From the NCBI RefSeq assembly GCF_002831685.1, contig NZ_CP025119.1, positions 1,399,001 to 1,463,000 on the forward strand: a stretch of 64,000 nt of DNA, read 5' to 3'. Made by a program: the position numbers and the translations under genes. Shown in pieces: positions 1 through 64,000 of this stretch. Below the pieces are notes generated by a model. The model was not told where the DNA came from, searched no databases, and worked only from the letters and a program-made list of their open reading frames with translations. Positions within the stretch are counted from its first letter, which is position 1, and each line of letters starts with the position of its first letter. This DNA comes from Polaribacter sp. ALD11. Lineage in GTDB: Bacteria > Bacteroidota > Bacteroidia > Flavobacteriales > Flavobacteriaceae.

Positions 1-1
1 T

Positions 2-997
2 GGTGATGATGAAGTTGGAAAACAAGAATTAGATAATTTTACAGATGTAGAAGAACGTTTTCCTGTAATTGCAACATCTTCTAAAATGTTAACTACAGGT
101 ATAGATACTAAAATGGTGAAATTTATTGTTTTAGAATCCAATATACAATCCGTTACAGAATTCAAACAAATAATTGGTAGAGGAACAAGAATACGTGAAG
201 CTGAAGGTAAAGTCTTTTTTACTATTATGGACTTTAGAAAAGCCACTAATATTTTTGCAAGACCCGATTTTGATGGAGATCCTGTTCAAATTTATGAACC
301 AACAGATGGTCAACCAGTTGTTCCTCCAGAAGAAGATGACATTACATTACCAAGTGATGGTGAAGAACCATTAATTCCTGATGATTTTAGACCAACAACT
401 CCAGATATAAATATCGACAATGAAGAAACAGAAGTTAGAAAATATTATGTGAACCAAGTTCCTGTTTCTATAGTAAATGAGCGAGTTCAGTATTATGGAA
501 AGGATGGTAAGCTAATTACAGAGTCTTTAAAAGATTACTCAAGAAAAAACATTACCAAGGAGTTTTCTTCTTTAGATGATTTCCTTCAAAAATGGAATGC
601 ATCTGAAAAGAAAGAAGAATTAATAAAGGAATTAGCAGAACACGGAGTTTTGTTAGAAGCGCTTCGTGAAGATGTTGGATTAGATTTAGACGATTTCGAT
701 TTAATTTGCCATATCGCATTTGACCAACCTGCTTTAACAAGAACTGAAAGAGCAAACAATGTTCGTAAGCGCAACTACTTTAGTAAATACTCTGATACTG
801 CTCAAAAAGTATTAAAGAGTTTACTAGATAAATACGAACAAGAGGGTATTGTGTCAATTGAACAAGGCTCTATCCTTAAAGTAAAGCCTTTAAATGAAAT
901 GGGATCACCTGTTGAGTTAGTGAGAGCCTTTGGAAAGCGTAAAGACTTTGAAAAAGCTGTTAAAGAATTAGAAAACGAAATATATAATATTGCTTAA
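2..997 (+). CDS. hsdR: Type I restriction enzyme R subunit, C-terminal part (5' end outside window)
   Basis: This is the motor/nuclease subunit of a type I restriction-modification complex; only the last ~331 residues are present, and the frame is open to the left edge. The visible N-terminal part carries the end of a superfamily 2 helicase domain: 'SSKMLTTGID' followed by 'QIIGRGTRI', the arginine-finger motif VI. An acidic linker follows, then a helical C-terminal region like that of EcoEI-type HsdR proteins. The nuclease and Walker A parts lie outside the window. The gene stops 2 bp before the DUF262 gene, so the genes from here to hsdS look like one operon. The identification rests on the helicase motif plus hsdM and hsdS downstream. 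Confidence 0.88.
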   Translation, partial: GDDEVGKQELDNFTDVEERFPVIATSSKMLTTGIDTKMVKFIVLESNIQSVTEFKQIIGRGTRIREAEGKVFFTIMDFRKATNIFARPDFDGDPVQIYEPTDGQPVVPPEEDDITLPSDGEEPLIPDDFRPTTPDINIDNEETEVRKYYVNQVPVSIVNERVQYYGKDGKLITESLKDYSRKNITKEFSSLDDFLQKWNASEKKEELIKELAEHGVLLEALREDVGLDLDDFDLICHIAFDQPALTRTERANNVRKRNYFSKYSDTAQKVLKSLLDKYEQEGIVSIEQGSILKVKPLNEMGSPVELVRAFGKRKDFEKAVKELENEIYNIA

Positions 998-999
998 AA

Positions 1000-3147
1000 A
1001 TGAAAATATCTCAAATAATCGATAAGATTGATGAAAAACAACTTTTTATACCTGCTTTCCAAAGAGAATATGTTTGGAAAAGAAAAAACGCTAAAGATTT
1101 AGTTTCATCATTAATCCAAGACTACCCAACTGGCACAATGCTTACTTGGGAGACTAATTATCCGCCAGAATTAAAAGGAGAACACAAATACGATGAACGA
1201 CAAGGTGCTGTAAAATTAATTTTAGATGGTCAACAACGTATTACTACATTATATATGTTAATGACAGGTAACATACCTCCTTATTATAAAAAACATGAAA
1301 TTTTAGTTGACATAAGAAACCTATATGTAAATGTTCAAACTTTAGTTCTTGAATATTATAAAATAACAATAATGCAAAATGACCCTTTATGGGTAAACAT
1401 TACAGATATTTTTCAAGGAAAAATTAGATATAGAGATGTAATACATCAATTAGAAGTTAATTTAGATGGAGAGCGAGTAGAAAGAGAAAAATCAGATTTA
1501 ATTGATGATAATTTTAGAGCTATTGAAAAAATAAAAGATAGAGATTTTCAAGAGCAAATTATACCACCAAAAGCCTCTTTAAAGGAAGCAATTGATATTT
1601 TTTATATTGTAAATGCGAGTGGAGTAAATCTTACAGATGCTGAATTAGCATTGGCGCAAATTTCTGGGTATTGGCCAGAAGCTAGAGATTTATTTAAAAC
1701 TAAACTCGTTCAATTAGAGAAAGATGGTTATGTTTTTAAGCTCGATTTTATCGTTTATGTACTGTTAGGCATATTGCATAATATGGGTTCTAAATTAGAC
1801 AAACTACACAGTCAAGATAATAAAGAAAACATAAAAAAAGCATGGAAAAGATTAGATGAAGACGTGTTAGATTATGTTTTTAACGTATTAAAAAGTCAAG
1901 CATATATAGACCATACTAAAGAAGTTAACTCTGTTTATGCCTTTGTACCAATTATTGTTTATGCTTACAATAAAGGTTCAAAAAAACTTACCCAAATAGA
2001 AATTAAGAAAGTAATAAAATGGTTTTATTATTCTCAAATTCGTCAACGTTATGTTAGTCAGTTACAACAGAAATTAGATAAAGATATTGGCATTGTTGCT
2101 AAAGATGAAAATCCTTTTGATAAACTTTTATCGATAATAGCTGCAGAACGTCCTTTAGAAATTAGTAAAGATGAATTTGTAGGTATAGGAATTAGTCATG
2201 CTCTTTGGGGTCTAATGAATTTTTATTTCAAAAGCAAAGGAGCAATTTGCTTTACAACAGGTATTAATATTCGTAAAAATATGGGTAAAAAATACGAACT
2301 CGAATGGGATCATATTTTTCCGTATTCTTTATTAAAACTTGAGGGTTATAATAGAAACAATAGAGTAAAATATAGTCTTGCACAAGAAATAACGAACAGG
2401 GCAATTCTAACACAACTTGGTAATCGCAAAAAAAGCAACCATTTAGCAGAAGGTTATTTAGAAGATACCTCAATACACTTTCCTGATGCTTTAGAAAAAC
2501 AATGCATTCCACAAGATAAGGAGTTGTGGAAAATGGAGAATTTTGAACTTTTTTTAGAAAAAAGAAGAATTCTTTTGGCAAAAGAACTCAATTATTTCTT
2601 AAATAATATCACAGAAACAAACTATGAATCTTTAGATATGGATATTGTAGAAATGATAATGTCTGGTGAAAATTCGCAGGTTGAATTTAAAACAACCATG
2701 CGTTATGACATGAGAGAAAATAAAGTAAATAAAAAATTAGAGCAAGTAATCTTAAAAACTTTAGCTGCATTCTCTAATGGTCAAGGAGGTACTCTAATTA
2801 TGGGAGTTACAGACGAACAAGATATTATAGGTTTAGAAAATGATTATAAAACCTTAAAAGACGCCAATAAAGATGAATTTGAGTTACATTTAAGAAATTT
2901 AATCAATCAAAATTACGGAGTTGATTTTGCTACAAATAATATAGAAATAACATTTCCTGAAGTAAATGAAACGGAAATTTGTGTTGTAGAAATAAAGCAA
3001 GGATTAAGACCTGTATATACAGAGATTACAGATAAAAATGGTGGAAAAAGCAAACGATTTTATGTGCGTAGCGGAAATTCATCACAAGAAATAGACATTA
3101 CAGAAGTAGCACAGTATATTAACCAAAGATTTGAAACAGTAGTTTAA
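1000..3147 (+). CDS. DUF262/DUF1524 (GmrSD/BrxU-like) protein fused to an AlbA_2/Schlafen-like domain
   Basis: A 715-aa three-part protein. Residues ~10-230 match DUF262: 'IPAFQREYVW' at 17-26 and the 'DGQQR' nucleotide-binding motif at 76-80. Residues ~400-500 look like the DUF1524 HNH nuclease, with 'WDHIFPYSLL' around D437-H438 and a downstream 'NRKKSNH'. Residues ~550-715 resemble an AlbA_2/Schlafen domain ('SQVEFKTT', then 'ALTFSNGQGG'-like 'AAFSNGQGGTLIMGV'). DUF262-DUF1524 proteins such as GmrSD and BrxU are type IV enzymes that cut modified phage DNA. The start lies 2 bp after the hsdR stop and the stop overlaps the hsdM start by one base, so it is co-translated with the type I system. 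The AlbA fusion is the unusual part. Its role (DNA/RNA binding or nucleotide sensing) is inference. Confidence 0.82.
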   Translation: MKISQIIDKIDEKQLFIPAFQREYVWKRKNAKDLVSSLIQDYPTGTMLTWETNYPPELKGEHKYDERQGAVKLILDGQQRITTLYMLMTGNIPPYYKKHEILVDIRNLYVNVQTLVLEYYKITIMQNDPLWVNITDIFQGKIRYRDVIHQLEVNLDGERVEREKSDLIDDNFRAIEKIKDRDFQEQIIPPKASLKEAIDIFYIVNASGVNLTDAELALAQISGYWPEARDLFKTKLVQLEKDGYVFKLDFIVYVLLGILHNMGSKLDKLHSQDNKENIKKAWKRLDEDVLDYVFNVLKSQAYIDHTKEVNSVYAFVPIIVYAYNKGSKKLTQIEIKKVIKWFYYSQIRQRYVSQLQQKLDKDIGIVAKDENPFDKLLSIIAAERPLEISKDEFVGIGISHALWGLMNFYFKSKGAICFTTGINIRKNMGKKYELEWDHIFPYSLLKLEGYNRNNRVKYSLAQEITNRAILTQLGNRKKSNHLAEGYLEDTSIHFPDALEKQCIPQDKELWKMENFELFLEKRRILLAKELNYFLNNITETNYESLDMDIVEMIMSGENSQVEFKTTMRYDMRENKVNKKLEQVILKTLAAFSNGQGGTLIMGVTDEQDIIGLENDYKTLKDANKDEFELHLRNLINQNYGVDFATNNIEITFPEVNETEICVVEIKQGLRPVYTEITDKNGGKSKRFYVRSGNSSQEIDITEVAQYINQRFETVV

Positions 3148-4577
3148 TGAGCAACATAACAACCAACATAAAAGGCATAAGAGATATTATGCGAAAAGAC
3201 ACAGGAGTAGATGGAGATGCACAGCGTATTTCGCAAATGGTCTGGATGCTTTTTATGAAAATATTTGCCGATAAAGAAGAAGAATGGGAAATTACCATAG
3301 ATAATTACGAATCGCCTATTCCTGAACATTTAAAATGGCAAAATTGGGCAGCAGATGATGAAGGAAAGACTGGTGATGAATTAATGGAGTTTATTGAAAC
3401 CGAATTATTTCCTACTCTAAAAGATTTAGATATTACGATAAGTCCACAAGCAAAAATTATACGTTCTGTATTTGATGATACTTATAATTTCATGAAAAAC
3501 GGAACGCTTTTTCGTCAAGTAATAAATGTTATTAATGAAATAGATTTTAATAGCACTTCAGAACGTCATGTGTTTAATGATTTGTATGAAACTATTCTAA
3601 AAGATCTGCAATCTGCAGGTTCTTCTGGTGAATATTACACACCAAGAGCTGTTACGCAGTTTATGGTAGATATGATTAACCCACAATTAGGAGAAAGCGT
3701 TTTAGATCCTGCATGTGGAACAGGTGGATTTTTAACTTGTACTATTGATGGCGTTCGTAATCAAGTAAAAACACCAAAAGACAGAGACATCTTACAAAAA
3801 TCGATACGTGGTATTGAGAAAAAACCATTACCTCATTTATTGTGTACCACAAACCTAATGTTACACGGTTTTGATTTACCTGTAGTTCGTAGAGACAATT
3901 TATTAAGTAAACCTTATGCAGATTGGGGAGCAAAAGACAAATTAGATATTATACTTTCTAACCCTCCTTTTGGTGGCGTTGAAGAAGATGGGACAGAAAC
4001 TAACTTCCCAAAAAAGTTTAGAACCAAAGAAACTGCCGATTTATTTTTAGCTTTAATCATAAAACTTTTAAAAAATAACGGACGTTGTGCAATCGTTTTA
4101 CCAGATGGAACTTTGTTTGGCGAAGGCATGAAAACACGTCTAAAAGAAGAGTTATTAGACAAATGTAACTTGCATACCATTGTGCGTTTACCTAATGGTG
4201 TTTTTAACCCATACACGAGTATTAAAACTAATTTATTATTTTTTGATAAAGGAACACCCACTAAAGAAATTTGGTATTATGAGCACCCTTATCCTGAAGG
4301 TGTAAAAAGCTATAATAAAGGAAAGCCGATTCATATCAAAGAGTTTGATACTGAAAAATCTTGGTGGAACAACCGTGAAGAAAACACACAAGCTTGGAAA
4401 GTTTCTATTGAAGAAATTAAAAAAAGAGGATATAATTTAGATATTAAAAACCCACACCAAGAGATAGATACTTTAGCAAGTCCAGAAATATTGTTAGAAA
4501 AATATAGAATAACCGAAAAGAAGATTTCTTCTATACAAGACGAAATTATAAATGTATTAACTGAAGCTTTAAAATAA
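3147..4577 (+). CDS. hsdM: Type I restriction-modification DNA methyltransferase M subunit
   Basis: N6-adenine methyltransferase subunit that modifies the host site and forms the core of the type I complex. It is 476 aa, typical for the family. Residues 1-~130 form the HsdM N-terminal helical domain. The SAM-binding motif 'DPACGTGGF' begins at D187, and the catalytic 'NPPFGG' motif begins at N272. The ATG overlaps the preceding stop (TAATG), and the stop is followed directly by hsdS. No damage to key motifs is visible. Confidence 0.96.
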   Translation: MSNITTNIKGIRDIMRKDTGVDGDAQRISQMVWMLFMKIFADKEEEWEITIDNYESPIPEHLKWQNWAADDEGKTGDELMEFIETELFPTLKDLDITISPQAKIIRSVFDDTYNFMKNGTLFRQVINVINEIDFNSTSERHVFNDLYETILKDLQSAGSSGEYYTPRAVTQFMVDMINPQLGESVLDPACGTGGFLTCTIDGVRNQVKTPKDRDILQKSIRGIEKKPLPHLLCTTNLMLHGFDLPVVRRDNLLSKPYADWGAKDKLDIILSNPPFGGVEEDGTETNFPKKFRTKETADLFLALIIKLLKNNGRCAIVLPDGTLFGEGMKTRLKEELLDKCNLHTIVRLPNGVFNPYTSIKTNLLFFDKGTPTKEIWYYEHPYPEGVKSYNKGKPIHIKEFDTEKSWWNNREENTQAWKVSIEEIKKRGYNLDIKNPHQEIDTLASPEILLEKYRITEKKISSIQDEIINVLTEALK

Positions 4578-4578
4578 T

Positions 4579-6273
4579 ATGCAGTTACTAAAACATTTTA
4601 AAGAACTTACGGTTAGACCTAAAAATGCCCAAGAATTAAAAGGTTTGATTTTACAATTGGCAATACAGGGGAAATTGACAGCTAATTGGAGAACAGAGAA
4701 CCCAGATGCTTTAACTGCTATAGAATTATTGAAACGAACGCAAATAGAAAAAGAACAACTTGTAAAGGATAAAATATTAAAAAAAGAAAAACCTTTACCT
4801 GAAATGGATGATGAAGTTCCTTTTCAAGTACCAATTAAATGGAAATGGGATAATTTGGGAGCATTAGGTTCTGCACAAACAGGAACAACACCTCCAACTA
4901 AAAATCCTGAAAATTATGGAACATATATTCCCTTTTTAGGACCAGCAGATATTTCTAATAGTACAATGTTGTATCCTAAAGAAGGATTGTCAAAAGTAGG
5001 TTTGGAAAAAGGAAGATTAATTGACTCTAACTCCTTAATGATGGTATGCATTGGAGGTAGTATGGGGAAATGCAATATAAATAGAATAGATGTAAGTTGT
5101 AATCAACAAATAAATATTTTAACACCTATTTATTCACTTGTCGAATATGTTAAAATTATCTGTCAATCACCATATTTTCAAAAAGAAATTTGGGAAAGGT
5201 CAACAGGTTCTGCAACTCCAATGATTAATAAAAACAAGTGGTTGCAAATTCCTGTTTCTGTCCCACCACTTGAAGAACAAAAAGAAATTGTAAAAGTAGT
5301 AGAAACCCTTTTTAAAGAAGTAGAACAATTAGAGCAATTAACAGTTAAACGAATTGGTTTAAAAGAATACTTTATAACTTCTGCTTTAAAACAGCTCACT
5401 ACAGATAATGCAAAACAAGAATGGGTTTATCTACAAGACCATTTTAAAAGCTTCTTTAATGAAACCTCTAATATTAAAAAGTTAAGAGAAACGGTTTTAC
5501 AATTAGCTGTACAAGGAAAGTTAACAGCAGATTGGCGAGAAAATAATCCAGATACAGAAGATGCTTCTATTTTACTAAAACGTATCCAAAAAGAGAAAGC
5601 ACAACTTATTAAAGAAAAAAAAATAAAAAAGGAAAAAGTCTTACCAAAAATTTCTAAAGAGGAAATTCCTTATGCTTTGCCTGAAGGTTGGGTTTGGTGT
5701 AGATTACAAGATTTAGTAAATGTAGGTACAGGTTCTACACCTGCAACTTCCGATTCATCTTACTATGGAGGTGAAGTTCCTTGGTATACAAGTTCAGCCA
5801 CTAATGATTTGTTTGCAAAAGAATCAGAAAAACTAATTACAGAAAAAGCTCTAAAAGAAACAAATTGTAAAGTTTTCCCAGAAGGAACATTAATAATTGC
5901 AATGTATGGTCAAGGTAAAACTCGTGGGCAAATAAGTGAATTAGTTATTCCTGGAGCAACTAATCAAGCTGTTGCTGCAATGGTTTTCTATAAAAACTCA
6001 AAAGATTTTAAAGAATATATAAAATACTTCTTTAGAAAAATATATGATGAAATTAGACTTTTAGCAGAAGGAGGAGCACAACCTAATTTAAATGTTGGTA
6101 AAATTAAAAACACAATTCTACCACTTCCACCACTAGAAGAACAAAAAGCCATCGTTCAAATGGTAAATTCATTAATGAGTTTATGTGATAAGTTAGAGCA
6201 AGAAGTGCTACAAAGCCAAGAACATAGTGAGCAGTTAATGCAGAGTTGTTTGCGGGAGGTTTTTGAAAAATAA
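4579..6273 (+). CDS. hsdS: Type I restriction-modification specificity S subunit
   Basis: DNA-recognition subunit, 564 aa, with two target-recognition domains. Each half opens with the same conserved block ('LQLAIQGKLTANWR' near residue 25; 'LQLAVQGKLTADWR' near residue 307), then a coiled 'LLKR.Q.EK.QL.K' helix, a variable target-recognition domain and a 'PPLEEQK' helix. These internal repeats are typical substrates for recombination between S genes. The last 36 codons (from 6163) recur downstream at 7150-7278, after the next gene. No site-specific invertase is visible in the window. Confidence 0.95.
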   Translation: MQLLKHFKELTVRPKNAQELKGLILQLAIQGKLTANWRTENPDALTAIELLKRTQIEKEQLVKDKILKKEKPLPEMDDEVPFQVPIKWKWDNLGALGSAQTGTTPPTKNPENYGTYIPFLGPADISNSTMLYPKEGLSKVGLEKGRLIDSNSLMMVCIGGSMGKCNINRIDVSCNQQINILTPIYSLVEYVKIICQSPYFQKEIWERSTGSATPMINKNKWLQIPVSVPPLEEQKEIVKVVETLFKEVEQLEQLTVKRIGLKEYFITSALKQLTTDNAKQEWVYLQDHFKSFFNETSNIKKLRETVLQLAVQGKLTADWRENNPDTEDASILLKRIQKEKAQLIKEKKIKKEKVLPKISKEEIPYALPEGWVWCRLQDLVNVGTGSTPATSDSSYYGGEVPWYTSSATNDLFAKESEKLITEKALKETNCKVFPEGTLIIAMYGQGKTRGQISELVIPGATNQAVAAMVFYKNSKDFKEYIKYFFRKIYDEIRLLAEGGAQPNLNVGKIKNTILPLPPLEEQKAIVQMVNSLMSLCDKLEQEVLQSQEHSEQLMQSCLREVFEK

Positions 6274-6283
6274 AAAATAAGAT

Positions 6284-7138
6284 ATGTTATTGTCATTTAA
6301 TGATAGTCAAGAAATAAAGGAAAAATATATACTCGCAACGCAAGATTGGTTAAAGAAGAAAATAGACCCTAAATCTGCGCAAGAGATAGCACATGAATTA
6401 TTTAAAACATCAAAAACATTTACATCTTCTGAATGTGTTTTAGAGAATTATGAAGACTTTCCTACTAATTTAGGTTTACCAGATTGGTTAGGTAACTTGT
6501 TGTTTACTTTTAATCATTATAATTCAAAAAGTTTTAGTGGTTTTGGAGAAAATTATGAAGAACATTTTTATCCAAATTTTTTAAAATCTTGTAATGTAGG
6601 AGTAGATTATTCTTTACTATTTCATCAATGGGAATTAATGATTTTAACAGAAATGCTTCCCAAGCAAGAACAATCAACAAAATATTTTACAGAATTAATT
6701 AATTTACACAAAAATGCTCTTGCTTTTAAAGCCACAGACCACAAAGAATGGATTAGTTTACAAAGAGAAATAGATAATTATTTACAAAATGTAAATGAAT
6801 TTACTGGTGTACCCAAAAAAGTTGGTTTAAAAGAGATTGAAATCTTTGAGAATTTGCAAAGTGGTAAAGGCAATCATAAAGAAGCCTACGGTTATAGAAG
6901 GTACAGAGAGTCTTATGGGAAAATAATTAGAAATTCAGGTAGAGTTGCTTATTTATCAATTGAAAATCATATAAATAAAGTAGATCCTTATACTACATCA
7001 GCAGAAGCAATTGTTGATGCTTTGGTAGAAGAGTCAATTAATAACAAAGTAGATATTGTAAATGAACAAGAATTTAGAAAAAACGTGTGGACTCAATTAA
7101 TTAAAAGATTAATTGTGATGTTAAAAGACTGGAAATAA
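6284..7138 (+). CDS. Unrecognised 284-aa protein carried behind hsdS
   Basis: I do not recognise this family. The protein is soluble and mostly helical by eye, with no signal peptide or membrane segment. It has many aromatic residues ('DWLGNLLFTFNHYN', 'YGYRRYRESYGK') and a charged C-terminus ending 'RLIVMLKDWK'. The gene starts 10 bp after hsdS and is followed by a second copy of the hsdS 3' end, so it is bracketed by hsdS sequence. The position suggests an accessory, regulatory or cargo defence gene acquired with an S-gene rearrangement. Function unknown. Confidence 0.75.
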   Translation: MLLSFNDSQEIKEKYILATQDWLKKKIDPKSAQEIAHELFKTSKTFTSSECVLENYEDFPTNLGLPDWLGNLLFTFNHYNSKSFSGFGENYEEHFYPNFLKSCNVGVDYSLLFHQWELMILTEMLPKQEQSTKYFTELINLHKNALAFKATDHKEWISLQREIDNYLQNVNEFTGVPKKVGLKEIEIFENLQSGKGNHKEAYGYRRYRESYGKIIRNSGRVAYLSIENHINKVDPYTTSAEAIVDALVEESINNKVDIVNEQEFRKNVWTQLIKRLIVMLKDWK

Positions 7139-7149
7139 AAATAATAAAA

Positions 7150-7278
7150 GTAAATGCTTTAATGGGTTTATGTGATAGTTTAGAGCAAGAAGTACAGCAA
7201 AGCCAAGAACATAGTGTGCAGTTAATGCAGAGTTGTTTGAGGGCGGTTTTTGAGGGTGAGAGTAAAGTTGAAATTTAG
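7150..7278 (+). pseudogene. hsdS 3'-end remnant (duplicate of the hsdS C-terminus)
   Basis: Forty-three in-frame codons ending in TAG encode 'LMGLCDSLEQEVQQSQEH' followed by 'LMQSCLRAVFEGESKVEI'. The hsdS C-terminus at 6163-6273 reads 'LMSLCDKLEQEVLQSQEH' followed by 'LMQSCLREVFEK'. DNA identity is also high over ~110 bp. No start codon or target-recognition domain precedes it, so it is a leftover of a second S gene or of the original S-gene end after insertion of the 284-aa gene. It ends 8 bp before the AAA ATPase start. Confidence 0.88.
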
Positions 7279-7286
7279 GATTAATA

Positions 7287-9215
7287 ATGGTGAAATACAC
7301 AAAAGAGTTAAAGTCAAAACTTTTTAGAAAAATAAATAATTATCCTAATGCTTTTAACGCAGTAGAGGATGAAGGGTATGATGGTATTGTTAGATTTTTA
7401 AATAACATTTGGGATTTAAAAGCACTCCCTTCTCCAAATGATACTAGATGGTCTAATGGCTATGATGATGCTGTTCAACATCTAATTAACAATGATGATT
7501 GGTCTTATGAATATACATTTTTAGATAGATTTAATTTATTAGAAAGTGATGAATTTTTTACTAAATTTTTAGAAACATTAGTTCATCCAGATTTTAGAAA
7601 AGATTTACAAAATATAGAATTTTATGTAACTCTGGTTAATGTTGAATTAGCAAGTATTAAATACAATTTAGCTGTTTCTGACTATAAGGAAGACTTACCT
7701 ATTTATACCTTAAAAAAAAGAAAGGAAAATGATAAAAGTGATATATTAGAAAACTCTATACCTTTTATTGTTGATGGTTTTAACTCTGAAAACGTGGAAT
7801 ATCCTTATTTTAATTTAAGTTCAAATAATTGGGATGATTATGGGAGTGAGACTACATTTCGATTATTTTATCATAACGGAATACGTGATATTACAAAAAT
7901 AGGAGATTTAAAAATAACAGATGGTAAAAGTGATGTCACATTAGAAGTAATTGATAAACAATTTAATATACTAAATAATGGATTCTGTTCACTTGGTCAA
8001 GATGAAGATTATTATAAAAATCTTCAAAGAATTTTTAAACACAAATTATCTAGTATTTTATTTGCCTTAAAGGATGCTGCATATTTTATTGAAATTAATG
8101 ATAAATTTAGTACTAATACTATTTATCAATATTCTTTAACAAGAGGAGATTATGCAGAACAACTTTCCAGAAACATTAAACCAATTCTAGAAGGAATAAA
8201 CCTAGAGGACAAATACAAGTTCATATATAATTTTACACCAAACTATTCATCTACTCCCGTTGATATTAATTTAAGTTTCAATGATTCTTTAGAGTTTTCT
8301 GATAGAATTTTTGCTATTATAGGTAAAAATGGAGCAGGTAAAACACAACTTATAACAAATTTACCAGTTGATATATCAGAGTCCAAAGAAAATTCATTTA
8401 AACCTCATAAACCAATTTTTAGTAAAATAATTGCTGTTTCTTACAGTGTGTTTGATAATTTTGAAAAGCCAAAGCATAAAGTTGATTTCAACTATGTATT
8501 TTGTGGTTTATTAAATGATGATAAAAAATTTCCTTCCAAAATTGAGAAAAATCAAATAATCCTTGAAGCCTATAGCAAAATAAAGTACCATAACAGAATA
8601 TATAAATGGAAAAATATTTTGTCAAACTTTATAGATATAGATGTTATAGATGATGTGTTTGTTTCAAATAGTTTACGAGGTGTTGGTGATGAAAATGAGT
8701 TTTTGATAAACGAAGCTAAATTTATCGCTGTCATTGATAAATTAAGTTCAGGGCAAAGTATAATGTTAGAGATAATGACAAAAATAATAGCAAACATTAG
8801 ATTTGACTCATTGATACTTTTTGATGAACCAGAAACACATTTGCATCCAAACGCAATTTCACAACTAATTAGTACAATATATGAATTGGTAGAATCCTTT
8901 GATTCTTATTGCTTAATAACAACACATTCTCCAATAATAATTCAAAATATATTTGGAAAAAATGTTTATGTTATGGAGAAAGATAGTAACGTGCCTTCAT
9001 TAAGAAAAATCGGAGTGGAAAGTTTTGGAGAGAATCTAACAGTATTAACCGAGGATGTTTTTTCTAATAGTGAGATCAATAAGCAGTATAAAGTTATACT
9101 TGATAAAATGATTGAGAAGTATTATGATTACGAAACTATACTGGAAAAAATAGAAAACGATAAATTACCATTAAGTCTAAATGCTAAAATTTATATTAAA
9201 AGTAAATTAGCATGA
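7287..9215 (+). CDS. AAA/ABC-type ATPase of a two-gene ATPase-HNH (Septu-like) defence pair
   Basis: A 642-aa ATPase. The first ~335 residues are a specific N-terminal region in which I recognise no domain with confidence. The ATPase domain follows: Walker A 'GKNGAGKT' at 346-353, ABC-like signature 'LSSGQS', Walker B 'LILFDEPETHLHP' with D513-E514, and a switch histidine in 'TTHSP'. This arrangement fits AAA_21/OLD-like ATPases that drive a partner nuclease. Its stop overlaps the HNH gene start by 4 bp (ATGA), the usual coupling of PtuA-PtuB-type pairs. The N-terminal region is longer than in standard PtuA as I know it, so 'Septu-like' is a class assignment, not proof. Confidence 0.8.
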   Translation: MVKYTKELKSKLFRKINNYPNAFNAVEDEGYDGIVRFLNNIWDLKALPSPNDTRWSNGYDDAVQHLINNDDWSYEYTFLDRFNLLESDEFFTKFLETLVHPDFRKDLQNIEFYVTLVNVELASIKYNLAVSDYKEDLPIYTLKKRKENDKSDILENSIPFIVDGFNSENVEYPYFNLSSNNWDDYGSETTFRLFYHNGIRDITKIGDLKITDGKSDVTLEVIDKQFNILNNGFCSLGQDEDYYKNLQRIFKHKLSSILFALKDAAYFIEINDKFSTNTIYQYSLTRGDYAEQLSRNIKPILEGINLEDKYKFIYNFTPNYSSTPVDINLSFNDSLEFSDRIFAIIGKNGAGKTQLITNLPVDISESKENSFKPHKPIFSKIIAVSYSVFDNFEKPKHKVDFNYVFCGLLNDDKKFPSKIEKNQIILEAYSKIKYHNRIYKWKNILSNFIDIDVIDDVFVSNSLRGVGDENEFLINEAKFIAVIDKLSSGQSIMLEIMTKIIANIRFDSLILFDEPETHLHPNAISQLISTIYELVESFDSYCLITTHSPIIIQNIFGKNVYVMEKDSNVPSLRKIGVESFGENLTVLTEDVFSNSEINKQYKVILDKMIEKYYDYETILEKIENDKLPLSLNAKIYIKSKLA

Positions 9216-10030
9216 AAAATATAAAGTGTTATTCAAAAAATGCTCTTACTTTTCATAAAAATATAGTTAATGATAGTTTGAATAAAGGAGAGGATAAAGA
9301 TAATTTATTAAAAAACGAATCTGATATAACTAAAGCATATGCAGATTACAAAGATAAGTTTAATAAGAATAATTTGTTTACTATTTCTGCGCATGGTTTT
9401 GATGGTGAGGATAAAGCAAATCTCTTAAAGCTTTATTCATCGCAAAGAAAGTCTATTATACAACTCAAAATAGAGCTAACAACAAATGAATTAAAACAAA
9501 GAATAAATACTTGTCCTAATTGCACAATAGAGAAAGTGGCTTCTTTAGATCATTATATCCCAAAGGATGAATTCCCTGAATTTTCGGTTAACCCAATTAA
9601 TCTAGTGCCTTGTTGTTCGACTTGCAACTCTAAAAAGAAAGAAAATTGGAAAGATGATAAGCAGTTATTATTTTTAAATCTCTATTCAGACATAATTCCT
9701 CTTTCGCAATATTTGTTTGTAAATGTGATATCGAAGACAGAATTTACATTTGAATTAAAAAATGTATCTAAAATAGATTCAAACCTTTTTAAAGTTATTG
9801 GTAGTCATTATGGTAAGTTGAATTTATTACAACGTTTCAGAGAAGATTCTGATGAAGTTATTTCGGAATTAGATTTACTAATTTCTAATGGAAGAGATTC
9901 ATTTAACAATGATACAAAGCTTGAAAAATTTATTAATAATCACTACTCTACAGTAGAAAAAAGAGATGGTGTTAATAATTGGAAGGTAGTACTTGTAAAA
10001 GCAATGCTAAACAGTAAAATTTATTTCTAG
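9212..10030 (+). CDS. HNH endonuclease partner of the upstream ATPase (PtuB-like)
   Basis: A 272-aa HNH nuclease. Zinc-binding pairs C101/C104 and C135/C138 frame the catalytic region: 'LDHYIPK' with H114, and 'NPINLVPCCSTCNSKKK' with N130. Residues 1-90 are helical and charged; residues 150-272 form an extra C-terminal region. It begins inside the ATPase stop codon (ATGA overlap), so the two products are probably made in fixed ratio and act together, with the ATPase controlling DNA cleavage. The family is clear; the phage trigger is unknown. Confidence 0.82.
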   Translation: MKNIKCYSKNALTFHKNIVNDSLNKGEDKDNLLKNESDITKAYADYKDKFNKNNLFTISAHGFDGEDKANLLKLYSSQRKSIIQLKIELTTNELKQRINTCPNCTIEKVASLDHYIPKDEFPEFSVNPINLVPCCSTCNSKKKENWKDDKQLLFLNLYSDIIPLSQYLFVNVISKTEFTFELKNVSKIDSNLFKVIGSHYGKLNLLQRFREDSDEVISELDLLISNGRDSFNNDTKLEKFINNHYSTVEKRDGVNNWKVVLVKAMLNSKIYF

Positions 10031-10040
10031 TTATAATAGA

Positions 10041-10166
10041 ATGACAATGATCAAACCACAAACCATACAAATATATTTACCAAATGATTCGCCAACTATT
10101 ATTGGTAAAACAGGTCGCATTTTAATACAAGTAGAAAGTTTGGCAGAGATGTTTATGAAAGAGTAA
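10041..10166 (+). pseudogene. Possible fragment of a GIY-YIG nuclease gene
   Basis: A 41-codon open frame opens with 'MIKPQTIQIYLPN', which resembles the N-terminus of the small GIY-YIG nucleases often found in type I restriction loci. After ~25 residues the similarity ends and the frame closes ('ESLAEMFMKE'). The catalytic GIY and YIG segments are missing. It is probably a decayed fragment. Alternatively, this 161-bp gap serves as leader, or RNA antitoxin region, for the deaminase gene that starts 25 bp later. Similarity is from memory. Confidence 0.45.
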
Positions 10167-10191
10167 AAATTAAATAAAAAAAGAAAAAGAT

Positions 10192-12150
10192 ATGAGTTTA
10201 AACAATTTTTATAAATTACGTAAAAACTTTATACTGTTAGGTTTAACAGGAAAAATGCAATCTGGTGCAACTGCAATCGCAGATTTATTAAGTAAAGAAA
10301 ATTTGGATAAAAAACAAAAAGATTTTTTTTCTGAATTTCAAGAAACTTACAAAGGAGTTAGTGCTAGTGAATCAAGTAAGATTAGAAGGATTAATGATTT
10401 TTTTAAATATGATAGTAACTGGGTAAGGTTTGATGTTTTAGATTATAGAAATGTTTTAATCTTATTTATATTACATCATAATTATGATGATGATACTGAA
10501 AAATTTGCAGAAAATATAGCTAATTGGATTTGTAGTTTAGGAGATTATAAAAATGATTTTGAAACCCCTCGATTTGGTGGAACAGTAGGTATTGCAAAGG
10601 GTAGTTCAATTTTCTTGAAAACAGAATTTAAAGATGCTATATTAAATCCACTTTCAGAATTAAACATTTCTTTTAACACTGACACTTTATTAGAATTTTT
10701 AAAGGAAACTAACGACGATTTCTTCTTTAATAAAAACTTTCAAGAATTTGCAAAATGCTTTCACGACAAATTAGATAGTTATAGTCCGTTTCTAAAACAT
10801 AAGCTAATGCATGTATCAGCATATTGTTTAAGACGTTTTGGTTCATTAGATATAAAGATAATCAAAGAAAATACTAAAGATATAGGTTTACAACATATAT
10901 ATATAATTGCAGATGCCATTAACCGTCTAATCAAAATTCATAGGAAAGCATCAAAAAAAGAAGATAAAGTAGCACATGTAATTATTGATAGATTAAAAAA
11001 CTCCTATGAGTTAATGTATTTTAAAGAAAAATATTCTGGTTTTTATATGGTTTCTTCAAATTGCAATCAAAAAGAAAGACAATTAAGAATTAAAGAAAAA
11101 TACAATAATCAAACTTTTACAACAGATAAAGAAGAAAACCTAAAACTAATATCAGATTTAGACGAGTTAGAGTATAAAGTAAAAGAGTTCAAAGCAGGGG
11201 TATTTGATGGGTTTGATGTTGAAAATTGTGTTCAAAAAGCAGATTATCATACATATTTAGATAAAATTTTAGATAATGATTCTATAATAGAAAAATTTGC
11301 ACAAGCTTCAAAAAAGGTGAAAAATAAAAAAATAGATAGAACGAACGAATTTTATATTTATCAGCCACTATCATTACAAATATTAAAACTAATAGCACTA
11401 ATACAACAACCTGGTTTAATTACACCTACTTATATTGAGCGTATTATGCAAATAGCGCATACTACAAAGTTAAATTCTGGTTGTATTTCAAGACAAGTTG
11501 GTGCTGTTGTAACAGACGCTAGTTTTTCCGTAAAAGGTATTGGCTGGAATGACGTACCTGAAGGACAAACACCATGTGCAAATAGGGATTTAAGGGATTT
11601 AGTAAATGATAAAAAGATAGGCTTTACTCAATTCGAATTAGGTGATACAGAACATACATATGATGATGGAAAAAGTTTTAATGAAAAAATAAAATTCGAC
11701 TATAGTTCATCTTCTGAAAATATAGATGAAAAATTAGAAGGTAGACCATGTTCTTTTTGTTTTAAAACATTTCATAACAAATATGAAGGGGTAGACAACC
11801 AAGTTCACACTAGATCTCTGCACGCAGAAGAGAATGCCATGCTTCAGATTGCTAAAAATGGTGGACAGGGATTAAAAAGAGGCAATCTTTTTACAACTGC
11901 ATCACCTTGTGAGCTTTGTTCTAAAAAAGCATTTCAATTAGGTATTAAAAATATTTTTTATATCGATTTATACCCTGGTATTTCAGAAAAACATATTCTA
12001 CAAGGAGGAACAAATTCTAATTCCAATCCAAAATTATATCAATTTCAAGGCGTTATAGGTAGAGGCTATCAAAAACTATATGAACCTTTTATGACGATTA
12101 AAGATGAAACTATTTTAAGGTCAAGTATTCAACCTACTCCAAAAAAATAG
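10192..12150 (+). CDS. Anti-phage dCTP/dCMP deaminase (AvcD-like; P-loop plus deaminase)
   Basis: A 652-aa protein with the two-part layout of antiviral cytidine deaminases. The N-terminus has a kinase-like P-loop, 'GLTGKMQSGAT' at 17-27. The C-terminal third is a zinc deaminase: 'HAEENAML' with H544 and E546, and 'PCELC' with C573 and C576. Extra cysteines lie in 'RPCSFCFKTF'. Known AvcD/DCD enzymes convert dC nucleotides to dU forms on infection and starve phage of dCTP. In the Vibrio system a small RNA (AvcI) restrains the enzyme; the 161-bp gap upstream is the place to look here. It could act alone in this island. Confidence 0.85.
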   Translation: MSLNNFYKLRKNFILLGLTGKMQSGATAIADLLSKENLDKKQKDFFSEFQETYKGVSASESSKIRRINDFFKYDSNWVRFDVLDYRNVLILFILHHNYDDDTEKFAENIANWICSLGDYKNDFETPRFGGTVGIAKGSSIFLKTEFKDAILNPLSELNISFNTDTLLEFLKETNDDFFFNKNFQEFAKCFHDKLDSYSPFLKHKLMHVSAYCLRRFGSLDIKIIKENTKDIGLQHIYIIADAINRLIKIHRKASKKEDKVAHVIIDRLKNSYELMYFKEKYSGFYMVSSNCNQKERQLRIKEKYNNQTFTTDKEENLKLISDLDELEYKVKEFKAGVFDGFDVENCVQKADYHTYLDKILDNDSIIEKFAQASKKVKNKKIDRTNEFYIYQPLSLQILKLIALIQQPGLITPTYIERIMQIAHTTKLNSGCISRQVGAVVTDASFSVKGIGWNDVPEGQTPCANRDLRDLVNDKKIGFTQFELGDTEHTYDDGKSFNEKIKFDYSSSSENIDEKLEGRPCSFCFKTFHNKYEGVDNQVHTRSLHAEENAMLQIAKNGGQGLKRGNLFTTASPCELCSKKAFQLGIKNIFYIDLYPGISEKHILQGGTNSNSNPKLYQFQGVIGRGYQKLYEPFMTIKDETILRSSIQPTPKK

Positions 12151-12189
12151 TAATCATCTTTTAAAATAATTAACTCAAAAATCTCCGCT

Positions 12190-14151
12190 ATGAGACTTCT
12201 TACCAAATCACGATTTAAATTAGGACTAGAATGTCCAAACAAACTTTACTACACTCGTAAAAAAGAATATGCTAATAAAAAGCAAGAAGATCCTTTTTTA
12301 CAAGCATTAGCACAGGGTGGTTTTCAGGTAGAAGAATTAGCAAGAATGCATTATCCAAATGGGATTCTTATTGAAGGAAATGATGGAGATTATGAATTAC
12401 TTTGGGAACAAACACAAAAATTATTAGAACAAGAAAACGTAATAATATATGAACCTGCTTTTCTTGTTAATGGCTTATTTATAAGAGTAGATGTTTTAGT
12501 GAAAAAAGGAAATAATATTGAGCTGATTGAAGTAAAATCGAAATCCTTTACACCAGATGATGATAATCTATTTATAGGTAAAAAAGGTGGAATGGTTTCT
12601 AGTTGGAAACCTTATTTGTTTGACATTGCTTTTCAAAAGTATGTTATTCAATTATCCTACCCTGCTTGGAACATTCATTCTTACTTAATGATGGCAGATA
12701 AATCTAAAAAATCAAGTATTGATGGATTGAATCAATTGTTTAGAATCAGTAATAAAGGAGAAAACAGGACAGGTGTAATAAAAAAAGTAGAAACACTAGA
12801 TGAAACAGGAAGTCCTGTTTTAGGAAGAAAAAATGTTACCAAAATTATAGCGGATATTGAATCAAATAAATATTTGTATCATGATAGTTTGACTTTTCAA
12901 GAATCAATAAAGTATTTAAAAGAAGCCTATTTAAAAGATAAATATGCAAACTGGCCAACAAGTTTTAACTCTTGTAAAAGTTGTGAATTTACTTGTACAA
13001 ATGATGACGAACTACTTGGTTTAAAATCTGGGTTTAAAGAGTGTTTTACGAAACAGCACCTTTGGACAGAAAATGATTTTAATAAAGAAAATATTTTTGA
13101 TATTTATTACTTCACACAAGGTAAAAAACTATTTAATGAAGGTGTTTTATTTAAAGATCAGCTCACTGAAGAAAATATTAATTTAAAGGAAGAATTAGGG
13201 AAATTAAGCAGAACTAATCGACAAATTCTACAGATAGAAAAAGCGGTAAATAATGATAATTCATATTTTGTAGACAAAGAAGGTTTAAAGGAAGAGATCG
13301 ATAACTGGAACTTTCCTTTACATTTTATAGATTTTGAAACTAGTACGGTAGCGCTACCCTTTAATAAAGGATTAAAACCTTATGAGCAAGTTGCTTTTCA
13401 ATATTCTCATCATATTTATTATAAAAATGGACATATAGAACATGCCAATGAATACATAAACAACAAAGCAGGTTTTTTCCCAAACTTTGAGTTCATTCGT
13501 TCTCTAAAGAAAGCTTTAGAAAATGATGAAGGAACAATTTTTAAATATTCTAGTCATGAAAACACCATATTAAACGCAATTTATGTTCAATTATTATCAT
13601 CTTCTGAACCAGACAAGAAGGAATTAATAGATTTCATTCAACATATTTCACACTCAAAAAATGATAGCACCACTAAATGGAAAGGGAAACGCGATATGGT
13701 GGATTTATGGGTGGTTCAAAAAAATTTCTATTACAATCCGTTAACAAAGGGTTCAAATTCTATAAAAGCTGTTTTACCAGCTTCGTTAAGCTCCAGTAAC
13801 TTATTAAAAGAAAAATATTCACAACCAATAAAAAACATCAATGTTACAAGCCAAAATTTTTCTGAAGATCATATTTGGCTGAAAACTGATGAGGGAAAAA
13901 TAGAAAACCCTTATAAAATGTTGCCTTCTGTATTTGAAGGCTGGAGTGAAGAACAACTAGAAAATACATTATCCGAAATTGAAGATATAGATAATGGTGG
14001 TGCAGCACTTACAGCCTATGGAAAATTGCAATATACGGATATGGAGCAAGAAGAAATTGATGAATTGACAACAGCTCTACTTAAATATTGTGAGTTAGAT
14101 ACACTAGCAATGGTTATGATATTTGAACACTTTAAAGAGTTAGTAGAATAG
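12190..14151 (+). CDS. DUF2779 domain protein, putative nuclease
   Basis: A 653-aa protein of the DUF2779 family. The N-terminal part looks like a Cas4/PD-(D/E)XK nuclease: 'LGLECPNKLYY' near the start, 'ELIEVKSKS' with the E-x-K core near residue 116, and a cysteine cluster 'CKSCEFTC' near residue 260 that could bind an iron-sulfur cluster with the first cysteine. The C-terminal half opens with 'HFIDFET' (D381, E383), an RNase H/DEDD exonuclease-like start, and ends with 'YCELDTLAMVMIFEHF'. It follows the deaminase by 39 bp. Biochemical role is not established to my knowledge; a nuclease role is inferred from motifs. Confidence 0.75.
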   Translation: MRLLTKSRFKLGLECPNKLYYTRKKEYANKKQEDPFLQALAQGGFQVEELARMHYPNGILIEGNDGDYELLWEQTQKLLEQENVIIYEPAFLVNGLFIRVDVLVKKGNNIELIEVKSKSFTPDDDNLFIGKKGGMVSSWKPYLFDIAFQKYVIQLSYPAWNIHSYLMMADKSKKSSIDGLNQLFRISNKGENRTGVIKKVETLDETGSPVLGRKNVTKIIADIESNKYLYHDSLTFQESIKYLKEAYLKDKYANWPTSFNSCKSCEFTCTNDDELLGLKSGFKECFTKQHLWTENDFNKENIFDIYYFTQGKKLFNEGVLFKDQLTEENINLKEELGKLSRTNRQILQIEKAVNNDNSYFVDKEGLKEEIDNWNFPLHFIDFETSTVALPFNKGLKPYEQVAFQYSHHIYYKNGHIEHANEYINNKAGFFPNFEFIRSLKKALENDEGTIFKYSSHENTILNAIYVQLLSSSEPDKKELIDFIQHISHSKNDSTTKWKGKRDMVDLWVVQKNFYYNPLTKGSNSIKAVLPASLSSSNLLKEKYSQPIKNINVTSQNFSEDHIWLKTDEGKIENPYKMLPSVFEGWSEEQLENTLSEIEDIDNGGAALTAYGKLQYTDMEQEEIDELTTALLKYCELDTLAMVMIFEHFKELVE

Positions 14152-14215
14152 TATTATTTACCAGGAATGAAAATTTTACACCCTATAATTTTTAATAAAA
14201 CAGTAAATTACCCTT

Positions 14216-14232
14216 GTTCATGAAACATGAAC
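14216..14232. promoter_or_regulatory. Palindromic operator 1 upstream of abiEi
   Basis: A perfect inverted repeat, GTTCATG-AAA-CATGAAC (7-bp arms, 3-bp spacer). A second copy with the same arms lies 85 bp downstream. AbiEi-family antitoxins are known to repress their own operons by binding inverted repeats, so this is a likely AbiEi site upstream of the promoter. Confidence 0.7.
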
Positions 14233-14289
14233 ATTGTTATTAATTGAACAAAACAGCTATAAATTGATAACACTTCAATAAATGTTTAG

Positions 14290-14297
14290 TACATTTG
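14290..14297 (+). promoter_or_regulatory. Bacteroidetes-type -7 promoter box of the abiE operon
   Basis: TACATTTG fits the TAnnTTTG consensus, with a TTG 26 bp upstream (14264) as a plausible -33 element. It lies between the two palindromes; the second begins 3 bp after it and would cover the transcription start. Confidence 0.55.
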
Positions 14298-14300
14298 AAT

Positions 14301-14317
14301 GTTCATGTAACATGAAC
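14301..14317. promoter_or_regulatory. Palindromic operator 2 upstream of abiEi
   Basis: GTTCATG-TAA-CATGAAC, with the same 7-bp arms as operator 1 and a different 3-bp spacer. It overlaps the expected transcription start and lies 21 bp before the abiEi start codon, a position suited to repression. Confidence 0.72.
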
Positions 14318-14338
14318 GGTAAGTAAAAATGAACAAAA

Positions 14339-15325
14339 ATGACTAATTTCATACATATACAAGAGTTTTTTGATACTTTAAATTTTGATATAGAAATTAT
14401 ACATCAAAATAATGACTCAAAAAACGAAGAGCCTATTTATTCTATAAATAATGAAAAAGTATTTATAGAAGTAAAGAATGAGATAAGACCACAAAGTGTA
14501 ACCTCTTTTATTCATCAAAAAGATAAAAAAACACCACTACTTATTGCTTCAAAATATATTACACCAAAAGCAAAAAACATCTTAAAAGAAAATAACATAA
14601 ATTATATAGATAGTTTTGGAAATGCCTTTATTCATTTAAAAAATCTAAAAATTTTCATTGAGCAAGGCAATGCAAAACCTGCTGTTAGTAATTATTCGAA
14701 TATACTAACACAAGCCTCTGCCCAAATTATCTTTCAATTGCTTAAAGACCCTGCTCAAATTAATGAAACACAGCGTTATTTAGCACATATAAGTAAAGTA
14801 TCATTAGGTAGCGTTAGTAAATGTATGAAAGCGCTTTTAGATGAAGGTTTTGTAGTAAAATGGAATAAAGAGGAGAAATATCAATTAGTAAGAAGAGATG
14901 AATTATTAGAAAAATGGATAACGTTATGTAACGAAAAAATACTACCAGCATATAAAATTGGTAGGTTTACTTTTTCTAAACAACATAACAATTGGGAAAC
15001 ACAATTGAACAATAGCGAAGCTCTTTGGTCAGGTGAACCTGCAGCTTCATTGATTACAAAATATCTCAATCCAGAGCAGTTTTCATTATTCACTGATAAG
15101 AATAAACAAGAAATAATAACACAATTAAAACTAGTGCCAGATATAAATGGCGAAATCACCATTTACGCACCTTTTTGGATCGTTAGTAAACCTATTGAAA
15201 GAGTTAATATTCAAAATGTAGTAGATCCTTTAATTATATATGCAGAATTAATATATAGTAATAACAATAGAAATATAGAAACAGCACAAATACTATTTAA
15301 TGAATACATCAAACCAAACCTTTAA
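14339..15325 (+). CDS. abiEi: AbiEi-family antitoxin (type IV toxin-antitoxin, winged-helix regulator)
   Basis: A 328-aa protein, cognate to the nucleotidyltransferase toxin encoded next. Residues 1-110 form an N-terminal domain. Residues ~120-185 form a winged-helix module ('AQIIFQLLKDPAQINETQRY', then 'VSLGSVSKCMKALLDEGFV', a clear recognition helix). The C-terminal domain ('ALWSGEPAASLITKYL') matches the region that blocks the toxin in AbiE systems. The start follows two palindromes and a promoter box. Its 3' end overlaps the toxin gene by 26 bp, so the two are translationally coupled. It is longer than the classical lactococcal AbiEi. Confidence 0.82.
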   Translation: MTNFIHIQEFFDTLNFDIEIIHQNNDSKNEEPIYSINNEKVFIEVKNEIRPQSVTSFIHQKDKKTPLLIASKYITPKAKNILKENNINYIDSFGNAFIHLKNLKIFIEQGNAKPAVSNYSNILTQASAQIIFQLLKDPAQINETQRYLAHISKVSLGSVSKCMKALLDEGFVVKWNKEEKYQLVRRDELLEKWITLCNEKILPAYKIGRFTFSKQHNNWETQLNNSEALWSGEPAASLITKYLNPEQFSLFTDKNKQEIITQLKLVPDINGEITIYAPFWIVSKPIERVNIQNVVDPLIIYAELIYSNNNRNIETAQILFNEYIKPNL

Positions 15326-16151
15326 ACAGTATTCATTTGCGCATCACGCAAAAGTATATGCTATTTTAGAAACTGTTTTCGCTGAATATGGAATAACTTA
15401 TTACTTAATTGGAGCTAATGCAAGAGATGTTCAGTTATATAAACAAGGTATAAAACCCACAAGAGGTACTGCTGATATTGATTTTGCAGTTATGATTCCC
15501 GATTTTGAAATATACAATTCAATTTTTGAAGCTTTATGTGCTAGAGGTTTTAGAACTACAAAAGAAGCTTACAGATTAGTTTTTGATGAAACAAATACTG
15601 TTTTAGATTTGATGCCTTACGGAAAAATAGAACAAGAATACACCGTTAACTTTACAGAAAGAGAATTATCGTTGTCCGTATTAGGTTTTAAAGAAGTAGG
15701 AGAACATATTGAAACAGTAAACATCAAAGAAGAAAACTACACACTTCCAGTATCACCTGTAGAAGGATTAATCATTTTAAAATTAATTTCATGGGAGGAT
15801 AAACCAGAGTTAAGAATGAAAGATTTAGAAGATATTTCATTCTTATTACAGCATGCTTGGTCTTTGTATGAAGAGGAAGCATATAGTAATCATTTAGATT
15901 TATTTGATGATAATTTTGATACACAAATTACTGCAGCAAGAATTATTGGCAGAAAAATGAAACCAATTATAAATCAGAATGAAAAACTAAAAAATACGAT
16001 TATAAATATTCTTAAAAAAAGCAGTGTAAAAAAAGATAAAGCAGAAAACCCAGAGATTATACTGGCTCAAACTATGAACAAATCTATAGAAGAAATTAAT
16101 ATTTTGGTTTCAAGTATTTTAATGGGAATTAATGATGACTTAAAACAATAA
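15300..16151 (+). CDS. abiEii: AbiEii/AbiGii-family nucleotidyltransferase toxin
   Basis: A 283-aa toxin of the DUF1814 nucleotidyltransferase family. The polymerase-beta-like core is visible: 'YYLIGANARDV' as the G-rich motif, then 'RGTADIDFAV' supplying the catalytic acidic pair, and a later 'TVLDLMPYG' acid. Known members transfer nucleotides to tRNA or other acceptors and stop growth on infection; the substrate here is unknown. The gene starts inside the 3' end of abiEi. It is the last gene before the tRNA cluster. Confidence 0.85.
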   Translation: MNTSNQTFKQYSFAHHAKVYAILETVFAEYGITYYLIGANARDVQLYKQGIKPTRGTADIDFAVMIPDFEIYNSIFEALCARGFRTTKEAYRLVFDETNTVLDLMPYGKIEQEYTVNFTERELSLSVLGFKEVGEHIETVNIKEENYTLPVSPVEGLIILKLISWEDKPELRMKDLEDISFLLQHAWSLYEEEAYSNHLDLFDDNFDTQITAARIIGRKMKPIINQNEKLKNTIINILKKSSVKKDKAENPEIILAQTMNKSIEEINILVSSILMGINDDLKQ

Positions 16152-16159
16152 ACATTGAC

Positions 16160-16224
16160 ACGTATTTTTCATGAATTAACTGCAACTCTTTCTAAAAATC
16201 TTTATCAAGCTTAAAAAAATACGT
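16160..16224. repeat. 10-bp inverted repeat with a ~45-bp loop after abiEii
   Basis: ACGTATTTTT at 16160-16169 is the reverse complement of AAAAATACGT at 16215-16224. The arms are AT-rich and far apart, so this may be chance, a weak termination structure or an end marker of the island. Confidence 0.3.
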
Positions 16225-16280
16225 TACTATTCTATTTTATTAAATAAATTAGCCCCCTATTTCGACCCCCTAAAAACAAA

Positions 16281-16314
16281 AAAGCCTTCAAAACCAAATG
16301 GTTAAGAAGACTTT
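16281..16314 (-). terminator. Rho-independent terminator of the tRNA operon
   Basis: Arms 16281-16289 and 16306-16314 pair over 9 bp with one G-U, with an inner AACC/GGTT extension. On the minus strand a T-rich tract follows (16271-16280 and beyond). It sits 4 bp after the tRNA-Arg 3' end. Confidence 0.7.
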
Positions 16315-16317
16315 AAG

Positions 16318-16391
16318 TGAGCCCTGAAGGATTCGAACCTTCGACCGCCTCCTTAGAAGGGAGGTGCTCTATCCAGCTGAGCTAAGAGCCC
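16318..16391 (-). tRNA. tRNA-Arg (anticodon TCT)
   Basis: The cloverleaf is visible on the minus strand: acceptor GGGCTCT/AGGGCTC, D arm 'AGCTCAGCTGGATAGAGC', anticodon stem CCTCC/GGAGG around CTTCTAA (anticodon TCT), and T arm with GGTTCGAATCC. Discriminator A, no encoded CCA. Its 3' end faces the defence island, making it a candidate integration site. Confidence 0.95.
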
Positions 16392-16421
16392 GTAGTTTTA
16401 AAGTTGCTACGTACAACTATG

Positions 16422-16496
16422 TCGGGGTGGCAGGATTCGAACCTGCGACCTCCTCGTCCCAAACGAGGCGCGATGACCGGGCTACGCTACACCCCG
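16422..16496 (-). tRNA. tRNA-Pro (anticodon TGG)
   Basis: Acceptor CGGGGTG/CACCCCG, anticodon stem CCTCG/CGAGG around TTTGGGA (anticodon TGG), T loop GGTTCGAATCC. The CGGGG acceptor and TGG anticodon fit proline. It lies 30 bp upstream of tRNA-Arg in the same orientation. Confidence 0.95.
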
Positions 16497-16514
16497 AGTG
16501 TAACTTTTTAATTG

Positions 16515-16598
16515 CGGAGAGACAGGGACTCGAACCCTGGAGCCAGTTACCCGGCTACAGATTAGCAATCTGCTGCATTACCACTCTGCCATCTCTCC
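16515..16598 (-). tRNA. tRNA-Ser (anticodon GCT)
   Basis: An 84-nt class II tRNA: acceptor GGAGAGA/TCTCTCC, anticodon stem CAGAT/ATCTG with anticodon GCT, a long variable arm (GCCGGGTAACTGGC) and T loop GGTTCGAGTCC. It is first in the Ser-Pro-Arg cluster. Confidence 0.95.
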
Positions 16599-16698
16599 TG
16601 TTAATGAACTTACCGCAGTTGTTTAAAATTGCGAGTGCAAATGTACTACTAGATTTACAATTTAACAAGATATTTTTGCCTTTTTTTTACTTTTTTTT

Positions 16699-18762
16699 CT
16701 ACTCTGGGTATTCAACCCTTAAGTGATAGATGTTTAGCAATTTTTTCTTTATTACTTTTTTTATAGTTTCTATTTCTTTAAAAGTAATGTCTGAATTTAA
16801 AAACTGATTGTCTGACATTTGTTTTTCTATGATTCTATCAATTAAATCACTGATTGATTGAGCAGTAGGCACCTTCAAGCTCTTTGAGGCTGCTTCTGCT
16901 GCATCACACATCATTAGAATCGCTGTTTCTTTTGAAAACGGATTTGGACCTTGGTATTGAAATTTCTTAATATCTACATCGGTATCAGGGTTCATTTCTT
17001 TCTCCTTCATCAAAAAATAATAAACCGTACTTGTACCATGATGGGTTCTAATAAAATCGATAATTCTATCTGGTAACTTATATTTTTTTGCAATTTCTAC
17101 TCCTTTAATAACATGATCTGTTATTATTTTAGCGCTATCTCTTGGTGATAAATCGTGATGAGGGTTTACTCCCGTAGTTTGATTTTCTGTAAAATACATT
17201 GGGTTTACCATTTTACCAACATCATGATATAAAGCGCCTGTTCTAACCAACATAGAGTTTGCCCCTATTTCATTTGCCGCAGCTTCAGCTAAATTTGCAA
17301 CTTGCATCGAATGCTGAAAAGTTCCTGGAGCCTTTTCATTTAACTCTCTTAAAAGCTTTGTATTTGTATTTGACAACTCTAACAAAGTTACATCAGAGAC
17401 CAAACCAAAAACTTTTTCATACATATAAATTAATATTATCGATAAGAAAGATAGCAATCCATTCATTGCAAATAAGATAAAGTAATCTAAATTTATTTGC
17501 GAGGCATTACCTTCTTTAATAATTGAAAAAGCAAAATAGGTAAGCATATAAATACCTGTAATTTGAGCTACAGAAATAAACAAAGTAGCTCTTTTATACA
17601 ATTCTGAAACCGTTAAAATGGTAACCATGCCGGCAATAATATGGAGGTAAATAAACTCAAAACTATCTGGCACAATATACCCTAAAAGCAATACCGTTAA
17701 AACATGTGTAAACAAACCTAAACGTGCATCAAAGAAGGCCTTTAAGACAATTGGAAGCACACTTAAAGGAACTACATACAAATAATCTGAGTTGTATTTT
17801 ATAACCAACGTTTGTATAAAAATCATCGCAAAAACGTTGAAAAAGATAAACGTTACTTTGTTATTGTTGTTATAGATTTCTAACCTGTATTTCTTCAAAA
17901 ACAATAAAAGCATTAGTAACGCAAGAGAAACCAAAATGGTGTATCCTAAAATAATCCAATTGTAATTAGACTCTGTCCAAACTTTAGATTCAGATTCACT
18001 TTTTAAAGAACTTAAAACTGCTAATTTTTTCCCCTCAACAATATCACCTTTTAGAATAATTAATTCTCCTGATGATACCTTTCCTTTAGTATAAGAAATA
18101 TTTTTTGTCTCATTATCAATTACTCTCTCTGTAAAATCGGCATCGTAAGTAATATTTGGTTTAATAACCTCAGAAAGGATACTAAAAATCTGACTTCTTC
18201 TATCCTTATTTAAATTATTTTCTAAATTTTCTGTAATAATTTTTAAAACTTCATTAGAATTAAGTAGCATCTTAAAAGGAACATCTTTTACTGCATTTTC
18301 TTTTCGAATTGCAACTAATTCGTCTCTATTACTAATTTTATCTTGACTAATTACTTCTAAAAAACCTGTTTTGTAGACCTTATCTATTATCAGCAATCCT
18401 ATTTGCTTAAAAGAGTTTTTTTGTTTGCTCGTTAATGAATCACTTAATAGTACCGAAGTAATTCTTATTTCAAAACTATTTTTAACTTCATTTACAACAG
18501 AACTATCATAAGTGAAATAACGTTTTGTATTTACTTCTATTTGTTTTTTTTCTAGGTTAATTTCAGCTTCCGATTTTTGGACCGCAAAATCAAAAGGCGC
18601 ATACAAATTATCATATTTCCATAATTGCCCATTATTAAAATCATACTTAAATTGTCCTCCTTTAGGAAACAAATAAACAATAGCAACCGTTGTGATTAAA
18701 AATAAAATCACTTTATAGATGATGGTGTTGTTTTGATAGAGTTTATTTACGAAGTTGCTCAT
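16699..18762 (-). CDS. PgpH/YqfF-like 7TM-HD phosphodiesterase
   Basis: A 687-aa membrane enzyme. One N-terminal membrane segment (~15-32) is followed by a ~240-residue extracytoplasmic region (7TMR-HDED type), a block of seven hydrophobic segments (~270-460), and a cytoplasmic HD domain with 'HSMQVANLAEAAANE' and 'ALYHDVGKMVNP' (H513, D514). Characterised relatives (PgpH) hydrolyse c-di-AMP, which is the likely role here. The stop lies 100 bp from tRNA-Ser. A TAAGTTTG box lies 19 bp upstream of the start. Confidence 0.9.
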   Translation of the reverse strand: MSNFVNKLYQNNTIIYKVILFLITTVAIVYLFPKGGQFKYDFNNGQLWKYDNLYAPFDFAVQKSEAEINLEKKQIEVNTKRYFTYDSSVVNEVKNSFEIRITSVLLSDSLTSKQKNSFKQIGLLIIDKVYKTGFLEVISQDKISNRDELVAIRKENAVKDVPFKMLLNSNEVLKIITENLENNLNKDRRSQIFSILSEVIKPNITYDADFTERVIDNETKNISYTKGKVSSGELIILKGDIVEGKKLAVLSSLKSESESKVWTESNYNWIILGYTILVSLALLMLLLFLKKYRLEIYNNNNKVTFIFFNVFAMIFIQTLVIKYNSDYLYVVPLSVLPIVLKAFFDARLGLFTHVLTVLLLGYIVPDSFEFIYLHIIAGMVTILTVSELYKRATLFISVAQITGIYMLTYFAFSIIKEGNASQINLDYFILFAMNGLLSFLSIILIYMYEKVFGLVSDVTLLELSNTNTKLLRELNEKAPGTFQHSMQVANLAEAAANEIGANSMLVRTGALYHDVGKMVNPMYFTENQTTGVNPHHDLSPRDSAKIITDHVIKGVEIAKKYKLPDRIIDFIRTHHGTSTVYYFLMKEKEMNPDTDVDIKKFQYQGPNPFSKETAILMMCDAAEAASKSLKVPTAQSISDLIDRIIEKQMSDNQFLNSDITFKEIETIKKVIKKKLLNIYHLRVEYPE

Positions 18763-18781
18763 ATATGTTTTCTTGTGAATA

Positions 18782-18789
18782 CAAACTTA
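18782..18789 (-). promoter_or_regulatory. -7 promoter box of the PgpH-like gene
   Basis: TAAGTTTG on the minus strand fits TAnnTTTG and ends 19 bp before the start codon. I see no clear -33 TTG at the expected distance. Confidence 0.4.
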
Positions 18790-18898
18790 CTCCAAAAAAG
18801 TTAAGGTTAGAAATTCAAGCCAGACAAACCTATAAAAATTGATTAAAAAAGATTAATTTAGCGGACAATCTTACATTAAAATAATCTCAAAATATCAT

Positions 18899-20074
18899 AT
18901 GAAAGAAGTCGTAATTGTATCTGTTGCAAGAACACCAATCGGAAGTTTTATGGGAAGTTTATCTTCTATACCCGCAACAAAACTAGGTGCTGTAGCAATA
19001 AAAGGAGCTTTAGAAAAAATTAATTTAGCACCAGAAATGGTGGAAGAAGTTTATATGGGAAATGTGGTTTCTGCAGGTTTAGGACAAGCACCTGCAAGAC
19101 AAGCTGCTATTTATGCAGGAATTCCTAACACAGTACCTTGTACAACTGTTAATAAAGTATGTGCTTCTGGTATGAAGTCTATTATGTTAGCAGCCCAAAC
19201 TATTGCCTTAGGTGATGCTGATATTGTTGTTGCTGGAGGAATGGAAAACATGAGTTTAATTCCACATTACCAACATGCAAGAAACGGTGCCAAGTTTGGC
19301 CCAATTACCATGGAAGATGGAATGCAAAAAGATGGCTTAGTTGATGCCTATGATAAAAATCCAATGGGAGTTTGTGCAGATGATTGTGCTACCGAATATA
19401 ACTTCTCTAGAGAAGACCAAGATGCATTTGCTGTACAATCTTATAACCGTTCTGCAAAAGCCTGGAGTGAAGGAAAATATGCGGATGAAATTGTGCCTGT
19501 AGAAATTCCTCAAAGACGTGGAGATCCTATTATTTTTTCTGAAGATGAGGAGTACAAAAACGTAAAGATGGATAGAATATCAACCTTAAGAGCTGCGTTT
19601 ACAAAAGACGGAACTGTTACTGCTGCAAACGCTTCTACAATTAATGATGGTGGTGCTGCATTGGTTTTAATGTCTGCGGAAAAAGCAAAAGAATTAAACA
19701 TTACTCCTCTTGCTAGAATAAAAGGATATGCAGATGCTGCACACGAACCAAAATGGTTTACAACTGCACCCGCAAAAGCATTACCTAAAGCATTAGCAAA
19801 AGCAAATATTTCTATTGATGACGTAGATTATTTTGAATTAAACGAAGCTTTTTCTATTGTTGGTTTAGCCAATATGAAGCTTTTAAATATTACCGATGAT
19901 AAAGTAAACGTAAATGGTGGTGCTGTTTCTTTAGGTCACCCTTTAGGTGTCTCTGGAGCAAGAATAATTATTGCTTTAACATCTATATTAAAACAAAATA
20001 ACGCAAAAATTGGCGCTGCAGCAATTTGTAATGGTGGTGGTGGTGCTAGTGCAATGGTTATAGAAAGAATTTAA
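18899..20074 (+). CDS. Acetyl-CoA C-acetyltransferase (thiolase)
   Basis: A 391-aa thiolase that condenses or cleaves acetoacetyl-CoA. The nucleophile C88 is in 'VNKVCASGMKSI', the histidine H347 in 'GGAVSLGHPLG', and the proton-relay C377 in 'CNGGGGASA'. Full length, no defects. The C-terminus and size fit AtoB/ThlA-type enzymes rather than FadA. It lies 24 bp upstream of the NlpC/P60 gene on the same strand. Exact pathway (ketone bodies, polyhydroxybutyrate or isoleucine) cannot be told from this window. Confidence 0.93.
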   Translation: MKEVVIVSVARTPIGSFMGSLSSIPATKLGAVAIKGALEKINLAPEMVEEVYMGNVVSAGLGQAPARQAAIYAGIPNTVPCTTVNKVCASGMKSIMLAAQTIALGDADIVVAGGMENMSLIPHYQHARNGAKFGPITMEDGMQKDGLVDAYDKNPMGVCADDCATEYNFSREDQDAFAVQSYNRSAKAWSEGKYADEIVPVEIPQRRGDPIIFSEDEEYKNVKMDRISTLRAAFTKDGTVTAANASTINDGGAALVLMSAEKAKELNITPLARIKGYADAAHEPKWFTTAPAKALPKALAKANISIDDVDYFELNEAFSIVGLANMKLLNITDDKVNVNGGAVSLGHPLGVSGARIIIALTSILKQNNAKIGAAAICNGGGGASAMVIERI

Positions 20075-20098
20075 ATTCATAAAAATCTTTATCTAATT

Positions 20099-20869
20099 AT
20101 GCTTTTTGGCATTTGTAATTTAAGTATTGTTCCTTTAAGAGCAGAAGAATCTGACAAATCTGAAATGATTAGTCAGGTTTTGTTTGGTGAGCATTTTGAA
20201 ATTATTGAAAAGCAAAAAAACTGGAGTAAAATCCGTTTGGCTTACGATCATTTTGAAGGTTTTATAGACAACAAACAATATATTGAAGTTACCCAAGATT
20301 TTTACACGTTAATTTCTAGCGAAACTCCTGTATATTCTGGTGAAATTTTAGATTTTGTAATCAACCAAAACAATGAATTAACAACAATTGCTATCGGCTC
20401 TCAATTGCCTTTTTTTAAAGAAGGAAAATTGCAAATAGGAAATCACAAGTATTCTTATGACAATTCGATTTTCTGTAACCAACTACCTAAAAATGATCTT
20501 TTAAAGACTGCTTTTACGTATTTGAACGCTCCTTTTTTATGGGGAGGAAAAACACCTTTTGGTATCGATTGTTCTGGTTTTACTCAAATAGTTTATAAAC
20601 TTTGTGGTTATAAACTATTAAGGAATGCTAAAGACCAAGCAACACAAGGTGAAGTATTAAGTTTTATAGAAGAAAGTGAACCTGGTGATTTGGCTTTTTT
20701 TGACAATGAAGATGGAGAAATAATTCATGTTGGTATTATTTTAAATGATTACAACATTATTCATGCACATGGAAAAGTAAGAGTAGACACTTTAGACCAC
20801 AGTGGTATCTTCAATAAAGATTTACAGAAACATACGCACAAGTTAAGAGTCATCAAAAAAATTATATAA
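20099..20869 (+). CDS. NlpC/P60 (C40) peptidase with SH3-like N-terminus
   Basis: A 256-aa peptidoglycan endopeptidase. The N-terminal ~85 residues look like a bacterial SH3 domain, starting with 'FGICNLSIVPLRAE', a start I recall for flavobacterial C40 peptidases without a signal peptide. The catalytic domain has 'WGGKTPFGIDCSGF' with nucleophile C158, then 'EIIHVGIIL' with H210 and a third polar residue region 'NIIHAHGK'. It is last in a two-gene unit with the thiolase and ends at a strong bidirectional terminator. Confidence 0.88.
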   Translation: MLFGICNLSIVPLRAEESDKSEMISQVLFGEHFEIIEKQKNWSKIRLAYDHFEGFIDNKQYIEVTQDFYTLISSETPVYSGEILDFVINQNNELTTIAIGSQLPFFKEGKLQIGNHKYSYDNSIFCNQLPKNDLLKTAFTYLNAPFLWGGKTPFGIDCSGFTQIVYKLCGYKLLRNAKDQATQGEVLSFIEESEPGDLAFFDNEDGEIIHVGIILNDYNIIHAHGKVRVDTLDHSGIFNKDLQKHTHKLRVIKKII

Positions 20870-20870
20870 A

Positions 20871-20902
20871 AAAATCCGAAACTTTTAAGTTTCGGATTTT
20901 TT
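20871..20902. terminator. Bidirectional terminator between convergent genes
   Basis: Twelve-bp arms AAAATCCGAAAC/GTTTCGGATTTT with a 6-nt loop (20883-20888), flanked by A and T tracts on both sides. It serves the peptidase gene and the TPR gene. Confidence 0.9.
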
Positions 20903-20922
20903 ATGCTTTCAATTTAAGAAAT

Positions 20923-22167
20923 TTACTGACCTCTAAATTCTTTATATATTGGTCTTAAAGCGTCCGCTTCTTTTTCCATACCTAATGTATCATAAATATT
21001 TAATAAAGACCTAACTGTACCTTCATTTCTACTAATGTTATCAGCTTTTACTAAGAAAGGCAATGCTTTTTTATACAATTCTTTCTGCTTAGCTTGTAAC
21101 GCATCATATTTTTTGAAATTAGATAAGTTTTTATTCATTTCTTCTACAATTTCTTTCTCTTTTGAAAGCATTGTAACCGCTAAGTTCATATAAGCATCTC
21201 CATATTCTGGATCTAATTCTATAGCTTTCTTATAGTATTTAACTGCTTCTTCAGTTTTGTCCTGGTTTGCGTTTATTACACCTAAATTAAAAAATAAAGT
21301 AGGGTTTGTTGGATCTAATTTTACAGCTTCCTGCATTAATTCACCAAACTTATCCATCTTCTCAAGTTTGATGTATAGTTGAGCTTCATTCAAAATTAAG
21401 TTAACATCTTTAGGATTTGCTTGTCTAGCTTCTTGCAAAGCAACAATAGCTTCTTCCGTTTTCCCTTGATTCACTAAAATATAACTGATATTTTTTACAA
21501 TTTCTGCATATTTAGATTCTAATGTTTTTTGAGTAGGTTTTATATACTGACCTGTTTTCACCATTAAATCTCTATTCGTTTTAGATCCTAAATTCTCTTC
21601 TTCTCCAGTTTCTTTATTTGTTCCCAAATATTGTGTAGAAATACCAGTATAACCAATTTCTTTCAACTCTTTATAATGACTTAAAGAAAGATCATAATTT
21701 TCTGATAGAGAAGAACTAATTGCTGCATTATAAAGAAAACTAGTATCTTTAGGGCTTAACTTATATGTTAAATAGAAATTATCTTTAGCATTTTCATAAT
21801 CTTTAGCATTGTATTGTTCTATTGCTTTATTAGAAACAAACTGCACTAAATCATTTAACTTAGGTTCTGCTTCTTTTGTATATTTCTGCTTACCTATTTC
21901 TTTCTCATATTCAAACAACTTAGTATATGCATCTGCTGCTTTTTGAACATCTGTTTTACCATAAGCAGCACCTCTTAAAAAGTAATACTTTGCTTTATAC
22001 TTAGACTCCATAGTTGGCTCCATACTTTCTAAAGATTCTATGATAACTTTAGCTTCTTTAAGATCTCCTTTTTTAATTGCTTTCTCTGCAGACCTTAATT
22101 CTTTTTTTTGACCAAAAGCCACTACAGACATTAAGCCTAGTGAAATTGCTAATATTTGTTTTTTCAT
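20923..22167 (-). CDS. Secreted tetratricopeptide-repeat protein
   Basis: 414 aa from the chosen ATG at 22165-22167, where a signal peptide begins ('MKKQILAISLGLMSVVAFGQ'). The open frame runs upstream to 22302, but that stretch is lysine-rich, overlaps the gyrA 3' end and would bury the signal peptide, so it is rejected. At least five TPR-like units are visible, such as 'PTLFFNLGVINANQDKTEEA' and 'PEYGDAYMNLAV'. It is a periplasmic or membrane-associated scaffold. The start is 23 bp after gyrA on the same strand. Specific partner unknown. Confidence 0.85.
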   Translation of the reverse strand: MKKQILAISLGLMSVVAFGQKKELRSAEKAIKKGDLKEAKVIIESLESMEPTMESKYKAKYYFLRGAAYGKTDVQKAADAYTKLFEYEKEIGKQKYTKEAEPKLNDLVQFVSNKAIEQYNAKDYENAKDNFYLTYKLSPKDTSFLYNAAISSSLSENYDLSLSHYKELKEIGYTGISTQYLGTNKETGEEENLGSKTNRDLMVKTGQYIKPTQKTLESKYAEIVKNISYILVNQGKTEEAIVALQEARQANPKDVNLILNEAQLYIKLEKMDKFGELMQEAVKLDPTNPTLFFNLGVINANQDKTEEAVKYYKKAIELDPEYGDAYMNLAVTMLSKEKEIVEEMNKNLSNFKKYDALQAKQKELYKKALPFLVKADNISRNEGTVRSLLNIYDTLGMEKEADALRPIYKEFRGQ

Positions 22168-22189
22168 TTTATTCTTAATTAATTTATTG

Positions 22190-24709
22190 TTATTCTTGAT
22201 TTTCATTTGAATCATTTTCAATTTCCGTGCCATTTTCTGTTTCGCCTTCAATGTTCTCTTCTTCAACATCCTCTTCATGAGCCACTTTAGCAACCGCTGC
22301 AATACTGTCAGAATCTTTAATATTAATTAAACGAACACCTTGTGTTGCACGCCCCATAACTCTTAAATCTTCTACTGCCATTCTAATAGTCAATCCAGAT
22401 TTGTTTATAATCATCAAATCATTAGAATCATCTACATTTTTAATAGCAACTAAATTACCTGTTTTCTCAGAGATATTTAAAGTTTTAACACCTTTACCAC
22501 CTCTATTAGTAATTCTATAATCTTCTAACTTAGAACGTTTACCGTATCCTTTTTCAGAAACTACAAGAATATTACTTTCCATATCGTTAACAGCAACCAT
22601 ACCAATTACCTCATCATTTTCATGTTGCAAGGTAATTCCTCTTACACCAGAAGCAGTTCTACCCATTGGGCGCGTTTTTGCCTCTTCGAAACGAATAGAT
22701 TTCCCAGACGCTAACGCTAACATTACTTGACTATCTCCAGTTGTTAACTTCGCCTCTAACAACTCATCTCCTTCTTTAATAGTTATTGCATTAATACCAT
22801 TAGTTCTTGGTCTAGAATATTGTTCTAAAGAAGTCTTTTTAACTTGCCCTTTCTTAGTTGCCATAATTACATAATGGCTATTAATATAGTCTTCGTCTTT
22901 TAAGTCTTCTGTTACTAAGAATGCTTTTACTTTATCATCTGGCTCGATATTGATTAAGTTTTGCATCGCTCTACCTTTGGTGTTTTTTCCACCTTCAGGA
23001 ATTTCATAAACACGCATCCAGAACACTTTTCCTTTTTGCGTAAAGAACATCATATATTGATGGTTTGTACCTACAAATAAATGCTCTAAGAAATCTTCAT
23101 TTCTTGTAGTTGCTCCTTTTTGACCTCTACCTCCTCTATTCTGAACTTTATATTCTTCTAGGTTTGTACGTTTTAAATAACCAGCATTCGAAATAGTAAC
23201 AACAACCTTTGTATCAGGTATCATGTCTTCAATTCTCATATCTCCACCAGCATATTCTATAACAGATCTGCGGTCATCACCATATTTATCTTTAATGTGA
23301 GCTAACTCACCTTTAATGATTTCATATCTTCTAGGTTCGTTTGCTAAAATATCTTTTAGATCGATAATTGTTAACATAATTGCATCAAATTCTGCACGCA
23401 ATTTATCTTGCTCTAAGCCTGTTAATTGACGCAAACGCATTTCTACAATTGCTTTCGCCTGAATCTCTGTTAATGCAAAACGTTCAATTAAACTTTCTCT
23501 TGCTTCATCTGCATTATTAGAAGCTCTAATAATCTTAATTACCTCATCAATATTATCTGAAGCAATAATTAATCCTTCTAAAATATGTGCTCTTGCTTCT
23601 GCCTTTTTAAGATCAAATTCTGTTCTACGAACAACAACCTCATGCCTGTGCTCAACAAAATAATGAATTAGTTGTTTTAAATTTAATTGCTCTGGTCTTC
23701 CTTTTACCAAGGCAATATTGTTTACACTAAAAGAAGTTTGTAATTGTGTGTATTTAAATAATTTATTTAATATGATATTAGGAATTGCATCACGTTTTAA
23801 AATGTACACAATACGCATTCCGTTTCGATCAGACTCATCTCTAATATTAGAAATACCTTCAATTTTCTTATCATTAACAAGCTCCGCAGTTTTTTTAATC
23901 ATTTCTGCTTTATTCACTTGATAAGGAATTTCAGTAACAATTATACACTCACGTCCCTTTACCTCTTCAATAATAGCTTTAGCACGCATTACAATACGTC
24001 CTCTACCTGTATGAAAAGCATCTCTTACACCATCATACCCATAAATAATTCCTCCTGTAGGAAAATCTGGTGCAGTAATGTGTTGCATTAACTCATCTAT
24101 CTCAATATCTCTATTATCTATATATGCAAGTGTACCATTTATAACTTCTGTTAGGTTGTGTGGCGCCATATTTGTTGCCATACCTACTGCAATACCAGAG
24201 GCTCCGTTTACCAATAAGTTAGGAATACGAGTTGGTAAAACTGTTGGTTCTTGCAAAGTGTCATCAAAATTTAAACGATGATCTACGGTGTCTTTTTCAA
24301 TATCAGCCAACATGTCTTCTGATATTTTCTGCATTCTAACCTCAGTATAACGCATTGCTGCCGGAGAATCTCCATCTACAGAACCAAAATTCCCTTGCCC
24401 ATCTACCATCATGTAACGTACACTCCAATGCTGTGCCATTCTTACCATAGAATCGTATACAGAAGTATCTCCATGTGGATGAAACTTACCTAACACTTCC
24501 CCTACAATTCTTGCTGATTTCTTGTAAGACCCAGTTGCTTTAATTCCCAACTCATGCATACCAAATAAAACTCTTCTATGAACGGGTTTTAAACCATCTC
24601 TAACATCTGGTAATGCTCTTGAAACAATAACTGACATCGAGTAATCGATGTACGCAGCTTTCATCTGCTCTTCAATGTTAATCGGAATTAACTTTTCTCC
24701 GTCTGCCAT
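22190..24709 (-). CDS. gyrA: DNA gyrase subunit A
   Basis: 839 aa, full length. The catalytic tyrosine Y121 is in '[10 protein letters not shown]'. The quinolone-resistance region reads '[17 protein letters not shown]', with T82 and D86, which I take as the usual flavobacterial state and not a resistance change. The C-terminal beta-pinwheel has the GyrA-box-like '[10 protein letters not shown]', with related 'TNRGGKG' blocks, and ends in an acidic tail. It is divergent from clpC across 264 bp. Confidence 0.97.
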
Positions 24710-24888
24710 ATATATTTTCTATTAATATTTATTCATTTTTTTAAAACAAGGCAAGATACTATTTCTATTGTTATTTACAAAGATTTACTACATCTGAATT
24801 TAAAGAGAGTTATCAACATTTATTAATAATTTTTATCCTATTTTTATTTGGCTGATTTTCAATAGTTTTCTAACTTAGTTTCGAAGTC

Positions 24889-24901
24889 AAACTGTCAGTT
24901 T
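24889..24901. repeat. Short palindrome upstream of the clpC promoter
   Basis: AAACTG-T-CAGTTT, a 6-bp inverted repeat with a 1-bp centre, ending 7 bp upstream of the sigma-54-like -24 element. It could be an activator or heat-shock regulator site. Confidence 0.35.
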
Positions 24902-24908
24902 TTCAGCC

Positions 24909-24924
24909 TTGGCACCTTTTTTGT
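24909..24924 (+). promoter_or_regulatory. Sigma-54-like promoter upstream of clpC
   Basis: TTGGCAC at 24909-24915 and TTGT at 24921-24924. The GG (24911) and the GT (24923) are 12 bp apart, the spacing of -24/-12 promoters; GT stands where GC is most common. The ClpC start codon is ~50 bp downstream. Confidence 0.5.
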
Positions 24925-24973
24925 AATTATTCAAATAAAAAAGGACTAAATTTACATCAATAGATAATAAAAT

Positions 24974-27544
24974 ATGGACGATAATTTTTCACCAAAAGTA
25001 AGAGATGTAATCGCTTTCAGTAAAGAAGAAGCACTAAGATTAGGGCATGAATTTATTGGGACAGAACATTTATTATTAGGTTTAATTAGAGAAGGAGAAG
25101 GAAAAGCAATGGAAATCTTAACTGCATTTGATGTAGACACGATTCTTTTGCGTAAAAAACTAGAACAATTAAACCCTGTAAACCCAACGTTTGCAGAAAC
25201 TTCAGAAAAGAAAAGCCTGCACTTAACAAGACAGGCAGAAAAAGCACTTAAAACTACGTTTCTAGAGGCTAAACTATACCAAAGTGAGTCAATTGACACT
25301 GCTCATTTATTACTATGTATTTTAAGGAACGAAAATGATCCTACTACAAAATTGATTCAGAAATACCATGTAAATTACGACGAAGCCAAAGCTTTGTACA
25401 AACAATTACATGCAGACGATGCAATCGATTTACCAAATAACCCAATTGCAGAAACACCTTCTGATGATGATGAATTTGCATCAGAAAAATCGAATCCTTT
25501 TGAACAAGCTCCTAAAGGAAAAAACGTAAAGAAATCGAAAACACCTGTTTTAGATAATTTTGGTAGAGATTTAACTGCCATGGCAGAACAAGGGAAGTTA
25601 GACCCAGTTGTTGGTAGACAGAAAGAAATTGAGCGTGTTTCGCAAATTTTAAGTAGAAGAAAAAAGAACAATCCAATGTTAATTGGAGAACCTGGTGTTG
25701 GTAAATCTGCCATCGCAGAAGGTTTGGCTTTAAGAATTGTAGAACGTAAGGTATCTAGAATCTTATTTGACAAACGTTTGGTTTCTTTAGATTTAGCAAG
25801 CTTAGTTGCAGGCACAAAATACCGTGGTCAGTTCGAAGAACGTATGAAAGCTCTAATGAATGAATTAGAAAAGAATGAAGATATTATTCTTTTTATTGAT
25901 GAAATTCACACCATTGTTGGTGCGGGTGGTGCAACAGGTTCTTTAGATGCGTCTAACATGTTAAAACCTGCTTTAGCAAGAGGAGAAATACAATGTATTG
26001 GTGCAACTACATTAGATGAGTTTAGAACAAATATCGAAAAAGATGGCGCTTTAGAACGTCGTTTTCAAAAGGTAATTGTAGACCCAACTTCTGTTGAAGA
26101 AACCATTCAAATTTTACAAAACATAAAGAGTAAATATGAAGAACATCACCATGTAAATTATACAGATGATGCCATAGAAGCTTGTGTAAAATTAACGAAT
26201 AGATATATGACAGACAGATATTTGCCAGACAAAGCAATTGACGCTTTAGATGAGGCAGGATCTAGAATTCATATTACAAATATTGTGGTGCCAGAACAAG
26301 TTTTAGAACTAGAAACACAGTTAGAGATCATTCGCGAAAAGAAAACAAAAGCTGTAAACGGACAGAAATATGAAGAAGCTGCTAAGTTACGTGATGATGA
26401 AAAAAACATGGAAGCTGCGCTAGACTCTGCTCAGAAACAATGGGAAGATGATTCTAAATTAAACCGTGAAGTAGTTACAGAAGATAATGTTGCAGAAGTA
26501 GTTTCTATGATGACAGGGATTCCTGTAAATAGAGTTGCCGAAGCAGAAACACATAAATTACACGAATTACCACAACTAATTAAAGGTAAAGTTGTGGGAC
26601 AAGATGTTGCGGTTACCAAAGTTGTAAAAGCAATTCAGAGAAATAGAGTAGGTTTAAAAGACCCGAACAAACCAATTGGTTCGTTTATTTTCTTAGGTCA
26701 GACAGGTGTTGGTAAAACGCAGTTGGCAAAAGTTTTAGCGCGTGAATTATTCGATTCAGACGATTCTTTAATTAGAATTGACATGAGTGAATACATGGAG
26801 AAATTTGCTATTTCTCGTTTAATTGGAGCGCCTCCAGGATATGTTGGTTATGAAGAAGGTGGTCAATTAACAGAAAAAGTGAGAAGAAAGCCATATTCGG
26901 TTATTTTGTTGGATGAGATTGAAAAAGCGCATCCAGATGTGTTTAACATGTTGTTACAAATTTTAGATGACGGACATATTACCGACAGTTTAGGTAGAAA
27001 AATCGATTTTAGAAACACCATAATTATTATGACTTCTAACATTGGTGCGCGTCAATTAAAGGATTTTGGTGGCGGCGTTGGTTTTGGTACTGCTACTAAA
27101 ACAGCACAGGCAGACGAGTATGCTAAATCTGTAATCGAAGGTGCTTTAAAGAAATCTTTTGCTCCTGAATTTTTAAATAGAATAGATGATGTAATTGTTT
27201 TTAATGCTTTAGAAAGAGAAGATATTCATAAAATTATAGATATCGAGTTAGATAAATTATTGAACAGAATTTCTGATTTAGGTTACACGCTACAATTAAG
27301 CGAAAAAGCAAAAGATTACATAGCAGACAAAGGTTTCGATAAGAAGTACGGAGCAAGACCTCTTAAAAGAGCCATACAGAAATACATTGAAGATGCCTTG
27401 GCAGAAGAAATTGTAAATTCTAAACTTTCTGAAGGCGACACGATTTCGATGGATTTGGATGAGAAAGAAAACAAACTCACCATTAAAATTGAAAAAGGCG
27501 AAAAGAAACCTGAAGTAAGAACAGAGACGGAAACAGAGTCTTAA
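24974..27544 (+). CDS. clpC: ATP-dependent Clp protease ATP-binding subunit ClpC
   Basis: An 856-aa Hsp100 unfoldase that feeds substrates to ClpP. Domains in order: two Clp N repeats (1-150), AAA-1 with Walker A 'GEPGVGKSA' and Walker B '[10 protein letters not shown]', a short UVR-like middle region ('[12 protein letters not shown]') typical of ClpC rather than ClpB, AAA-2 with '[11 protein letters not shown]' and '[11 protein letters not shown]', and a C-terminal D2 small domain. The start is ~50 bp after a sigma-54-like promoter. A strong terminator follows. Confidence 0.95.
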
Positions 27545-27550
27545 AATAGT

Positions 27551-27582
27551 AAAGTCCCAAACGAGAGTTTGGGACTTTTTTT
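27551..27582 (+). terminator. Rho-independent terminator of clpC
   Basis: Twelve-bp arms AAAGTCCCAAAC/GTTTGGGACTTT with a GAGA tetraloop (27563-27566), then a run of T. It begins 6 bp after the stop. Confidence 0.92.
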
Positions 27583-27711
27583 TGTTTAAAAAACGGGTGT
27601 TTCTACTTATTGCTTTTGATTCTATAAATTTATAAGTTAGCTCACTACTATCCATTTTCATTAAAAGGGGCACCACACCAATCTTTTGTATTAAAAAAAA
27701 CTAAAAACCTA

Positions 27712-29880
27712 ATGAAGAAACTTGAGATACATTTTGAAAATTGTTATGGTATAAAAAAACTCCAGCATACTTTTGATTTTCAAAAATCGAAAGTTCAAAT
27801 TGTGTATGCCCCAAACGGAGCTATGAAATCTTCTTTTGCAAAAACACTTGAAGATATTTCCCTAGAACAGTTTTCTAAGGACAGAATTTTCACAGAAAGA
27901 GTTAATCATAGGTCCGTGCTTGTTGATGGTAAAGAAATTTCAAAAGATGAAATTTTTGTTATAAATAGAATGCAAGAAGTTGACTTTAAGGAAGCATCGA
28001 CCATATTAGCAAATGAGGTTTTAAAAAAAGAATACGATAAAATAAACACAAAACTTAAGGACACTAAGAGAGAAGTCATTAAAACAATTCAACCATATAT
28101 CGGACTAAAAGAAACTATTATAGAACAAACAATTGAAGCGATTTTTAAAACAGATTTTCTAAATATAATTGAAACTCGAAAAGAAGAAATTGAAGCGATT
28201 GAATCTCCAATTTATTCTAATATAATTTACAATGAAATATTCAATGACAAGGCAAATAATTTTTTGCAATCCAAATCATTCAATACAAAAATAAAAGAGT
28301 ATATAACCGTTTATGACAAGCTGGTAAATGAAAATACTACTTTTTTTAAAAAAGGAGATTTTAACCATAATAATGCCGATAACATTACTAAGTCCCTAAA
28401 AGATAATGGTTTTTTCAAAGCAGAACATAAAGTAAAAATTAAGGGTAAAGAAATTGCAGATATTACGGAGTTAGAAACTGTAGTTAAGGAAGAAAAGGAA
28501 AAGGTACTAAACAACCCAGAATTAACCTCTAAATTTAATGAAATAGATAAAGCACTTAATGCTAATAATGACCTTAGAAAATTTAGAGGTTACATTGAAA
28601 ACAATCAAGAAATTATAAAAGAATTTATCAATTTAGACAACTTCAAAAAGAAACTAATACTAAACTATATAGCAAACAATAAAAGCGAATTTAATGTATT
28701 CTTAAAACAAATTGAACAGACAAAGATTAGACGAAATGAAATCTCTATAGAGGCTAAAAAGGAACAATCAGATTGGATTAATGTTCTCGATATTTTTAAA
28801 AACAGATTTACAGTTCCATTTGAAATAAAAATTAATAACCAAGCAGATGTAATTCTTAAGAATGAACCAGCTTCATTAATTTTCACATACAAAGACGGTG
28901 CTTCTTCGAAGGATCTTGGAGGAACAGAAATTAAGGAAAGTTTAAGTACAGGAGAACAAAGAGTCTTTTATCTTTTAAATATTATTTTTCAAATAGAAAC
29001 AAAAAAGAAAACAACAATCAACCAACTTATTATCATTGATGATATTGCTGATTCTTTTGACTATAAAAACAAATATGCCATTATTGAGTATTTAAAAGAC
29101 ATTGCAGATGAAGATAGGTTTAAATTAATTATATTAACCCATAATTTTGATTTTTATAAAACAATAAAAAGCAGATTTGGAGGAAAAACAAATTATCAAG
29201 GAAACTGGAAATCTATAAAGAATATAGATGGTGTTTCATTAGTCGTAGGAGAGAAAAAAGATGTATTTCCTCAATTAAGAAGAGATTTTGCAACCTGCCA
29301 AAAATCTTTTATTTCTTGCATACCATTTGTTCGAAATCTAATAGAATATACTGTTGGAAAAGAAAACAAAAACTATTTAATTCTTACTTCATTGCTTCAC
29401 GTAAAACCCAAATACATACTTGGTAACATCAAAAACACTAAAGAACATACTTTAGGAGATGTCTTAAGTATATTTAATAAAGTTTTTGATTTAAACGAAA
29501 CTTTACCTGATACAAGTATAAAGGTTTTTGATTTAGCTATTTTAATCGCGGAAGATATTATTCAGAAAAATGAAGCTGTATTAGATTTAAAAGCTAAATT
29601 ATGCTTATCTATAGCAATAAGGTATAAAACTGAAGACTTTATAATTAATAAAGTTACAGACCAAGCATTCCATAGTAATATTCAAAAAAAAATAACAGGT
29701 AAAATTATTGATCAATATAAAAAAGAACTTCCTACTAATAAAAAAGAAATCGAAATTTTTGATAGAGTAAACTTAATGACAGCAGAAAACCTACATCTTA
29801 ATTCATTTATGTATGAACCACTAATGGATTTATCGGAAGATCACTTAAGAAAGCTCTACAAAGATGTAACAAAACTTTAA
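27712..29880 (+). CDS. Stand-alone AAA_13-type ATPase, possible anticodon-nuclease-like defence protein
   Basis: A 722-aa ABC-like ATPase. A degenerate Walker A, 'APNGAMKSS' (K39, S40; Met where the second Gly is usual), opens the protein. A long charged, partly coiled middle region follows (~100-370). The ABC signature 'LSTGEQ' starts at L411, and Walker B 'IIIDDIAD' has D443-D444. The C-terminal ~190 residues contain 'FVRNLIEY' (R541, E545) with histidines at 563 and 579, loosely recalling the Arg-Glu-His triad of PrrC/RloC anticodon nucleases. That part is inference. The gene stands alone between clpC and the DUF3095 gene, with ~130 bp of its own upstream region. Confidence 0.75.
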   Translation: MKKLEIHFENCYGIKKLQHTFDFQKSKVQIVYAPNGAMKSSFAKTLEDISLEQFSKDRIFTERVNHRSVLVDGKEISKDEIFVINRMQEVDFKEASTILANEVLKKEYDKINTKLKDTKREVIKTIQPYIGLKETIIEQTIEAIFKTDFLNIIETRKEEIEAIESPIYSNIIYNEIFNDKANNFLQSKSFNTKIKEYITVYDKLVNENTTFFKKGDFNHNNADNITKSLKDNGFFKAEHKVKIKGKEIADITELETVVKEEKEKVLNNPELTSKFNEIDKALNANNDLRKFRGYIENNQEIIKEFINLDNFKKKLILNYIANNKSEFNVFLKQIEQTKIRRNEISIEAKKEQSDWINVLDIFKNRFTVPFEIKINNQADVILKNEPASLIFTYKDGASSKDLGGTEIKESLSTGEQRVFYLLNIIFQIETKKKTTINQLIIIDDIADSFDYKNKYAIIEYLKDIADEDRFKLIILTHNFDFYKTIKSRFGGKTNYQGNWKSIKNIDGVSLVVGEKKDVFPQLRRDFATCQKSFISCIPFVRNLIEYTVGKENKNYLILTSLLHVKPKYILGNIKNTKEHTLGDVLSIFNKVFDLNETLPDTSIKVFDLAILIAEDIIQKNEAVLDLKAKLCLSIAIRYKTEDFIINKVTDQAFHSNIQKKITGKIIDQYKKELPTNKKEIEIFDRVNLMTAENLHLNSFMYEPLMDLSEDHLRKLYKDVTKL

Positions 29881-29938
29881 AACAAAAAAACTAATTTCGC
29901 TAATTACAGATTAAAAGAAGTAATTTGTAGTTGTAACA

Positions 29939-31099
29939 ATGGAGAATATAAAATATTACACGCAATTAAAAAAATCTAATAAAACGCTGGTCGATTTATT
30001 AGCGGATGAATCTGGTTTCTCTGAGATTCCGAATACTTGGCATGTAGTAGTTGTAGATATTAAAAACTCTACAAAAGCAGTTAATGAAGGCAAGCACCAT
30101 CAAGTAAACTTAACAGCAACCGGTGCAATTATATCCGTTTTAAATACCATTAGAAAAGAAAAAAAGAATATTGAAATTCCTTATTTCTTTGGTGGTGATG
30201 GAGCTACGTTTATTATTCCAACATTACTTCTCAAAAAAGTTACACTCGTTTTAGAAAACTATAGCCTTCACATTAAAAGAAATGTAAACCTAACACTTAG
30301 AGTTGGTTATGTTTCGATTCAGGATTTAGTTGATCAAAAAGCAAATTTAAAAATAGTTAAACATCAACTTACAGAGCAATTGGCAATTCCTATTGTACTA
30401 GGAAATGGCTTAAAGAAAGCAGAAGAAATTATTAAAAGTACTTTTATAGAAATAGATTCCGTTGGTTTTAAAGAAGATCTTTTAAACTTAGAAGGAATGG
30501 AATGTAGGTGGAAAGAAATCAATCCTACTCAGAATAAAAAGAAAGTTATTTGTTTGTTACTAGACGCTGTAAAAGAAACAGATCAGAAAGATGTTTATAG
30601 AGCTATTCTTACTAAAATGGATGCTATTTTCGGCACATTTAACAACAGGCAACCTATAAAGTCTAACAATCTAAAATTAAATTTTAGTATTTCTAAAATT
30701 TGGGAAGAAATGAAAATTAGTCTTGCCAATAAAAGCTTCCTTTACTTACTTAAAAATTGGATAGCTACACTTATAGGAAAATGGTATTTTAACATGTCTA
30801 AAAACGGAAAACAATACTTAAATCAAATAGGGCAGTTATCTCACACTTTTATGCTAGATGGCATGATCAATACAATTTTCACAGCAGAACAAAGCAAAAT
30901 AAACCTTTTTGAAACCTACTTAAATCAACTAGAAAAAGAAAATAAAATTGTTTATGGTATTCATGTAACACATGCATCTATAATGTCTTGCTACGTTTTA
31001 GACAGAAAAACAAAACACGCGCACTTTGTAGATGGAACAGAAGGTGGGTATACTTCTGCCGCAAAAATGTTCAAAACAAAATTAAAAGCATTGCATTAA
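29939..31099 (+). CDS. DUF3095 family protein (nucleotidyl-cyclase-like fold suspected)
   Basis: A 386-aa member of DUF3095: 'WHVVVVDIKNSTKAV' near residue 35, 'YFFGGDGATFIIP' near residue 80, and a C-terminal region with 'AHFVDGTEGGYTSAA'. The D-x-K-N-S-T and GGDG motifs resemble the metal-binding and turn motifs of class III nucleotidyl cyclases and GGDEF proteins, so nucleotide chemistry is possible. No enzymatic function is established to my knowledge. The gene has its own 58-bp leader with TAATTTG, one base short of the -7 consensus. Confidence 0.8.
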   Translation: MENIKYYTQLKKSNKTLVDLLADESGFSEIPNTWHVVVVDIKNSTKAVNEGKHHQVNLTATGAIISVLNTIRKEKKNIEIPYFFGGDGATFIIPTLLLKKVTLVLENYSLHIKRNVNLTLRVGYVSIQDLVDQKANLKIVKHQLTEQLAIPIVLGNGLKKAEEIIKSTFIEIDSVGFKEDLLNLEGMECRWKEINPTQNKKKVICLLLDAVKETDQKDVYRAILTKMDAIFGTFNNRQPIKSNNLKLNFSISKIWEEMKISLANKSFLYLLKNWIATLIGKWYFNMSKNGKQYLNQIGQLSHTFMLDGMINTIFTAEQSKINLFETYLNQLEKENKIVYGIHVTHASIMSCYVLDRKTKHAHFVDGTEGGYTSAAKMFKTKLKALH

Positions 31100-31254
31100 T
31101 CCTCAAATTCTTTCCTTCCCAAATCCTGGTTGCAGTCAAGAAAACCCATGAAACATAAATAATTCTAGAGTCAGAAAGTTTTAATAGCTGTATTCAAGAC
31201 TAAATCAATGTTAAAACTAACAAGAGATTAACACATTCTATTCTAATTAAATTT

Positions 31255-31262
31255 TATATTTG
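31255..31262 (+). promoter_or_regulatory. -7 promoter box of the thioredoxin-family lipoprotein gene
   Basis: TATATTTG fits TAnnTTTG, 22 bp before the start codon. No clear -33 TTG is seen. The preceding ~155 bp after the DUF3095 gene holds nothing else that I can identify. Confidence 0.5.
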
Positions 31263-31284
31263 TTTTAAATTATAATATTAAAAA

Positions 31285-32313
31285 ATGAAAAAAATAAGCA
31301 TTGTATTTTTTGCTGTGATAGCAATCGTTTCTTGTACGAAAGAACAAACAAAAGATTATCTCTCAGTATCAGGAAAATTAGAAAATAATAAAGATTCTAT
31401 TATTACTATATCCGGACAAAAAGGCCCTCTTAAGACGATTACTATAAATGCAGATGGTACTTTTAAAGATACTTTAAAAGTTGAAAAAGCAGATGTTTAT
31501 GTCTTTAGCACAAGTCAATCTAAAAGATCTCCCATCTATTTAAAAAATGGTTTCGACATTAAGATGAATGGTGATTCAGATAAATTTATGGAAAGTTTTG
31601 TGTTTTCTGGCAAAGGTGCTAACAATAGTAATTTTATGATTGCACAAATTGAGGAAAGTCAAAAAATTGGAAATCCTGCTTTAATTTTAGAGCTTGAAGA
31701 AAATGAATTTAAAGCCAAGTTAGAAAGTATTAAAAAAAGATATGATAGTATCTTAAATTCTTACGAAGACATCGACAGTTCTTTAGTTTCTAAAGTGAAC
31801 CAACAAACTACTCAAATGATGAATTACTTTAACCAAGCTTACAACAAAAACAAAGCAACGGCTAAAGGAACTCCTTCTCCTAAATTTGAAGATTACACAG
31901 ATTTTAAAGGTGGAAAAAAATCTTTAGACTCTTTTAAAGGTAAGTTTGTATATATAGATGTTTGGGCAACTTGGTGCGGACCTTGTATTCAACAAATTCC
32001 TTTTTTAAAGACTTTAGAAAAAGAATATCACGGAAAGAACATCGAATTTATTAGCCTTTCTACGGATGAATCTGGAAGAAGTGGTGGTTCTTGGGAAGCT
32101 GCAGAAAAAAAATGGAGAGATTTTGTAAAAGCTAAACAATTAACAGGAACTCAATTATGGGCTGGAAAAGATTTTTCTTTTCAACAAGCATATCAAATAA
32201 ACGCGATTCCTAGATTTATCTTAATAGACCCTCAAGGGAATATAGTAAGTGCAAATGCACCTAGACCTTCAGAGCCAAGATTGAAAGAACTATTTACTTC
32301 TTTAGGTATTTAG
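31285..32313 (+). CDS. TlpA-like thioredoxin-fold lipoprotein (DUF4369 type)
   Basis: 342 aa. A lipoprotein signal ends at C17 ('VIAIVSCTKEQ'). Residues ~25-120 form a DUF4369-like beta domain, followed by a helical linker and a thioredoxin domain with 'WATWCGPC' (C231, C234) and a cis-proline region 'NAIPRFILID'. It is probably a periplasmic-side thiol-disulfide oxidoreductase. It is monocistronic, with its own promoter box and terminator. Confidence 0.88.
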   Translation: MKKISIVFFAVIAIVSCTKEQTKDYLSVSGKLENNKDSIITISGQKGPLKTITINADGTFKDTLKVEKADVYVFSTSQSKRSPIYLKNGFDIKMNGDSDKFMESFVFSGKGANNSNFMIAQIEESQKIGNPALILELEENEFKAKLESIKKRYDSILNSYEDIDSSLVSKVNQQTTQMMNYFNQAYNKNKATAKGTPSPKFEDYTDFKGGKKSLDSFKGKFVYIDVWATWCGPCIQQIPFLKTLEKEYHGKNIEFISLSTDESGRSGGSWEAAEKKWRDFVKAKQLTGTQLWAGKDFSFQQAYQINAIPRFILIDPQGNIVSANAPRPSEPRLKELFTSLGI

Positions 32314-32332
32314 GATATTTAAATATAAGGCT

Positions 32333-32374
32333 AAAAAAAAGCGAAATTCATTAATTTGAATTTCGCTTTTTTTT
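32333..32374. terminator. Terminator of the thioredoxin lipoprotein gene
   Basis: Eighteen-bp arms built from A8-GCGAAATTCA and its complement, loop 32351-32356, with T8 at the end. It works on either strand. Confidence 0.92.
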
Positions 32375-32413
32375 ATTAAAATATTTAACTTAAGACCTGG
32401 ATGAAAATGGAAC

Positions 32414-32451
32414 AAAAAAGGCGAAATTTCATTTAGAATTTCGCCTTTTTT
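32414..32451. terminator. Second, related terminator (accA side)
   Basis: Arms 32414-32428 and 32437-32451 (A6-GGCGAAATT and complement), loop of 8 nt. Its core GCGAAATT matches the first terminator 40 bp away, suggesting a duplicated hairpin, one per convergent gene. Confidence 0.88.
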
Positions 32452-32472
32452 AGTAATAAGTGTCAAAAGATA

Positions 32473-33426
32473 TTATTCTTTGTAAACACCCATATTTGCA
32501 TATTTATCCATTCTTTTCGCTACTAAATCTTCTTCAGATAAATCTTTTAATTCGTTAAAAGCAAGAACTATTTGGTTTTGAACAGCTTCAAAAGCACCTT
32601 GTCTATCAGAATGTGCTCCACCAACTGGTTCTTTAATAATACCGTCTATCAGTTTCATTTTCTTCATGTCTGTTCCAGTTAGTTTTAAAGCCGCCGCAGC
32701 TTGTTCTTTAAACTCCCAACTTCTCCATAAAATAGATGAACAAGATTCAGGAGAAATAACAGTATACCAAGTATTTTCCATCATGTACACTCTATCTCCC
32801 ACTCCAATTCCTAAAGCTCCACCAGATGCTCCTTCACCAATAACTACTGTTATAATTGGTGTTTTTAAAATGGTCATTTCAAAAATATTTCTAGCAATTG
32901 CCTCTCCTTGTCCGCGTTCTTCCGCTTCTAAACCAGGGTAAGCTCCAGGTGTGTCTAATAAAGTAACCACAGGAATTCCGAATTTCTCTGCCATTTTCAT
33001 TAAACGCAATGCTTTTCTATATCCTTCAGGATTTGCCATTCCAAAATTTCTATACTGGCGTGTTTTGGTATTGTACCCCTTTTGTTGACCAATAAACATA
33101 TAAGATTGATCGCCAATTTTACCTAAACCACCAATCATTGCTTTATCATCACCAACATTTCTATCCCCATGAAGCTCCATAAAAGTATCTCCACAAATGG
33201 CTTTAATATAGTCTAAAGTATAAGGTCTATTTGGGTGTCTAGATAATTGTACACGTTGCCAAGGCGTTAAATTTTTGTATATATCTTTTCTAGCAGTTTC
33301 TAGTTTTTTTGCTATTTTCTTACAAGTAGCAGTAACATCTACTTCACTTTCTTCACCAATAATCTGGCATTTTTGCAGTTGATCTTGAAGCTCTTTTATT
33401 GGCATTTCAAATTCTAAATACTCCAT
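32473..33426 (-). CDS. accA: Acetyl-CoA carboxylase carboxyltransferase subunit alpha
   Basis: A 317-aa subunit that, with AccD, moves the carboxyl group from biotin to acetyl-CoA for fatty-acid synthesis. Typical length, with the crotonase-like core: '[14 protein letters not shown]', '[18 protein letters not shown]' and '[13 protein letters not shown]'. A TATGTTTG promoter box lies ~35 bp upstream. It is convergent with the thioredoxin lipoprotein gene. Confidence 0.95.
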
Positions 33427-33460
33427 ATTGTAGTGATTTGATTTTAGTTGTTTGTAAGGA

Positions 33461-33468
33461 CAAACATA
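33461..33468 (-). promoter_or_regulatory. -7 promoter box of accA
   Basis: TATGTTTG on the minus strand fits TAnnTTTG and lies 34 bp from the accA start. No TTG is seen at -33. Confidence 0.45.
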
Positions 33469-33500
33469 CTATAAAATTTGCTTTTTCAGGTAAATTTAAC

Positions 33501-34415
33501 TTACTTTTTTCGCTTTAGCTTTTGTTGAAATTTCTCTTTTAAAGTACTTCTATTTTTAATAAGTCCGTTTAATAAAACTACAAACAATACAATAAAAGCA
33601 CCTAAATAAAAGGTATTGCTCATTTGTTCTTCATCACCAAAAATAAGCAAAGCTAAAATTATTGCATAAATAGGTTCTAAATTAATGGTAAGCATTACGG
33701 TGTATGGAGAAAGATACTTCATTACTTGTACAGAAGCAATAAATGCATACGCCGTACAAATACTACTTAATAATATAAGATATAACCAATCTGTTGTTGG
33801 CACCTGAAAGAAACTTATAGTAAAACCATTTGTAATCAACAAATACATTGTTATAAACACAACACCAAAAAATAATTGATAAAAGGAAATAGTATCTGCT
33901 GTATATTTTTTGATAAATAAACCATTTAAAACAGCAAATAAGGCTCCTAAAAAAGAAGCTATTAATGCATAAATAATACCTAATTTATACTGACTTTCGA
34001 AATTAAAAATAATATACAAACCACCAATTACAAGCAACCCTAAAAATATTTCTAATGTATTAATTTTTCTTTTAAAAAAGACAGGCTCTATTAATGATGC
34101 AAAAAAAGCACCTGTACTCATGGTTACCAAAGCTACCGATACATTAGAAACTTTTATTGCTTTAAAAAAGAAAACCCAATGTGTCGCAATAATTACTCCT
34201 GTAAAGAAAAATTTTATAAGTCCTTTTTTATCAACTTTAAATGATTTTTTCTTCCATAGAAAGTAAATAGCAATAAACACTACTGCCAATAACATTCTAT
34301 ACCAAACTAACGGAATTGCATCAATGGTTATTAAAGCGCCTAAAATTGCAGTAAAACCCCAAATAAAAACAATCAGATGAAGTAATAGATAATTTTTTAG
34401 TTTACTTTCTTGCAT
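33501..34415 (-). CDS. EamA-family (DMT) transporter
   Basis: 304 aa from the ATG at 34413-34415 ('MQESKLKNYLLLHLIVF'), chosen because it places the first membrane helix as in other EamA proteins; an upstream ATG at 34445 would add ten residues inside the permease gene. Ten hydrophobic segments in two EamA repeats are visible, with 'IWGFTAILG' in the first and 'PIYAIILALLIFGDE' in the second. Substrate unknown. The start overlaps the LptF/LptG-family gene by 14 bp, implying an operon with it and tgt. Confidence 0.88.
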   Translation of the reverse strand: MQESKLKNYLLLHLIVFIWGFTAILGALITIDAIPLVWYRMLLAVVFIAIYFLWKKKSFKVDKKGLIKFFFTGVIIATHWVFFFKAIKVSNVSVALVTMSTGAFFASLIEPVFFKRKINTLEIFLGLLVIGGLYIIFNFESQYKLGIIYALIASFLGALFAVLNGLFIKKYTADTISFYQLFFGVVFITMYLLITNGFTISFFQVPTTDWLYLILLSSICTAYAFIASVQVMKYLSPYTVMLTINLEPIYAIILALLIFGDEEQMSNTFYLGAFIVLFVVLLNGLIKNRSTLKEKFQQKLKRKK

Positions 34416-35493
34416 GGAAGTAAAGATAAATAGCGATAAGACCAAACATAATATTAGGTAGCCAAACGTAAGCTATCGCATTAACACCTGCAACAGAACC
34501 CAAAACTTCGCCCACTTTCATAAAGAAAACATACAAAAACATAATACCAACGCCCACTGCTAAGTTAACACCTGTACCACCTCTTCTTTTTCTAAAAGCC
34601 AGAGCAACTGCAATAATAGTAAGAATATAAGACGCTATTGGCAAGCTTGTTCTTTTATACAGTTCTACCAAATAGGCATTTAAATTTTTTACCCCTCTTT
34701 TTTTTGAAATATTTATAAATTTCAGCAATTCATCTGATGGCATTTCTTGTGCAAAAGCAGATTTGTAGATTAAATCTCTTGGTGTAAAATTAAATACAGT
34801 GTCTATTTTATTACCAGAGAAAATACTATCTCTATCTTTATACACTAAACGTTTTCTCCAGCGAGTTAAAGTAAATATAGAGTCTTTATCATTGAATCTT
34901 AAGTTATCTGCAGAAAGTTTCGATTTTAATTCTAAGCCATCATAAGTTTCTGAATTAAAATCATACCCTACATTTGTTTGTGTATTAAAACTTCTAATAA
35001 AAATATAGGTACTATCTGTAAGTTGCAAACTAAAGTCAGAAACGTACTTTAATTCGTTTTTTTGTCTATTGTTATTTATGTATGTACTTTCAAACTTTTT
35101 CCTAACCTTACTACTATTTGGCACCACATAATGATTCATTGCCAAAGAAAGTAGGGTAATTAAAGTTGCACCTACAAAATAAGGGTACAAGAAACGCGTA
35201 AATGAAACTTTTGCATTTGTAATCGCAATAATCTCTGTATTGTTAGAAAGCTTAGAAGTAAATAAAATTACAGCAATAAATAATGCCAAAGGCATAAACG
35301 TATTCGCATAATAGATAATGAAATTTATATAATAATCATTTAAAATTTCATCTAACTCCAAGTTTGGGTGTTCTAAAAAGTTATCTACTTTTTCAGAAAC
35401 ATCGATAGCAATTGCTATTGGAATTAAGATTAACAAGGTAAATAAAAATGTTACCAAGAATCTCTTTAATATGTACCAATCTATTATTTTCAA
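34402..35493 (-). CDS. LptF/LptG-family permease (lipopolysaccharide export)
   Basis: A 363-aa YjgP/YjgQ-type inner-membrane protein. Two N-terminal membrane segments ('FLVTFLFTLLILIPIAI' and one near 60-80), a third near 110, a periplasmic beta-jellyroll of ~140 residues, and three C-terminal segments. These proteins form the membrane core of the LptBFG ABC transporter that moves lipopolysaccharide toward LptC/A. LptF and LptG cannot be separated with certainty here; only one is present in the window. Position next to tgt is common in Bacteroidetes, as I recall it. Confidence 0.9.
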   Translation of the reverse strand: MKIIDWYILKRFLVTFLFTLLILIPIAIAIDVSEKVDNFLEHPNLELDEILNDYYINFIIYYANTFMPLALFIAVILFTSKLSNNTEIIAITNAKVSFTRFLYPYFVGATLITLLSLAMNHYVVPNSSKVRKKFESTYINNNRQKNELKYVSDFSLQLTDSTYIFIRSFNTQTNVGYDFNSETYDGLELKSKLSADNLRFNDKDSIFTLTRWRKRLVYKDRDSIFSGNKIDTVFNFTPRDLIYKSAFAQEMPSDELLKFINISKKRGVKNLNAYLVELYKRTSLPIASYILTIIAVALAFRKRRGGTGVNLAVGVGIMFLYVFFMKVGEVLGSVAGVNAIAYVWLPNIMFGLIAIYLYFHARK

Positions 35494-35560
35494 AAGAACA
35501 TCTTTCTAATTATTAAAAATTCCTCGTTCCAAAAACATGGAATAAAGAATGACAAAATAT

Positions 35561-36691
35561 TTATAACCTTTTGTCCATTTGTTTTACCATTTTATCTTTC
35601 CACTCTCTAAAATCTCCTGCTAAAATGTGCTTTCTTGCTTCTCTGGTTAACCAAACATAAAAACCTAAATTATGTATAGAAGCAATTTGCTTTCCTAGCA
35701 TTTCTTTGGCAGCAAATAAATGACGTAAATAGGCTTTTGAATACATGGTATCTACCCAGGTAATATCCATATCATCTATTGGAGAAAAATCATCTTCCCA
35801 CTTTTTATTTTTAATATTAATAGACCCGTGTGCGGTAAACAACATTCCGTTTCTTGCGTTTCTTGTTGGCATTACACAATCGAACATGTCAATACCCAAA
35901 GCAATATTCTCTAAAATATTAATTGGCGTACCAACTCCCATTAAATAACGTGGTTTGTCTTCTGGTAAAATTTCTGTAACAACTTCTGTCATTGCATACA
36001 TTTCTTCTGCTGGCTCACCTACAGAAAGACCACCAATTGCATTTGCTTGCTGACCAGAATTGGCTATATATTCCGCAGATTGTCTTCGTAAATCTTTATA
36101 TGTACTTCCTTGTACAATTGGCATAAAAGTTTGCTCAAAGCCATATTTAAATGGTGTTTTTTCTAAATGTTTTATGCACCTATCCAACCATCTATGTGTC
36201 ATATGCATAGATCTTTTTGCATAATTATAATCACAAGGATACGGTGTACATTCATCGAAAGCCATTATAATATCTGCTCCAATTGTACGCTGAGTTTCCA
36301 TAACATTTTCTGGTGTAAAAAAGTGCATAGAACCATCTATATGGCTTTTAAACTTTACGCCTTCTTCGTTAATTTTTCTTCTTCCAGAAAGTGAATATAC
36401 TTGGTAACCACCAGAATCTGTTAAAATATTACTATCCCAGTTCATAAATTTATGCAAACCACCAGCTTTTTCTAAAATTTCCATTCCTGGACGTAAGAAT
36501 AAGTGATAGGTATTTGCTAAAATAATATCTGGTTTTATTTCATTTTTTAATTCTGTTTGATGAACTCCTTTTACAGTTCCAACAGTTCCCACGGGCATAA
36601 AGATTGGTGTTTCAATCTCTCCATGATCAGTAGTTATAACTCCTGCTCTTGCCTTACTTTTTGGGTCGGTAATTTTTAGATCAAATTTCAT
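35561..36691 (-). CDS. tgt: Queuine tRNA-ribosyltransferase
   Basis: 376 aa from the ATG at 36689-36691. A TTG three codons upstream (36700) is possible but lies inside a promoter box, so it is rejected. Tgt exchanges guanine-34 for preQ1 in GUN-anticodon tRNAs. Visible: 'DSGGYQVYSL' with the catalytic aspartate near residue 90, 'GGLSVGEP' and 'YLMGVGTP'. The second catalytic aspartate is in 'DMFDCVMPTRNARNG'. The usual zinc-ligand cysteines (CxCxxC) are not seen; the C-terminus reads 'TWVDTMYSKAYLRHLF'. Bacteroidetes Tgt with substituted zinc ligands is plausible but unverified. Confidence 0.93.
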   Translation of the reverse strand: MKFDLKITDPKSKARAGVITTDHGEIETPIFMPVGTVGTVKGVHQTELKNEIKPDIILANTYHLFLRPGMEILEKAGGLHKFMNWDSNILTDSGGYQVYSLSGRRKINEEGVKFKSHIDGSMHFFTPENVMETQRTIGADIIMAFDECTPYPCDYNYAKRSMHMTHRWLDRCIKHLEKTPFKYGFEQTFMPIVQGSTYKDLRRQSAEYIANSGQQANAIGGLSVGEPAEEMYAMTEVVTEILPEDKPRYLMGVGTPINILENIALGIDMFDCVMPTRNARNGMLFTAHGSINIKNKKWEDDFSPIDDMDITWVDTMYSKAYLRHLFAAKEMLGKQIASIHNLGFYVWLTREARKHILAGDFREWKDKMVKQMDKRL

Positions 36692-36697
36692 TGTTGA

Positions 36698-36705
36698 CAA
36701 AGATA
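36698..36705 (-). promoter_or_regulatory. -7 promoter box overlapping the tgt start region
   Basis: TATCTTTG on the minus strand fits TAnnTTTG. It ends 6 bp before the tgt ATG, so a transcript from it would have almost no leader. Confidence 0.45.
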
Positions 36706-36785
36706 CTATTATTTAAGAATTGATAAATAAAATGAAGTGTTATAAAAAACGAAAAATATTGGTTACTTTTTGTTACCTAATAGGT

Positions 36786-36875
36786 GCGTTAAGGATTGAA
36801 ATGGAAATCCTTTTTTATTTGTTTAAATAAAAAAGATTGCAATGTAAAGCCTGACCTGAAAGGGAACGCCCAAAT
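36786..36875 (-). repeat. Dispersed intergenic repeat, copy 1 (after rluF)
   Basis: Conserved ends with a variable hairpin centre. On the plus strand it opens GCGTTAAGGATTG and closes AAAGCCTGACC, a mini-hairpin CCT-GAA-AGG, then GGGAACGCCCAAAT. The centre has a TTTTTTATTT/AAATAAAAAA stem. Read with the genes, it begins 1 bp after the rluF stop codon. Copy 2 at 43694-43790 has the same plan. Confidence 0.65.
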
Positions 36876-36876
36876 A

Positions 36877-37767
36877 TTACCAACGTTTCTTTTTAGAAGA
36901 TGCTATTGCACTGTTTCTTTTCGTTTTTGGTGACGATTTTCTAAAAGAGGCACTTTTTTTATTAAAATCGTTTTTTGTGGGTGCTTTATTTCTCTTTGGT
37001 TTGGCTTGTTTTGGTTTTTCTTCTATTGGTGAAGCTTCCTCCGTTTTAGAAGATGTAGAAATCATTTTATTAATTCCCTTCATCTCTTCATCTGTTAATT
37101 CTCGCCAATCTCCTGCTTGCAAATAACCAAGATCTACATTCATAATTCTTGTGCGCTTTAACTTAGTTACTTCATAATCTAAGTATTCGCACATTCTACG
37201 AATTTGACGATTTAAGCCTTGTGTTAAAACAATTCTAAAGATTTTATCACTTACCTTTTCGACTTTACATTTTTTAGTAACGGTTCCTAAAATAGGAATT
37301 CCATTCCCCATACTTAATATAAAATCTTCTGTAATCGATTTATCTACAGAAACAAAGTATTCTTTTTCGTGGTTGTTTCCGGCACGCAATATTTTGTTTA
37401 CAATATCACCATCATTTGTTAAGAAAATTAAACCTTCAGAAGGTTTATCTAAACGCCCAATTGGAAACAATCTTTCTGGGTAGTTCACATGCTTTACAAT
37501 GTTATTTGGTTCTCTATCATCTGTTGTAGAAACAATACCAACTGGTTTATTTAAAGCAATGTACAAGGTAATATTCTTAGGCTCTACCAATCTTCCATCA
37601 AACTTCACTACATCTTTTTTACCAACTCTATTACCTAATTGAGTTGGTTTACCGTTAATAGTAATTCTGCCTTCTTTTATAAATTTTTCGGCTTCTCTAC
37701 GAGAGCAAACACCTGAAGAACTTATATATTTATTAAGATTTATAGACTGTTGATTGTTAGTTTCCAA
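36877..37767 (-). CDS. rluF: 23S rRNA pseudouridine synthase, RluF-like
   Basis: A 296-aa pseudouridine synthase. N-terminal S4 domain ('[20 protein letters not shown]'), catalytic domain with '[18 protein letters not shown]' holding the catalytic aspartate, and '[20 protein letters not shown]'. The last ~60 residues are a basic, low-complexity tail rich in lysine, serine and proline, common in flavobacterial members. RluF isomerises U2604 in 23S rRNA; RluB/RluE are less likely by motif. It has its own -7 box. Confidence 0.88.
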
Positions 37768-37783
37768 TGAAAAGTATTTTCCG

Positions 37784-37791
37784 CAAAAGTA
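37784..37791 (-). promoter_or_regulatory. -7 promoter box of rluF
   Basis: TACTTTTG on the minus strand fits TAnnTTTG, 16 bp before the rluF start codon. Confidence 0.4.
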
Positions 37792-37800
37792 AGTATAATA

Positions 37801-38403
37801 TTACAACTCTATACTTCTAAAAGTTAGATTAATTCTTGGTGAGTTTACTTTTTTAGTTGGTGGTAACCTGTGTAACCAATTCTTTTGCGTTCCTTCTTTC
37901 ATCACCAATAAGCTACCATTTTCTAAAACAACATCTATTCTTTGTTTATTCTCTTTATGCTTAAAAGAAAATTTACGCTCTGCACCTAAAGACAAGGAAG
38001 CAATAGCACCATTTTTTTTTAACATTTTTTCTCCGTCGGAATGATAAGCCATTCCTTCTTCTCCTGAATGATATAAATTCAGGAGACAAGAATTATAGGT
38101 TTCTCTACTTTCTTTTTCTACTATTTCTTTTAACTCCAATAATTCTTTAGTGAAGATATTTGCCGTTTTTGTTATTTTAGAGTAGGTATAAGAATATTCC
38201 GATTCGCCATACCAGGCAACTTTTCTTTTAGTGATTATTTTCTTACCAAAAATAATAGCTTCATCGTTTTTAAATTGAATGGTTTCCATTAATTTTTGAT
38301 AATAAAAATTACATTGTTTTTTATTTAAAACGAGTCCGTGATAATTTGTAACGCCATCAAAAGGAAGTACATTTTTTATTTTTTCTGAAGAAAATAAATC
38401 CAT
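37801..38403 (-). CDS. AlkB-like Fe(II)/2-oxoglutarate dioxygenase
   Basis: A 200-aa AlkB-family protein that likely removes alkyl groups from nucleic acid bases. The iron ligands are visible as 'YHSDGEK' (H-x-D) and the downstream histidine in 'NWLHRLPPTKKV', with the 2-oxoglutarate arginines in 'SPRINLTFRSI'. It closely fits the ALKBH2/3-like small bacterial proteins. It lies 40 bp after the Xaa-Pro peptidase gene on the same strand, so it may be read from the hydroxyproline operon, though its function is unrelated. Confidence 0.88.
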   Translation of the reverse strand: MDLFSSEKIKNVLPFDGVTNYHGLVLNKKQCNFYYQKLMETIQFKNDEAIIFGKKIITKRKVAWYGESEYSYTYSKITKTANIFTKELLELKEIVEKESRETYNSCLLNLYHSGEEGMAYHSDGEKMLKKNGAIASLSLGAERKFSFKHKENKQRIDVVLENGSLLVMKEGTQKNWLHRLPPTKKVNSPRINLTFRSIEL

Positions 38404-38443
38404 TTCATAAAAATACGAATATTACACTATATGAAAAAAAATA

Positions 38444-39658
38444 TTAAATATTAAAAGGATTTTCTATAGAATGTGCAATTTCTGTAAACCATTTTGCGCC
38501 TTCTGTTGTCATATAAATATGATCTTCTAAACGGATACCAAACTCATTTGGCACACAAATCATTGGCTCATTACTAAAAGTCATTCCTACTGCTAGCTTT
38601 GTTTTGTTGCCTCTAATAATGTAAGGATATTCATGAATCTCTAGTCCGATTCCGTGCCCTGTTCTATGTGGTAAACCAGGTAATTTATAATCTGGCCCTA
38701 AATTATGAGCTTCTAAAACTACTCTAGAAGCGTCATCTATAGTACTACATTCATTATTTAAAATCGAAGCATTAAAAGCCGCTAATTGGGTTTCTTTTTC
38801 AATATTCCATATTTTTCGTTGCAATTCATTAGCTTCCCCAAAGATGTAAGTTCTTGTAATGTCTGAAATATAGTCATACAATTGACACCCCGTATCTACC
38901 AAAACAATCTCGTTCAATGCTAGGTTCTTCGGACTTTTTACTCCGTGTGGAAAAGAAGAATCTACGCCAAACAAAACGATACAAAAATAAGATCCAGCAG
39001 GAGCGCCCATTTTTTTATGCGCTTCATGAATAAAGTTTTCTACTTCTTTTGTAGAAATACCAACTCTTAAAATTCTTGCCGTTGCTTTTTGAACGACCAT
39101 TGTCATATTCATTACATGCTGAATAATGGCAATTTCTGCTTTTGATTTCACCATTCTACATTCAGAAATAATAGGCGTTGCAATTTCAATTGAAAAAGAG
39201 TGAACTTCTTTATTCAGTCCGTTTATAATAGAAAATGGTGCACTTTCATCTAACTGAACTTCTCCTTGTGTTATATTGTTATTTTTTAAAACCTCAAAAA
39301 ACAATGCATACGGACTTTCATGTTCTTCCCAACCATGAATTGTGCCTTCTATTTCTAAGAAATCTTGAATGGTTCCTATCTCAAAGTTTGGCACAATATA
39401 ATGAACCTCTTCATTTGGTAAAATAATTGCACCCACAAGACGCTCACTTGCATGCCAATGTGTTCCTGTAAAATATAACAAATTTGTACCTGCATTTACA
39501 TACAATGCTTTTACATTATTTGCTTTCATTAACTCGCAAACTTTATGAATTCGCTGTTTGTATTCTTCTTTCTGTATTGGTTTTATATTCGTTTCTAAAG
39601 GTTTCAATGCCTTCAATTCGTTTTCTGCGCTAGCGCCACCAATTCCAAATGTATTCAT
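38444..39658 (-). CDS. M24-family Xaa-Pro peptidase
   Basis: A 404-aa metallopeptidase with a creatinase-like N-terminal domain (1-~170) and a pita-bread catalytic domain. Metal ligands are visible: 'IVLVDTGCQLYDYISDITRT' (two aspartates), 'GLPHRTGHGIGLEIHE' (histidine), and C-terminal glutamates in 'MTFSNEPMIC' and 'FGIRLEDH'. It releases residues next to proline or hydroxyproline. Its start lies 4 bp after the dehydrogenase stop, at the end of the hydroxyproline operon. Confidence 0.9.
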   Translation of the reverse strand: MNTFGIGGASAENELKALKPLETNIKPIQKEEYKQRIHKVCELMKANNVKALYVNAGTNLLYFTGTHWHASERLVGAIILPNEEVHYIVPNFEIGTIQDFLEIEGTIHGWEEHESPYALFFEVLKNNNITQGEVQLDESAPFSIINGLNKEVHSFSIEIATPIISECRMVKSKAEIAIIQHVMNMTMVVQKATARILRVGISTKEVENFIHEAHKKMGAPAGSYFCIVLFGVDSSFPHGVKSPKNLALNEIVLVDTGCQLYDYISDITRTYIFGEANELQRKIWNIEKETQLAAFNASILNNECSTIDDASRVVLEAHNLGPDYKLPGLPHRTGHGIGLEIHEYPYIIRGNKTKLAVGMTFSNEPMICVPNEFGIRLEDHIYMTTEGAKWFTEIAHSIENPFNI

Positions 39659-39662
39659 ATTT

Positions 39663-40910
39663 TTAAAATTTTCTGTCTGGGTTAAAAGGAGAAATATCTA
39701 AAGATATTTTCTTCTTTGCAATTATTTCTGAAACTATTTTCCCTGTTGCTGATCCTAAACTCCACCCCATCATTGCATGACCTGTGGCAATTGTTAAGTT
39801 TTCACATTTAGAAGATTTACCAATATACGGCAATCCGTCTGGTGAACAAGGTCTTAAGCCACAAACTGCAGCTTTTTTTTCTTTGGAAGTAATTTCTAAG
39901 TTATTGTAATATTCTTTTGCCGCATTGGCAATAGTTTCTACTCTTTTAGGATTAATATCATGATTAATACCTGCAATTTCCATAGTTCCTGCAAAACGTG
40001 TAAAACCACTCATAGGGGTTACCGCAACTTTTGCTTCGCATAAAATTGCCGGAATTGTAATCTTTGTTTCTCTTTCTACATTAATACTGTAGCCCTTTCC
40101 TGCCTGAATAGGTATTTTAATTCCCAGTTTCTTTACGATTAAAGGACTCCAACTTCCAGCTGTTAAGACAACCTCATCTGCTTTTATTATTCTTTTATCA
40201 GAAATAATTTCTGTAATTTTCCCTGAAGATAAATTGAAGTCTTTTACAGTTTCGTTTTTATAAAAAGCAACACCATTTTGCTCTAAATAACCAATCATTT
40301 CTTTCATAAAAATAGTAGGCGTCATGTGTGCATCTGAATGATAATAGATAGCTCCTTTTACATTTAAACTTGCTTTGCTTTCTATTTTTGCAACCTCTTC
40401 GGCTGTTAAATTTTCAACTTTTAAGCCTTGTTGAATTCCTACTTTACCAATTTCCCATTCTTCCTCACCTACTTTATCCGATTTATAGCACATTAACAAT
40501 CCTTTTCTTTCAAAATGGAAGTTAAAATCATTCGACTTTTTTAAATCTTCATACAAATCTCTTCCCAATAAATTAATATTTAAAATAGCGGGAATTGCTT
40601 TTGCTACTTTTGCTTTTGTAGCAGATTTCTTAAAAGCCAAACTCCATTTCAAAAACTCTAAATCAAATCTTGGTTTTACATAAAACGGACTTGTTGCATC
40701 AAACATCCATTTGATGCCTTTTGTAATAATACCTGGAGCTGCTAAAGAAATAAAATGACTAGGCGTAATATAACCTGCATTTACATACGAAGCACCAGAA
40801 CTCATATTAGATTGATCTATAACGGTTACTTTACAACCTTCTTTTTGAAGGTAATACGCTGTGCATAAACCTATAATTCCACCACCAATAATTACTACTT
40901 CTTTTGACAT
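39663..40910 (-). CDS. D-amino-acid (D-hydroxyproline) dehydrogenase, DadA-like
   Basis: A 415-aa FAD oxidoreductase (DAO family). The N-terminus has 'VVIIGGGIIGLCTAYYL' for FAD binding, and the C-terminus has 'GLRPCSPDGLPYIG' and 'ATGHAMMGWSLG'. In this operon it most likely oxidises cis-4-hydroxy-D-proline to 1-pyrroline-4-hydroxy-2-carboxylate. The assignment of substrate comes from its neighbours. Confidence 0.88.
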   Translation of the reverse strand: MSKEVVIIGGGIIGLCTAYYLQKEGCKVTVIDQSNMSSGASYVNAGYITPSHFISLAAPGIITKGIKWMFDATSPFYVKPRFDLEFLKWSLAFKKSATKAKVAKAIPAILNINLLGRDLYEDLKKSNDFNFHFERKGLLMCYKSDKVGEEEWEIGKVGIQQGLKVENLTAEEVAKIESKASLNVKGAIYYHSDAHMTPTIFMKEMIGYLEQNGVAFYKNETVKDFNLSSGKITEIISDKRIIKADEVVLTAGSWSPLIVKKLGIKIPIQAGKGYSINVERETKITIPAILCEAKVAVTPMSGFTRFAGTMEIAGINHDINPKRVETIANAAKEYYNNLEITSKEKKAAVCGLRPCSPDGLPYIGKSSKCENLTIATGHAMMGWSLGSATGKIVSEIIAKKKISLDISPFNPDRKF

Positions 40911-40977
40911 TGAATTGTTGTTCTAAATTTTATACAAAAAAATAAGTTTCTAGGTTTAATCGTTTTATATAGATGAA

Positions 40978-41985
40978 TTAAATAACTTGAAAGCCATGTG
41001 CGTAAGGATCTTCATCATCGATAACAATTGTATTGTAACCATACACTTTTGCCCAACCTTTAATGCTTGGTACAATTGCAAGTTTGCCATCTAGGGTAGT
41101 TTCCCCTTCTACTTTACCAGTAAACTTAGATCCAATAAAACTTTCATGCACATAATCTTGTCCTACTTTTAATTTTCCTTTAGCATATAGCTGCGCTAAT
41201 CTTGCGGAAGTTCCTGTACCACAAGGACTTCTATCAATTGCTTTATTTCCATAAAAAACAGCATTTCTTCCATCAGAATTTTTATCAAGCGGACTGCCTG
41301 TCCATAATACATGCGTTACATCTCTAATAGTTTCATTCTCTGGATGAATAAATAAATCTGGATATTTAAGATTGATTTTTTCTCGTATCGCTTGCGAATA
41401 TTGTATAATTTTACCTGCAGTAAAATCTTGGATTCCAGAAAAATTTTCTTGAGGATCTACAATCGCATAAAAATTTCCTCCGTAAGAAACATCGAATGTA
41501 AGTTCTCCTAATTCAGGGCAATCTATAGTTAAATTCTCTGCTGCTAAATAACTTTTTACATTCACTATTTTCACCCAATCTACTTTTTGGGCAGTTTGTT
41601 TATAGGTTATATGAACTAAACCAGCAGGCGTTTCCATTTTAATTTCACCCGCTTTTTTTGGCGAAATTAAACCCTCTTCTATCGCAATCGTTATGGTACC
41701 AATTGTACCGTGTCCGCACATTGGCAAACAGCCAGAAGTTTCTATAAATAAAATAGCAAAATCGTTTTCTGGGTCGTGTGGCGGAAACAAAATTGAACCA
41801 CTCATCATATCATGTCCACGAGGTTCAAACATTAAACCTTTTCGAATCCAATCAAATTCTTTTAAAAAATGCTGACGTTTTTCACTCATATTGGTGCCAA
41901 TAAGATTTGGGCCGCCACCAGCAACAACTCTTACAGGATTTCCACAGGTGTGCGCATCAACACAGAAAAAAGTTTTTTTACTCAT
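40978..41985 (-). CDS. 4-hydroxyproline 2-epimerase
   Basis: A 335-aa proline-racemase-family enzyme with both catalytic cysteines: 'LPMCGHGTIG' and 'RSPCGTGTSARLA'. The two-cysteine type includes proline racemase and hydroxyproline epimerase; the N-terminal 'VDAHTCGNPVRVV' and the operon favour the epimerase, which turns trans-4-hydroxy-L-proline into cis-4-hydroxy-D-proline. Confidence 0.92.
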   Translation of the reverse strand: MSKKTFFCVDAHTCGNPVRVVAGGGPNLIGTNMSEKRQHFLKEFDWIRKGLMFEPRGHDMMSGSILFPPHDPENDFAILFIETSGCLPMCGHGTIGTITIAIEEGLISPKKAGEIKMETPAGLVHITYKQTAQKVDWVKIVNVKSYLAAENLTIDCPELGELTFDVSYGGNFYAIVDPQENFSGIQDFTAGKIIQYSQAIREKINLKYPDLFIHPENETIRDVTHVLWTGSPLDKNSDGRNAVFYGNKAIDRSPCGTGTSARLAQLYAKGKLKVGQDYVHESFIGSKFTGKVEGETTLDGKLAIVPSIKGWAKVYGYNTIVIDDEDPYAHGFQVI

Positions 41986-42022
41986 TTAATTTATGATTGA
42001 TTGAATTAGTACAACTAAAATA

Positions 42023-43609
42023 TTAATCTATTTTTCCTGTTGATTTTATTCCATTTACACTTCTTAAAATTCCTAAAGGATTTTCGTTTTTAAGGGCATC
42101 TGGTAATAAGTTATTTGGCCAATCTTGATAGCTAAATGGTCTTACCCAACGTTTTATAGAACCAACACCAACGGCGGTAAATCGGCTATCTGTTGAAGCA
42201 GGATATGGACCACCATGAACCATAGATTCACAAACTTCTACTCCTGTAGGCACTCCGTTAAAGATAATTCGTCCTACTCTATCTTGTAATGCATGTACAA
42301 TGTTTCTGTATGTTTCAAGCTCGTTATTATCTGCTATAATTGTCCCTGTCAGTTGTCCTTCTAAATTAGAAATAATGTGTTCTAATTGTTTTTCATCTTC
42401 ACATTGAATTACCATAGAAAATGGTCCGAAAACCTCTAAATGTAATGTTGTATTTTGTAAGAAATCTTCTCCTTTAACAGTTACAACTGCTTGTTGTGCG
42501 TAATTATCTTGAACAACTTCTGAATAGTTTGCTGTAACAGAAACGCCATCTTGAGAAACTACTTTTTCTTTATTTTTTAAATAGCCTTCTTTTATATTTG
42601 GGTGCAACATTACAGAAGGATTTATTTTAACAATCTCATTTGACAATGTATCTATAAAAGACGTTAAACCCTCTGATTTTACACCTAAAATTAAACCTGG
42701 ATTTGTACAAAACTGTCCTGTTGCTAAAGTGATAGAACCTGCATAGGTTTTTGCTATATCTTGTGCTCGGTTTTCTAATGCTTTTGGTAATAAAACTACA
42801 GGATTAATACTTCCCATTTCTGCAAAAACAGGAATAGGTTCTTCTCTTTTTGCTGCCAAATCATACAACGCTCTTCCGCCTTTTATACTTCCTGTAAAAC
42901 CAACTGCTTTTACACCCGCATTTGAAACCAATTTTTGTCCGACTTCGATTCCACTGGAATTTAAGTTTGAAAAAACACCATTTGGCATATTTGTTTTTAT
43001 AGCTGCTTTCTGAATTGCCGATGCAACTAATTCCCCTGTACCTGCGTGCATTGGATGCGATTTCACTATTACAGGACAACCTGCTGCAAAAGCAGCAGCT
43101 GTATCTCCTCCAGCTGTAGAATATGCCAGCGGAAAATTACTTGCGCCAAAAACAACTATTGGTCCTAATGGAAAATTGAATTTTCTAAGATCTGGTTTTG
43201 GTTGTGGTTCTCTATTAGCGTCTGCGGTATCTATTGTTGCATCTACCCAAGAACCTTCTGCTACTAAATTAGCAAAACTTCTTAATTGCCCAATTGTTCT
43301 TCCTCTTTCTCCTTTTGCACGTCCTTCTGGCAAACCTGTTTCTGAGCAATAAGTCTGAACCAACAAATCATCTAAAGCTAAAATCTCATCTGCAATTGCA
43401 TTTAAGAAGACTGCTTTTTTATCTCCAGAAACCTGACTAAACTCCTTAAAGGCTTCGGATGCTAAGTGCACTGCTTCCTCTATTTCTTCTGAAGTTGCTT
43501 CTGTAAAAATAGGGCTATTTTCTTTATTTAATTCTGGATTAAATGTTTGAAATGTTTTATTCCCTTTTGCCGATAGTTGATTTCCAATATAATTTTTTCC
43601 TGTTACCAT
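42023..43609 (-). CDS. 2,5-dioxovalerate (alpha-ketoglutarate semialdehyde) dehydrogenase
   Basis: A 528-aa NADP-type aldehyde dehydrogenase. Visible: 'FGASNFPLAYSTAGGDTAAA' for the cofactor fold, 'GFTGSIKGGRAL', the catalytic glutamate in 'PVFAEMGSINPV' and the catalytic cysteine in 'TGQFCTNPG'. The 'QFCTNPG' form is typical of this family. It does the last step of hydroxyproline breakdown, giving 2-oxoglutarate. Confidence 0.92.
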   Translation of the reverse strand: MVTGKNYIGNQLSAKGNKTFQTFNPELNKENSPIFTEATSEEIEEAVHLASEAFKEFSQVSGDKKAVFLNAIADEILALDDLLVQTYCSETGLPEGRAKGERGRTIGQLRSFANLVAEGSWVDATIDTADANREPQPKPDLRKFNFPLGPIVVFGASNFPLAYSTAGGDTAAAFAAGCPVIVKSHPMHAGTGELVASAIQKAAIKTNMPNGVFSNLNSSGIEVGQKLVSNAGVKAVGFTGSIKGGRALYDLAAKREEPIPVFAEMGSINPVVLLPKALENRAQDIAKTYAGSITLATGQFCTNPGLILGVKSEGLTSFIDTLSNEIVKINPSVMLHPNIKEGYLKNKEKVVSQDGVSVTANYSEVVQDNYAQQAVVTVKGEDFLQNTTLHLEVFGPFSMVIQCEDEKQLEHIISNLEGQLTGTIIADNNELETYRNIVHALQDRVGRIIFNGVPTGVEVCESMVHGGPYPASTDSRFTAVGVGSIKRWVRPFSYQDWPNNLLPDALKNENPLGILRSVNGIKSTGKID

Positions 43610-43630
43610 AGCTGTATTCTCTATATCTTA

Positions 43631-43696
43631 CACAAAAGCAAGATTGTTGTTTATAAGTTAGATTTTCTTTTTATAGTGCATCAAACCGCTTTTGTG
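43631..43696. repeat. 9-bp inverted repeat next to repeat copy 2
   Basis: CACAAAAGC at 43631-43639 pairs with GCTTTTGTG at 43688-43696. The right arm overlaps the start of repeat copy 2, so it may be part of a larger structured element between the deaminase and dehydrogenase genes. Confidence 0.4.
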
Positions 43697-43790
43697 TTAG
43701 GGATTGCCGCATTTATTGAAGCTCTTGTGCTTTTTTGCACAAAGCGACTACTGAAAGCGCGACCGCTTTTTTAAGCGGGAACACCCAAAT
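43694..43790 (-). repeat. Dispersed intergenic repeat, copy 2 (after the deaminase gene)
   Basis: On the plus strand it opens GTGTTAGGGATTG, has a central stem CTTGTGC/GCACAAAG, then AAAGCGCGACC, a hairpin CCGCTT-TTTT-AAGCGG and GGGAACACCCAAAT. It shares its ends and layout with copy 1. Read with the genes it begins 3 bp after the stop codon, as in copy 1. Confidence 0.65.
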
Positions 43791-43793
43791 TAT

Positions 43794-44711
43794 TTATATG
43801 CTTTTATAATCTGGTAGTGTTGGTCTTACCGCCAAAGCATCTGTAATTACTTTAATAACTCTTACTCTTTCTTCGCCTTCTAAAACCAATCTTGGCGCTC
43901 TTACAAACTCACTTCCAATTTTGGTATGTACAGATGCAAGTTTAATGTACTGAACTAACCTAGGGTTGATATCTAATTCTAATAAAGGCATGAACCATCT
44001 GTAAATTGCTATAGCTTCTTTAATTCTGTCTGCTTTTACCAAGGTATAAATTGCAACTGTTTCTGCCGGAAAAGCATCTACCAAACCTGCCACCCAACCA
44101 TCTGCACCTAAGACTAAACTTTCTAAAGCTAAGGTGTCTACACCTGTCATGATTGCTAATCTATTGCCAAACCTGTTTTTAATTCTTGTAATATTTGTGG
44201 TGTCTCTAGTTGATTCTTTTACTGCTTGAATATTAGGACATGCTTCTAATAGTTCTGCAAACATATCTAAAGTTACTACCAATTTATAGTCAATTGGGTT
44301 GTTGTAAATCATAATTGGTAAAGATGTACTTTGTGCAACCGCTTTAAAATAGGTTACAACTTCTGCATCACTTGCTTGATAGCGCATTGGAGGCAAAATC
44401 ATTAAGCCTTTTGCACCATCTTCTGCTGCTGTTTTTGCTAAATTTATAGCTGCTTGTGTGGTTTGTTCTGCAATATTCATTAAAACAGGTACTTTGCCAT
44501 CTACAAAAGCAACTGTTTCTCTTGTTAATTTACGCCCTTCTTCTTCAGATAATGTACTTGCTTCCCCTAAAGTTCCACCTAAAACAATTCCATGAACACC
44601 AGCATCTAATTGTGCTTTAAGATTTACTTTAAACATGTCTAAATCTAGTTCATCATTTGCTGTAAATTGTGTAGTTACTGCTGGCATTACACCCTTCCAT
44701 TCTATACTCAT
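43794..44711 (-). CDS. 1-pyrroline-4-hydroxy-2-carboxylate deaminase (DapA family)
   Basis: A 305-aa dihydrodipicolinate-synthase-family lyase. The Schiff-base lysine is in 'NIQAVKESTRD', the tyrosine in 'PIMIYNNPIDYK', and 'GGTLGEASTLSEEE' is the substrate loop. The operon points to the deaminase that converts 1-pyrroline-4-hydroxy-2-carboxylate to 2,5-dioxovalerate. It is the first gene of the operon, preceded by a -7 box and direct repeats. Confidence 0.88.
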   Translation of the reverse strand: MSIEWKGVMPAVTTQFTANDELDLDMFKVNLKAQLDAGVHGIVLGGTLGEASTLSEEEGRKLTRETVAFVDGKVPVLMNIAEQTTQAAINLAKTAAEDGAKGLMILPPMRYQASDAEVVTYFKAVAQSTSLPIMIYNNPIDYKLVVTLDMFAELLEACPNIQAVKESTRDTTNITRIKNRFGNRLAIMTGVDTLALESLVLGADGWVAGLVDAFPAETVAIYTLVKADRIKEAIAIYRWFMPLLELDINPRLVQYIKLASVHTKIGSEFVRAPRLVLEGEERVRVIKVITDALAVRPTLPDYKSI

Positions 44712-44734
44712 AATCGTAATTATTTATTTTTTTT

Positions 44735-44742
44735 CAAAATTA
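44735..44742 (-). promoter_or_regulatory. -7 promoter box of the hydroxyproline operon
   Basis: TAATTTTG on the minus strand fits TAnnTTTG, 23 bp before the deaminase start. No TTG is seen at -33, as expected for an activator-dependent promoter. Confidence 0.5.
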
Positions 44743-44774
44743 AGACGAAAGGGAACATTTTTATTAATCTTGTT

Positions 44775-44801
44775 TTATCCAATACTAATACTTTATTATC
44801 C
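44775..44801. promoter_or_regulatory. Direct repeats, possible AraC-regulator site
   Basis: TTATCC at 44775-44780 and at 44796-44801, with similar AT-rich sequence after each. The 21-bp period is two helical turns. The pair lies just upstream of the -33 position of the hydroxyproline promoter. Confidence 0.45.
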
Positions 44802-44853
44802 GTATTTACATTATAATTATTTATTAAGGATATTTTTTACCTATTTTTATGAA

Positions 44854-45699
44854 ATGAAAGTTTTACCTTTTCAAATACCGAAGCAAAAAGATGATGCGCT
44901 TATTTTTCAAGAAGACCTTGTATTTTCTTTTTATGACAAGTTGCATCAGCATGAAGAGATACAAATCTGTTTTATAAAAAAAGGGACAGGCACTTTAATT
45001 GTTGGTGACACAATTAACGATTTTAAAGAAAATGACGCACTAATTATTGGTAGCAATGTGCCTCATGTTTTTAGAAGCGATTCTAAAATAGATGAAAAAT
45101 CTCATATGATTACATTATTTTTCACAAAAGATTCTTTTGGTAATGATTTTTTTAATCTGAAAGAACTTAACATTTTTAATGATTTTTTTACGCAAGCTAA
45201 ACATGGTTTTAGAACAACTTCTAATCATAAGAAAATAAAAAAACAGTTTTTAAAACTGAAAAACAGCTCTAAATTAGATCGGTTTATCATTCTTTTAAAA
45301 CTGATAAAACACATTTCTAAATCTAATTTCGAGAGTTTATCTTCTTTTATTTATGAGAAAAAATATACGGCAATAGAAGGAAAGAGAATGCGAGATGTTT
45401 TTGAATATACCATGAAGAATTATACAAAAGGCATTACTTTAGATGACATTTCTGAAGTTGCTGCTTTAACTAAAAATGCTTTTTGTAAATACTTTAAAAA
45501 AAGAACAAACAAGAGTTATTTTAGATTTTTAAACGAATTAAAAATAGAGCATTCTTGCAAATTAATTTCTTCTAAAACGGATTTAACACTTGCTGAAATT
45601 GCTTTTAAATCTGGCTTTAAAAACATATCTAATTTTAATAGACAATTTAAAGTAGTAAAAAATATGAGTCCGTCTAATTATAGAAAATTAAAAGAATAA
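44854..45699 (+). CDS. AraC-family regulator of hydroxyproline catabolism (inferred)
   Basis: 281 aa from the ATG at 44854 ('MKVLPFQIPKQKDD'). The open frame extends upstream to 44635 but that part is hydrophobic and runs into the divergent deaminase gene, so it is rejected. Residues 1-~150 form a cupin-like sensor ('HQHEEIQICFIKKGTGTLIV'); residues ~180-281 form the double helix-turn-helix with 'FKSGFKNISNFNRQFK' and 'MSPSNYRKLKE'. Divergence from the operon and the direct repeats between them suggest that it activates the operon. Confidence 0.88.
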   Translation: MKVLPFQIPKQKDDALIFQEDLVFSFYDKLHQHEEIQICFIKKGTGTLIVGDTINDFKENDALIIGSNVPHVFRSDSKIDEKSHMITLFFTKDSFGNDFFNLKELNIFNDFFTQAKHGFRTTSNHKKIKKQFLKLKNSSKLDRFIILLKLIKHISKSNFESLSSFIYEKKYTAIEGKRMRDVFEYTMKNYTKGITLDDISEVAALTKNAFCKYFKKRTNKSYFRFLNELKIEHSCKLISSKTDLTLAEIAFKSGFKNISNFNRQFKVVKNMSPSNYRKLKE

Positions 45700-45807
45700 T
45701 AAGCGTTCAATTATTATAAAAACCTCTTAGTTAATTATGATAATATTTTCGAAAATGAAGAGTTTAAAAGTATAAATAACTTTTTTTTTGATTTCTATAA
45801 AATTTAA

Positions 45808-45831
45808 AAGAGCCCTTAAAAAAGGACTCTT
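45808..45831. terminator. Hairpin between the AraC gene and the copper operon end
   Basis: AAGAGCCCTT (45808-45817), AAAA loop, AAGGACTCTT (45822-45831); 10 bp with one wobble pair. The following T tract is weak on both sides, so termination strength is uncertain. Confidence 0.55.
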
Positions 45832-45865
45832 ATAATATACTAAAATAAGGTTTAAGAGCAAATCC

Positions 45866-46279
45866 CTATTCCATTTCATCAGATAAATTCATTGCCATTT
45901 CATGGTCGTATTTACAACAACCTGGTAACCCTTTGTAAGCTTCTTCGTTTCCAGATACTTTATCTGTATCATAACCAGACGCTGCTATTGCTTTATGTAT
46001 ATTCATTTCAGCCGTTTTGGTATCATCAAAAGAAACATCAATTTTCTTTTTATCTACGTCCCAAGTTGCACTTGTTACACCTTCTAAGTTGTTTACTGCT
46101 TTTTCAATCGTGCTTTTACACATACCACAATTTCCTCTTACTCCAAAAGAAACATCTGTTGTTGCCATTGCTTTAGAAACTTCTATTGTTTCTTTTTTTG
46201 TTTCTTTTTTCGCATCGTTTTTACAACTTGTAAACACCATAGCTGCTATTACAGCAACACTTAAAATTACTTTTTTCAT
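45866..46279 (-). CDS. Periplasmic heavy-metal-associated (HMA) lipoprotein
   Basis: A 137-aa lipoprotein (lipobox ending at C19, 'AAMVFTSCKND') with one HMA domain; the metal-binding motif 'GNCGMC' lies in the first loop. The C-terminus adds 'GLPGCCKYDHEMAMNL', with two more cysteines and a histidine. It is probably a copper chaperone, last in the copper operon. Confidence 0.88.
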   Translation of the reverse strand: MKKVILSVAVIAAMVFTSCKNDAKKETKKETIEVSKAMATTDVSFGVRGNCGMCKSTIEKAVNNLEGVTSATWDVDKKKIDVSFDDTKTAEMNIHKAIAASGYDTDKVSGNEEAYKGLPGCCKYDHEMAMNLSDEME

Positions 46280-46300
46280 TCTTTTAAAGTTTAATTGTTA

Positions 46301-48067
46301 TTATTCTATTACTTGCTTTACTTCTCCGCAGGTTAGCATTGCTTCCCCAAAATACGGATTGATTACTTTTTCTTCTCTACTTAACCAATATGCACCTTTA
46401 TTATTATCTGCCATTGGACAAAATTGATGATACACCTTTTCATTGATTCCAAATACTTCAATCGCGTTGGCTAGATATGCAGAAAGATTTTTAAAATCTC
46501 TTCTTTGTTCTGTAATTTTAGAGGTATTTAAAATTGAATTCGCCGCTACTTTTAATTCTTTTTCTAAAGACATCCAATGGTTATGAACTTCTTTGTCTTT
46601 AAATAACTTCATATCTACTTTAGACAAATTATCTAAGACCTTTTCTACTGTTATCTTTACGTTTTTTGAATCCTCTTTTACCAAAGCATCTTTCAATTTA
46701 AGATACTCATTAAAAACTAATTTTAATTGACTTTGAAAATCTTTAGATGCTTTCACTCTTTCATTTATATTCGAATGAATTTTATTTTTTGTTGAATTTA
46801 TGTTTTCAATACCAAGATGCTCTTCGTGACCTGTTTTTGTTTTACCTCCAGATGCATTCATCATCGATTTTTTACCTTGTAATTGCGCTGCAGCATCTAC
46901 CGTAAAGGTACCGTTTGTTACTATTTCATCTCCATTATTTAGTCCTTCTAAAACCTGATAATTAGCACCAACCCTATTTCCTAGTATAATTTTACGCATC
47001 TCAAAAATAGGTTCATTTTTATTTGCTTTCAAATAGACAACAGAACGTTTTCCTGTCCATAAAACAGCCGTTGAAGGGATTGTTACTACCGCTTCCTTAC
47101 TTGAAGTAATGCCTTTTATTTTTCCTTCAACAAACATTCCTGGTTTAAAAAAATTATCTTTATTATTTAAGACTGCTCTTAACTGTACCGTTCTCGTTTT
47201 AGTGTCTAAGACAGGATCAATAAAATCTACAATAGCCTTCAATTCTTTGTTAGAATTTGTGGTTATTAAAATAGCTTGCCCTTTTTTGAATTGATTGATT
47301 TGATTTTCATACACATCAAAATTAGCCCAAACAGTTGAAAGATTTGTTATTTTAAGTAAAGGTTGCCCTTGTTTAATATAATCTCCTTCTGCAACTAATT
47401 TTTCTGAAACGGTACCAGAAACGGTTGCATACACAGGAATATTTTCCTTCACCTTACCTGAAGTTTCTATCTGATTAATTTGCTTTTCAGAGAGTTTCCA
47501 TATTTTTAATTTATTACGTACCGCATTGTATAATTCTGATTGCGTTTCTTTTAAAGATCTGGCAGTAATTAACTCTTGTTGTGCAGCATATAATTCTGGT
47601 GAATAAATACTTGCCAATAATTGACCTTTTCTTATTTTTTCACCTGTAAAACTAATATTCAATCTTTCTATTCTTCCCGAAAAATAACTTACCTGAACAG
47701 TATTTGCTTCTTCATTTTCTACAATTTTACCAGATAGTTTAGTGGCATTATTTGCCATTTGAGCTTCTCCAACAGTAGATGTTAAAATGTTAGCCAATGC
47801 CATTGCATTTTTAGTTAACTTAAATTGATCTGCCATTAAGCCTTCTGCACTAATTTCTGCAGGAATTAAATCCATTCCGCAAATAGGACAATCGCCAGCT
47901 TCTGGCTGCATAATCTGTGGGTGCATAGAGCAGGTCCACATTTGGCTTTTTTCAGCTGTTTCTATATGATTGTGCGTTGTTTCAGTTGTTGATGCGCCTC
48001 CAAAAAGTAGCCAACCTAAAAGTAGACCAGCTAATAATATTCCGATATAAATTATATATTTTTTCAT
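46301..48067 (-). CDS. cusB: CusB-like RND efflux adaptor with metal-binding and DUF3347 domains
   Basis: A 588-aa membrane-fusion protein. An N-terminal anchor (~5-24) is followed by a heavy-metal-binding domain 'TCSMHPQIMQPEAGDCPICG' (residues ~45-64), the barrel-sandwich and beta-barrel adaptor domains (~100-400), and a C-terminal DUF3347-like region ending 'MLTCGEVKQVIE'. It links CusA to the CusC-like channel in copper/silver export. The start is 5 bp after the copA stop. Confidence 0.92.
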   Translation of the reverse strand: MKKYIIYIGILLAGLLLGWLLFGGASTTETTHNHIETAEKSQMWTCSMHPQIMQPEAGDCPICGMDLIPAEISAEGLMADQFKLTKNAMALANILTSTVGEAQMANNATKLSGKIVENEEANTVQVSYFSGRIERLNISFTGEKIRKGQLLASIYSPELYAAQQELITARSLKETQSELYNAVRNKLKIWKLSEKQINQIETSGKVKENIPVYATVSGTVSEKLVAEGDYIKQGQPLLKITNLSTVWANFDVYENQINQFKKGQAILITTNSNKELKAIVDFIDPVLDTKTRTVQLRAVLNNKDNFFKPGMFVEGKIKGITSSKEAVVTIPSTAVLWTGKRSVVYLKANKNEPIFEMRKIILGNRVGANYQVLEGLNNGDEIVTNGTFTVDAAAQLQGKKSMMNASGGKTKTGHEEHLGIENINSTKNKIHSNINERVKASKDFQSQLKLVFNEYLKLKDALVKEDSKNVKITVEKVLDNLSKVDMKLFKDKEVHNHWMSLEKELKVAANSILNTSKITEQRRDFKNLSAYLANAIEVFGINEKVYHQFCPMADNNKGAYWLSREEKVINPYFGEAMLTCGEVKQVIE

Positions 48068-48071
48068 TTTA

Positions 48072-50570
48072 CTATATTTTAATATTTCTTAACCTCAATG
48101 CATTTACAATAACAGAAACAGAACTGAAACTCATTGCCAATGCAGCAATCATTGGAGATAATAAAATTCCGAAAAAAGGAAATAACAAACCTGCTGCTAC
48201 TGGAATACCTAAGGTGTTATAAATAAGTGCAAAAAATAGATTCTGCTTGATGTTTTTCATGACTGCATGACTCAAGTTTTTTGCTTTCACAATGCCATGT
48301 AAATCGCCTTTTACCAAGGTGATCATCGCACTTTCAATAGCCACATCTGTTCCTGTTCCCATTGCAATACCAACATCACTTTTAGCTAGTGCAGGTGCAT
48401 CATTAATTCCGTCTCCAGCCATAGCAACCACTTTGCCCTCTTTTTGCAGTCTTTCTACTTCTTTCATTTTATCTTCTGGCAACATACTTGCTTTAAAATC
48501 GGCAAGATTTAATTCTAAAGCCACCGCTTTTGCTGTATCATGATTATCTCCTGTAAGCATGATTACTGCAATACCTCTGTCTTGAAGTTCTTTAATAGCT
48601 TTTGCACTGGTTTCTTTTATTTTATCACTAATAACTACATAACCAACAACTATTTTTTCAACCGATATATAAGAAACTGTTTTTCCTTGTTTTTGATAAG
48701 TTTTGGCTTCCTCTTGCATTTTCGAAGTAATTTCTGCATTTGCATATTCCATCATTTTAGGATTTCCCAAGGCTACTTTTTTATCATTAATAGCAGCTTC
48801 AACACCTTTTCCTGTAACTGCACTAAATCCGTCTGATTTTAATACTGCTACATTTTGTTCTTTCCCATATTTAACGGTTGCTTCTGCTAACGGATGTTCA
48901 CTATTGCTATTTAATGAAACAATATATTGCAATACTTTGCTTTCACTAAAATCATCATTAAAAGAACCTATTTTTTCAACCGTCGGTTTTCCTTCGGTAA
49001 TCGTTCCTGTTTTATCAATTATAAGTGTATCTACCTCGTCCATTTTTTCAAGTGCTTCTGCATTTTTAATTAACACACCATTTTGAGCACCTTTACCAAC
49101 ACCAACCATTACAGACATTGGTGTTGCTAGCCCTAAAGCACATGGACACGCAATTATTAACACCGCAATTGCATTTACAAATGCATACACATATACGGGT
49201 TCTGGTCCCCAAAACACCCAAATAGCAAAGGTTATCAATGCTATTAAAACAACTATTGGCACAAAATAACCAGAAACCTTATCTGCTAATTTTTGAATTG
49301 GAGCACGACTTCGACTTGCATCGTTCACCATTTTAATAATTTGAGAAAGTAACGTATCTGAACCTACCTTCTCTGCTTTCATTAAAAAAGATTGGTTGCC
49401 ATTAATTGTACCGCCATTTACTTTATCGTCTTTAGCTTTATTTACAGGAATCGGTTCTCCTGTGATCATAGATTCATCAATAGTAGTAGCTCCTTCTGTA
49501 ATTACACCGTCTACAGGAATTTTATCACCTGGTTTAACTCTTAAAATATCATGCAAGACTATTTTGTCGATAGATACTTCCACTTCCTCTCCAGCTACAA
49601 TTTTTATAGCTTTATTAGGTGCTAACTTCAACAACTCTTTTACTGCTGAATTGGTTTTGCTATGTGCACGAGACTCTAAAAGCTGCCCTAAAAGTACTAA
49701 TGTTAGTATAACCGTTGTTGCTTCAAAATATACATGTACTGCACCAGATGCTGTTTTAAATTGATTAGGAAAAATGTCTGGGAAAAACATGCCAAATACA
49801 CTAAATAACCAAGCAACACCAGCTCCAATACCAACAAGTGTAAACATATTTAGATTCCATGTTTTTATACTTTTATAGGCGCGTTCAAAAAACATCCACG
49901 TAGCAAAGAACACAACTGGAATGGACAATCCAAATTGAATCCAATTCCACAGTTTTTGTTCCATAACATCATATAACGGATTGTTAGAAAGCATTTCACT
50001 CATTGCAATCAAGAAAATTGGTAATGTAAATACAACTGCAATCTTAAACTTTTTTACTAATTTTTTATACGTTTTTTCTTCGGACGAAAGGTCTGGTTGT
50101 AATGGCACTAAATCCATTCCGCAAATCGGACAATCACCAGCTTCATCTTTAATAATTTCTGAATGCATCGGACAGGTCCATTGTTCTGAATTAGTAACAG
50201 ATAAGTTTTGTTCTTCCACTAAATCCATTCCGCAAACAGGACAATCACCTGCTTTGTCATAGGTTTTTTCGCCTTCACAATGCATCGGGCAATAAAATGT
50301 ACCCGTTCCTTTTCCTTTAGGAAGTTCTTCTTTTACTTCTTTAGTATGATGATGTTCTCCTGGTTTATGAATACTATATCGGCCACCATCATTTTTTAAA
50401 GCTTCTTGAAAGGCTTCTATCTTAATATCTGCTTCCATCTCTATAGTTGCCGCTGCTTTCTCTAAATTAACGGTAGCTTTTAAAACTCCTGCTACTTTTG
50501 AAAGTGTTTCTTCAACGTGACTCCGACAACCGTTGCAAGTCATTCCGTGTATGTGGTATGTATGTTTCAT
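48072..50570 (-). CDS. copA: Copper-translocating P1B-type ATPase
   Basis: An 832-aa copper exporter. The N-terminal HMA domain has 'MTCNGC'. Two heavy-metal-binding modules follow ('CPVCGMDLV' and 'CPICGMDLV', each after a 'CPMH' motif), then eight membrane segments. The transport motif is CPC with C475/C477 in 'IIACPCALGLATP'; the phosphorylation motif is 'DKTGTIT'; the ATP-binding 'HP' is in 'SNSEHPLAEA'; 'GDGINDAPAL' is the hinge. Two such modules in tandem are unusual for a CopA outside Bacteroidetes. Confidence 0.95.
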   Translation of the reverse strand: MKHTYHIHGMTCNGCRSHVEETLSKVAGVLKATVNLEKAAATIEMEADIKIEAFQEALKNDGGRYSIHKPGEHHHTKEVKEELPKGKGTGTFYCPMHCEGEKTYDKAGDCPVCGMDLVEEQNLSVTNSEQWTCPMHSEIIKDEAGDCPICGMDLVPLQPDLSSEEKTYKKLVKKFKIAVVFTLPIFLIAMSEMLSNNPLYDVMEQKLWNWIQFGLSIPVVFFATWMFFERAYKSIKTWNLNMFTLVGIGAGVAWLFSVFGMFFPDIFPNQFKTASGAVHVYFEATTVILTLVLLGQLLESRAHSKTNSAVKELLKLAPNKAIKIVAGEEVEVSIDKIVLHDILRVKPGDKIPVDGVITEGATTIDESMITGEPIPVNKAKDDKVNGGTINGNQSFLMKAEKVGSDTLLSQIIKMVNDASRSRAPIQKLADKVSGYFVPIVVLIALITFAIWVFWGPEPVYVYAFVNAIAVLIIACPCALGLATPMSVMVGVGKGAQNGVLIKNAEALEKMDEVDTLIIDKTGTITEGKPTVEKIGSFNDDFSESKVLQYIVSLNSNSEHPLAEATVKYGKEQNVAVLKSDGFSAVTGKGVEAAINDKKVALGNPKMMEYANAEITSKMQEEAKTYQKQGKTVSYISVEKIVVGYVVISDKIKETSAKAIKELQDRGIAVIMLTGDNHDTAKAVALELNLADFKASMLPEDKMKEVERLQKEGKVVAMAGDGINDAPALAKSDVGIAMGTGTDVAIESAMITLVKGDLHGIVKAKNLSHAVMKNIKQNLFFALIYNTLGIPVAAGLLFPFFGILLSPMIAALAMSFSSVSVIVNALRLRNIKI

Positions 50571-50643
50571 TATTTCTATTTTGAATTAAAGAACTAATTT
50601 ATAATGTTTTGATAAGAAACATTTTTCTAATTCTAATTTATTT

Positions 50644-51201
50644 TTATACAATTTGGTCTAAACCTTTTCTATCCCAATTTTGTAATTTTCTATATTCTGA
50701 CATTGACATTCCTGTTACAGACTTAAACTGCTTCGCTAAGTGACTGCTATTGTTATAATTAAAACTATAGGCTATTTCAGAAAAGTTTAATTGATTCAAT
50801 TGTATTTGCTCTTTTACTTTTTCAATTTTTAAATTGATTAAATATTTCTCAAGTGTAATTCCCTCAGATTTGCTAAAAACCTTGCTTATCAAAGAATATG
50901 TTTTTCCTAATTCCTGCGCTACTTCTGAAAGAATTTTGTCTGTATCATTTTTAGTTATTCGCTTAATCATACTAATCTTAATTTTTTCAATCAGAATACC
51001 AGAAGTATCTTTTATAAGTTCAAATCCTTTTTCATTTAAGATCTTTTCCAGTTTTGCCTCATCTATACCTTCGTAATTTTTTATAACTACTTTCCCCAAT
51101 TCTAAAGATTCGATTTCCATACCTTCATCATTCAAAAGCTTTGCAATAGTTGTTTTGCATCGATCACAAACCATATTTTTTATTAACAATGTTTGCTTCA
51201 T
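50644..51201 (-). CDS. HMA domain fused to an AraC-type DNA-binding domain (copper-responsive regulator)
   Basis: A 185-aa two-domain protein. Residues 1-~65 form an HMA-like domain with C12 and C15 ('MVCDRC'). Residues ~80-185 form an AraC helix-turn-helix pair ('YSLISKVFSKSEGITLEKYL', then 'SFNYNNSSHLAKQFKSVTGM'). The likely role is direct metal sensing and activation of the surrounding copper genes. It lies within the operon, 1 bp after the tolC-like gene stop codon region, and 73 bp before copA. Confidence 0.85.
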   Translation of the reverse strand: MKQTLLIKNMVCDRCKTTIAKLLNDEGMEIESLELGKVVIKNYEGIDEAKLEKILNEKGFELIKDTSGILIEKIKISMIKRITKNDTDKILSEVAQELGKTYSLISKVFSKSEGITLEKYLINLKIEKVKEQIQLNQLNFSEIAYSFNYNNSSHLAKQFKSVTGMSMSEYRKLQNWDRKGLDQIV

Positions 51202-51202
51202 T

Positions 51203-52438
51203 TTATTGAGTTAAATAATTAATAATTGTCGCTTGCAGATAATAAGATTTCACTGACTCAATTAAATTCATTTGAAACTTTAATTGCAACTCTTGAATAT
51301 CTAAAACGTCATTAAAATCAATACTACCTGTTTCGTAGCTTCTTATTAAAATCTCTTCTGCATTTTTTGCCTGTTTTAGGTTTTTATGCTGCGTCTTAAA
51401 TTTTATACGTGCTTGATTTCTTTGTGATATCGTTTTAGCCAACTCTGACTTTAAAACATTCAAACGTACATTTTTTTGCAACTGAATTTCTTGTTGACGC
51501 ATTTTATTTTGCTTCGAAATAGACTTGTAGCGATTGTTAAAAAGGGGAATTGTAACTGAAACCATAGGCATAATAATATCCTTACCATTATCTACAACAT
51601 TCATATCTGTTCTTTCTGAAACAGAAATATAATCTAATCCAAAACCTAGTGTTGGTTTAGCTTCACGTAAATTAAGTGCTTCCGATTGTGTTACAGATTC
51701 ATAGAGTTTATCGTATTTTAACAATTCTGGATTTAGGGTAAGTGCATCAAACGAAAACTGAATATCTTTAATAGGTATCTCCAAATCATCAATAACCGTT
51801 ACACTCTTATCATAATTACGATTTAACAAACTATTTATAGCGGCTTCAAATCCTTTAGATTGTTGCCTAAGTACTTCTTTTTCCTGCTGCAATTCATTCT
51901 GTCTAATCTGTAATCTTAATACATCAACCGCAGATGCTTTACCAACCTCTACGGAAGTAAGAGCAAGGCGTTCATAGGTTTTTAATAATTTGATATTCTC
52001 ATCAAGTACAAGTTGTTTTGCTCTTATTTCATAGAGCTGATAGTAAAATTGTGAAACCGAAAGTATCAATTTTCGTTTTGCAATCGTAATTTCTACATAA
52101 TCCGCTTCTGCCATAGAAGCCGCGTAATTTTCTCTTGCAGTAATGGTACCAAACCAAGGCAACATTTGTTTTACCGAAAACCGAGCCCGTTGCGCTCCTG
52201 TTCTTGTTTCTGGTTCACTCACAAAATAACCAACACCAAATTCTGTATTTGGTATGGTATTTACTTCATTCACTTTTTCTGAAGCAATACGATATTGCAA
52301 TTCAATTTTTTGAATTTCCGGACTATTTGTCAATGCTTCAGAAATAAGTGTTTCTAATTGTTGCGCATTTCCTTCTAGGTAAAAAAACAAACAACAAAGA
52401 ATTAAGACTGCTTTAATATTTAATTTTATCGTTTTCAT
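51203..52438 (-). CDS. cusC: CusC-like TolC-family outer-membrane efflux protein
   Basis: A 411-aa outer-membrane channel. It has an N-terminal signal ('AVLILCCLFFYLEGNAQQ') and long amphipathic helices in two TolC repeats. The ATG overlaps the cusA stop by one base. Third component of the CusABC export complex. Confidence 0.88.
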   Translation of the reverse strand: MKTIKLNIKAVLILCCLFFYLEGNAQQLETLISEALTNSPEIQKIELQYRIASEKVNEVNTIPNTEFGVGYFVSEPETRTGAQRARFSVKQMLPWFGTITARENYAASMAEADYVEITIAKRKLILSVSQFYYQLYEIRAKQLVLDENIKLLKTYERLALTSVEVGKASAVDVLRLQIRQNELQQEKEVLRQQSKGFEAAINSLLNRNYDKSVTVIDDLEIPIKDIQFSFDALTLNPELLKYDKLYESVTQSEALNLREAKPTLGFGLDYISVSERTDMNVVDNGKDIIMPMVSVTIPLFNNRYKSISKQNKMRQQEIQLQKNVRLNVLKSELAKTISQRNQARIKFKTQHKNLKQAKNAEEILIRSYETGSIDFNDVLDIQELQLKFQMNLIESVKSYYLQATIINYLTQ

Positions 52439-55400
52439 TAAGATGCTTTTTTAAGTTGATATTCTTTTTTCCAACTATACAATACAGGCACAATAAATAA
52501 AGTTATTAATGCGATTAACATGCCGCCAAAACTTGGTATTGCCATAGGAATCATGATATCACTTCCTCGACCTGTAGATGTTAAAACAGGTAATAATGCC
52601 AAAATTGTTGTGGCAGTTGTCATTAAACAAGGACGAATTCGTTTTTCTCCTGCTTCCACAATAGATGCTCTTATTTCCTTTCTGTTTTCTGGTGTATTTT
52701 TATCAAAAGTTTGCGTTAAATACGTTGCCATTACAACACCATCATCTGTTGCAATACCAAAAAGTGCTATAAAACCAACCCAGACAGCAACACTTAAATT
52801 AATAGGATGCATTTGGAATAAAGCCCGAAGATTTTCTCCAAAGAAATTAAAGTTTAAAAACCAATCTTGTCCATAAAGCCAAATCATTATAAATCCACCT
52901 GAAAATGCCACAGCAATTCCTGTAAATACCATTAATGATGTGGTAACTGAACGGAATTGGAAATACAAAATCAAAAAGATAATTGCCAATGCTAAAGGCA
53001 CCACAACAGACAATGTCTTTTCTGCACGTAATTGGTTCTCATAGGTTCCTGTAAATTTATAATTGATTCCTTTGGGAACTATCAATTCCCCTGAGTCTAT
53101 TTTTTGTTGGATTAAAGCTTGTGCATTTTCTACAACACCTACTTCTGCAAAGCCATCTAATTTATCAAACAAAACATACCCCACTAAAAAAGTGTCTTCA
53201 CTTTTAATTACTTGCGGACCTTTCTCATAACGAATCGTTGCCAATTCACTTAAAGGAACAGGACTACCGCTAGAAACAGGAATGTATATTTGTTCTAAGT
53301 CAGTTGGGTTTGCTCGTAATTCTCTAGGATAACGAACGCGAACACCATAACGCTCTCTTCCTTCAACAGTCTGAGTTAAAATCATACCACCAACTGCAAC
53401 TTTTAAAACCTCTTGTACATCTTCTATTGAAATACCATAACGGGCAATTTTTTCTCTATTGATATCAATTAATAAATACGGTTTTCCTACAATTCGATCT
53501 GCAAAAACAGCTTCTTTCTTAACCCCTTCTGCTCCTTTTAAAATAGTTTCTAACTGAACTCCAAAAGCCTCAATTTGCTTTAAATCTTGTCCTTTTACTT
53601 TAATTCCCATAGGTGCGCGCATTCCTGTTTGCAACATCACCAATCGCGTTTCTATAGGTTGCAATTTAGGCGCAGAAGTAACACCGGGTAATTTGGTAAC
53701 TCTTACAATCTCATTCCAAATATCATCTGGAGAATTAATTTCTGGTCGCCAATTTCTATAGAATTCGCCATCTTCATCTTCAATTAACTGTTGGTTAGAC
53801 ACATTAAGAACTGTCGAAATAGTTGCAGTTTTGTTCTCTACAATATTCGAATTGATCACTAAATTTTCATTGTGAATTAACCTTCCGTCTTTCAATTCAA
53901 ACAGGCCATTATCATTTACTTTATAACGTTGGCGCTCTCCGTATTCATTCAACATATATTCTGGTTTATACTGAATAATATTCTCGTACATAGACAAAGG
54001 AGCAGGATCTAAAGCAGACTCTGTTCTACCAGCTTTACCAACAACTGTTTTAATTTCAGGAATACTTGCTACCGCCATATCTAATTGCTGTAACACCCGT
54101 TTATTTTCGGCTACACCAGCATGTGGCATCGAGGTTGGCATTAATAAAAATGATCCTTCATTTAAAGAAGGCATAAACTCTTTTCCTGTATTTTTCATGA
54201 TGAAAACACCCGCAATAACAATAGCAGTCGGTATTGATAAAAACAAAATCTTATGATCTAAACACCATCTTAAAATACGTGTGTAATAATTTCTAAAAAC
54301 AGTAAAAACGCCTAACAATCCGAAACAAATAATGCTTACAAAAATAAGATTCCAAAAGATATTTTTATCGACTCCTAATGGTCGCCAATATTCTGCTAAA
54401 AGAAATACAATCGCTAACGAAGAAATTATAATATTAAGTAAGTTTGCACGCTTTTCAGTAATTTTCCCTTGAAGTTTTAAGACACCAGAAATACCAAATG
54501 CAATTAGAATGATTCCTAACCAATAACCATAAATAATGGTAACAATTCCCAATACAAGCAAAACTGCATTTATAGCATAATTAAAATTCTTTTTTATTGT
54601 TTTCTTTCTGAATAAGAACGCTGCAAATGGTGGTATTAAAAATAAAGCTACAATAATAGAAGCTGTTAAAGCAAAGGTTTTTGTAAAAGCCAAGGGTCTA
54701 AATAATTTTCCCTCTGCACCAATCATCGTAAATACCGGAATAAAACTGATAATCGTTGTCATAACTGCGGTTACAATAGCACCAGAAACTTCTGCGGTTG
54801 CATTATAAACAACTGTATTTATTGGTAATCTATCTTCATTTTCATCTAAGTGTCTTATAATATTTTCTGAAAGTATGACGCCAACATCTACCATGGTTCC
54901 AATAGCAATTGCTATTCCCGAAAGGGCAACAATATTTGCATCAACATTAAAAAATTTCATGGCAATAAACACCATTAACACAGCAACTGGTAACAATCCT
55001 GATATTAAAATAGAAGCACGAAGATTAAATATCATGATGATAATCACTAAAATAGTGATTAAAATCTCTAAGGTTAAGGCTTCATTTAGCGTTCCTAATG
55101 TTTCTTGAATTAATTCTGATCTATCATAAAAAGGTACAATTGTAACTTGAGAAGTTCGCCCATCTGCTAAAACCTTTGATGGTAAGCCTGCACTTAATTC
55201 ACTAATTTTTTCTTTCACATTATTGATAACTTCCATTGGGTTTGCTCCATATCTTGCTACCACAACGCCACCAACAACCTCTGCTCCCTCTTTGTCTAGG
55301 ATGCCTCTTCGTGTTGCAGGTCCTAAAGAAACTTGTCCGATGTCTTTTATTTTTATTGCTGTAAAATCTTCGGAAGTAACTACGGCATTTTCAATGTCAG

Positions 55401-56175
55401 AAACGGACTTTACATATCCTAAACCACGGACTAGATATTCAGCTTGGTTAATTTCTAATGTTTGTGCACCAATGTCTTTATTGCTCTCTTTAACTGCTTT
55501 TACAACCTGACTTAAACTGATGTTGTATTGTCGCATCAATTCTGGATTTACATCTACCTGATATTCTTTTACATACCCGCCAATAGAAGCAACTTCAGAA
55601 ACACCACTTGCAGAAGACAACGCATATTTTACGTAGTAATCTTGAATGCTGCGTAACTCTTGTAAGTCCCAACCTCCAGTTACATTTCCGTCTGTATCAC
55701 GACCTTCTAATGTATACCAAAATATTTGTCCTAATCCTGTAGCGTCTGGTCCTAAAGCAGGATTAACATCTTCAGGAAGTAAACCACTTGGTAAAGAATT
55801 TAGTTTTTCTAAAATTCGACTACGACTCCAATAAAACTCAATATCTTCTTCAAAAATGATATAAATGCTTGAAAAACCAAACATAGAGGAACTTCTAATT
55901 GTTTTAACACCAGGAATTCCTAGTAACGAAGTTGTTAATGGATAAGTAATCTGGTCTTCTATATCTTGTGGCGAACGACCGTCCCATTTTGTAAAGACAA
56001 TTTGTTGGTTTTCACCAATATCTGGAATGGCATCTACTGCTACAGGGTCGCTAGGTAAGAAGCCTGTATCCCAATTAAAAGGTGCGTTTACAGTTCCCCA
56101 TCCCACAAAAAGAAGGAGTAATAAAACTGCTACTAGTTTATTTTCTATTAAAAATTTGATGCTTTTATTGAGCAT
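52438..56175 (-). CDS. cusA: CusA/CzcA-type heavy-metal RND pump
   Basis: A 1245-aa proton-driven pump for copper or silver. The membrane charge-relay motif is 'AIGTMVDVGVILSENII', and the metal-path residues occur in 'EFMPSLNEGSFLLMPTSMP'. It is ~200 aa longer than E. coli CusA. The extra length lies in two places: ~4 additional hydrophobic segments around residues 520-640, between membrane helices 6 and 7, and an insertion in the following periplasmic domain ('YKPEYMLNEYGERQRYK', then 'IEDEDGEFYRNWRPE'). Similar long forms occur in Bacteroidetes, as I recall. Confidence 0.95.
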   Translation of the reverse strand: MLNKSIKFLIENKLVAVLLLLLFVGWGTVNAPFNWDTGFLPSDPVAVDAIPDIGENQQIVFTKWDGRSPQDIEDQITYPLTTSLLGIPGVKTIRSSSMFGFSSIYIIFEEDIEFYWSRSRILEKLNSLPSGLLPEDVNPALGPDATGLGQIFWYTLEGRDTDGNVTGGWDLQELRSIQDYYVKYALSSASGVSEVASIGGYVKEYQVDVNPELMRQYNISLSQVVKAVKESNKDIGAQTLEINQAEYLVRGLGYVKSVSDIENAVVTSEDFTAIKIKDIGQVSLGPATRRGILDKEGAEVVGGVVVARYGANPMEVINNVKEKISELSAGLPSKVLADGRTSQVTIVPFYDRSELIQETLGTLNEALTLEILITILVIIIMIFNLRASILISGLLPVAVLMVFIAMKFFNVDANIVALSGIAIAIGTMVDVGVILSENIIRHLDENEDRLPINTVVYNATAEVSGAIVTAVMTTIISFIPVFTMIGAEGKLFRPLAFTKTFALTASIIVALFLIPPFAAFLFRKKTIKKNFNYAINAVLLVLGIVTIIYGYWLGIILIAFGISGVLKLQGKITEKRANLLNIIISSLAIVFLLAEYWRPLGVDKNIFWNLIFVSIICFGLLGVFTVFRNYYTRILRWCLDHKILFLSIPTAIVIAGVFIMKNTGKEFMPSLNEGSFLLMPTSMPHAGVAENKRVLQQLDMAVASIPEIKTVVGKAGRTESALDPAPLSMYENIIQYKPEYMLNEYGERQRYKVNDNGLFELKDGRLIHNENLVINSNIVENKTATISTVLNVSNQQLIEDEDGEFYRNWRPEINSPDDIWNEIVRVTKLPGVTSAPKLQPIETRLVMLQTGMRAPMGIKVKGQDLKQIEAFGVQLETILKGAEGVKKEAVFADRIVGKPYLLIDINREKIARYGISIEDVQEVLKVAVGGMILTQTVEGRERYGVRVRYPRELRANPTDLEQIYIPVSSGSPVPLSELATIRYEKGPQVIKSEDTFLVGYVLFDKLDGFAEVGVVENAQALIQQKIDSGELIVPKGINYKFTGTYENQLRAEKTLSVVVPLALAIIFLILYFQFRSVTTSLMVFTGIAVAFSGGFIMIWLYGQDWFLNFNFFGENLRALFQMHPINLSVAVWVGFIALFGIATDDGVVMATYLTQTFDKNTPENRKEIRASIVEAGEKRIRPCLMTTATTILALLPVLTSTGRGSDIMIPMAIPSFGGMLIALITLFIVPVLYSWKKEYQLKKAS

Positions 56176-56235
56176 TGGTTTTGATTATTAAACAGTTAAA
56201 CATTAGTGTTAAAAAAAACACCGAATACAGCGATA

Positions 56236-56264
56236 TATCCTTATGACACTAAAGCCATAGGATA
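56236..56264. repeat. Imperfect hairpin between the HYC_CC_PP-like gene and cusA
   Basis: TATCCTTATG (56236-56245) pairs with CATAGGATA (56256-56264) with one bulge. It lies ~60 bp before the cusA start and could be an attenuator or a regulator site. The same gap has an imperfect palindrome AACATTAGTGTT. Neither has a U tract. Confidence 0.3.
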
Positions 56265-56285
56265 AAATAAACTATTGTTTAAAAA

Positions 56286-56699
56286 TCAAATTAAATACGT
56301 CTCGTCAAGCTTGAAGATTTGACTTGTGACGAGTGGTGATTTGTAAGTTGCGTAAGAAGGTAAATCGCTATCTAAATCTTCAAAAAGATTGCTATAAGAA
56401 TATACAAACGCTGCAATAAATATTTGTTGTTCAAAAGAAATTTTAGCTACTTGAAGTTGTAATTCGTCTTGACCATCAACGACTAATTGTTCTTCATTAC
56501 AGCAATTATCATTGGTAATAGCACATCCTTCTTTTGAAGGTTTTTCCATTTCCATCCCGCAGCCTTCTGCTTTATGAAACATTGCCGTTTCTACCAAAAT
56601 GTCTCCACAAAAATGCATACTAAATGTAAATGACATTGTAGAAAATAAGACTACAAAGGCCAATACAATTGATATTATTTTATGTGAAGTTTGTTTCAT
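56286..56699 (-). CDS. HYC_CC_PP-type small cysteine-rich protein
   Basis: A 137-aa protein with a signal anchor ('IISIVLAFVVLFSTMSFTFS') followed by 'MHFCGD' (HYC-like), 'AEGCGMEMEKPS', and 'TNDNCCNEEQ' (the CC motif); the C-terminal PP motif is only partly kept ('TYKSPLV'). Family members occur beside copper-export genes in Bacteroidetes. It is first in the copper operon and probably binds metal in the periplasm. Mechanism unknown. Confidence 0.75.
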   Translation of the reverse strand: MKQTSHKIISIVLAFVVLFSTMSFTFSMHFCGDILVETAMFHKAEGCGMEMEKPSKEGCAITNDNCCNEEQLVVDGQDELQLQVAKISFEQQIFIAAFVYSYSNLFEDLDSDLPSYATYKSPLVTSQIFKLDETYLI

Positions 56700-56707
56700 A
56701 CTAACTA

Positions 56708-56715
56708 CAAAGGTA
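56708..56715 (-). promoter_or_regulatory. -7 promoter box of the copper operon
   Basis: TACCTTTG on the minus strand fits TAnnTTTG and ends 8 bp before the first start codon of the operon, so the leader would be near zero. No -33 TTG is seen. The rest of the 271-bp gap holds nothing else I can identify. Confidence 0.45.
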
Positions 56716-56970
56716 TAAAAATTTTAACAACTGCTCATTCTACTTAACAGAAGTTTAACCAACTAAAATTCAATATTAGTTTTGGCGGATTTGAGTTCTC
56801 TTTAATCTCTTTTAAATAAACTAGTAAAACCTCTACAGAAATCAATCACTATAACCAAAAATAGAACTCATTTATTTCCAACTTCAAGAAAAGATACATG
56901 TTCTTATTTTGTTAATCATTTCTGAAGATGATGTTTACCAGAGTTTAAAGTTAGACTATTCCAATTTGCT

Positions 56971-57612
56971 TTATTCCATTTGCCATATTCTTAGGAAACT
57001 TATTTTAAAAGCATCATCATTGCTTTTAGTTATACTATTTTCTATATAAGTATTAATGTAACTAATTCTATCAATTCCGGAAGGATGTGTAAAAGTAGCA
57101 GAACCTAGCAAGTTTTGCAAAAAAGAGAAATTAGAGGTTAGTAAAATAAATTCTTTATTAAGTTTAATTTTAATTAAATGAATAGCAATTAAATCTGCTA
57201 AATATTCGGCTTTTTTATAATCGTTTGTCACAGTACCTTTAGGGATACTTCCTTGTAAATCAAAAAGCCTTGCTTGTGAAATAGTTACGATATGTGCAAC
57301 TTCATGCGCTAAAGCAAATAATTGAATTTCTTCTTTTGATAAATTTACCAAACCCTGACTCACTTCTACATAACCAAAAGCTGCACCTGCATTGATACCT
57401 AAATCGTTTTTATCAATTTTAAACTGTGTAGGTATTTCTGCATCTGAATATTCTTTAAATAAAGGTAAAACAGATTTATTGTATATTTTTACTATTTCTT
57501 CTTCTTTTGTTAATAGAATATCTTCATTTTCAGAATGTATTACTTCGTTTGTAGAATTAGAATTGCAACCTAATATCAAAATAGAAAATAGTAGTATAAT
57601 AGATTTCTTCAT
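56971..57612 (-). CDS. M48-like metallopeptidase lipoprotein
   Basis: 213 aa. Lipobox 'ILILGCNSN' with lipidation at C16. The zinc motif 'LAHEVAHIV' has H103, E104 and H107, and the third ligand region is 'AEYLADLIAIH'. It is short for M48 and has no membrane helices beyond the signal. Probably an envelope-attached quality-control protease. It stands alone. Confidence 0.8.
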   Translation of the reverse strand: MKKSIILLFSILILGCNSNSTNEVIHSENEDILLTKEEEIVKIYNKSVLPLFKEYSDAEIPTQFKIDKNDLGINAGAAFGYVEVSQGLVNLSKEEIQLFALAHEVAHIVTISQARLFDLQGSIPKGTVTNDYKKAEYLADLIAIHLIKIKLNKEFILLTSNFSFLQNLLGSATFTHPSGIDRISYINTYIENSITKSNDDAFKISFLRIWQME

Positions 57613-57665
57613 TTTTAAATATGTTATATAAAAACAAACACCCTTATAATTAAGGATGTCTGTTC

Positions 57666-57686
57666 AATAATAATAATAATAATAAT
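57666..57686. repeat. (AAT)7 microsatellite
   Basis: Seven perfect AAT units in the 91-bp gap between the M48-like gene start (57612) and the lipoprotein stop (57704). Length variation here could alter spacing upstream of the M48-like gene. Confidence 0.85.
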
Positions 57687-57703
57687 TAAGAAGGGGTATT
57701 AAA

Positions 57704-58753
57704 TTAATTAGCCAAATAAGTATATGTTTTATCTACTGTGTTACCACCTTCATAAGAAGTGTAAGAAGCACTTAAAGGATAATTATCTGTGTTGTACACA
57801 TAAGTAACAGTATCATCTGCCAAAGTACCAGAAATAGGGTTATTTGCATTTACTGATTCAATACCAACATTAATAGCAGCAAAGGCAGCAGGGTACATTC
57901 CTTTAAAAGGGTTATTTTTAGTATCGTAAGTAGCTTCAGACGGATTTGTTTGAGCTGTTCCTGTGTTCGTTTTTATTACATTTCCATTAGTATCATACTC
58001 AAAGGTTTTAATATCATCTACAACAGCATCTGTTTCTTCATGATTTGTTCTTTCTTCTTTAATTAAGTTTCCAGAAGCATTATATGTATAGATATAAGTA
58101 TAAACTAACACATCTTCTTCTTTCTTTTCTGCTTTTACAATTTTTCCAGATTCATAAGTATAAGTTGTACTAGCATTAGTGGCTGTTTGTTTTTTCTCTA
58201 TCACTTGATTTTTATCGTTATAAACCAAATCAACTACTGTAGTAATTGTAGTTCCCCATTCATCTGCTTCTGTAGAAACTGTATTAATAAAATTTGCATC
58301 GTTATAAGAATACGTAGTTGTAGATAAACCAAACCAAAGTTGATTTACTGCATATGTCTCTAACTTAGACCCACTACCAATTTCACCACGAGTATTTATA
58401 GTAATCGTGTATACTTTAGTTGTTTCTTCATCTTGTGCAGTTACCGTAAAGGTTTTAGATTCTCCATCTACAAATGTAATTTCTGCATTAGAAACTGGAG
58501 AAACAGTCGCTTTTTCAGATACTTCAATTGTAGGAACAACTGCTGTTAAATTTGTTCCAAAAGGGACAGTTACAATAATATCGGTTCCTAAATCGTAGGT
58601 AATATCTTCGGCGTTAACACCATCAATAGCTACTGTAAAATCTGTTATAGTTGCTAAAGAAGATAGCATAGGTGCATCATCTTCACTTGAACATGAAACA
58701 GTGGTAATAACTAAGACTAAAAAAACACTAAGGGTAGAAAAAAATTTCTTCAT
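57704..58753 (-). CDS. Surface lipoprotein of a SusCD locus
   Basis: 349 aa. Lipoprotein signal with C21 ('VITTVSCSSEDD'). Residues ~35-125 form an Ig-like/DUF5018-like domain ('ITDFTVAIDGVNAEDITYDL', then 'KVYTITINTRG'). Residues ~140-349 form YD/RHS-like beta repeats ('YTYESGKIVKAEKK', 'FEYDTNGNVIKTN'). It follows SusD on the same strand and likely binds the ligand at the cell surface. Ligand unknown. Confidence 0.78.
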   Translation of the reverse strand: MKKFFSTLSVFLVLVITTVSCSSEDDAPMLSSLATITDFTVAIDGVNAEDITYDLGTDIIVTVPFGTNLTAVVPTIEVSEKATVSPVSNAEITFVDGESKTFTVTAQDEETTKVYTITINTRGEIGSGSKLETYAVNQLWFGLSTTTYSYNDANFINTVSTEADEWGTTITTVVDLVYNDKNQVIEKKQTATNASTTYTYESGKIVKAEKKEEDVLVYTYIYTYNASGNLIKEERTNHEETDAVVDDIKTFEYDTNGNVIKTNTGTAQTNPSEATYDTKNNPFKGMYPAAFAAINVGIESVNANNPISGTLADDTVTYVYNTDNYPLSASYTSYEGGNTVDKTYTYLAN

Positions 58754-58837
58754 AATTTAAATATTTAATTGGGTTATTTTATCTTTTTTTTGAATTTGCA
58801 ACCCATAAGATAACAACAGGGTACAACAGTTTGTTAT

Positions 58838-60154
58838 TTATAGATTGGGGTTATTAATAGTTGCATCATTAGGAAAAGGAATAACATATCTGTCATCATT
58901 TTTATCTAAAGTATAGGTTACGCCGTTAAAAGTTTTTACTAATTTAGGTTGCGTTGTTCTTCTTAAATCATTCCATCTATGACCTTCTATAGCAAACTCT
59001 CTTCTACGTTCTTCTAAGATTTCTGTTTTTAAGTCATTATTGTTTAATGTATTTACACTTGCTTTATAAGCAGTAAAACCATCGGTTGTGTATCTATTTT
59101 CTGCAAATGAGATTAACTTCTCTTTTGCCAAAACGTCTTCATTTAACGCTGCTAAACATTCTGCAATGGTTAAATGTAATTCGGCTGTTCTGTAAGAAAC
59201 TTTAAACTTATTTTCTGCATTTTTTTTAGAACGAAAACTTCCGTCTGTCTTTTGCTTGAAGTAGAGTGAAAAACGTAAATCTTCCGATTGATTGTAAGCA
59301 TCAATTAAAGTGTTTGAAATAGTTGTATTGTTCACCATATCAAAAGAAGCAACCGTTTCTAACGCCAAAATAGATTCTACAGAGTTGTATTCTGATGGCA
59401 TTATAGAACTGTCTACATTTAAATTTTGAATTTTAGCATTCATTGCCAAAGCTTCATTTGCTATATCCATCGCTTTTTGCCATTCTTGTTGGTATAAATA
59501 AACCCTAGATTTAAAAGCTTTTACGGCTATCATTGAAAATCTATAGTTATAACCTACCTCTTGTTTTTCAATTTTTATTAAAGATTCTGCTTGTGCTAAA
59601 TCACTTAAAATTAAAGCATATACCTCTTCAACTGTTTTTACGGGATATTCCTTTTCTGAATCATATTTTAAAGTAATTGGCACACCAGCGTCTGTATTTG
59701 CAGTTGTTTTATGATAAGGTTTTGCATATAAATTTATCAACTCAAAATACTGCATTGCTCTTAAAGCATACGCTTCTCCTACTAATTGTTCTTTATCTAA
59801 TTGATTTCCTTCAATAGTTGCTTCATTATTTATTACGTGATTGGCATAAAAAATAGTATTGTATAAACTTGCATACGGAAAAACACTGGCTAATGGACTT
59901 GGGTTTACATCATTCCAAATAAAAAGATCCTCGTAATGTTCTACTCCCAATGCATCTTCACTTAAAGACAACTCATCTGTTCTGTAGGTTGTTAAAACCT
60001 TATGCTCTTTAGCTATTGAATATGCAGAAGTTAAAAAACTTCTATATTCTTCTACAGATTTAGGAATTACTTGCCCTACGGGTTCTATATCTAAGTAATC
60101 ATCACAAGAGATAAAACTTAAAACGATAAAGATGCTATATATTATTTTTTTCAT
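58838..60154 (-). CDS. SusD/RagB-family nutrient-binding lipoprotein
   Basis: 438 aa. Signal with a lipobox ('VLSFISCDDYLD', C17). The TPR-helical SusD fold is visible through 'YALRAMQYFELINLYAKPY' and the C-terminal 'ILEERRREFAIEGHRWNDL', the family's hallmark. It forms the lid on the SusC channel encoded directly upstream. Confidence 0.93.
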   Translation of the reverse strand: MKKIIYSIFIVLSFISCDDYLDIEPVGQVIPKSVEEYRSFLTSAYSIAKEHKVLTTYRTDELSLSEDALGVEHYEDLFIWNDVNPSPLASVFPYASLYNTIFYANHVINNEATIEGNQLDKEQLVGEAYALRAMQYFELINLYAKPYHKTTANTDAGVPITLKYDSEKEYPVKTVEEVYALILSDLAQAESLIKIEKQEVGYNYRFSMIAVKAFKSRVYLYQQEWQKAMDIANEALAMNAKIQNLNVDSSIMPSEYNSVESILALETVASFDMVNNTTISNTLIDAYNQSEDLRFSLYFKQKTDGSFRSKKNAENKFKVSYRTAELHLTIAECLAALNEDVLAKEKLISFAENRYTTDGFTAYKASVNTLNNNDLKTEILEERRREFAIEGHRWNDLRRTTQPKLVKTFNGVTYTLDKNDDRYVIPFPNDATINNPNL

Positions 60155-60165
60155 AAATTATTATT

Positions 60166-63100
60166 TTAGAAAGAAAGATTAAATCCGACTGAAATTATTT
60201 TAGGAATTGGTTGTGCGTATAGACTACCATACGTTTCCGGATCGAAAAAACCGTCATAATCAGTTCCGAAAACAAATAAATTACGTCCTTCTATATTAAA
60301 GTTTAAACTAGATATATTTAACTTTTCTAATTTGCTTTTAGGAATGGCATAACTAAGTTTTACACTGCTTACACGGATGTAAGAAATATCTTTCACCCAA
60401 ATATCTAAGTCGTTATACGTTTTCCCATCATCTGAAGAGTTAAACCAAGTGTACACTAAATCGGTATCGAAACCAGGTGATGTTAAGCCAATTAAAGCTG
60501 GATAACTACCTGTACCTGCTTTTAAAATATCTGTATTGTAATTATTTCCTGGTTGTGCCAAAGCAAGGTTGTAACTTGGTGCTCCTTTTACGGTTTGTTT
60601 AATATTAAAATTAGTTAACACACGTAAATCGAACTGTTTGTATTTAAAACTATTTCTAAAACCTCCGCTAAATTTCGGAGTTCCATCGCCCACATAAGAA
60701 TATAAGTTTCTATGTTCTTCTCTTGTTAATTGGTTTCCATTTGTGCCTTCTTCTAAATTATAAAAATCTACAGCAGAAACTTTTTTACCTTCTTTCCAAA
60801 ACAATGGCAATCCGTTGCTATCTAATCCAGCAGTTTTAATTGCAAAAATGGCATTTACACTATATCCTTTTAAAGAAGGTTTAAAATCTTCTTCTCTAAT
60901 TTCAATATTATCAACAATACTTTTATTATGAGAAATATTGAATCCACTTGTCCATTTAAAATTGGGTGTATCGATATTTGTAGTATTAATAGAAAGTTCA
61001 AATCCTTTATTACTTACAGTTGCCCAATTGGTATTAATAAAATTATAACCACTTTCTAAAGGCACAGATCTTAAACCAATTAAATCGGTACTTTTTCTTG
61101 CATAATAATCTCCGGATATATAGATTTTATTATTTAACAACCCTATGTCTAAACCAATGTTTGATGATACTGTTTTTTCCCATCTTAAGTCTGCATTAGG
61201 CGCATTTAAAGCTCTAATTGTTTCTTCACTAACACCTGGTAAAATAGAAGAGGTATAATATTCTCCAACTACAAAAGGTGATGTTGTTTTGTCTATATTT
61301 CCTTGTACTCCGTATGATGCTCTTAGTTTTAAATCGCTTACAAAGTCTAAATTATACATAAAGTCTTCTTTATATACATTCCAAGAACCTGCAAAAGACC
61401 AAATAGGTAAGTATCTATATTTAGGATTCACTCCAAATAAGTTAGAGCCATCATATCTTAAACTTGTAAAAGCTGTATATTTTTTATCATACGTGTAAGA
61501 AGCTGTTCCGAAAAAAGAAGCATACGCATTTTCACTATATGTTTTTTGATAAGGATCAAACAATGAATTTGTTAATGAACGTTCATCTGTAATAGCGATA
61601 GAAGTTAAAGTATTGCTATTATAACCAAAACCTTTGGCATGAATTTGGGTTCTCTTATTTCTTCTAAATTCTGTACCCAACATAACATCTAATTCATGCA
61701 CATCGTTAAATGAAGTGTTGTAATTCGCTGTCGTTTTCCAGTTGTATTGAAAAACATCTGAATTCCAATTCTGAATAATTCCGCCTTTAGGCATATAATA
61801 CGAAGTACCTGTAGATGATGCATATTGAGATCTTTGTTCGTATTTACGGGTATAGTAACTTTCTTCTCCACTATATTTTTCTGTCTTATCAAAATCTAAT
61901 TGTAACCCTAATTGCGTATTAAAATGAATGTCTCCATTTAATTTATAACCTGCATCAAAAATGGCTTTTAATGAACTTGATACTAACTCATAATTGGTGT
62001 TTTCTCTTTCTTCTAAAACATTGTAATTTAGATTTAAATCCTCTCTTTCTACCAAATCTGGATCATATACATAATTACCATTTGCATCTTTTACTTTTAA
62101 ATATGGATTGGCATTTCTTGAATAGTTAGACGGATTTGTATACGCATCTGCACCAGTAATATAAGATGATGTTATCGTTTGACTACCAAATAACGCCACA
62201 CCTAATTTTAATTTATCGTTTACATTAAAATTATCTTTTAACGTAATATTAAATCGTTTCTGACCTGTACCTTTAGTAGCTCCTGTTTCATCAAAAATTC
62301 CTGTAGAAAAATAGTAATCATTATTCTCTGATCCTCCAGAAATACTTACACCGTATTGTTGGTTTACTGCCATTTGATACAGCTCGTCTCCCCAATTGGT
62401 ATTGGTGTTTTTTAAATTATTGATTTCGTTTTGTGCTGCACTAGACAAACTAGCAAAACCATTATCTCTAAAATTGTTATACTCGCCATAATTATTTAAA
62501 ATTCTAGCAACTCCTCCTCTATCTTGTTGATATTTTAAATCTGATCTACTTGCCAAAAGTAATTCGAAATCTACTTTTTGAGAAGAATTCATTAAATTTA
62601 ACTTACTAAAATCTGGTTTTTGAGTTACAAATACATTCGCGTTTACATTGATACGCATTGCACCCTTTTTACCATTTTTACTAGTGATAACAATCACTCC
62701 ATTTGCTGCTCTTGCTCCATAAATTGAAGTTGCAGAGGCATCTTTTAAAACAGTGATGCTTTCGATATCATCAGGATTTAAACCTGCTATAGGATACGAT
62801 TGTAAGTTATCTATATTGTCTTTGTCTCTAAAATCTTGAGGAATATCATTTCCGTCTAACGGAATACCATCTAATACCCATAAAGGGTCTGAAGAACCAT
62901 TTAAAGTTGCAGCTCCTCTTATCGAAATTTTTGAAGGTGCACCTGGAGCACCACTTGTTGGTTGAATAACGACACCCGATAATTGACCAACTAACATTTG
63001 ATCTACACTAGCAACTCCTGCCTGATTAATATCCTCCATTTCTATCTTCGCATAGGCAGAGGTCATTTTACGTTTTTCAATTTTTTGATACCCAGTTATA

Positions 63101-63459
63101 ATAATCTCTCCTAAGCTTTCTGAACTTTCTCTTAAAGCTACTGATATAGTACCAGTCACTTTAGAAACATCAATTTTTTCAGTTTCATATCCCATATAAG
63201 AAACTAGAATAAATTTAATGTCTGCCCCTATTTTTAACGAAAAATTTCCATCGAAATTGGTGGTAGTTCCTAACATTGCTCCTTGGAGAATTCCTTCTGT
63301 ATTGGTTTCGTTTCCTATAATTGCTGATGACACATAAACCGATGCCCCTACTATTGGCATTTGCAATTCAGCATCAATTACTATTCCTTCTATTACTTTT
63401 TCTTGCTGTGCAATAAGTAAACTCGGAATAAAAATTAACAGGTATATTAATTTTCTCAT
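60166..63459 (-). CDS. SusC/RagA-family TonB-dependent outer-membrane transporter
   Basis: 1097 aa. Signal peptide, then a carboxypeptidase-regulatory-like domain (~20-105), plug domain with 'LSGVVIQPTSGAPGAPSKIS' and 'VLKDASATSIYGARAANGVI', and a long beta-barrel ending in 'KIISVGFNLSF'. Imports peptides or glycans with SusD. The start is 3 bp after the metalloprotease stop. Confidence 0.94.
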   Translation of the reverse strand: MRKLIYLLIFIPSLLIAQQEKVIEGIVIDAELQMPIVGASVYVSSAIIGNETNTEGILQGAMLGTTTNFDGNFSLKIGADIKFILVSYMGYETEKIDVSKVTGTISVALRESSESLGEIIITGYQKIEKRKMTSAYAKIEMEDINQAGVASVDQMLVGQLSGVVIQPTSGAPGAPSKISIRGAATLNGSSDPLWVLDGIPLDGNDIPQDFRDKDNIDNLQSYPIAGLNPDDIESITVLKDASATSIYGARAANGVIVITSKNGKKGAMRINVNANVFVTQKPDFSKLNLMNSSQKVDFELLLASRSDLKYQQDRGGVARILNNYGEYNNFRDNGFASLSSAAQNEINNLKNTNTNWGDELYQMAVNQQYGVSISGGSENNDYYFSTGIFDETGATKGTGQKRFNITLKDNFNVNDKLKLGVALFGSQTITSSYITGADAYTNPSNYSRNANPYLKVKDANGNYVYDPDLVEREDLNLNYNVLEERENTNYELVSSSLKAIFDAGYKLNGDIHFNTQLGLQLDFDKTEKYSGEESYYTRKYEQRSQYASSTGTSYYMPKGGIIQNWNSDVFQYNWKTTANYNTSFNDVHELDVMLGTEFRRNKRTQIHAKGFGYNSNTLTSIAITDERSLTNSLFDPYQKTYSENAYASFFGTASYTYDKKYTAFTSLRYDGSNLFGVNPKYRYLPIWSFAGSWNVYKEDFMYNLDFVSDLKLRASYGVQGNIDKTTSPFVVGEYYTSSILPGVSEETIRALNAPNADLRWEKTVSSNIGLDIGLLNNKIYISGDYYARKSTDLIGLRSVPLESGYNFINTNWATVSNKGFELSINTTNIDTPNFKWTSGFNISHNKSIVDNIEIREEDFKPSLKGYSVNAIFAIKTAGLDSNGLPLFWKEGKKVSAVDFYNLEEGTNGNQLTREEHRNLYSYVGDGTPKFSGGFRNSFKYKQFDLRVLTNFNIKQTVKGAPSYNLALAQPGNNYNTDILKAGTGSYPALIGLTSPGFDTDLVYTWFNSSDDGKTYNDLDIWVKDISYIRVSSVKLSYAIPKSKLEKLNISSLNFNIEGRNLFVFGTDYDGFFDPETYGSLYAQPIPKIISVGFNLSF

Positions 63460-63462
63460 GAT

Positions 63463-64000
63463 TTAGTTTTTCAAGTTATATTCAATTCTAGCTATTAAGT
63501 CACTATAATGTACTTCGGTAGCCCTATCTCCTCTATTTTCTTTTCTCTTTAAAAGCACTAATATTTTTTCTAATGCAGCTCTTTTATTCGTTCCTATATC
63601 TGCAACTCTTGGTAAGTATGAAAAATGTATATTCTTAAAATTATTAGCGTCTTCTGAAATAGATTTCGCCTTTGTCTTCTCTAACAACTTATTTCTATCT
63701 ACCGTTAGTACATCTACATAGTTTTTTTGGGTAATACGATCGAACATATCTAAAGACTTTCCTTTTTTAGTCTTTTTAAAGATCGCATCAAACAACCTAT
63801 CGAATAAATATTCTTCTGAAAAAGTATCGTTTCCATCTTTTACCAATACTTTATTCTCTGTAATTCTCATCAATCTATCTGTTTTTACCAAAGCATAAAT
63901 AGCGTTCGTTTGATGAATACGCAACATAGAAACTGGTGAATAATAACGTTCACCATCTGGAGCATCTCTAACAGCAAAAACTTTATTAATAATTTCTGGC
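63463..64000 (-). CDS. C-terminus of a large zinc-dependent metalloprotease (DUF5117/DUF4953 type), 5' end outside window
   Basis: 179 codons, open at the right edge. The visible part ('AVRDAPDGERYYSPVSMLRI', then 'FDRITQKNYVDVLTVDRNKL') resembles the C-terminus of large secreted metalloproteases of Bacteroidetes. The zinc motif would lie outside the window. It ends 3 bp before SusC, so the protease and importer are read together. Assignment is by recall of this end region. Confidence 0.6.
   Translation of the reverse strand, partial: PEIINKVFAVRDAPDGERYYSPVSMLRIHQTNAIYALVKTDRLMRITENKVLVKDGNDTFSEEYLFDRLFDAIFKKTKKGKSLDMFDRITQKNYVDVLTVDRNKLLEKTKAKSISEDANNFKNIHFSYLPRVADIGTNKRAALEKILVLLKRKENRGDRATEVHYSDLIARIEYNLKN

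Follow-up and report, generated by a model that had tools for sequence, protein, structure and literature searches.

How does the 3′ end of hsdS, the restriction specificity gene, come to stand a second time beyond an unrecognised gene, directly in front of a defence-type gene pair? This question was raised by a window of 64,000 nucleotides (G000:C1:1399001-1463000), part of a genome that consists of a single 3.57-Mb contig. From left to right, the genes run hsdR, GmrSD/Schlafen, hsdM, hsdS, a 284-aa gene, the orphan hsdS tail, PDC-M01A/B, a DUF4357 remnant, a dCTP deaminase-like gene, DUF2779 and an AbiE-like pair (Table 1).

Table 1. Features of the hsd locus and its surroundings, in window coordinates.
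Feature	Position	Strand	Basis or remark
hsdR, 3′ part	1..997	+	EcoEI_R_C, REase_I; gene 790 aa in all, begins outside the window (L052 8626-10998)
715-aa GmrSD_N + Schlafen/AlbA_2 protein, in the hsdR-hsdM slot	1000..3147	+	Pfam PF03235, PF04326
hsdM, conserved left anchor	3147..4577	+	domain matches; comparison with 16 related loci
hsdS, intact, 564 aa, two recognition-domain stretches	4579..6273	+	PF01420 twice
hsdS own tail, repeat copy 1	6163..6266	+	direct-repeat search
284-aa cargo gene, 10 nt 3′ of hsdS	6284..7138	+	undescribed family, predicted all-helical
Orphan hsdS tail (scar), 42 residues + stop, frame still open	7150..7278	+	repeat; tail-model match
PDC-M01A ATPase with AbiJ_NTD3 N-terminus, right neighbour of the scar	7287..9215	+	PDLC04240, E 1e-303; PF18860, PF13304
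PDC-M01B	9212..10030	+	PDLC04266, E 3e-87
DUF4357 gene-start remnant, 41 aa	10041..10166	+	13/19 residues shared with G577 protein, pairwise E 3e-8
Anti-phage dCTP deaminase-like protein	10192..12150	+	NCBIfam match below cut-off, 294 of 400 bits
DUF2779 protein	12190..14151	+	domain match; G779 homologue 81% identical
AbiEi-like/AbiEii-like pair, right end of the element	14339..16151	+	PF09952, PF08843
Right attachment repeat, 23 bp, in tRNA-Arg 3′ end	16312..16334	.	tRNA-Arg 16317-16391, minus

Within window positions 1-14000, the longest direct-repeat family is the pair 6163-6266 and 7150-7253, with 104 nt at 89% identity and a spacing of +987; repeat search and alignment thus bore out the duplicated tail, its lengths and its spacing as the earlier note had described them. 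The orphan frame 7150-7278 translates as VNALMGLCDSLEQEVQQSQEHSVQLMQSCLRAVFEGESKVEI followed by a stop codon (42 residues), and the hsdS end reads VNSLMSLCDKLEQEVLQSQEHSEQLMQSCLREVFEK. The orphan matched its own hsdS tail at blastn E 2e-36 and a 133-nt model of 17 intact tails, the window's own included, at nhmmer E 4e-30, with homology beginning slightly upstream, at about 7145, at an A-tract. This model was scanned over both strands of 34 oriented sequences (596 kb); on the same loci reversed, its best match reached only E 2.8. In the whole genome, copies of the tail were found in these two places only.

The gene between the tails had been called unrecognised, and searches at sequence level agreed: no described family in Pfam, PADLOC or NCBIfam matched the 284-aa protein. 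Its predicted structure is all helix (mean pLDDT 75), and a structure search with the model returned merely middling helical matches. Ten other members were found, 41-61% identical, and we regard the family as rare, undescribed and probably all-helical. The gene occurred in 1 of 59 relatives and 2 of 395 class genomes (its own genome counted in both), and none was found in plasmids or viral contigs; in the genome-contig scan, an alignment query recovered three that a single-sequence query had missed. Four other loci were inspected, in Flavobacterium Leaf82, F. xueshanense, F. frigidimaris and G228. They amount to three contexts, because the left flank in F. frigidimaris reads nearly as that of Leaf82; the F. 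frigidimaris contig (L004) ends 68 bases past the matched ORF, so that its right side is unseen. The Leaf82 homologue lies upstream of genes that we take to be conjugation-like, and that of F. xueshanense lies 350 bp after LmuAB. As tblastn gave no match to hsdS, hsdM or hsdR in any of the four, a role as a regular hsdS partner was ruled out. By its surroundings, the gene reads as a single gene in several settings, at least two of them defence-rich (the window and F. xueshanense), and a defence function of its product is putative.

Tails of this kind recur in related genomes. The orphan peptide, searched against 166 genomes of the genus, matched at 13 places in 12 of them. The contrary case named by the earlier note, in which the fragment would belong to an intact gene unrelated to hsdS, was not encountered: all 13 places are hsdS tails, intact, broken or orphan. 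The nearest to an exception is a decayed tail in G571, which carries an internal stop and reads in frame into the next helicase ORF. Besides the window, tails without an S body were found within the genus in G512, G530 and G571. The same search across 397 family genomes gave matches in 101, and among the matches listed, G866, G876, G812 and G594 had short-frame tails and G661 had one close to the start of a contig. All tail-model matches at E 1 or better lay on the hsdS strand, or on the strand of the tail where no intact S gene was present; loci of the latter kind were oriented by the tail itself, so strand agreement there is built in.

Among 17 near-hsdM loci, which were those fetched from the top family and genus matches listed and are not a random sample, a firm orphan tail lay downstream of an intact hsdS on one contig in four: the window (+877), G866 (+1237), G876 (+695) and G577 (+1972; nhmmer E 0.023, own-tail blastn E 1e-9). 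Two more loci carry weak tails, G800 at +303 and +1158 and G686 at +381, which gave own-tail blastn values of E 3e-5 to 7e-5 but no nhmmer match at E 1; in one further locus (G661) the orphan lies on a separate contig. The orphan-tail repeat is neither unique nor a simple local duplication. One opposite-strand nhmmer match inside an M01A gene (L147, E 5.5e-4) was taken as chance, and E values near 1e-4 alone were consequently not trusted. The G523 tail (E 1.4e-4), a decayed HsdS tail at about 5795-5960 on the reverse strand of L044, was retained, since it translates into a recognisable HsdS tail; the genes near it resemble CBASS parts. The G594 tail, which nhmmer missed, reads as an HsdS tail of another subfamily.

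In the relatives, orphan tails sit between defence genes (PDC-S26, DRT2, PDC-M62, PDC-M01). In three cases, the orphan tail stands on the same strand before a gene whose homologue directly follows an intact hsdS elsewhere, with matching junctions. First, the orphan tail at 137-199 of the G661 contig L104 runs into a 137-aa gene; a homologue 62% identical to it has its start overlapped by the intact hsdS of G779, with a TATGTGT junction in both. Second, the G866 orphan runs into a 203-aa gene and the intact hsdS of G668 into a 40% homologue, both via the junction TTTAGGTATGAGTGAA. Third, a decayed tail in G577 and G512 precedes a PDC-M62A-type gene, and the intact hsdS of G661 and G902 overlaps a homologue (33-40% to that of G661; the G902 copy is decayed). 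In addition, the G876 scar lies one gene before a dCTP deaminase, a 67% homologue of which is the first gene after hsdS in G638. These right-hand matches indicate that the orphan tails concerned are former hsdS ends, marking genes that once followed them. For the window's own neighbour, M01A was searched in the 166 genus and 397 family genomes, and the seven best loci were retrieved, five with a full-length relative and two with a shorter one: no intact hsdS directly before a close M01A relative was found, the seven loci gave no hsdS match, and the full-length relatives show 41-47% identity. In G512, a tail stands before an M01A that is 29% identical to that of the window.

Several such scars can stand in a row. 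G512, in which no intact hsdS is present at the locus, reads hsdR remnant, tail, PDC-S26, tail, M01A/B, decayed tail and PDC-M62A-type gene; the names PDC-S26 and PDC-M62A-type come from scans of the G866 and G577 homologues. The third tail is weak alone (E 0.1); together with its spacer it matches the G577 counterpart in 97 of 107 aligned columns, with one 10-base gap. G577 carries the oldest G512 layer beneath a DRT2 layer, and the newer layers differ between the two genomes. The PDC-S26 gene of G512 is 93.6% identical to the G866 copy between hsdS and scar; from its end into the scar, 51 of 61 columns align, and the genes past the scar differ. With its three tails, this layering is the pattern that successive displacement makes. 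Across the 17 loci inspected, the first gene downstream of hsdS was of DRT2 type in three and of PDC-M62A type in two, and otherwise different.

Further downstream in the window, the 41-aa remnant matches the start of a G577 protein that has a DUF4357 domain, and in G577, G866, G686, G903, G668 and G512 complete genes with this start follow hsdS or a tail; we read the remnant as another sign of turnover. The dCTP deaminase-like gene has a 78% identical homologue in G779, one gene past the intact hsdS. Two side observations concern the neighbours of the tails. In G876 (L102, reverse strand), genes of 226 aa (9603-10283) and 189 aa (10416-10985) without a Pfam or PADLOC match flank the scar and are, by position, candidate defence genes. 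In L039, L101 and L111, a similar reverse-strand frame precedes the DRT2-type reverse transcriptase gene, as if this upstream stretch were conserved, perhaps as a non-coding RNA.

We favour, with moderate confidence, the explanation that orphan tails arose by sequential displacement of hsdS alleles by an incoming hsdS and its cargo. In the window, an older hsdS allele would have stood directly before PDC-M01A/M01B, and the orphan tail would be its surviving 3′ end. The incoming DNA, a new hsdS followed by the 284-aa gene, would have recombined on the left by a homologous crossover in conserved hsdR/hsdM (or the hsdS start) and on the right through a join within the old hsdS tail that involved little or no homology. 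The body of the old S gene would thereby be lost, and the tail and its old neighbour would remain one layer further back; repeated rounds would build a stack of defence modules with decaying hsdS tails between them. The order of these steps, the crossover places and homology-facilitated illegitimate recombination are what we infer from the sequences. The earlier note had offered insertion through S-gene recombination or collapse of a second S gene. Its recombination at the hsdS 3′ end stands, with the cargo flanked by the intact hsdS and the last part of a different S gene, and the two ideas merge, since the orphan, nearest to the tails of other genomes, would be what remained at the 3′ end when the body of an older allele was displaced.

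This reading draws on the recurrence of tails, their right-hand matches, the layers in G512 and G577, the HsdM comparison and the element ends (both below), and on tail similarity, a comparison that rests on about 104 nt. Against intact tails, the window orphan reaches 94.2% identity in G902 and G903, which belong to other genera, and 91.3% in G661 and G577; its own tail, at 87.5%, ranks 7th of 17. The median difference between intact tails is 17%. That the orphan is nearer to foreign tails than to its own favours the end of another allele. Elsewhere the test is not uniform, the own tail ranking fifth in G866, tied first in G876 and first in G661. The last two count against displacement, since duplication would give exactly this, and they agree with a different origin, in which the hsdS body stayed and DNA made up of a tail and cargo recombined in the resident tail (Campbell-type or one-ended homology). 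Such an insertion predicts precisely the tail-cargo-tail structure, and it would fit the recurrence of the PDC-S26 + tail unit with different right neighbours. However, the window orphan is nearer to the tails of six other genomes than to its own, and the cargo starts 10 nt after hsdS in both the window and G876, as if it had arrived with that hsdS; we consider insertion with tail duplication unlikely. Two further points count against displacement: a before/after pair within one species was not seen among the genomes compared, and the loci fetched for M01A gave no intact hsdS directly before a close relative of it.

The positions of the junctions bear on all of these explanations. In the 133-nt model, the 12 orphan tails start at positions 3, 6, 7, 10, 10, 12, 20, 26, 33, 68, 71 and 71, and none at position 1. 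Several starts lie at or near the A-tract of the EEQKAIV codons, and that of the window lies at the next A-tract. A tail-based search favours finding short remnants; whole-hsdS tblastn on the same loci revealed no longer hsdS remnant behind hsdS, bar a weak 30% stretch in G668, which lies 2.2 kb behind hsdS inside a 674-aa ORF and was excluded from the tail count. The clustering of right junctions in the conserved tail, which a blind illegitimate join would not predict, counts against displacement, which needs retention of downstream expression signals or A-tract joining added to it. Our guesses are that joins fall in the tail through A-tract joining, or through selection that keeps the start signals of the overlapping next gene.

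Deletion can end in the tail as well. The start of hsdR is fused in frame to an hsdS tail in G812 (126-aa ORF, L105 9362-9742) and G530 (L069, about 7708-7876), and in G512 the hsdR remnant runs into the tail in the same frame with a stop codon between. By their structure, the G812 and G530 fusions read as scars of whole-operon deletion, in two separate cases. These scars lend some weight to a collapse of a second S gene or a second restriction-modification operon, which would leave a tail behind. However, no tandem pair of intact hsdS genes was present in the 17 related loci, where 2.7-12.2 kb was read after hsdS, and an extra full S gene would be required for each layer, three of them in G512; we judge collapse somewhat less likely still than insertion.

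The same hsdR scars speak to an integron-like process, in which the hsdS tail would serve as an attachment site for small cassettes and a site-specific recombinase would act on it. Several orphan starts do lie near one A-tract, in the EEQKAIVEKV codons. Yet the 987-bp unit holds no recombinase ORF, so that the dedicated integrase and fixed site of integrons have no counterpart here, the starts spread over model positions 3-71, and the scars joined to the hsdR start share this location, which is thus not peculiar to cassettes. We consider this origin very improbable. Phase-variable hsdS loci are also known to carry partial S sequence beside an intact S gene. Unlike these, with their recombinase and their inverted repeats or spare recognition domains, the window orphan is a direct repeat on the same strand without a recognition domain, there is no third genomic copy of the tail, and the unit lacks a recombinase ORF.

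Besides sequential displacement, we tentatively raise the possibility that the conserved hsdS 3′ end acts as a docking seam, at which a defence gene with its tail would move by homologous recombination into any related hsdS locus, so that type I restriction operons would build and trade stacks of defence genes without an integrase. As for the loss or exchange of the cassette that the earlier note had envisaged, the PDC-S26 + tail unit, shared by two genomes that are alike at its left junction and unlike in what follows on the right, makes exchange at tails over evolutionary time plausible; present-day recombination between the two 104-bp copies in the window is putative.

The locus as a whole also appears to be mobile. 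An exact copy of the 23-bp repeat in the tRNA-Arg 3′ end lies at G000:C1:1388130-1388152, about 27.2 kb away, adjoining a 411-aa tyrosine integrase, and the genes between this left repeat and hsdR include HTH, DUF5906, primase, DUF5712 and ParA. Defence-carrying integrative elements at tRNA genes are a known kind, and an integrase next to a direct repeat of a tRNA 3′ end is characteristic of them. On these features, we assign the hsd locus to the cargo of an integrative element of about 27 kb at tRNA-Arg, together with M01AB, the dCTP deaminase-like gene, DUF2779 and the AbiE-like pair. The window resembles the known elements in its tyrosine integrase, tRNA-Arg repeat, replication-type genes and defence cargo, and differs in its internal tail scars, which are separate from the element ends. 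Under displacement, the element would carry the stack and may supply incoming homologous DNA. DUF5906 genes also occur near the G577 hsd locus and, with an integrase, near the G571 tail.

HsdM is 88-95% identical to that of the window in 14 of 16 related loci and 84% in the other two, and the two nearest (95%) come from other genera. In 10 of 12 loci from other genera, HsdM is 90-95% identical where the protein that we identified as GyrA is 80-82%; in the remaining two, G800 and G686, HsdM is 84% and GyrA 80 and 83%. Since HsdM is more alike than GyrA across genera, the hsd operon appears to move between them. Separately, the hsdR-hsdM junction (window 997-3147 and its counterparts in relatives) was found to be a second variable slot. 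Depending on the locus, it holds GmrSD-Schlafen, another GmrSD-type gene, a 278-aa gene, a 129-aa gene or nothing; the slot gene abuts or overlaps hsdR and hsdM in the window and G779, and G577 has a protein 89% identical to the 715-aa protein in the equivalent position.

The arrangement recalls the T6SS effector/immunity arrays summarised for Vibrio cholerae, in which a new module enters behind a conserved upstream anchor and displaces the old gene, an old 3′ end or neighbour is left further back, stacks result and homology-facilitated illegitimate recombination is proposed; Rhs C-terminal displacement is cited there as a similar process (PMC5361080). As in those arrays, a conserved upstream anchor is common to hsd loci with different downstream modules (HsdM, 16 loci). 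Unlike in them, the displaced gene here would be a restriction specificity subunit, of which a tail of about 40 codons is left; the genes retained next to it are of a stand-alone defence type, lack effector/antidote logic and match PADLOC defence models or nothing where the T6SS and Rhs arrays have immunity genes. Because that feature is missing and no close M01A was found beside hsdS, we regard the hsd tail stack, by analogy, as a variant that would work like these arrays and not as a member of them. Type I hsd loci that hold other genes have been outlined for Campylobacter jejuni, with the linked extra ORFs rlo/mlo (PMC5183652), and for the E. coli immigration control region, where the hsd locus is a variable place (PMC3874165); the hsdS-tail scars and stratified arrays of the window are absent from these summary descriptions. 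No description of hsdS-tail arrays was found in the literature searched, mostly open-access titles and the beginnings of abstracts.

Gene content is the usual basis for inferring how defence islands grow. With scars of a single conserved gene between the modules, the gains would acquire a direction and an order: the scars would link each module to the specificity gene that it came in with and would mark candidate defence genes by position alone, as for the 284-aa, 226-aa and 137-aa families. If the docking seam is true, the tails would be recombination sites as well as a datable record of arrival order. Judging from the sequences compared, tail scars in the relatives, sometimes several in a row, appear to allow the order in which defence genes arrived to be read.
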